Source: a virus. From it: DNA of 21,369 bases. The stretch's first letter is position 1, and each line of letters begins with the position of its first letter. The stretch covers positions 1-21,369 of IMG/VR virus record IMGVR_UViG_3300028837_000860; one strand, written 5' to 3'. Below are positions 1 to 21,369 of this stretch, in pieces. The notes under the pieces were generated by a model. It was not told the origin of the DNA. It saw nothing but the letters and a program-made list of their open reading frames with translations, and did not search any database. The translations under genes were made by a program, and so were the position numbers.

Positions 1-90
1 ATAGCCATGTCTTCCGCAAAAGGTCTCTTCCGCAATCCCTTTCTGGCGGTTCCTGTCCACCAGATAAGCCTTGTCCTCACAGTCACACAT
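1..90 (-). CDS. hypothetical Cys/His-containing protein, 5' end only
   Basis: The first 30 codons of a minus-strand gene that runs off the left edge. It begins MCDCEDKAYLVDRNRQKGIA and contains CxC near the start and C-G-R-H near residue 26, so a small metal-binding fold is possible. The ATG sits at 88-90 and overlaps the TAA of the preceding gene by one base (TAATG). AAAGGAG lies just upstream, so the start is well supported. It is the last gene of the head operon visible here. Function unknown. Confidence 0.6.
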   Translation of the reverse strand, partial: MCDCEDKAYLVDRNRQKGIAEETFCGRHGY

Positions 91-542
91 TACTGCTCCT
101 TTATTTTCGCTAAGAAATCTTCCAGAATGATTTTGTAATACAAAAAGCCTTCCCAGGAAAGGTCATAGGCGGGGCGGGCGTGAAACTCAATATTGCCAGT
201 GGCTTTATTCCATAGCATCTCTGAGTCCAGGGTTTCCATCTCTATCTTTAATTTCAAATCCCCGTCGTCCTGAATTTTTAATTTGTATGTCAGTGGCAAA
301 TCGGGATTGTGTTTCAGCGGATGGTCAAAGAGCTTTCTGATATAGTTTATCCACAAATCGGCAGCGTTTAGTAAAGATTCAAACTGATCGACAGTCCCTT
401 CAGCCTCATCAGCCGCTTCGCTTCTTACTCCACCCCAAGGCGGCTCCAGACCATGATTGTAGTAGGTATATACACCCCCCCAACCCCCGTCGGATTTAAG
501 CAAGAGCTTCATCTCTATACCGTAATCAGTCGGTAGTGACAT
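90..542 (-). CDS. hypothetical phage structural-region protein (150 aa)
   Basis: A complete 150-residue acidic protein with no signal peptide or membrane segment. Tryptophans and glycines are frequent near the N-terminus (GGWGGVYTYYNHG), and an alternating charged stretch follows in the middle. ATG at 540-542 follows AAAGGAA by a good distance. It lies downstream of the capsid genes in the same direction, where head-completion or connector genes are usual, but I do not recognise its family and give it no function. The 84-bp gap upstream holds hairpins described separately. Confidence 0.7.
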   Translation of the reverse strand: MSLPTDYGIEMKLLLKSDGGWGGVYTYYNHGLEPPWGGVRSEAADEAEGTVDQFESLLNAADLWINYIRKLFDHPLKHNPDLPLTYKLKIQDDGDLKLKIEMETLDSEMLWNKATGNIEFHARPAYDLSWEGFLYYKIILEDFLAKIKEQ

Positions 543-568
543 TCGTTCCTTTCAAAGTTGGTAGTTTT

Positions 569-620
569 GAGGGGCCGACCTTTATACGACGACCCCTCGC
601 CTACTACAAAAGGCTAGGGG
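569..620 (-). promoter_or_regulatory. two mutually exclusive hairpins between two head-operon genes
   Basis: Read on the minus strand, the 84-bp gap holds three segments: CCCCTAGCCT (620-611), AGGCGAGGGGTCG (602-590) and CGGCCCCTC (577-569). The middle segment can pair with the first (one mismatch, loop of about 8 nt) or with the third (9 bp including one G-U pair, loop of 12 nt), but not with both. This is the geometry of an attenuator or RNA-processing switch. There is no clear T-run after the second hairpin, so it is not a standard terminator. Confidence 0.45.
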
Positions 621-625
621 ATGAA

Positions 626-964
626 CTACTCGCCTTCGCTTTCGTAGAGTTCTTTGACGTAATCGTAGTACTCTACAATGTCTGGACTAACGGCGATGAA
701 CTTCTGTGATTTAACACAGTCGTAAATGACCTTGACATCATTGTCATCAAGCGCCACTTCTTTTTCATCGGTGTCCAGTTTGTCGAGCACCTTGATTCTA
801 AGGCGCATTTCTTCAATGGGAAGACCCTGAGACTGCCCAAATTGATTAGTGGGGATGTAATTCAACGCCCCCTTAATCAGTTCCTTATAGGATACGGCAG
901 CCGCTTGGAATTTGCCACCCACGTTTACGCTCGTCTCGAACTCTTTCAGCTCCAGTCGTTTCAT
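626..964 (-). CDS. hypothetical phage protein (112 aa)
   Basis: A 112-residue acidic protein, predicted soluble and mostly helical with charged pairs, ending in an acidic tail (YESEGE). ATG at 962-964 follows AAAGGG by a suitable distance. A second ATG four bases upstream is in another frame and is not used. It sits directly behind the decoration protein gene and before the hairpin pair at 569-620. Small genes in this place often encode head-tail joining factors or tail assembly chaperones, but nothing in the sequence proves either. Family not recognised. Confidence 0.7.
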   Translation of the reverse strand: MKRLELKEFETSVNVGGKFQAAAVSYKELIKGALNYIPTNQFGQSQGLPIEEMRLRIKVLDKLDTDEKEVALDDNDVKVIYDCVKSQKFIAVSPDIVEYYDYVKELYESEGE

Positions 965-980
965 TCATTAACCCTTTATT

Positions 981-1805
981 TTAGAACGTTGCCGCAGCAT
1001 ATACCGGAATATATCCGGCGGTTCCAGCAAGATTCACCCTGATTGCATGACTGCATCCGCCAGCGGGGGTAGATGTGCTCGTCGCAACACCGCAACTGTA
1101 ACTGGAATCAACGGCCCGGAATCCGATAGCGTTATTAACGCGATCAAGATAAAGTCCGTCATCCCAGTTGTCGCCTGCCGTACCAGTCTTGCCAACTGCT
1201 GCAAAGGCGGCAAAAGCGCCCTCTACTAGCGTTCCAGAGCTTCCAGTCTGGGTAACAGTTTTACCTGAAGCCACAGAAAGTTCCGCCCTAACACCAGAAA
1301 GGACATTTTCACGGCCAACAGTACAGTCACCTGCCATAGACACGATGAACCGACCCGCCGATACGCCAACAATATCCGAAGCATTGCTAAGATCGGAGTC
1401 TCCAAGAAACTCGATCTGGCCTTCTACGCCAGAACAGAAGCTTCCACCCCAATCTACGCCATCGACAAAGGCAGCACATCCGCGCAGCCCCATAATAGTC
1501 GTGTCACCGGTTTGGCTAACGGTAAGTGTAACCTGAGACTCAACGAGCCTAGCCCATTGAGAACCTAAGTCATCACCGTCGTCGTCACCATAGATTCCTA
1601 CAGCGGCGATACCGTAACCCGCGCCATCCTGCAAGCCCATGTCAAATGACTGACCGGCAGTTTGGGCTACGTTACCGTCAACTCCAAGAATTAGGAGCTG
1701 TCCCCAGGGGTTAGCCTCTGCCCAAGTGGCGTAAACCGTACTTAAAGCAAGGTAATCCCTCTTCAGGGTTCCCGAACTTTCATTAAGTCTATCTATCTGG
1801 CTCAT
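981..1805 (-). CDS. probable head decoration or head fibre protein (274 aa)
   Basis: Low-complexity beta-rich protein of 274 residues, full of Gly, Ala, Ser, Thr and Val, with Asp-rich turns (GDDDGDD near residue 75). After a short N-terminal helix it looks like stacked beta strands. The C-terminus (NLAGTAGYIPVYAAATF) is of the kind that ends many phage fibre or capsid-accessory proteins. ATG at 1803-1805 overlaps the TAA of the capsid gene by one base and follows GGAGG, so the two are translationally coupled, which suits a protein made in amounts close to those of the capsid protein. The role is inferred from composition and position; a minor capsid or tail protein is the main alternative. 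Confidence 0.6.
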   Translation of the reverse strand: MSQIDRLNESSGTLKRDYLALSTVYATWAEANPWGQLLILGVDGNVAQTAGQSFDMGLQDGAGYGIAAVGIYGDDDGDDLGSQWARLVESQVTLTVSQTGDTTIMGLRGCAAFVDGVDWGGSFCSGVEGQIEFLGDSDLSNASDIVGVSAGRFIVSMAGDCTVGRENVLSGVRAELSVASGKTVTQTGSSGTLVEGAFAAFAAVGKTGTAGDNWDDGLYLDRVNNAIGFRAVDSSYSCGVATSTSTPAGGCSHAIRVNLAGTAGYIPVYAAATF

Positions 1806-3190
1806 TAGTTGTCCTCCAAATGATAGAGCATGTGCATCTCCGGCATGGTGATTTCGAAGCCTGCTTCGGTAAGAATTTGATCCTTCCGGGCATCCTCGCC
1901 ACCTACCTGGATGTTGCTCTCAATGAAAGTATCGCGGTTGAGTCCGTTTCCGACCAGCGGACGGTAAGCAACGTGATCCATGTCGATAAACACCATGAAC
2001 CTGTCGTTCGGGCCTCTAAACTGAGGCTCCAGAACTATATGGGCATCGCCATAAACCGTCTCAACAACCAGGACTTTGTTCCCGAACCTGCCCTCAGAAG
2101 GCTTGAAGAAAGCCTCTATATTCTGAGTGACGTTTGAATTCGGGATAAAGCCTGCACTTGAGGCAAGACGATTAAAGCGGGTATTTACCTGTGGACTCAC
2201 AAGCGTTAACTTGTCCTGACTGCTTCCCCGCGTGGGATCCATCAGAACCTCAAAATCCCGCAGGATGAGATCATAGTTCAACTCACCAATCGCAACCGAG
2301 CGGCCAAAATACGAACCTGACGTGTAGGACAGGTCAGTGGTGCCGGTGAGTTGCAAAGTGGTATTCTTTATGATGTCACCCACGATACCGGTCATATAAC
2401 CAGTACTGTCACGATAAGCCTTCTGGCTGAAAAGCATTGCGCTTTCAATCATATTCTTATGCTCGCGGAGTTTCAAATTCCAGATGCGCGCCCACTCGTC
2501 CTTATAGCCACGATATTCCGTAGCCATAACGGTCTTTGAGAGTTCGGCAGCGGTCTTGAAGATTTGGGTATATCCAAAGCCCTCTTCGATTTCCTCAGAC
2601 CAAACATCAGGTGCCCCAGAACCGGGTTTGAATGCAGTGCCGATTACTCGACACTCATCATCTGCGTTAATGAGGTTGTATCCAGTGGGAGTAGTCTCGG
2701 ACAGTTCGATCACGCGCCCCACAAATGACGTGGTTGTGCCTTCGTCAACAGGAACGCTATCGACCTTAACAATGACTTGGGAATACCCAGTATCTCCAGA
2801 GTCATCAATGGTGCGAACCAGAAACACATGCCCCTTAATCAACCAATCAACCGAAGCTGATGCGTGGTCAACTATGAAGTTATATGAGGTGTTCGCCACC
2901 ACTGTAACATCTGAAGTATCTGCGGAAACGGAAACTATTTCAAACAACCTGTCGAAGCTCTGCGCCGGAACGCGATCTTCGAGATACCGGAATATCTGAC
3001 TGTTCACCGGAGACTTCCGCAACCTGCTCGAATAAACGAACAGCGGCGTTTCTTGGGGGCGGAGTAATGCAATCCGATCCCCAAAGTCATACAACTGCCG
3101 CAGGTCTGGCGCTTGACCATAACCCGCAGACGAAGCCGCAGCGGTAACTTCCGAAGGCAGTAACATTCCTTGGTTAATTGCTATAGTCAC
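1805..3190 (-). CDS. major capsid protein, HK97-fold (461 aa)
   Basis: A 461-residue protein just downstream of a scaffold-like gene and before the decoration gene, the classical place for the major capsid protein. The middle carries a long helical stretch (residues about 215-260, rich in E, K and R) like the HK97 spine helix. The C-terminal third (DRFMVFIDMDHVAYRPL, then RDTFIESN and EAGFEITMP) looks like the end of SU10-like/DUF5309-type capsid proteins, where a strand over a bound 'DxDHVxxRPL' segment is followed by a final beta strand. The start is GTG at 3188-3190 with GGAGG six bases upstream; the first ATG lies at residue 9. No cleavable N-terminal delta domain is evident, in keeping with a separate scaffold. 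The subfamily is from memory and unverified. Confidence 0.85.
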   Translation of the reverse strand: MTIAINQGMLLPSEVTAAASSAGYGQAPDLRQLYDFGDRIALLRPQETPLFVYSSRLRKSPVNSQIFRYLEDRVPAQSFDRLFEIVSVSADTSDVTVVANTSYNFIVDHASASVDWLIKGHVFLVRTIDDSGDTGYSQVIVKVDSVPVDEGTTTSFVGRVIELSETTPTGYNLINADDECRVIGTAFKPGSGAPDVWSEEIEEGFGYTQIFKTAAELSKTVMATEYRGYKDEWARIWNLKLREHKNMIESAMLFSQKAYRDSTGYMTGIVGDIIKNTTLQLTGTTDLSYTSGSYFGRSVAIGELNYDLILRDFEVLMDPTRGSSQDKLTLVSPQVNTRFNRLASSAGFIPNSNVTQNIEAFFKPSEGRFGNKVLVVETVYGDAHIVLEPQFRGPNDRFMVFIDMDHVAYRPLVGNGLNRDTFIESNIQVGGEDARKDQILTEAGFEITMPEMHMLYHLEDN

Positions 3191-3202
3191 AATTAGCCTC
3201 CG

Positions 3203-3970
3203 TTATTTAAGTGGTAATGGGCCTCCACTAGCGGCCTGAATGCGGTCAAACATCTTGTCCGCCTCAGACTTTGGTGCTGGTTGAGCACCTTGTACACCCC
3301 CCGTAGGCGGGAGTTGTATTCCGCTAACGGGCCCTAAACCCTGACCTGCCGGGGGTGCGCCCGTTTGGGTTGCTCCCGGTGGCGCAGCTACAAACGCTTC
3401 GGCAGCCCTACCCAGAAGAAACTCCTGAACAAACTCCTCCGATGGATTTGTTAAAGAATCAACATACTTCCGAGCCTGTTCGGCAGTATAACCCTTCTGG
3501 GTTATTAGAAACTGCTCATGCGATTGTCTCTGCTGCGCCTGCTCCAACTTCTGAAGTTTCTGATCCACTAATGAACCAGCCACTTCCTGCACACGGGCAT
3601 TGAAAAACTGACCCGTAGGCGAATTTGGATTAGGCAGGTCGCTTACATCGAATTCAACTGACGGATCGAACGCTGGCTGAGCTGGTTCTGATGGTTTATT
3701 CCTGTTAAAGAACTCCATCGTATGAGCAACTAACGGGTTTGAGCCGTCGGGCTGCCTGTGTTGTTCATACAGGCCCCATAGTTGTTGCTTGTCCTTGTAT
3801 TCCTTAGAATTGACAAGCGTATCGTACTGGCTCTGCCAATATCGTTCATCCTGTGCAGGTTCTCCCGAAGTCTGCGCCGGTGGAGATGCCACAGGTGCCA
3901 CAGGTGCGGCAGGTTGTGTTTCACCGCCAACAGGAACAGCTTGTCCCGGAGTCTGGTCGTTGCTTTCCAT
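3203..3970 (-). CDS. scaffolding protein (255 aa)
   Basis: A 255-residue protein with Pro/Ala/Gln/Gly-rich disordered ends (residues 1-40 and about 195-240) around a helical, coiled-coil-like centre (residues about 120-160, many Q, E, K and L). It ends in a basic, helical tail. This layout and its place between portal and capsid protein fit a procapsid scaffold that binds capsid subunits through its C-terminus and is removed before packaging. ATG at 3968-3970 has GGAA close by and GGGAG further upstream. The first 240 bases also lie inside the open portal frame, which is abnormal and discussed under findings. Confidence 0.78.
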   Translation of the reverse strand: MESNDQTPGQAVPVGGETQPAAPVAPVASPPAQTSGEPAQDERYWQSQYDTLVNSKEYKDKQQLWGLYEQHRQPDGSNPLVAHTMEFFNRNKPSEPAQPAFDPSVEFDVSDLPNPNSPTGQFFNARVQEVAGSLVDQKLQKLEQAQQRQSHEQFLITQKGYTAEQARKYVDSLTNPSEEFVQEFLLGRAAEAFVAAPPGATQTGAPPAGQGLGPVSGIQLPPTGGVQGAQPAPKSEADKMFDRIQAASGGPLPLK

Positions 3971-5676
3971 TTTGTTTCCGATCTCCCGTTATAGTCTAAC
4001 AGCGATCTCTGCATTAGTTTGCGAAGGTCGTCGCAAATTGCCGGGTTTCTCTTCAGGACGAAACTGCGCGGCGCAAGCCCGTCAATATAAGCCTGCCGGT
4101 AAAGCGCATATTCAGCCCAGGGATCGCTGGGAAGCATCGAGCCCGCCTCTACACGAAAATCATATTGACCGATCTTCTTGTCCCGTTCTATTTCCTCAAC
4201 CGTAGGCGTCCAGTCGGGATAAAACCCTTGGACAATCCCAATCGTGTCATTGTTGGCTTGAATAATCCTTAAAGTCTTTTCGGGTGTATAGTGGGTGTTA
4301 GCATAGTTGTCGCACACCCTGCCCAGCCGCGAAATCGCACCCTCTATATCCTGGAGTTTCGATTTCGGCCTGCCCTGAGCAAATTCTGAAAGCAACTTAG
4401 TCTGACCAAGCGTTTCTGGCGCTCCCTCTTTAAAGCCCTGCAACAACTCTGGGATGCCAAGAATGAAATCAATGTAGAATGATAATTTATCCAGAAGTCC
4501 AAAGAACGCCGACGCCAGCGGTGCGGGCGCAGCAAAGTGCGGCTCACCAAATTCGTGATTGTACTCAGTAACTTCTTCTCCCTCTTCATACTTGCTCACA
4601 TCCATAGAGCCTTCGGGCACAAGCAACCAGGGTTTTGCCGATTTCTGAGCGTGCTGTAAAATAACCGACCAAAGCTTGTTCAGGAGAATCTGGACATCTT
4701 TGATCTTTGAAATATCAGAAAGAGTATAAGGCGTTCCCGTCCAGATGTTAGGAATGGCAATCAACGGGTAAATATCAGTATTCAACACCTCGTCAGCTAT
4801 TAGAATCTGGCCAAGGGTCATTACATGCCTGACCCGGCGCTGGTTTACCTTAGTAACTACAAAAGCACCGGTGTTTATCAAGTTTTCATTTTGGGCCGTA
4901 AACGCCTGGAATTCACCCTCGTTCATTATGGCCTCAGTCCCGGCGGGGGCCTGGTCTATCTCCCGCGTTGACTTAACGCGATAAAATGGAACCTGAACGT
5001 AAAAGAATCTTTGCAGAAGATGATAGTTAAGCTGGGTAGAGTCCCTGTCTTTTATGTCCGGGGGCGTATATGAACTAACCGTATTCTGCTGAGAGCTTGA
5101 GGGATAATCGTCATCGCTATAGGAGTCTATATTCTCAAGGTCGCCAGTAATCTCGCCCGTAAGTTGGTCTATAGATATATTAAGCGGTCGTATCTGTCCA
5201 TCATCAATGTAGGTGCTTCCCTCTGGGAACATATTAGCAACCATCTCGCCGGTCAAAACTGTAGATAAAATCTTATAGGCGGCATCATCCTCAAATCTTT
5301 TCCTCGTGCCAACAGGAACATAAACCCTGGATGTGTCTACCCAATTAAAAATTACTTCTCCATTCCCATAGTCCCTTAATGGATCAAGCTCTACGAAAAG
5401 ATAACCCTTGCCCCACGTTGCTGCATAAGCGTGAACCGCCTCTTTGAACTCAACCGCACCCTCAGAAATATCCCATATATACTGAAGCCGGGCGTCTCTA
5501 ACTTTAGCCATTTTGAAGTCTGACCACTCGCGCCCGATAACTTTCCACTTCGGGGGCCGCGAGGTAAGCAGGGACTTGAGTTGCTCTATGCCGGGATAAG
5601 TTCTGTCAATAATCGGATCGGCTTGACCCTTAGCGGCAGCCTCCTCAGATTCCGCAGGCGTATAGTGATTCCCCAA
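3730..5676 (-). CDS. portal protein
   Basis: Large protein immediately upstream of the scaffold gene. It resembles environmental phage portals: GNHYTPAESEEAAAKGQ then TYPGIEQLKSLL near the start, GKGYLFVELDPL and FNWVDTSRVYVPVGT (the wing region), then VQILLNKLWSVILQHAQKSA and DFILGIPELLQG before the stem helices. Portals form the dodecameric DNA channel at one capsid vertex. The first standard start is TTG at 5674-5676, but the same frame stays protein-like for 38 more codons upstream (see next entry). The last 79 codons (3730-3969) overlap the scaffold gene and translate into an Arg/His-rich, low-quality sequence, so the true stop is probably near 3970-4010, hidden by an indel or a real overlap. 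Confidence 0.85.
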   Translation of the reverse strand: MGNHYTPAESEEAAAKGQADPIIDRTYPGIEQLKSLLTSRPPKWKVIGREWSDFKMAKVRDARLQYIWDISEGAVEFKEAVHAYAATWGKGYLFVELDPLRDYGNGEVIFNWVDTSRVYVPVGTRKRFEDDAAYKILSTVLTGEMVANMFPEGSTYIDDGQIRPLNISIDQLTGEITGDLENIDSYSDDDYPSSSQQNTVSSYTPPDIKDRDSTQLNYHLLQRFFYVQVPFYRVKSTREIDQAPAGTEAIMNEGEFQAFTAQNENLINTGAFVVTKVNQRRVRHVMTLGQILIADEVLNTDIYPLIAIPNIWTGTPYTLSDISKIKDVQILLNKLWSVILQHAQKSAKPWLLVPEGSMDVSKYEEGEEVTEYNHEFGEPHFAAPAPLASAFFGLLDKLSFYIDFILGIPELLQGFKEGAPETLGQTKLLSEFAQGRPKSKLQDIEGAISRLGRVCDNYANTHYTPEKTLRIIQANNDTIGIVQGFYPDWTPTVEEIERDKKIGQYDFRVEAGSMLPSDPWAEYALYRQAYIDGLAPRSFVLKRNPAICDDLRKLMQRSLLDYNGRSETKWKATTRLRDKLFLLAVKHNLPHLWHLWHLHRRRLRENLHRMNDIGRASTIRLSILRNTRTSNNYGACMNNTGSPTAQTR

Positions 5677-5802
5677 CCAAAAATCTATATTTTCACGCGA
5701 ACTTACAGCCCAATCGTTTCTTGCGTCGCTACAGACTTGGAAAAGCTCACGACTGCGCTTTGCGTGCGGGTGTTCAGATAGTTTTGTGATACTAAGCAGC
5801 CC
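5677..5802 (-). other. N-terminal portal coding extension lacking ATG/GTG/TTG
   Basis: Between the in-frame TAA (5803-5805) and the TTG at 5676 the portal frame reads ...SEHPHAKRSRELFQVCSDAR and then NDWAVSSRENIDFWLGNHY. This is the usual helix with 'R-N-x-x-F-x-x-G' that opens portal proteins, so it is very likely coding. No ATG, GTG or TTG occurs in it. The best start is ATC at 5788-5790, nine bases after AAGGG; CTG at 5797-5799 is too close to that site. Either the phage uses a rare start or one base is wrong here. Confidence 0.6.
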
Positions 5803-5803
5803 T
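5791..5803 (-). repeat. 13-bp direct repeat, copy at the portal start
   Basis: AGGGCTGCTTAGT (minus strand) is identical to 5976-5988. It supplies the ribosome binding site of the portal and contains the stop codon of the 61-aa gene. The two copies are 185 bp apart. Confidence 0.75.
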
Positions 5804-5977
5804 TAAATATAAATGATATTTTAATTCCCGCAAAAGACGCCAGCGATAATGAACCAGTCGTTTTCTTGTGTCTTTACTGCATTTTGCCTCCAAACAAATA
5901 TATCCGCTGTTGAAATCGTCTCGGCATTTATTTGCAACAACACGCCGGATTTTAGAGAGTTCTTTTTTGGAAAACAC
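5792..5977 (-). CDS. small basic protein between direct repeats (61 aa)
   Basis: A 61-residue Lys/Arg-rich protein (MFSKKELSKIRRVVANKCRD then three cysteines in the middle). GTG at 5975-5977 follows AGGG by seven bases. The stop TAG lies two bases before the putative ATC start of the portal. The 13 bases covering its ribosome binding site are repeated exactly at its 3' end in front of the portal, so the gene looks like an inserted or duplicated cassette. It may bind nucleic acid, given its charge, but no family is recognised. Confidence 0.5.
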   Translation of the reverse strand: MFSKKELSKIRRVVANKCRDDFNSGYICLEAKCSKDTRKRLVHYRWRLLRELKYHLYLRAA

Positions 5978-5988
5978 TAAGCAGCCCT
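5976..5988 (-). repeat. 13-bp direct repeat, copy at the 61-aa gene start
   Basis: AGGGCTGCTTAGT (minus strand), identical to 5791-5803. Here it forms the ribosome binding site and first bases of the GTG start of the 61-aa gene. Its CAGCCC bases can also pair with the adjoining 29-bp repeat. Confidence 0.75.
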
Positions 5989-5993
5989 ATTTG

Positions 5994-6022
5994 TTGGGCT
6001 GATTAAGGCTCAGCCCTAAGCC
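5994..6022 (-). repeat. 29-bp perfect inverted repeat, left copy (portal leader)
   Basis: The minus strand here is identical over 29 bases to the plus strand at 13068-13096. It contains the hairpin GGGCTGA-(GCCTTAA)-TCAGCCC. It lies in the leader of the 61-aa gene and portal, downstream of the gene at 6026-6211. In each place the copy reads the same way as the probable transcript. Confidence 0.9.
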
Positions 6023-6025
6023 CAT

Positions 6026-6211
6026 CTAATCTTCTGCGTTCTCGTCGCTAGTCGATAGCGCAGCCTCATATTCCTCTTTGAGAAATTTGTAAGCCGTTTT
6101 GAAGTATTTAAATGCTTCTTTAAAACAAGCGCCTTCAGACCTACCCAACAGCCCCAAGGCTTGTCGTCCAGCTTCTAGCCTAGCGTTTAACCTAAGCGTT
6201 TCCATTTCCAT
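6026..6211 (-). CDS. hypothetical helical protein (61 aa)
   Basis: A 61-residue protein predicted to be almost entirely helical (METLRLNARLEAGRQALGLL, then KEAFKYFKTAYKFLKEEYEA), with an acidic tail. ATG at 6209-6211 has AAGGAGAG at an ideal distance. It could be a small coiled-coil or adaptor protein. It opens the leftward head operon, with the 29-bp repeat right after its stop. Family not recognised. Confidence 0.65.
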   Translation of the reverse strand: MEMETLRLNARLEAGRQALGLLGRSEGACFKEAFKYFKTAYKFLKEEYEAALSTSDENAED

Positions 6212-6263
6212 CGTTCTCTCCTTGTTTTAGGGTTTAGCGGAAAGTCTTGATTGAAAAACTTAT

Positions 6264-6500
6264 GTGCCAATTAACGCCCATTCTCCGGCGATCCCAACGG
6301 ACCCGAAGACTTTGCCAACCGACTTTATGTGGGAACTACAACGTCGCGGGAAGATCGCCGCACCAGGTTACAGGGCTGGTAGAGCCTGGGTTTACTATTC
6401 CCACAATAAAACGCTTTTTTCTCTTTTGCTCATTCGTGGTGGCGGTTGGCTACGAATACAACCCCTGCAACGTTACTCGCAGTCTCCGTATCAGATGTAG
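6264..6500 (+). CDS. possible small protein, uncertain (78 aa)
   Basis: An open frame on the plus strand. Residues about 18-45 (DFMWELQRRGKIAAPGYRAG then RAWVYY) recall the recognition part of winged-helix excisionase or MerR-like domains, where 'RRGKIxAP...GRxWxY' is common. The rest (LFSLLLIRGGG onward) does not look like protein. There is no good ribosome binding site before the ATG. It may be a decayed regulator or chance. The surrounding 6212-6622 stretch otherwise shows no gene; it holds a few short hairpins, such as GGCTAC at 6447 pairing with GTAGCC at 6496. Confidence 0.25.
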   Translation: MPINAHSPAIPTDPKTLPTDFMWELQRRGKIAAPGYRAGRAWVYYSHNKTLFSLLLIRGGGWLRIQPLQRYSQSPYQM

Positions 6501-6622
6501 CCGTTTTCACCATTCGGGCGCAACAACGCACTTAATAGGCCCGAAATTCTAGTCTGAAGTTTAATATCATTTCATCCTAAAAGCAAGCATTTTTAATGAT
6601 TACACAATATTTAAACCATGAA

Positions 6623-6704
6623 TGTAGGGGTGGAGGGACTCGAACCCCCTTGATGGTTAATCCGGGTTACAGCCGGACTCCTTGCCAGATCGGACTACCG
6701 CTAC
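6623..6704 (-). tRNA. tRNA-Tyr(GTA)-like, irregular acceptor stem
   Basis: On the minus strand: 5' GTAGCGG, U8-A9, D arm with GG in its loop (GATCTGGCAA), anticodon arm TCCGG-CTGTAAC-CCGGA giving anticodon GUA (Tyr), an 11-nt variable arm as expected for bacterial tRNA-Tyr, and T arm GGGGG-TTCGAGT-CCCTC. The acceptor strand CCCCTAC pairs with GTAGCGG apart from a C-C mismatch, but two extra bases (CA) separate it from the T stem. CCA is not encoded; the discriminator is A. It is a clear tRNA relative, but the acceptor faults leave open whether it is functional or carries an indel. Confidence 0.7.
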
Positions 6705-6734
6705 GTGGGACTGACAAAGCAAGAGCACGAGGAT

Positions 6735-6992
6735 TTACACGCCGGAGATTAATTTTTTTATCGACACGATTGAGCCAGAGGGGATCAGGGTTATATCCCT
6801 ATATTCACCTTCATTATTCTGTTCAGCGGCAATACATGTGGTGATATTATCTTGCGCAATCATGTAACCAAGGCTTTTGAATAGACACATTTTATGTTTA
6901 ATACAATCCTCTTTGGTATAAGTGCCAGAGAAGAATCTGGCATCGTGCCATTCAACTTCAATCTTAGCCCCTATTAACGCTTGAGAATTCAA
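6735..6992 (-). CDS. conserved-type small phage protein (85 aa)
   Basis: Beta-rich protein of up to 85 residues with the pattern IEVEWHDA ... SLGYMIAQDN ... YRDITLIPSGSIVSIKKL. I know this pattern from many uncharacterised phage and bacterial proteins (an 'xVEWxDA ... GYLxxED ... IPxxxI' SH3-like small barrel), but it has no agreed function. The only standard start in frame is TTG at 6990-6992, which lacks a ribosome binding site. AGGGG lies five bases before an in-frame ATT at 6960-6962, which would start the protein right at IEVEW. It runs towards the tRNA-Tyr gene 31 bases downstream. Confidence 0.65.
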   Translation of the reverse strand: MNSQALIGAKIEVEWHDARFFSGTYTKEDCIKHKMCLFKSLGYMIAQDNITTCIAAEQNNEGEYRDITLIPSGSIVSIKKLISGV

Positions 6993-7023
6993 ATTAGAAC
7001 AACACTAGAAAGAAGGAGAGAAA

Positions 7024-7209
7024 ATGAGAGTGAGAATCTTCCAAGCCTCGGGGCATGACGAAATCAGAGGCCTACAGAAAAAAATCAATGATTGGATCAT
7101 GTCTAAAAACTATACAATCCAAAATCAGCAAATAAGCATGTGCCAGGTGGCAGACTCCCCAAGTGGGGAGAGATACCAGTACCTAGTTGTCTGTGTTTGG
7201 TATGATTGA
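7024..7209 (+). CDS. Cse60-like small protein (61 aa)
   Basis: A 61-residue plus-strand gene with a strong ribosome binding site (AAGGAGAG) before ATG. The pattern MRVRIFQASGHDEI...KKINDWI, then a variable middle and YQYLVVCVWYD at the end, resembles short Firmicutes proteins of the Cse60/'I-x-V-x-x-Q-x-S' group (beta-alpha-beta-beta). Their role is unknown. It is unusual here because it is the only well-supported plus-strand gene inside a long leftward block. It is divergent from the 85-aa gene and convergent with the 91-aa gene. It may have its own promoter in the 31-bp gap, but I see no clear -35/-10 pair. Confidence 0.7.
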   Translation: MRVRIFQASGHDEIRGLQKKINDWIMSKNYTIQNQQISMCQVADSPSGERYQYLVVCVWYD

Positions 7210-7241
7210 TTCAAATTAGGACACTACCCAATTTTCTCAGA

Positions 7242-7517
7242 CTAACGAGTGTTGTCATACCACTCTTTATTCAACTCAAAGCATTTTTCCATATTGTTAT
7301 AATCTCTTTCGTCTATTGCTGATTTTAGCCAAATAAAGCCCCCGACGCAAGTAATCCAACAAACTTTGCCTCTTATGTCCTCTGCCACATAGTAATAATC
7401 ATCGGGGTCTTCGGCAAATCCAACCACTCTATATAGTCGATAATCGCCAGGAGCTAGACCAATTTCATTCAGGTGCTCATTTATTTCATTTGTAATTATT
7501 GTGTAATTATCATCCAC
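7242..7517 (-). CDS. hypothetical acidic protein (91 aa)
   Basis: A 91-residue acidic protein with an alpha N-terminus (TNEINEHLNEIGL) and a beta-rich centre (YRLYRVVGFAEDPDDYYYVA, then RGKVCWITCVGGFIWLK), ending in charged helix. It contains C-x3-C but no recognised motif. ATG at 7515-7517 has a GGGGGAAG stretch upstream. It lies 12 bases after TerL in the same direction, so it is probably co-transcribed with packaging genes. Function unknown. Confidence 0.65.
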   Translation of the reverse strand: MDDNYTIITNEINEHLNEIGLAPGDYRLYRVVGFAEDPDDYYYVAEDIRGKVCWITCVGGFIWLKSAIDERDYNNMEKCFELNKEWYDNTR

Positions 7518-7529
7518 TTTTTCTTCCCC

Positions 7530-9239
7530 CTATCCTGTTTTCCAAGTGCCTCTCCAAATAGACTTTGACCTCCAGTTGGGTTTCTTCTTGGGATAAAGGC
7601 TCTTGTATGCTACTTCGCCTGATTCCAATTCTTTTGCATCGAAACTAGTGCTGCGGGGAAATCGTCTTCTAGCGGTGTAGTTGGCAAGATACCATCCGTC
7701 AAGTACGTCATCATACTTGGGGAACGGCAATTCGTAGGCTTCGTCTGACAAAAGCGCTTTGTGCTCTGGCCGCATATATAAAAGACCGTTATTAACAACT
7801 GGTGCTAAGGCGTCAATATTCCTCTGCGATTTTTTTATGCCCCCGGGGTATTTTACGTCTTTCCTTGAGCAACCAGGCAAACTTTTGCGCTCTTCTTTTG
7901 AGAGGCGGTTATACATATTGGCAATTACTTCTGAGCCGCCAGTGGGGTCGATATTTACCCTCGAAATGGGATATTTCTTTGCCAGCTCCACCATTTTCTT
8001 GGAAATCTCAAAGCCAGGAATGCGCTCTCTAAATATCTCTAGCGTATAGCGTCGCTGCTCACCATCAATGGCTAAAATCATTATCGCCGAATAATCTCTG
8101 TGTGCCGCAACAACTTGCGCCGGGTCAACACCCATGTAAATATAGACCGGAATTGCAAGTTTATCTCCTGCATAGGCCGCCCCCTTCTCATCAAACCCGC
8201 CCACTATTAGATATGCTTGTCCCTCTTGGGTTCTAAGTTGGGCGTAATGATTTCTAATCCTGGAAACTTTAACGGGCGCAGATGCTTCGTCTCTTGCATC
8301 ATTCATGTACTCTCGCGGGAAGCGATGCACAGCTCCAAGGGACTCGAATTCTTTCTTCTTGCTGCGAAGTTTTTCTACGGGAAAACGATCTTCCCACAGG
8401 GGTCTGCTTGTATTTTCAAGCCGTCCATCATGTGTTGCCCTGTAAAAAGACAAATCCCACGTTGGCTTCTCTTCGTTTTTTATCTCTTCTCTTGTATAGT
8501 CATAAACAGATTGCAAGAAACTGTCGAAATGAACAATGGTTCCGTTTAACCAAACCTCACCCTCCATTCCTGAAGTTTCCTCCAAAGATGGAAGGATAGT
8601 GCTGGCTATTGCATCTTTATTCTTTTGGCGGGATTCTTCTGTGAGGGTGTTTTTTTCTGATTCAAAATCATCAGGGACTACAATTGTATATCGGATATTC
8701 TCGGCTCCCGTAACGCCTCCGCGCAAATTCTGATCCATCCCCACTGCAAAAAACGTATCTCCGCGAGAGGTTATAAACTCGTCCTGAGTCCACTTCTTTG
8801 TGCTGAATCTATTGCCGAAATAATATTTCAGCCTTGCATTAGTTTCAATGTGCTGTTTAATGTAAGCAATGTGCCGGATTGCCTTTTTCTGTGTTTCGCA
8901 CAGCCAGGGCACGTGCTCTATGGGGCGGTCAGCCCTAAAAAACATTCTGTGCAATAGGGCTGCCTTACAAAGAGTGCTTTTCGCAAAACCGCGAGGAACA
9001 ATATTGCAAATCCTTGCGCCAGGTCCGCTCTTGATAAGTTTCTGCCCTATTTCATGGTGGAATTGGGGGGTTTTGTTGCGCTCAACAAAGTCCTTTGGAA
9101 GAAAAAGACGGCCAAATTTTATGAGATCATTTTTCCCCTCATAGAATATATAGTCTTTGCATAGAGAACCCTCAAAATCCTTAAAGGTATGCCATTTATC
9201 ACAAGGAACACACCAATACCTATCGCTTTTTTCGGGCAC
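7530..9239 (-). CDS. terL: terminase large subunit (569 aa)
   Basis: The packaging motor: an ATPase that drives DNA into the procapsid through the portal and a nuclease that cuts the concatemer. The ATPase half shows a Walker A-like loop VPRGFAKSTL (residues 81-90), Walker B TIVVPDDFE (185-193) and a coupling-motif-like WLNGTIVH (230-237). The RNase H-like nuclease half shows YMGVDPA (369-374, Asp372), RDYSA (Asp382), NIDPTGG (Asp431) and PKYDDVLDGW near residue 515, giving the acidic metal site. The N-terminus has C10-x2-C13. Length is typical. The start is GTG at 9237-9239 after GGAAG; an in-frame stop lies just upstream. A tRNA-like fold precedes it. Confidence 0.95.
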   Translation of the reverse strand: MPEKSDRYWCVPCDKWHTFKDFEGSLCKDYIFYEGKNDLIKFGRLFLPKDFVERNKTPQFHHEIGQKLIKSGPGARICNIVPRGFAKSTLCKAALLHRMFFRADRPIEHVPWLCETQKKAIRHIAYIKQHIETNARLKYYFGNRFSTKKWTQDEFITSRGDTFFAVGMDQNLRGGVTGAENIRYTIVVPDDFESEKNTLTEESRQKNKDAIASTILPSLEETSGMEGEVWLNGTIVHFDSFLQSVYDYTREEIKNEEKPTWDLSFYRATHDGRLENTSRPLWEDRFPVEKLRSKKKEFESLGAVHRFPREYMNDARDEASAPVKVSRIRNHYAQLRTQEGQAYLIVGGFDEKGAAYAGDKLAIPVYIYMGVDPAQVVAAHRDYSAIMILAIDGEQRRYTLEIFRERIPGFEISKKMVELAKKYPISRVNIDPTGGSEVIANMYNRLSKEERKSLPGCSRKDVKYPGGIKKSQRNIDALAPVVNNGLLYMRPEHKALLSDEAYELPFPKYDDVLDGWYLANYTARRRFPRSTSFDAKELESGEVAYKSLYPKKKPNWRSKSIWRGTWKTG

Positions 9240-9277
9240 GCCGCTTCCGTTGCTTTCTCATTTCATTCAAGGGCGCG

Positions 9278-9380
9278 GGGGAGGGCGTTGCAACCTTGCA
9301 ATCGAAGGGATTGACGCCCTCAACTCCTGCCTCAGGCAGACGCTCTATTTGAGCTACGATCACAATCTTAGACCCTCCCC
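9278..9380 (-). ncRNA. tRNA-like fold closed by a G-rich stem, in the TerL leader
   Basis: On the minus strand GGGGAGGG (9380-9373) pairs perfectly with CCCTCCCC (9285-9278). Between them, 9363-9297 folds as a 67-nt mini-tRNA: acceptor GTGATCG/CGATTGC (two wobble pairs), U8-A9, D stem GCTC/GAGC with a 5-nt loop lacking GG, anticodon stem TCTGC/GCAGG with only CTGAG between (or a 7-nt CCTGAGG loop in a weaker register), T stem GAGGG/CCCTT with loop CGTCAAT rather than TTCRANY, then A. The anticodon is ambiguous (GAG or TGA). It may be a degenerate tRNA or a tRNA mimic in the mRNA leader. Confidence 0.5.
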
Positions 9381-9390
9381 TATCCTCTAA

Positions 9391-9615
9391 TTACTTGGCG
9401 TTCTTCCTCTTTTTCCCCCGCTTCCGCTGCTCTTTGGGTGAGATTACGTCCATATAGTCGGTTATTTCAGGGACAAGTCCCTGGGGTAGGCCAGACCACC
9501 CATCACTTGCCTGCCAGCGGACGTAAAGCTTAATAGGTTCATTAGGGTCGGGATAGGGTATGTAGACGAGATAGTTGCCGTCTTTCTTTGGCTTCTTAAC
9601 ACGTCTCCGCGCCTG
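9391..9615 (-). pseudogene. 3' part of the frame-interrupted gene at 9391-10007
   Basis: This frame has no standard start until far downstream but codes for clearly protein-like sequence: KKPKKDGNYLVYIPYPDPNE, then LYVRWQASDGWSGLPQG and a Lys/Arg-rich tail ending at TAA 9391-9393. It is the natural continuation of the 181-codon frame at 9462-10007, displaced by one base. Adding one G to the GG near 9604-9608 would join the two parts into a protein of about 205 residues. Confidence 0.65.
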
Positions 9616-10007
9616 TCATCCATAAAGTAAGAATAATCATCTTCATCTGACACATATTTTCCCCGGCGGAAGTTCTTTTTAAGTAGCTTGCCTATTACAA
9701 GACTAAACTCGTCCTTTCTTGGAAGGCGTTTTTGGTCAAGCAAATCAATGGCCCCGTTCATAAAATAAATCCCATTGCGAATACCGCCAATATTTAATAG
9801 CGCCGCCCTTGCAATATATGTCTTTTGTTCTCGCTCCTTTAGTTTTAGAAGGCGCTTTATTTCTCTCGATGATGATATTCTCGAGGACCAAGCAATCTCA
9901 ATATTGGTTCTGAATATTTGCATCTTGCCATTTCCGATTTTGGGATTCTCAAAAAGCCACGCCTCAAATTGAGGTAAAAATACGTTATACTCTTGCGTCC
10001 AATTCAC
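9462..10007 (-). CDS. hypothetical protein upstream of TerL, frame-interrupted (5' part)
   Basis: The first roughly 130 residues look real: helical and basic (MNWTQEYNVFLPQFEAWLFE, later REIKRLLKLKEREQKTYIAR, then DEFSLVIGKLLKK and an acidic SDEDDYSYFMDD). The tail from about residue 137 (LRSQRKTATISS onward) is low-quality out-of-frame sequence; the true C-terminus lies in the next frame (9391-9615). GTG at 10005-10007 follows GGAGGAAGA and overlaps the TGA of the preceding gene. The position between TerS and TerL suggests a packaging or DNA-binding helper, but no family is recognised. Confidence 0.65.
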   Translation of the reverse strand: MNWTQEYNVFLPQFEAWLFENPKIGNGKMQIFRTNIEIAWSSRISSSREIKRLLKLKEREQKTYIARAALLNIGGIRNGIYFMNGAIDLLDQKRLPRKDEFSLVIGKLLKKNFRRGKYVSDEDDYSYFMDDRRGDVLRSQRKTATISSTYPIPTLMNLLSFTSAGRQVMGGLAYPRDLSLK

Positions 10008-10207
10008 TCTTCCTCCAGGCTTATGATCTCTAAACTTTCGGGGTCGCTTTTGATGTTGTATTCGGTCACAAAGCCCACGTCGGGACTTCTGTCTTCAAAG
10101 TAAGGCAAGTATTTATTTTTAGTTATGGCTTGGCGGGCTTTTCTTCTACCGGCGGCCTCTACAAGAAATTCTATGTATACGCCAGCTCTATACTTTTTCA
10201 CGGTTGT
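10004..10207 (-). pseudogene. 3' part of the frame-interrupted gene at 10004-10562
   Basis: From about 10207 leftwards this frame reads VKKYRAGVYIEFLVEAAGRR, then KNKYLPYFEDRSPDVGFVTE, and ends with an acidic ESLEIISLEEE at TGA 10004-10006. It has no start or ribosome binding site of its own. The upstream frame ends at TAG 10188-10190 right after the run GAAAAAG; with four instead of five A bases the two frames would be one. Confidence 0.7.
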
Positions 10208-10562
10208 TAATATCCCCCGCGATTCTTTTGTAATGATCCAACCCATACTCCTTTGTGAAACACTTCGGATTAGAAAGGCCTCTCCAACCGTTATGAGCAT
10301 CCCATTCTCTACCATCGGGGAATACCACAGAATGAAAGGCATCATGCAATGGTGGAAGAAGATCAATTAAATTGCCGTCAGGGTCTTTGAATGGGTCTAA
10401 AAGCCATGAGCCATTTTTAAATGCCCTATTTAACCGCCGAACAACTTGGCGCATCGTTAAATTAATATCGCCGGGGTAAAACCTTGTTCCCTCACATTTT
10501 GTATAGAAAACTCTTATTTTACTCTCCTTTGTTTGTTGCTCATATACATCTCTTGCATCCAA
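10188..10562 (-). CDS. hypothetical protein, frame-interrupted (5' part)
   Basis: Protein-like throughout: KIRVFYTKCEGTRFYPGDIN, LTMRQVVRRLNRAFKNG, then HDAFHSVVFPDGREWDAHNG and LDHYKRIAGDINNRE before the stop. The TTG at 10560-10562 has no convincing ribosome binding site. A perfect AAGGAG lies six bases before an in-frame ATA at 10515-10517, which also overlaps the TAA of the preceding gene (ATAA), just as ATG overlaps stops elsewhere in this operon. ATA is therefore the more likely start. With the downstream part at 10004-10207 the full protein would have about 170-185 residues. Function unknown. Confidence 0.65.
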   Translation of the reverse strand: MDARDVYEQQTKESKIRVFYTKCEGTRFYPGDINLTMRQVVRRLNRAFKNGSWLLDPFKDPDGNLIDLLPPLHDAFHSVVFPDGREWDAHNGWRGLSNPKCFTKEYGLDHYKRIAGDINNREKV

Positions 10563-10744
10563 TTATGCCATCCCGGCCAGCCCCAGAGACTATTGGGATT
10601 TAAGAGTAAAATTCGCCCCCTAAAGTCAAACTGTGTCATGCACTGAAAACAGAAAAAGGACTGTAATCCCTCCCCGATTAGGACGAGATTACTCTCCTTG
10701 TTCAGTATCGCGCACAGGGGGCAGTTCTTTAGGTTCTTCTGCAT
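10514..10744 (-). CDS. zinc-ribbon mini-protein (76 aa)
   Basis: Carries C-P-L-C near residue 9 and C-F-Q-C near residue 33, an ordinary four-cysteine zinc ribbon, followed by a Trp-rich tail (LWGWPGWHNWMQEMYM). The ATG at 10742-10744 is preceded in frame by TTG. The first 56 bases overlap the end of the TerS gene in another frame, so a later start is possible. It may bind nucleic acid or a protein partner. It is one of many paired-cysteine small proteins in this genome. Confidence 0.6.
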   Translation of the reverse strand: MQKNLKNCPLCAILNKESNLVLIGEGLQSFFCFQCMTQFDFRGRILLLNPNSLWGWPGWHNWMQEMYMSNKQRRVK

Positions 10745-11159
10745 CAATTATTGGTACTTCTCCGGCTGGGATAAGGCCCCGCTTGAAATCGGGGAGTATA
10801 TTCTTGCCCCTTTCCATTCCACCAACTTCAAGCACTTCGCTGGCAAGCCTTGCCCCGGCAACCTTTTTCTCTCCCACGGCATCCTCAATGCTTGCCTTTA
10901 TCTGCTTAAATAGGAACTTTATTGTAAGGCCCGCTTCGTCAGCTTGTTTTTGTAGTTCTTCTTCTATCAATTTTCGTATCCTTTCCTGTCTTAAAAGCAA
11001 CCCAGAAATATGGCGTGCTGTTCGGGGATTTTCTGTTGTATAGGCTCTTAAATACGCTGCCACCTTATCAAACCCATTTGTGATATAATAGGTAACAAAC
11101 ATTTTCTCGCGGGGCGTTGGTTTTTCTCTTCCATCAAAATTAGTCCACCAGTTACTCAT
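10689..11159 (-). CDS. terS: probable terminase small subunit (156 aa)
   Basis: The N-terminal third has the helix-turn-helix layout of Terminase_2-like small subunits: TPREKMFVTYYITNGFDKVA, then YLRAYTTENPRTARHISGLL and RQERIRKLIEEEL. This is the 'T-x-R-E-x-x-F-x-x-x-Y ... A ... AY ... N-x-x-x-A ... L ... I' pattern. A helical oligomerisation region follows (FLFKQIKASIEDAVG, AGARLASEVLEV), then a Pro/Glu-rich tail likely to contact TerL. The small subunit recognises the packaging site. It is separated from TerL by three genes or gene parts, more than usual. ATG at 11157-11159; it overlaps the preceding gene by 8 bases. Confidence 0.75.
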   Translation of the reverse strand: MSNWWTNFDGREKPTPREKMFVTYYITNGFDKVAAYLRAYTTENPRTARHISGLLLRQERIRKLIEEELQKQADEAGLTIKFLFKQIKASIEDAVGEKKVAGARLASEVLEVGGMERGKNILPDFKRGLIPAGEVPIIDAEEPKELPPVRDTEQGE

Positions 11160-11361
11160 CAATCACCAGCAATGCAAGTTGTTGGTCTTCATCGGCCACC
11201 CACCTGTAGCGAGTGTGATATATATAGAGTCCGCTTACGTCTCTTCTGGCGATTACCAGACGGGAATAATCCGAAAGACCCGCAGCATACATCTCTTCAA
11301 GAGCTTCGCGTGCGTCACACAGCATATATTCACTACCGTTACTATGTGCTTCTGTGTTCAT
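11152..11361 (-). CDS. hypothetical protein (69 aa)
   Basis: A 69-residue protein with an N-terminal helix (DAREALEEMYAAGL) and a beta-rich remainder (YSRLVIARRDVSGLYIYHTR and QLALLVIDE). No cysteine ribbon and no membrane segment. ATG at 11359-11361 has AGGAG five bases upstream. It overlaps TerS by 8 bases and the preceding gene by 20, so it is translationally coupled. Family not recognised. Confidence 0.65.
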   Translation of the reverse strand: MNTEAHSNGSEYMLCDAREALEEMYAAGLSDYSRLVIARRDVSGLYIYHTRYRWVADEDQQLALLVIDE

Positions 11362-11668
11362 TACTCCTATCTTTGCGCCTCTCTTTCCAATCGCGGCGGT
11401 CGCCTACGCTAAACTTACCATCGTATCTTCTGCGCCCTGTCCCTTTCTGCCATACTCGTCTTTCACCCTGCCGCCGCTCGCCGTCGCCGCCACACTTCGG
11501 ACAGCCGCCTTGGTGGGAAATTCCCACTTTCCCACTTTCCCAAATAATCGGCTCAATGCTGTCATAAACAAGCTCAGCCACCCTCTCAGCATGTTCTGTG
11601 CCGTCCCTGCTTCGGTAAACGAAAGGCACAATCTTTTCGATTATCTGCTTTTTAATACGTTCATTCAT
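11342..11668 (-). CDS. CxxCGGxG plus Arg-repeat protein (108 aa)
   Basis: Begins with a helix (MNERIKKQIIEKIVPFVYRS), then CPKCGGDG near residue 56 followed at once by GERRQGERR and further RR steps (GRRRYDGKFSVGDRRDWKER). The same join of a DnaJ-like CxxCxGxG knuckle with GERRxGERR repeats recurs in the 137-aa protein at 18239-18652, 7 kb away. A single CxxC can bind zinc only as a dimer or with other ligands. The Arg tail suggests RNA or DNA contact. ATG at 11666-11668 follows GGAGG and overlaps the neighbouring stop. Confidence 0.65.
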   Translation of the reverse strand: MNERIKKQIIEKIVPFVYRSRDGTEHAERVAELVYDSIEPIIWESGKVGISHQGGCPKCGGDGERRQGERRVWQKGTGRRRYDGKFSVGDRRDWKERRKDRSNEHRST

Positions 11669-11888
11669 TTATAATTCCTCCCTCAGTAAATTCTTCAACG
11701 AGAGGCAATGCAACATGAATCGTCTTTCCATTTGAAGTGCCAATTAAAATGGGTTCTGGGCGAATGCCATTAATTTCAACATCAAGCCCTGGAATAATGC
11801 CCTTAAGGCTCCATATAATGCCATCTACAAGAAATTTACTGTTTGCCTGAATTGTTTTCCCGCTTAACTTTTCAATACGCTCGTTCAT
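11661..11888 (-). CDS. hypothetical protein (75 aa)
   Basis: A 75-residue protein, beta-rich in the middle (SKFLVDGIIWSLKGIIPGLD, then EPILIGTSNGKTIHVALPLV). It starts MNERIEK, nearly the same seven residues as the next gene (MNERIKK), so the 5' ends seem duplicated. ATG at 11886-11888 lies inside the end of the preceding gene; AGGAG is 13 bases upstream. The stop overlaps the next ribosome binding region. Family not recognised. Confidence 0.6.
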   Translation of the reverse strand: MNERIEKLSGKTIQANSKFLVDGIIWSLKGIIPGLDVEINGIRPEPILIGTSNGKTIHVALPLVEEFTEGGIINE

Positions 11889-12063
11889 AAATCTTCAGAA
11901 ACTCCTCCGCCGATATTATTTTTAGAATTGTGCCATCATCATCCACTATGGCATAGTCACCCTTCTTAGCCGAACATAAACCAGAGTCAATGTCAACAAT
12001 GTCGTCTTTCAAAACATAGGCCCAGACCTCTTCCAGTCGCCTGCGGTAGCGTTGCTTATACAT
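11872..12063 (-). CDS. hypothetical protein (63 aa)
   Basis: Starts with a very basic helix (MYKQRYRRRLEEVWAYVL) and continues with an acidic beta region (DYAIVDDDGTILKIISAEEF). ATG at 12061-12063 is chosen over the upstream TTG (12081) because GAGTGGG-TTAAAA precedes it and because an 8-base overlap with the preceding stop matches the spacing of its neighbours. It may be a small regulator, but nothing diagnostic is seen. Confidence 0.6.
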   Translation of the reverse strand: MYKQRYRRRLEEVWAYVLKDDIVDIDSGLCSAKKGDYAIVDDDGTILKIISAEEFLKIYERAY

Positions 12064-12391
12064 TTTTAACCCACTCGTCAATAAGTTTTTCGGATTCTAT
12101 TTCTTCTTCTTTGTTATAGTCAGTCACAAATCCGCATGATGTTTTCTCAACATAATCAATCTGTTCTTCTGTGAGCGGAATAAGTTTCACATTTTGACCA
12201 AGGGCGTACTTCCTGTTGCAAACAGGACACTTATAGAAATAAACGAAATCGCCGTCCACATGCCCGTGTTCTCCGCACTCACAGTGAATATCCATGCAAA
12301 CATCGGTTCCCTTCCATTGAATCCAAGCATAAGGATCATTCTCTGGGTCAAAGTCCCGAGAGTAAACGTCTTTATAGAAAGAATTAGTCAT
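12056..12391 (-). CDS. zinc-binding phage protein (111 aa)
   Basis: The start MTNSFYKD (ATG 12389-12391, after GAGG-TTAAAA) is preferred to the upstream codons. The core has WKGTDVCMDIHCECGEHGHV, then FVYFYKCPVCNRKYALG: four zinc-ligand cysteines plus histidines in the pattern 'D-x-C-x-D-x-x-C-x-C-G ... H-x-D ... C-P-x-C', which I know from many uncharacterised phage proteins. The C-terminus is acidic (KEEEIESEKLIDEW). The zinc fold is well supported; its job is not. Confidence 0.7.
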   Translation of the reverse strand: MTNSFYKDVYSRDFDPENDPYAWIQWKGTDVCMDIHCECGEHGHVDGDFVYFYKCPVCNRKYALGQNVKLIPLTEEQIDYVEKTSCGFVTDYNKEEEIESEKLIDEWVKNV

Positions 12392-12551
12392 TTTTAACCT
12401 CAACCTTTCTCCAGATTCCACACCAGCAGGGGACAAATTTCCCGCCCTTGAGAGTTCTTAGTATCAAATGTCCCCTCCCCCAGCAATGCCTACACTTGAT
12501 CTTGGGCTTGCCAACGAATAAGACCTCACCCTTTTCTAACTTAACTTCCAC
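12384..12551 (-). CDS. DnaJ-like zinc-knuckle protein, start uncertain (55 aa)
   Basis: Contains CRHCWGRGH and, 17 residues on, CWC: a DnaJ-type CxxCxGxG knuckle with a second pair. The frame is open to TTG at 12620. The GTG at 12549-12551 (VEVKLEKGEVLFVG...) is chosen because the upstream sequence looks poor, but no strong ribosome binding site marks either. Its stop overlaps the next ATG by 8 bases, as elsewhere in this operon. Confidence 0.55.
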   Translation of the reverse strand: MEVKLEKGEVLFVGKPKIKCRHCWGRGHLILRTLKGGKFVPCWCGIWRKVEVKND

Positions 12552-12684
12552 ACCATAAAATACAAGAATTTTTCGAGAGATGCAAACCTTTTTTATGAAC
12601 AGCCAACCCGTATGATACAATTAAACGGTTGTTTTGTTCCCATAACCTCAACACCCTGTCCGCCACAAGGCTAAATTTAGTCAT
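12541..12684 (-). CDS. possible first gene of the leftward operon (47 aa)
   Basis: The frame MTKFSLVADRVLRLWEQ...SCILWCGS is plausible as a small helical protein, and its stop overlaps the GTG of the next gene in the local style. There is no ribosome binding site; an AT-rich stretch with TATATTTAT lies about 10 bases before the ATG, so a leaderless transcript is conceivable. It borders the structured RNA block. Weak call. Confidence 0.25.
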   Translation of the reverse strand: MTKFSLVADRVLRLWEQNNRLIVSYGLAVHKKGLHLSKNSCILWCGS

Positions 12685-12739
12685 GGGGATAAATATAGAA
12701 ATAGTTTGTATTTCCCTTGGTGGCGTTGTAAATTTGATC

Positions 12740-13330
12740 GTTCTTTGGCAGAGACAGGAGGTGGCTGGCAAGCAGTCGGCAAGAAGGTAATGACGGGTTA
12801 GCCACCGGATGCCCTTAAAGGCGGGAACCCATCTTGCGAAGGTTCACAGGCTAGAACATTTTCTCTGCTAAGTTCTTTGAATTAGGGAATGCGGCACATA
12901 ACCCGGCCTGAAGGCTAATGCCATCGGGCTAGGACGCGTGGTGGTTATAGGGCCGCTACCCTAAAGGCTTTCCTCGTTGAGCCGTAATCAATGAGGTGGC
13001 GGCGGGTGTGGGAGTTGTCCCGCCCTCCCGGCACTAGGTTGATCGCTAGTGTCGTTAGCTTAGAATAGGCTTAGGGCTGAGCCTTAATCAGCCCAATCTT
13101 TGAAATGGCGAGAGTGCGTAACCCGTGAGGGGCGCGGGCAAAGATGGGGATTTTTGATGGGTTCATGTTTCATCCATCTGCGTTTTGCAACTCTCGCCAT
13201 GCCCTTTGAATAAGGCGGGTTTTCCAGACGTGGGATAGGTTGCTAGCACTGAAAGTCCGCCAGAGCGGAGGGTCGGCAGGGCCTACTAAGCCCGACTACG
13301 GGTCAGGTTTGACCTATTGAGAAGGAGGAC
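12740..13330 (+). ncRNA. large multi-hairpin RNA candidate, about 590 nt
   Basis: No credible gene lies here, but nested complementary arms fill the block: GGGTT 12795/AACCC 12826; ATAACC 12898/GGTTAT 12943; TAGGG 12948/CCCTA 12959; CCTCGTTGA 12972/TCAATGAGG 12988; GGCGGG 13001/CCCGCC 13019; CGGCACTAG 13029/CTAGTGTCG 13046; GGGCTGA 13074/TCAGCCC 13088; an 11-bp arm ATGGCGAGAGT 13105/ACTCTCGCCAT 13190 enclosing more hairpins; CCGC 13257/GCGG 13265; GATAGGTT 13234/GACCTATT 13311. Three arms use G-U pairs that would be A-C mismatches on the other strand, so the plus strand is favoured. Size and phage context recall the giant ornate RNAs GOLLD and ROOL, but I cannot assign a family. Ends are approximate. 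Confidence 0.65.
13068..13096 (+). repeat. 29-bp perfect inverted repeat, right copy (inside the structured RNA)
   Basis: Same 29 bases as the minus strand at 5994-6022. Here it forms one hairpin of the structured RNA (7-bp stem GGGCTGA/TCAGCCC, loop GCCTTAA). Confidence 0.9.
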
Positions 13331-13339
13331 AACCCAGCA

Positions 13340-13987
13340 ATGTCGAGTAAAGGGAAAACTGGTTACTCCGTCTATAACGAGGATACAAAGAGAAGGACCA
13401 AGAAGAACCCAATGCCCGATTTGTACCCCCGTTTGCCTGACAAGAGATTTGACATTATCTACGCAGACCCCCCGTGGCACTACAACGGGAAGCTGCAGTT
13501 TGACAAGAGCAGCAAGAGTGCGGACAAAATAGACTTATCAAAGAATATCTTCATCAGTTCGGCAGCTTTCAAGTACCCCACGCTAAAGACTAGCCAAATG
13601 ATGAGTCTTCCGGTGCAGGACATTGCAAAAGATGATTGCCTATTATTTATGTGGGCTACTAACCCCCATATAGCTCAGGCAATACAACTCGGGGAAGCTT
13701 GGGGGTTTGAATACAAGACCGTAGCATTTGTGTGGGATAAGATGGCCCACAACCCAGGGCAATACACTCTTTCCAATTGCGAGCTGTGCTTGGCGTTCAA
13801 ACGTGGAAGAATACCTAAGCCTAGAGGTGCGCGCAATGTTCAGCAACTCATAAGAAGCCCGAGACGGGCGCATAGCATGAAACCAGATGAAATAAGGTAT
13901 GCAATCGAAAAGATGTTTCCAACGCAGGAACGCATAGAGCTATTTGCGAGGAGTGCTGTCAGAGGGTGGACAGAGTGGGGATTATAA
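13340..13987 (+). CDS. MT-A70 family adenine N6-methyltransferase (215 aa)
   Basis: Carries DIIYADPPWHYNG (residues 38-50) with the DPPW catalytic motif at 43-46, then LLFMWATNPHI, WGFEYKTVAFVWDK and a C-terminal FPTQERIELFARS, the order seen in MT-A70 phage methyltransferases. These transfer a methyl group from S-adenosylmethionine to adenine N6, usually in DNA; related eukaryotic enzymes act on RNA. A basic N-terminal 35 residues precede the domain. ATG at 13340-13342 follows AAGGAGG by 11 bases. It is the only gene after the structured RNA and is followed by a strong terminator. It probably protects phage DNA from host restriction. Confidence 0.9.
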   Translation: MSSKGKTGYSVYNEDTKRRTKKNPMPDLYPRLPDKRFDIIYADPPWHYNGKLQFDKSSKSADKIDLSKNIFISSAAFKYPTLKTSQMMSLPVQDIAKDDCLLFMWATNPHIAQAIQLGEAWGFEYKTVAFVWDKMAHNPGQYTLSNCELCLAFKRGRIPKPRGARNVQQLIRSPRRAHSMKPDEIRYAIEKMFPTQERIELFARSAVRGWTEWGL

Positions 13988-14101
13988 GTTATAAATAAGA
14001 ACCCGAACGACTTCAGCCTAGCAGCATCCTGATCTTGTTGTTGAAGTGGTCCAGCAAACCCGACTCTTTTGCTTTAACCCCTTAGCTTCGGCGAAGGGTG
14101 C

Positions 14102-14131
14102 GGGGCCGGAGAAATCCGGCCCCTGCTTTTT
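14102..14131 (+). terminator. intrinsic terminator after the MT-A70 gene
   Basis: GGGGCCGGA-GAAA-TCCGGCCCC, a perfect 9-bp stem with a GNRA-type loop, followed by TGCTTTTT. It lies 115 bases after the methyltransferase stop. A weaker CCCTT/AAGGG hairpin lies just before it. Confidence 0.9.
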
Positions 14132-14534
14132 AACTGATAATATAGCCCCATATTTGTGCAACCGCTGTCCAAACGCTGTAATTATATAAAAACAACGCAA
14201 AACCGGGTATATAACTTTCCCCCTCTCCCCCCCGACGAGAAAATAAAAACAAAGTGGTCTATTGTTCCCGAGAAAATGCCCGCACAAGAAAATATATAAG
14301 AAGAAATATCAAAAATAACCTTATTATGAGTGTCAACTGCATATATAAGACCGCGCCCCCCGCCGCCCGCGCCCGATTCCGCGCGATCCGTTGAAATTTT
14401 TGCCCAGGCTGCACCGACACAGGATGTATAACATCACTCCTTACTGCCAGGACCCCATTTAAGACCCTTGACACGCCCGCTACGGCACTTTCTGCCTGAA
14501 TTGGCACTAGGGCCCAAGTGCACACGCTACGCGC

Positions 14535-14651
14535 TACGCATAACGCAGACTGCGTAAATAATTGCGTATAATATATTATATGTAAACCTAATTCGCTAAA
14601 CGCTTGTTAATCCAATGCTTACGGTAATTGAGAGATAGTGAATAATGCGTA
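14535..14651 (+). repeat. iteron-like TGCGTA repeats
   Basis: TGCGTA at 14551, 14563 and 14646, and its complement TACGCA at 14535, with further ACGC units between. A TATAAT box (14567-14572) lies inside the cluster, followed by the palindrome ATAATATATTAT. Could be a protein-binding array at an origin or promoter. Confidence 0.45.
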
Positions 14652-14960
14652 AAATGCACTCAAAGCAGACTAAATATACATTTTCAGCCTGTTTTGTGCT
14701 ATTAAGCGCAATACAGCAGCGATACTAGGACATTCAAGTCTTAATATGTTTATAGGACTGTACTCAGCGAAACCATTTGTTTCCGTTTAGATATTGAGTA
14801 ATCGGGAGATGGTGACTATGTTAACCTATGGCGCTTAAGTTAACAAGCGTTGCCTTTTCTTGCGTCTGGAAATCTTTTTTCATAACGGTGGGTTTACATA
14901 ATGTTGGCGGATTGAAAGAAAGTTCTTGCACCTACTTGCTGGCGTGGCGAACTTGTCAAC

Positions 14961-15034
14961 GTGAATGCACTGCTAAAACCTACAGCTTGCCCTTGGCGTC
15001 GGATGCTACCCACTCTCAGTGACGGTGCATTCAC
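14961..15034 (+). promoter_or_regulatory. hairpin leader upstream of the amidoligase operon
   Basis: GTGAATGCAC (14961) and GTGCATTCAC (15025) pair perfectly around 54 bases that contain a smaller CACT-CTC-AGTG hairpin. It lies 109 bases before the amidoligase start, in the expected 5' leader, and may be a riboregulator, a protein site or a processed small RNA. No known riboswitch pattern is seen. Confidence 0.45.
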
Positions 15035-15142
15035 AATCCGGCGTCGAGGGCATTTCTGGATCCGCACCCCTTGGCAATGCCTCTTGTTAAGGCTTGCTGC
15101 AATAGGGTTTTTTATTCTCATTGCTACTTTAGGGAAATAGCT

Positions 15143-16333
15143 ATGCCACGAGACACACTAGGCCGCTTCTGCACCGTAACAGAGTGTATTAATTGTAGCG
15201 CAGAGATTGAAGGTGAATCTTTCACTTACGATGGCGACTCCTATTGTGAAGAGTGCTTTAACGAAAGATTTACAGCTTGTTTTAAATGTGGGAGAACTGC
15301 GGAGATAGACGGCGATTACATTTACTGCGGGGATGCTTATTGTGAGGAATGCTTTTTCGATAAATTTATACAATGCCACCATTGTGGGGGCACAGTCCCG
15401 GAGAGTGACAGTCTCTATTCAGACCTTGCATGTGAATACTACTGCTCTAATTGTTACACCGAGTGCTTTACCATCTGCGAGGGCTGCGGTGAAGAGTGCT
15501 ACAGTGATGATATGACCTACAGCGAGGGTCAAAGCGGCTACTACTGTGAAGAGTGCTTTACCGATGATTATATCAAGCCCTGGGATTACAGGCCGGAGTT
15601 TAAACTACACGGTGAGGGGCCGCTATATTTTGGCTTTGAATTGGAAATTGAAAATAGGAAGAATGATTGCGAGAATAAGGGAATTGCCGAAGAAATCACT
15701 AATAGCGGACTGCCTCTATATTGCAAGGCGGACGGATCGTTAGACGACGGCTTTGAAATAGTCTCATATCCCTTTGACTGGGAATACTATAAAAATCATT
15801 TAAAAAAGCAACTTGGGGAAGTCTTTAAACTACGGGAAAGGGGCTTCCGCTCTTACGATACCACAAGCTGCGGGATTCATATTCACCTATCAAAAGATGC
15901 CTTTACCAGTTATCATCTATACAAGTTCCTTCGCTTCATTTACGACAACCCGACGTTAATTCACACCATTTCCCAGCGAAAGGGAGAGCACCTTGAGGAA
16001 TGGGCTAACGTAACGCCAGATAAGCCCAGCGAAATGCCGGAGGGATACCAGAAAAAGATCCTTGGCATGGCGAAGGACAAGCGAGGCAATGTCCACCGAT
16101 ATGTAGCTGTCAACCTACAAAACGATGCGTCCATTGAGGTTAGAATATTCAGAGGCACTTTGGTGGCGGAATCGTTTAATAAAAATCTTGAGTTTTGCCT
16201 TGCTGCATTTGAATTTACCTTGTCTGAAAGTGCAGAGCAGCTTTTGGACAGTCGCTTTGTTAAGTATGTGCAAACCAACCAGGAAAGCTATAAAAACTTA
16301 TATGCTTTCCTGGAACGAAAGGAACTAATCTAG
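15143..16333 (+). CDS. four LIM-like zinc fingers fused to an amidoligase (396 aa)
   Basis: Residues 1-140 hold four CxxC...CxxC modules (15/18-35/38, 46/49-67/70, 78/81-101/104, 112/115-135/138), each ending 'YCEECF', like LIM zinc fingers. Residues 160-350 match the Amidoligase_2 type (glutamine-synthetase-fold carboxylate-amine ligase): YFGFELEIE (162-170, metal-binding Glu), KADGSLDDGFEIVS (195-208), CGIHIHLS (243-250), HRYVAVNL (318-325) and SIEVRIFRGTL (330-340). Such enzymes use ATP to join an amine to a carboxylate on small molecules or peptides. Start ATG 15143 (after AGGG) is preferred to the upstream ATG 15071, whose extra residues look poor. It is coupled to the next gene. The zinc part probably selects a protein target; that is inference. 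Confidence 0.85.
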   Translation: MPRDTLGRFCTVTECINCSAEIEGESFTYDGDSYCEECFNERFTACFKCGRTAEIDGDYIYCGDAYCEECFFDKFIQCHHCGGTVPESDSLYSDLACEYYCSNCYTECFTICEGCGEECYSDDMTYSEGQSGYYCEECFTDDYIKPWDYRPEFKLHGEGPLYFGFELEIENRKNDCENKGIAEEITNSGLPLYCKADGSLDDGFEIVSYPFDWEYYKNHLKKQLGEVFKLRERGFRSYDTTSCGIHIHLSKDAFTSYHLYKFLRFIYDNPTLIHTISQRKGEHLEEWANVTPDKPSEMPEGYQKKILGMAKDKRGNVHRYVAVNLQNDASIEVRIFRGTLVAESFNKNLEFCLAAFEFTLSESAEQLLDSRFVKYVQTNQESYKNLYAFLERKELI

Positions 16334-16334
16334 A

Positions 16335-17108
16335 ATGTGCATTGCAATCTATAAACCGGTGGATCAAACACTAACTAAACGCACCTTGCAAACCTGCTGG
16401 ACCAATAACCCAGACGGTGCGGGATTTATGTATGTTGAGGGGGATAAAATAATAATTATTAAAGAGTTAAGCACCTTTAAGGTGTTCTGGGCTAAGTACC
16501 AGCTAGCAATAAAGGGGCCAGCCAAAGGTCGAGAAGTTGTCTTGCACTTTAGAGTTGCTACAAGCGGCAAAATTAACTTTGAAAATTGCCACCCTCATGT
16601 AGTAAACGACAAAATGGCATTCTGCCACAATGGTATAATAAATTACAAGATGGCACCCGACAGTGTTGTATCGGACACAATGATATTTAACGATGCTATT
16701 CTCAAGGGATTGCCAGGCGGCTTTCTCGACAATCCCGCAACCATTATATTGCTAGAGGACTATATTGCTTACTCTAAAATGGTTTTCTTGTCACTTCCTG
16801 AGCAAGTTACAATCCTTAACGAAAAGAAAGGCGAATGGACTAAAGGGATTTGGTTTTCTAACGATGGATATAAACCTATACCCCAAAAGATTTTCAGGCC
16901 CACAAAAGTACAAAGCGGCATATCGAACTGGGCAGGTGCCGTAGATCATGCAGAGGAAGTACTAATTCACTCCCGGTGTATAGAGTGCGGGAAAGAATTG
17001 GACTTGAAGGACGACGACCAATATGAGATTGGCCTTTGCCCTTCGTGTTTGTTTACGGAGGGATACTATTCCCAACAGGACTGGGATAGCCATTTCTTAG
17101 CAAAGTAG
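16335..17108 (+). CDS. class II glutamine amidotransferase with zinc ribbon (257 aa)
   Basis: Begins MCIAIY: Cys2 becomes the N-terminal nucleophile of an Ntn-type amidotransferase after Met removal. Other family signatures follow: NPDGAGF (25-31), LHFRVATSG (70-78), CHPH (85-88) and FCHNGII (96-102), the glutamine-binding and oxyanion elements. Residues 215-238 add a C-x2-C...C-x2-C zinc ribbon. The enzyme would release ammonia from glutamine for the amidoligase, whose stop lies one base before this ATG. Amidoligase and class II amidotransferase neighbours are a known pairing in comparative genomics of these families (Iyer and colleagues), where they are predicted to modify peptides or proteins. 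The substrate is unknown here. Confidence 0.85.
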   Translation: MCIAIYKPVDQTLTKRTLQTCWTNNPDGAGFMYVEGDKIIIIKELSTFKVFWAKYQLAIKGPAKGREVVLHFRVATSGKINFENCHPHVVNDKMAFCHNGIINYKMAPDSVVSDTMIFNDAILKGLPGGFLDNPATIILLEDYIAYSKMVFLSLPEQVTILNEKKGEWTKGIWFSNDGYKPIPQKIFRPTKVQSGISNWAGAVDHAEEVLIHSRCIECGKELDLKDDDQYEIGLCPSCLFTEGYYSQQDWDSHFLAK

Positions 17109-17190
17109 ATAATCCTTGTATCTGTTTCTGGGCCGTCGTAAACTCCATATGTCACGAGAGCAGATAACCTAACATCCTAAAGGGGGAATG

Positions 17191-17388
17191 ATGAAACTTG
17201 ACGACATAACCACGAGAGAACAATCGCGGCGTGAGTTTGACCGACAAGTACGCATGGAAGTACACAATGCTATTGAAGGGGGACTAGATAGTGTTACTAT
17301 CTACTTTGAGGCTCTCGCTGAGGACACAAGTTCTACTGGGCAATATGAAGACGTGACGCTACGTAACCTATACGATTTTGACCAGTAA
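17191..17388 (+). CDS. hypothetical acidic protein (65 aa)
   Basis: Acidic 65-residue protein (MKLDDITTREQSRREFDRQV, HNAIEGGLDSVTIYFEALAE). The second of two adjacent ATG codons (17191) fits the AAAGGGGG site better than the first (17188). It lies 82 bases behind the amidotransferase in the same direction. Possibly alpha/beta; no family recognised. Confidence 0.6.
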   Translation: MKLDDITTREQSRREFDRQVRMEVHNAIEGGLDSVTIYFEALAEDTSSTGQYEDVTLRNLYDFDQ

Positions 17389-17410
17389 AGGCAGCCGCAA
17401 AGGCCCGGCG

Positions 17411-17710
17411 ATGAAGAAAAAAACGCTAATCCCCTTAAATCCTAGACAGGTGCGTTGCCCTCGATGCTTGCGCCCGGTTGAGGGATGGCCCTTGCTTAGA
17501 GTAGACGTGTGTGCTCCTGAGTATTGGAAGGTTTGCATCCGCCAGCCTAGGAATGTCTTAGATAAAATGACTGATAAACTCCGGCTTAAAATCATGCGGG
17601 CGCTGGGAGTTAAGTGGCCTAAGAAACACGCAATCCCCACTTATCCCTCTACAATGGCGGCATGGCAAGTAAAAGAGGCTGATTTAATGTACGATCAGAT
17701 GGGAGAGTAA
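17411..17710 (+). CDS. hypothetical basic Cys-containing protein (99 aa)
   Basis: Starts MKKKTLIPLNPRQVRCPRC and has CPRC plus two later single cysteines (VDVCAPEYWKVC), then a basic helical region (LDKMTDKLRLKIMRALG) and an acidic end. ATG 17411 is chosen over the TTG at 17378 that overlaps the previous gene; only AAAGG precedes it. May bind metal and nucleic acid. Family unknown. Confidence 0.6.
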   Translation: MKKKTLIPLNPRQVRCPRCLRPVEGWPLLRVDVCAPEYWKVCIRQPRNVLDKMTDKLRLKIMRALGVKWPKKHAIPTYPSTMAAWQVKEADLMYDQMGE

Positions 17711-17711
17711 A

Positions 17712-17831
17712 ATGAGCACTAAAGAATCTTGGGTGTGGCAGCCAGGGTACATTGTGCATGTATTCTGGGGCATTCCTTACGATGCTATTATCCATCATAC
17801 TTTCGCCATTAAGATTCCGTTCACTCTATAA
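17712..17831 (+). CDS. small protein at the end of the plus-strand operon (39 aa)
   Basis: ATG at 17712 has GGGAGAG-TAAA upstream and follows the previous stop by one base, so translation is well supported. The peptide MSTKESWVWQPGYIVHVFWG... has a hydrophobic, aromatic centre. Its last 37 bases overlap the convergent gene at 17795-18031. It may be a true mini-protein or a gene cut short at an operon junction. Confidence 0.45.
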   Translation: MSTKESWVWQPGYIVHVFWGIPYDAIIHHTFAIKIPFTL

Positions 17832-18031
17832 AGCACTGCCCCACAATCGTAGCAGGTGAATATAGGAAAGGTTCTCGCTTTTTTATTGTAGGCCGCCCCA
17901 CATACACATACTATAGAATCATCGGCTCTGTCAAAAGAACAATCACATGGTTTTATATCTGAGGGATAATGTGTTTCGTGCATTCTTGGCGTGCGCGGAA
18001 TAATTAGATGTGTGACTTTATTGTATTTCAT
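17795..18031 (-). CDS. zinc-ribbon protein (78 aa)
   Basis: Has two cysteine pairs (C-D-C near residue 29, C-V-C near 42) and a third, CYDCG, near residue 60: a likely two-zinc or ribbon fold with an N-terminal basic stretch. The ATG overlaps the TGA of the membrane-protein gene (ATGA). It is the last gene of the leftward early operon and converges on the plus-strand operon. Family not recognised. Confidence 0.65.
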   Translation of the reverse strand: MKYNKVTHLIIPRTPRMHETHYPSDIKPCDCSFDRADDSIVCVCGAAYNKKARTFPIFTCYDCGAVLYRVNGILMAKV

Positions 18032-18186
18032 CCCGCTATTATCCAGGCCCAGCAGAGAGAGGCGAATATGGCGCTAGCCCAAACCTTCCAATTAACATTG
18101 CAATCTATAATTGCCACAATAGAATATAGCGCAAGGATTATTCCCCATATAACCGCCATCGCATCAAGAAACAGGTGCCAGTTCAT
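18028..18186 (-). CDS. small membrane protein (52 aa)
   Basis: Two hydrophobic spans: about residues 9-28 (AMAVIWGIILALYSIVAIID) and 35-51 (VWASAIFASLCWAWIIA), joined by a short polar loop. ATG at 18184-18186 follows GAGG. The open frame extends further upstream, but that part is out of frame with the real neighbouring gene and is not used. Two-helix small phage membrane proteins can be holins or superinfection factors; no direct evidence supports either. Confidence 0.65.
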   Translation of the reverse strand: MNWHLFLDAMAVIWGIILALYSIVAIIDCNVNWKVWASAIFASLCWAWIIAG

Positions 18187-18238
18187 TGTCGCCTCTTTTC
18201 TCTGGCGCGGAGAGTATACCACCATATTGAAAACCATT

Positions 18239-18652
18239 TCATTTTTGCCTCCTCTCCTCTCCAGCGCGGCGGTCAGCTGACTTAACTTCCGATATGCCGG
18301 GGAAGTCCCAACTACGCCTACCAAACTTAGAGCGCCGCCTTTCCTTCCGTCTCTCCCCCTTCCGCCGCTCACCTGTGCCGCCGCAGTCGGGGCAATCTTC
18401 CTCCCCTATCAAATCAGGGCGACCCTCTGCGGCTCGTAGTATTTTCTTGGTCCCCTCACACCTCGGGCAGCCGCCCTTGGGCTTTTTCCAGTCCTCTGTC
18501 GTGCCACCCGCCAATTCACCCCAGACTTCGGCGTTGTCTTCTAAGGATTTCTCAAGGCTGGCTTGGACTTTCTCTTTTGGCACAACCGCCCCTCTTACGC
18601 CCTTGCTGAAGTCATATTCGGGCTTCATGTCTTCCTGCTGTCGTTTATCCAT
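18239..18652 (-). CDS. double zinc-knuckle protein with Arg repeats (137 aa)
   Basis: ATG at 18650-18652 (after AGGAGG) gives MDKRQQEDMKPEYDFSKGVR. A helical region leads to CPRCEGTKK and, 27 residues after its first cysteine, CPDCGGTGERRKGERR, a DnaJ-like two-CxxC zinc fold. The rest is RR-rich (RRRSKFGRRSW, ADRRAGEERRQK). The CxxCGGxGERRxGERR join is shared with the gene at 11342-11668, so the two proteins are related by domain. May bind RNA, DNA or a chaperone partner. Confidence 0.7.
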   Translation of the reverse strand: MDKRQQEDMKPEYDFSKGVRGAVVPKEKVQASLEKSLEDNAEVWGELAGGTTEDWKKPKGGCPRCEGTKKILRAAEGRPDLIGEEDCPDCGGTGERRKGERRKERRRSKFGRRSWDFPGISEVKSADRRAGEERRQK

Positions 18653-18841
18653 CGTTAACCTCCTCCTGAGCGTTCTTGAAAGTTTCAACAGCCTCCGGGG
18701 TTAGGTTTCTTATGTAATCCCCTTTTTTACCATTCAGAAAGCCACATACGTCTAGCCCATCCTCAAGTTCTTCGGTAATTGATACCAGTCATGCACCAGA
18801 ATCTCATTAAAGTCGTTAATTGCTTTTTTACATCCCTCCAT
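18645..18841 (-). pseudogene. small acidic gene with a one-base frame break (about 65 aa)
   Basis: The start MEGCKKAINDFNEILVHDW (ATG 18839-18841, AAAGGAGG upstream) and the end ITEELEDGLDVCGFLNG, then GDYIRNLTPEAVETFKNAQE to TAA 18645-18647, are both protein-like but in different frames. Adding one G at TGG (18785-18786) joins them as ...HDW-VSITEELED..., and the total length then fits whole codons. The stop overlaps the next ATG. Either a sequence error or a real mutation. Confidence 0.6.
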
Positions 18842-18880
18842 CTTGCCATTCCTCCTTTTCTGGGCTCCAGGTTTTGTCAA

Positions 18881-19114
18881 TCATGCTTCCTCCGGTGGTT
18901 TGGGGACCTCAATTAGCCTCCAATGTGTCGGTTCATTAAGCAGACCATCTCGAATATCCCAAGACCCGGCGTTTCTATACTCATTATTTATCCACCTAAA
19001 ACCAATAGACGGCTCATACCAGAAATCAGCCCACAACCATACATGCAAGCCCATGTCCGGCAACCGATCCTCAATGCTTGTCCACTTCATCAGTTCCGCC
19101 TCAGTTAGATGCAT
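18881..19114 (-). CDS. DUF551-type protein (77 aa)
   Basis: Shows the DUF551 pattern: W-x-S-I-E-D-R-L-P-D near residue 11, VWLWADF, GFRWINN, then NEPTHWRLIEVPKPPEE at the end ('THW-x-x-x-P-x-PP'). Such proteins are frequent in phages and have no known function. ATG at 19112-19114 has GGAGG six bases upstream and overlaps the preceding gene by 14 bases. Confidence 0.8.
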   Translation of the reverse strand: MHLTEAELMKWTSIEDRLPDMGLHVWLWADFWYEPSIGFRWINNEYRNAGSWDIRDGLLNEPTHWRLIEVPKPPEEA

Positions 19115-19298
19115 CGGGAGCCTCCTCTCTATCTGAAAGGCGGGAGTCCTTCCCCTGTCTGTCTAGGGGTTCTTCATGCCACCAATATCCACACTTGGCA
19201 CAGGTGCGTAAAATAATATCAGCGATTTCTTTGTATTTTGTTCCAATATTCCAACCACCACACTTGATGCACCTTTTATTCCAGTTGTATTCATCCAT
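19101..19298 (-). CDS. zinc-ribbon mini-protein (65 aa)
   Basis: MDEYNWNKRCIKCGG, then CAKCGYWW 24 residues further on: a four-cysteine zinc ribbon, followed by an acidic, Asp/Arg-rich tail. ATG at 19296-19298 is chosen because GGAGG-CTAACG precedes it; the frame is open nine codons further upstream. The initiation sequence is nearly identical to that of the gene at 18652. Function unknown. Confidence 0.7.
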   Translation of the reverse strand: MDEYNWNKRCIKCGGWNIGTKYKEIADIILRTCAKCGYWWHEEPLDRQGKDSRLSDREEAPDASN

Positions 19299-19482
19299 CG
19301 TTAGCCTCCACTGGTTGTAGTTCATCCCCGACCATAAGGCTCATAAAGTGCTCGCAGTTTTCACTCTCCGGGGGCTGGGGGTCAAAGTAACTTTGCCAGA
19401 CCGGATCGGGAACCGCCCTATAGCGATAACAGATGTCCTTCAGGGGGCAGTCTTTATTCCGGCATAGAGTAATATCAGGCAT
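19291..19482 (-). CDS. Cys-rich protein, CxNxxCPxxxxCYRY type (63 aa)
   Basis: The pattern LCRNKDCPLKDICYRYRAVP and a distant C-E-H-F is one I know from small phage proteins with four spaced cysteines; a metal or iron-sulfur site is likely. ATG at 19480-19482 follows AAGGAG. The stop overlaps the next ATG. No function is established. Confidence 0.7.
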   Translation of the reverse strand: MPDITLCRNKDCPLKDICYRYRAVPDPVWQSYFDPQPPESENCEHFMSLMVGDELQPVEANDG

Positions 19483-19493
19483 CGGGGGGCTCC

Positions 19494-20087
19494 TTAGAAT
19501 GGTATTCCTGGTTGTTCTTCCACAAAATTGGGGTCAATATGCTGGTATATCCTGGGTGCCTCTACTGACTCCCTTTCATCCCTATAGGATTTATTCCGCT
19601 CGTAAATTATCCTGTCGGCAGTCTCCGCACAGGTCATCCCATGATCCCTAGCATCGTCCTGAATCTCCCGGGTAGGTCTGGTGGGTCTCCAGTGCATCAT
19701 ATATCCGGTTTCATCACCCTGGGCACACTCGCACCGTCCAGCTATATACGTGCTCCATAATCCATTTCGCTCCTGAATCCCCAAAATATAACCGGAAGTA
19801 CAATAGAAACAATACTCGTCAGGAGTAACGGATGACATTGCTTCCCGGCGCTTATCTGCCGCTCGTTCGTTGATAAACTGCCCCAATAAAATCTTGAGTG
19901 TGGCAACGTTAGGGCGGCTTCTGCGCCCACCCTCAGAAATGGGGTGGTTAGAAGAATCCAACACCTTCCGTAGAACCTCCGTGCTCTTAACCTCGTCTGC
20001 AAAAATGACTATGTTCTTATATGCGTCAGTCCCAACCTTTACATCATAGTCAGTGCAGAACTTCTGTATAATCAAGTCTTTACTCAT
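19494..20087 (-). CDS. hypothetical protein after the replication gene (197 aa)
   Basis: Follows the DUF1376 gene with an 8-base overlap. The N-terminal half is helical (TDAYKNIVIFADEVKSTEVL, ATLKILLGQFINERAADKR). The middle has CFYC and, 21 residues later, CEC, a zinc site. The C-terminus is Arg/Glu-rich and helical. Its place and zinc site would suit a replication partner such as a helicase loader, but there is no ATP-binding motif, so this is only a guess from context. Confidence 0.65.
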   Translation of the reverse strand: MSKDLIIQKFCTDYDVKVGTDAYKNIVIFADEVKSTEVLRKVLDSSNHPISEGGRRSRPNVATLKILLGQFINERAADKRREAMSSVTPDEYCFYCTSGYILGIQERNGLWSTYIAGRCECAQGDETGYMMHWRPTRPTREIQDDARDHGMTCAETADRIIYERNKSYRDERESVEAPRIYQHIDPNFVEEQPGIPF

Positions 20088-20841
20088 TTAAGCGATTGCC
20101 CTTCCTCACCGCCTCCCGCGCCTCTCGATCTTCCTTTATAGATTCAAGAAGGGTTTTTTCTTCTGGAAGTTCACCGTCAAAATAACCTTGATTGATCCAG
20201 GTGCTCAAGTTTGGGGATACTCCCCGCTGCCATTGCTCAGTTGCTTTGTATGCTTCGAGTTTTTTGGTCCACCCGTCAATCTCAAGCGAATCAATATCAA
20301 ATTTATTCATAGCCTTATATGCAGCGTCTTTTCCACCTTTGGGGTGAACAGCCCACAAGCGCTCAAACAAAGCCGGGTACTCCCGGCGCACCCTTTTCTT
20401 TCTTCTTGGAAGTGTAGGTGCTAATGGAGTGGAAGTGGAGGTGGAGGTGGAGGCTATCGTTTTGCCATCCTGTTTGCTATCTTGTTTGCCACTGGCAATC
20501 GCATTGGCAATCGCAGTGCGTTTGCCATATCGCGCCTCGGCTCCCCTTTTCCCAGCCGCACTACGCTTAGCTATGTATTGGTCTCGTTCGATCCTAATCT
20601 CTTCCAGCCTTGGATTGCGTCTCCTGCCGTCATTGCCTAGTGGAAATTTAAATTCCAGCGTTCCCCATAAATCACTATCAAATCGAATTGTTTGAATCAT
20701 CGCTGGATTACTGGGTATTGAGCCTTTTTCCCATTGGTGTATTAGATAGCGGAGATATTTTCCAACTTCTGCATCTGTCATTTCCCCTGTTGATACCATA
20801 AAATCGCGGTAGTAAAAAGGGAAATACGGTTCCTTTGACAT
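20080..20841 (-). CDS. DUF1376-type replication protein (253 aa)
   Basis: Residues 5-45 (YFPFYYRDFMVSTGEMTDAE, then GKYLRYLIHQWEKGSIP) match the start of DUF1376/YdaU-type phage proteins, winged-helix proteins linked to replication initiation. A disordered linker carries an (ST)n run near residues 131-138, coded by a GGAGGT-like short tandem repeat at 20429-20452. The C-terminal block (ALFERLWAVHPKGGKDAAYK ... PNLSTWINQGYF) is the common 'FW-YPKK-K-A ... STWLN' domain of such proteins. ATG at 20839-20841. It probably binds the origin and helps load a helicase. Confidence 0.8.
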   Translation of the reverse strand: MSKEPYFPFYYRDFMVSTGEMTDAEVGKYLRYLIHQWEKGSIPSNPAMIQTIRFDSDLWGTLEFKFPLGNDGRRRNPRLEEIRIERDQYIAKRSAAGKRGAEARYGKRTAIANAIASGKQDSKQDGKTIASTSTSTSTPLAPTLPRRKKRVRREYPALFERLWAVHPKGGKDAAYKAMNKFDIDSLEIDGWTKKLEAYKATEQWQRGVSPNLSTWINQGYFDGELPEEKTLLESIKEDREAREAVRKGNRLNE

Positions 20842-20845
20842 TTAC

Positions 20846-20923
20846 TTAATTCCCAAAAAGACCCAACCACAGGCACAGGAAGATCGCCAGGAGTAGCAAG
20901 TAAGGCCAGGGCTTAGTGCTCAT
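20846..20923 (-). CDS. 25-residue membrane peptide
   Basis: MSTKPWPY followed by one hydrophobic span (LLLLAIFLCLWLGLF) and GN. The ATG overlaps the TGA of the methyltransferase (ATGA), and the stop lies 4 bases before the replication gene, so it sits neatly in the operon. Single-span peptides of this size occur in phages as lysis or host-interaction factors. It is too short for certainty. Confidence 0.5.
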   Translation of the reverse strand: MSTKPWPYLLLLAIFLCLWLGLFGN

Positions 20924-21369
20924 GGCAGTAATTCTTCCTGGGTGGAGGCTTGTCTCTGAGCCTCGAATAACTGTCCTTGCCGTTCCGCTTGGGCTATCCG
21001 TTTACAGGCTATGTCAAAGGAATGCTCTTCAATTTCAATTCCGACACTTTGGAATCCCTCAAGCGGCGCTGCGATTAGGGTCGATCCACTGCCCATAAAC
21101 GGATCAAGTACGATTCCATTGGGTGGAGTAATCAGGCGACAGAGATAACGCATAAGTGCAATGGGTTTTACGGTCGGGTGGTCATTGCCCTTGCCCCGCT
21201 CTGCTCTGCTGGCCTTAGCACAATAGAAAAAGCGGGCGGCAGAACCGGAGTCTATGTATTCTGGCGCTTCTTTTCCTCTTGTAAATGGCGTGTTCACAAC
21301 ATCCTGCTGGACTCTATCGGATTTGACCCGTTTACCTGTTGTGCTAGATTGTGGAAACAACCCCATCAC
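20920..21369 (-). CDS. DNA methyltransferase, beta-class, C-terminal part
   Basis: Cut by the right edge. Residues visible: CAKASRAERGKGNDHPTVKP, then IALMRYLCRLITPPNG and IVLDPFMGSGSTLIAA (AdoMet motif I, FxGxG), then SVGIEIEEHSFDIACKRI. This order, with the catalytic (D/S)PP(Y/W) motif expected further upstream beyond the window, is that of beta-class N4-cytosine or N6-adenine methyltransferases. It heads the leftward replication operon as seen here and probably protects phage DNA. Confidence 0.9.
   Translation of the reverse strand: MMGLFPQSSTTGKRVKSDRVQQDVVNTPFTRGKEAPEYIDSGSAARFFYCAKASRAERGKGNDHPTVKPIALMRYLCRLITPPNGIVLDPFMGSGSTLIAAPLEGFQSVGIEIEEHSFDIACKRIAQAERQGQLFEAQRQASTQEELLP

Follow-up and report, generated by a model that had tools for sequence, protein, structure and literature searches.

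The window, by which we mean the whole 21,369-nt stretch analysed here, contains a gene-free block at 12740–13330 that is, judged by comparison of related sequences, a structured plus-strand RNA composed of conserved, separately folding phage elements. Two of these elements belong to a family of small H-type pseudoknots with more than 50 distinct copies in IMG/VR, a structurally familiar kind of RNA family that, within the libraries searched, has no earlier description.

The block is located at a divergent junction, with structural genes running leftward on the minus strand and an MT-A70 gene running rightward on the plus strand. A sequence-only reading had called it devoid of genes, and no ORF of at least 50 aa lies wholly within 12790–13286 on either strand, the longest stop-free stretch in the block being 52 codons. 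The same reading placed the RNA directly upstream of an MT-A70 methyltransferase, which is indeed encoded at 13340–13987 and also matches the PHROG family phrog_359 (DNA methyltransferase, E 2.6e-66). The parts of the block and related features are, in window coordinates:

12740–12871, plus strand: window-specific leading part, with a 10-nt outer helix (12745–12754/12862–12871) and inverted repeats I4, I6 and I8
12889–12957, plus strand: element C, a long bulged hairpin of ~69 nt
12966–12996, plus strand: PK_B, H-type pseudoknot of the GUAA-loop class; stem 1 GGC/GCC, stem 2 CCUCGUUGA/UCAAUGAGG
12997–13066, plus strand: two window-specific hairpins, e.g. CGGCACTAG/CTAGTGTCG at 13029–13054; inverted repeat I7
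13068–13094, plus strand: PK_A, H-type pseudoknot of the UUAA-loop class; stem 1 GGC/GCC, stem 2 GGGCUGA/UCAGCCC
13102–13203, plus strand: element D, with an 11-bp outer helix (13105–13115/13190–13200), two inner helices and strongly conserved loops
13205–13330, plus strand: window-specific tail reaching the MT-A70 ribosome-binding site
13340–13987, plus strand: gene following the array, for an adenine methyltransferase of the MT-A70 family (PF05063, E 2.8e-22)
14102–14131, plus strand: intrinsic-terminator-like hairpin of 9 pairs (8 G-C) with a T-rich tail
5996–6022, minus strand: third PK_A copy, 3 nt behind the stop of a 61-aa ORF (6026–6211, minus strand), upstream of the portal gene

The third copy emerged from a self-search of the window, in which 32 nt (13065–13096) recur at 5994–6025 on the minus strand. 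The terminator-like hairpin could end a transcript of the array and MT-A70 but is only suggestive, about two such sites being expected by chance in the region. It falls in a stretch of ~1.1 kb behind MT-A70 (13988–15070) that has no convincing gene and also holds an AT-rich palindrome (14562–14585). Beyond it, 15071–17108 on the plus strand encodes an amidoligase-like protein with four repeated CxxC-type units in its N-terminal half, adjoining a class-II glutamine amidotransferase-like gene. On the minus strand, ~400 nt without a clear gene (6212–6622) separate a tRNA-Tyr (6623–6704, minus strand) from the 61-aa ORF and are not explained by the models built for the pseudoknots (R1), element D (R2) and element C (R3).

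At least ten complementary arms had been proposed for the block, and ten inverted-repeat pairs were confirmed, including the 11-bp outer helix of element D; both 9-nt arms proposed as stems are present and are 89% Watson–Crick complementary, each containing a single wobble or mismatch. For the plus strand (601 nt) the fold has z −3.8, and none of 200 dinucleotide shuffles folds as well. Measured in 150-nt steps, the mean z is −1.9 for the plus strand of the block, −0.9 for its minus strand and −0.34 for the whole window, while the minus strand taken whole has a fold score similar to that of the plus strand. Some coding blocks of the window are as structured as the gene-free block, so folding energy alone is not decisive. 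Within the block, z reaches −3.3 at 12995–13066 and −3.0 for element D, and both ends fold no better than shuffles (12740–12870, z −1.0, or −0.98 to 12871; 13205–13330, z −0.3). No relative was found for either end; the structure of the leading part is weakly supported, and a structured RNA in the tail is unsupported. For 12889–13203, comparison with related sequences settles the reality of a structured RNA.

For C and D this comparison comes from a single relative. An IMG/VR scan with the repeated pseudoknot core retrieved one other phage contig, L029, that holds four elements of the block at 77–79% identity, or 94–100% for the pseudoknots, which agrees with the earlier claim of a plus-strand RNA in a phage setting. 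No protein is shared by the window and L029 at tblastn E 0.01. Element C is 77% identical to its L029 counterpart and the PK_A-D stretch 79%; PK_B (model R1, 43.9 bits) has a 94% identical L029 copy directly behind a tRNA-Met, and PK_A (32.2 bits) has two identical copies there. Compensatory changes had been suggested as a check on the arms, and RNAalifold finds four compensatory pairs, three in C and one in D, the latter with three one-sided changes, none broken in either element. Pair conservation drawn from two sequences is supportive, not conclusive. Patterns for C and D matched only L029 in IMG/VR, and models R3 and R2 match only the window and L029 copies, which makes each of C and D a candidate new RNA known from two members. 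The order of elements is C, PK_B, hairpins, PK_A, D in the window, and PK_A, tRNA-Met, PK_B, PK_A, D, C, terminator-like hairpin in L029. The circular order of C, B, A and D is thus kept in these two examples (C-B-A-D and B-A-D-C); the spacers, the hairpins at 12997–13066 and both block ends are absent from L029.

Other searches returned little. The window has no Rfam match at gathering score and two unrelated weak matches, scoring far under that threshold, at E up to 10, and the block is, as the sequence-only reading had supposed, unmatched to GOLLD, ROOL or any other Rfam family. ARAGORN and Rfam at default settings detect no tRNA or tmRNA in the block; degenerate tRNAs were dropped as candidates, lowered thresholds yielding junk predictions only, and so was a repeated CUUUGA at element boundaries, of which the plus strand of the window has 17 occurrences. 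No match came from blastn searches of phage and plasmid collections, and terminase and amidoligase searches gave no useful relatives. Among 25 loci with MT-A70 relatives, nothing similar lies upstream of the six closest (64–73% identity); since, in addition, the L029 elements lie beside other genes, the link to MT-A70 looks incidental.

PK_A and PK_B share the arrangement GGCUU-stem-GCC(G/U)UAA-stem', and the architecture of the family is an H-type pseudoknot, GGC-UU-[stem]-GCC-KUAA-[stem'], with a stem 1 of 3 bp and a loop of 4 nt. The pattern GGCTTN{2,10}TGAGCCKTAATCA has three matches in the window and none in 100 shuffles, and it matched 73 IMG/VR contigs. At more than 60 pattern sites stem 2 is extended by at least four further pairs. 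Outward pairs 5 and 6, which played no part in selecting copies, are paired in 38 of 46 and 30 of 41 copies, where 21 and 14.5 are expected. In a 20-sequence alignment, 98.3% of stem 2 cells pair, with 51 double-sided changes, and the covariation score of 0.566 is reached by none of 500 shuffles and compares with at most 0.206 in slid controls. Among the matches listed, the outer pair of stem 1 is G-C in 54, A-T in two, C-G in two (close relatives) and A-C in one where a real stem 2 is present; without stem 2 all 16 combinations occur. The predicted fold is an H-type pseudoknot of two interleaved helices, stem 2 being strongly supported by covariation and stem 1 by a few compensatory swaps. 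The second knot of contig L091 has the middle pair of stem 1 swapped (GCC/GGC), and a knot in contig G007 combines an unchanged GGC/GCC with another stem 2 and a UUUGA loop; the family therefore extends beyond the search pattern. The two L091 knots (1965–1995 and 2969–2999) flank the same fibre-like gene, one before the ribosome-binding site of that gene, with the swapped stem 1, and one behind its stop codon. In L040 and L082 a degenerate knot has, ~20 nt behind it, another stretch resembling TTGAG(C/-)CTTAATCA that may be a tandem copy. Scanning 19 loci against Rfam at E up to 1 gave no match that overlaps the knot; a skipping-rope RNA (RF02924, 40.6 bits) at L064:1239–1332, minus strand, lies ~400 nt upstream of one copy. 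No description of the pseudoknot was found in the literature searched, whose scope stopped short of subscription journals.

The family is nearly absent from cellular genomes. Among 84,980 of them the tight pattern has no match and a second pattern three; the extended stem 2 occurs only in the Brevibacillus match, the one convincing cellular copy, whose surroundings read the same as IMG/VR locus L080. The knot is also missing from six cultured phages whose capsid genes are related.

The placement of the knots is recurrent. Counting open frames of at least 90 codons, the gap from stop codon to knot is 4–9 nt in 20 of 45 cases (median 8–9 nt, with a cluster at 6–8 nt). By PHROGs, upstream genes encode major head proteins (best matches phrog_14242, 212, 1650, 11589 and 1357), and further upstream genes, judged from sequence, encode fibre-like virion proteins of one loose family; in L056 the upstream gene encodes a TROVE/Ro-like protein. 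Other knots precede tRNAs, ending 3–8 nt from the tRNA 5' end. This holds for 10 of 18 GUAA-loop copies and 2 of 40 UUAA-loop copies, a split to be read as a trend and not a tested probability, since the sequences are related. In ~23 cases, in compact phage genomes, the next ribosome-binding-like site lies 1–13 nt from the knot. At least five T in the 8 nt behind the stem are found in 12 of 58 copies. PK_A and PK_B within the block are not behind virion genes.

Two groups of contigs show further associations. In L042, L056 and L089 (e.g. L056:6605–8062, minus strand) a phage gene for a TROVE/Ro60-like RNA-binding protein is directly followed by a pseudoknot and a large tRNA array. In L041, L050, L060, L061, L090 and L103 the tRNA directly behind the knot has the anticodon CTA and is called tRNA-Pyl by ARAGORN, though it is probably a UAG suppressor in recoded phages; a conserved protein of 113–126 aa and unknown function precedes it.

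Several other explanations bear on these data. The sequence-only reading saw in the block a candidate large ornate RNA recalling GOLLD and ROOL, in which case the window and L029 copies would be circular permutations with a tRNA in the linker. The kept circular order and the z of the whole 601 nt agree with this; GOLLD, too, is located near tRNA islands, and its linker can contain tRNAs (PMC12286853). The block resembles both families in being a phage non-coding RNA of several hundred nucleotides with pseudoknots and tRNA genes nearby or, in L029, inside. It differs in that Rfam gives no match to them even at E 10, the order of elements differs between the window and L029, though two examples would also fit a circular permutation, and the shared part amounts to ~315 nt of small elements instead of one elaborate conserved architecture. 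Moreover, PK_A occurs twice in L029 and also alone elsewhere in the window, the knot stands free in dozens of phages, a tRNA lies between elements, and no conserved pairing between elements was found in comparing the window with L029. Duplicated and free-standing knots, unshared spacers and ends without comparative or energetic support make a modular array the likelier arrangement, and a single RNA is unlikely. Chance structure in GC-rich intergenic DNA would fit the similar fold scores of coding blocks, but is already refuted for 12889–13203 by the pattern matches against shuffles, by stem 2 covariation and by elements common to a phage with no shared protein; as an account of the block it has next to no probability, its remaining scope being the two ends.

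What the pseudoknots do is a separate question. They could belong to the leader of the downstream gene and control its translation, perhaps by binding a protein as an operator does, as many end close to a ribosome-binding-like site and a precedent exists: the T4/T2 gene 32 mRNA has a pseudoknot in its leader, 67 nt upstream of gene 32, that binds gp32 (PMC3014915). Both are H-type, of ~30 nt and in phage mRNA. Compared with the literature description of the gene 32 knot, however, the family has 3 bp in stem 1 and KUAA as a 4-nt loop, accompanies unrelated genes and lies either shortly after a stop codon or ahead of a tRNA. At least 10 copies are followed next by a tRNA, an untranslated RNA, and downstream genes vary while the upstream gene class and the stop-codon distance recur, leaving this role improbable. 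An action on transcription (termination, pausing or antitermination, for example shielding untranslated tRNA or RNA arrays from Rho) is likewise doubtful. Intrinsic terminators behind phage major capsid genes occupy the same spot: five cultured crAss-like phages have a stem-loop there, in most cases with a T run behind it, Bacillus phage Page has an annotated terminator, and the arrays of the window and L029 are untranslated. The family, by contrast, is a pseudoknot with a conserved loop and not a simple hairpin; most copies lack a T run, which makes intrinsic termination unlikely, and same-strand genes or tRNAs follow the knot directly, which speaks against full termination. Stop-codon readthrough or frameshifting into extended virion proteins would suit the 6–8 nt gaps, a spacing resembling that of known recoding pseudoknots. 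Yet in 41 of 45 cases the extended frame ends within the knot or ahead of it, the other four gain at most 18 codons, and tRNA-adjacent knots have no frame to reach; a recoding signal is accordingly very improbable.

The explanation we tentatively prefer, while granting it somewhat less than even odds, is that the block represents a stable-RNA cassette of the phage, in which phage-specific pseudoknots mark the boundaries of RNA units. The array would consist of separately folding plus-strand elements, C, PK_B, PK_A and D, with window-specific hairpins, all within the MT-A70 leader; the terminator-like hairpin at 14102 may close it. Each pseudoknot would serve as a compact end guard. Placed 6–8 nt behind a stop codon, it would sit just outside the footprint of the terminating ribosome and could stay folded on a heavily translated mRNA. 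Once RNase P at the next tRNA, or another nuclease, has cleaved the RNA downstream, the knot would block exonucleases advancing 3'-to-5' and so preserve the message or small RNA upstream of it. C and D would be small stable RNAs, possibly with targets of their own, freed between pseudoknot guards. Position and compact fold are the pointers to the putative exonuclease-blocking role. Most large contigs have one knot copy, which is odd for a general end guard, and an effect on the downstream gene stays compatible with the nearby ribosome-binding site in compact genomes.

Viral exonuclease-resistant RNAs stop the 5'-to-3' exonuclease Xrn1 and belong to eukaryotic RNA viruses. The likeness lies in a compact fold with a pseudoknot that would keep an RNA end intact by stopping an exonuclease; the difference is that here a 3'-to-5' stop in phage RNA is proposed, with no claim of homology. 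T4 has small stable RNAs within its tRNA cluster, and by description these resemble the elements considered here as phage non-coding RNAs interspersed with tRNA genes, whereas the definition of C and D comes from their folding and a single relative.

It is possible, and we put it more cautiously than the cassette itself, that stable-RNA cassettes are exchanged between phages sharing no genes and that the phage-specific knot is a general boundary or end guard for capsid mRNAs, tRNA arrays and small RNAs such as C and D, a phage counterpart of exonuclease-resistant RNAs. Conservation of RNA elements between the window and L029 without shared proteins implies that RNA parts move or persist independently of genes. 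A small covarying pseudoknot, absent from Rfam and located with precision after coat-protein genes and ahead of tRNAs across many phages that are unrelated, is a well-defined element, simple to test, with which to ask how late mRNAs and tRNA arrays of phages stay intact during mRNA degradation.
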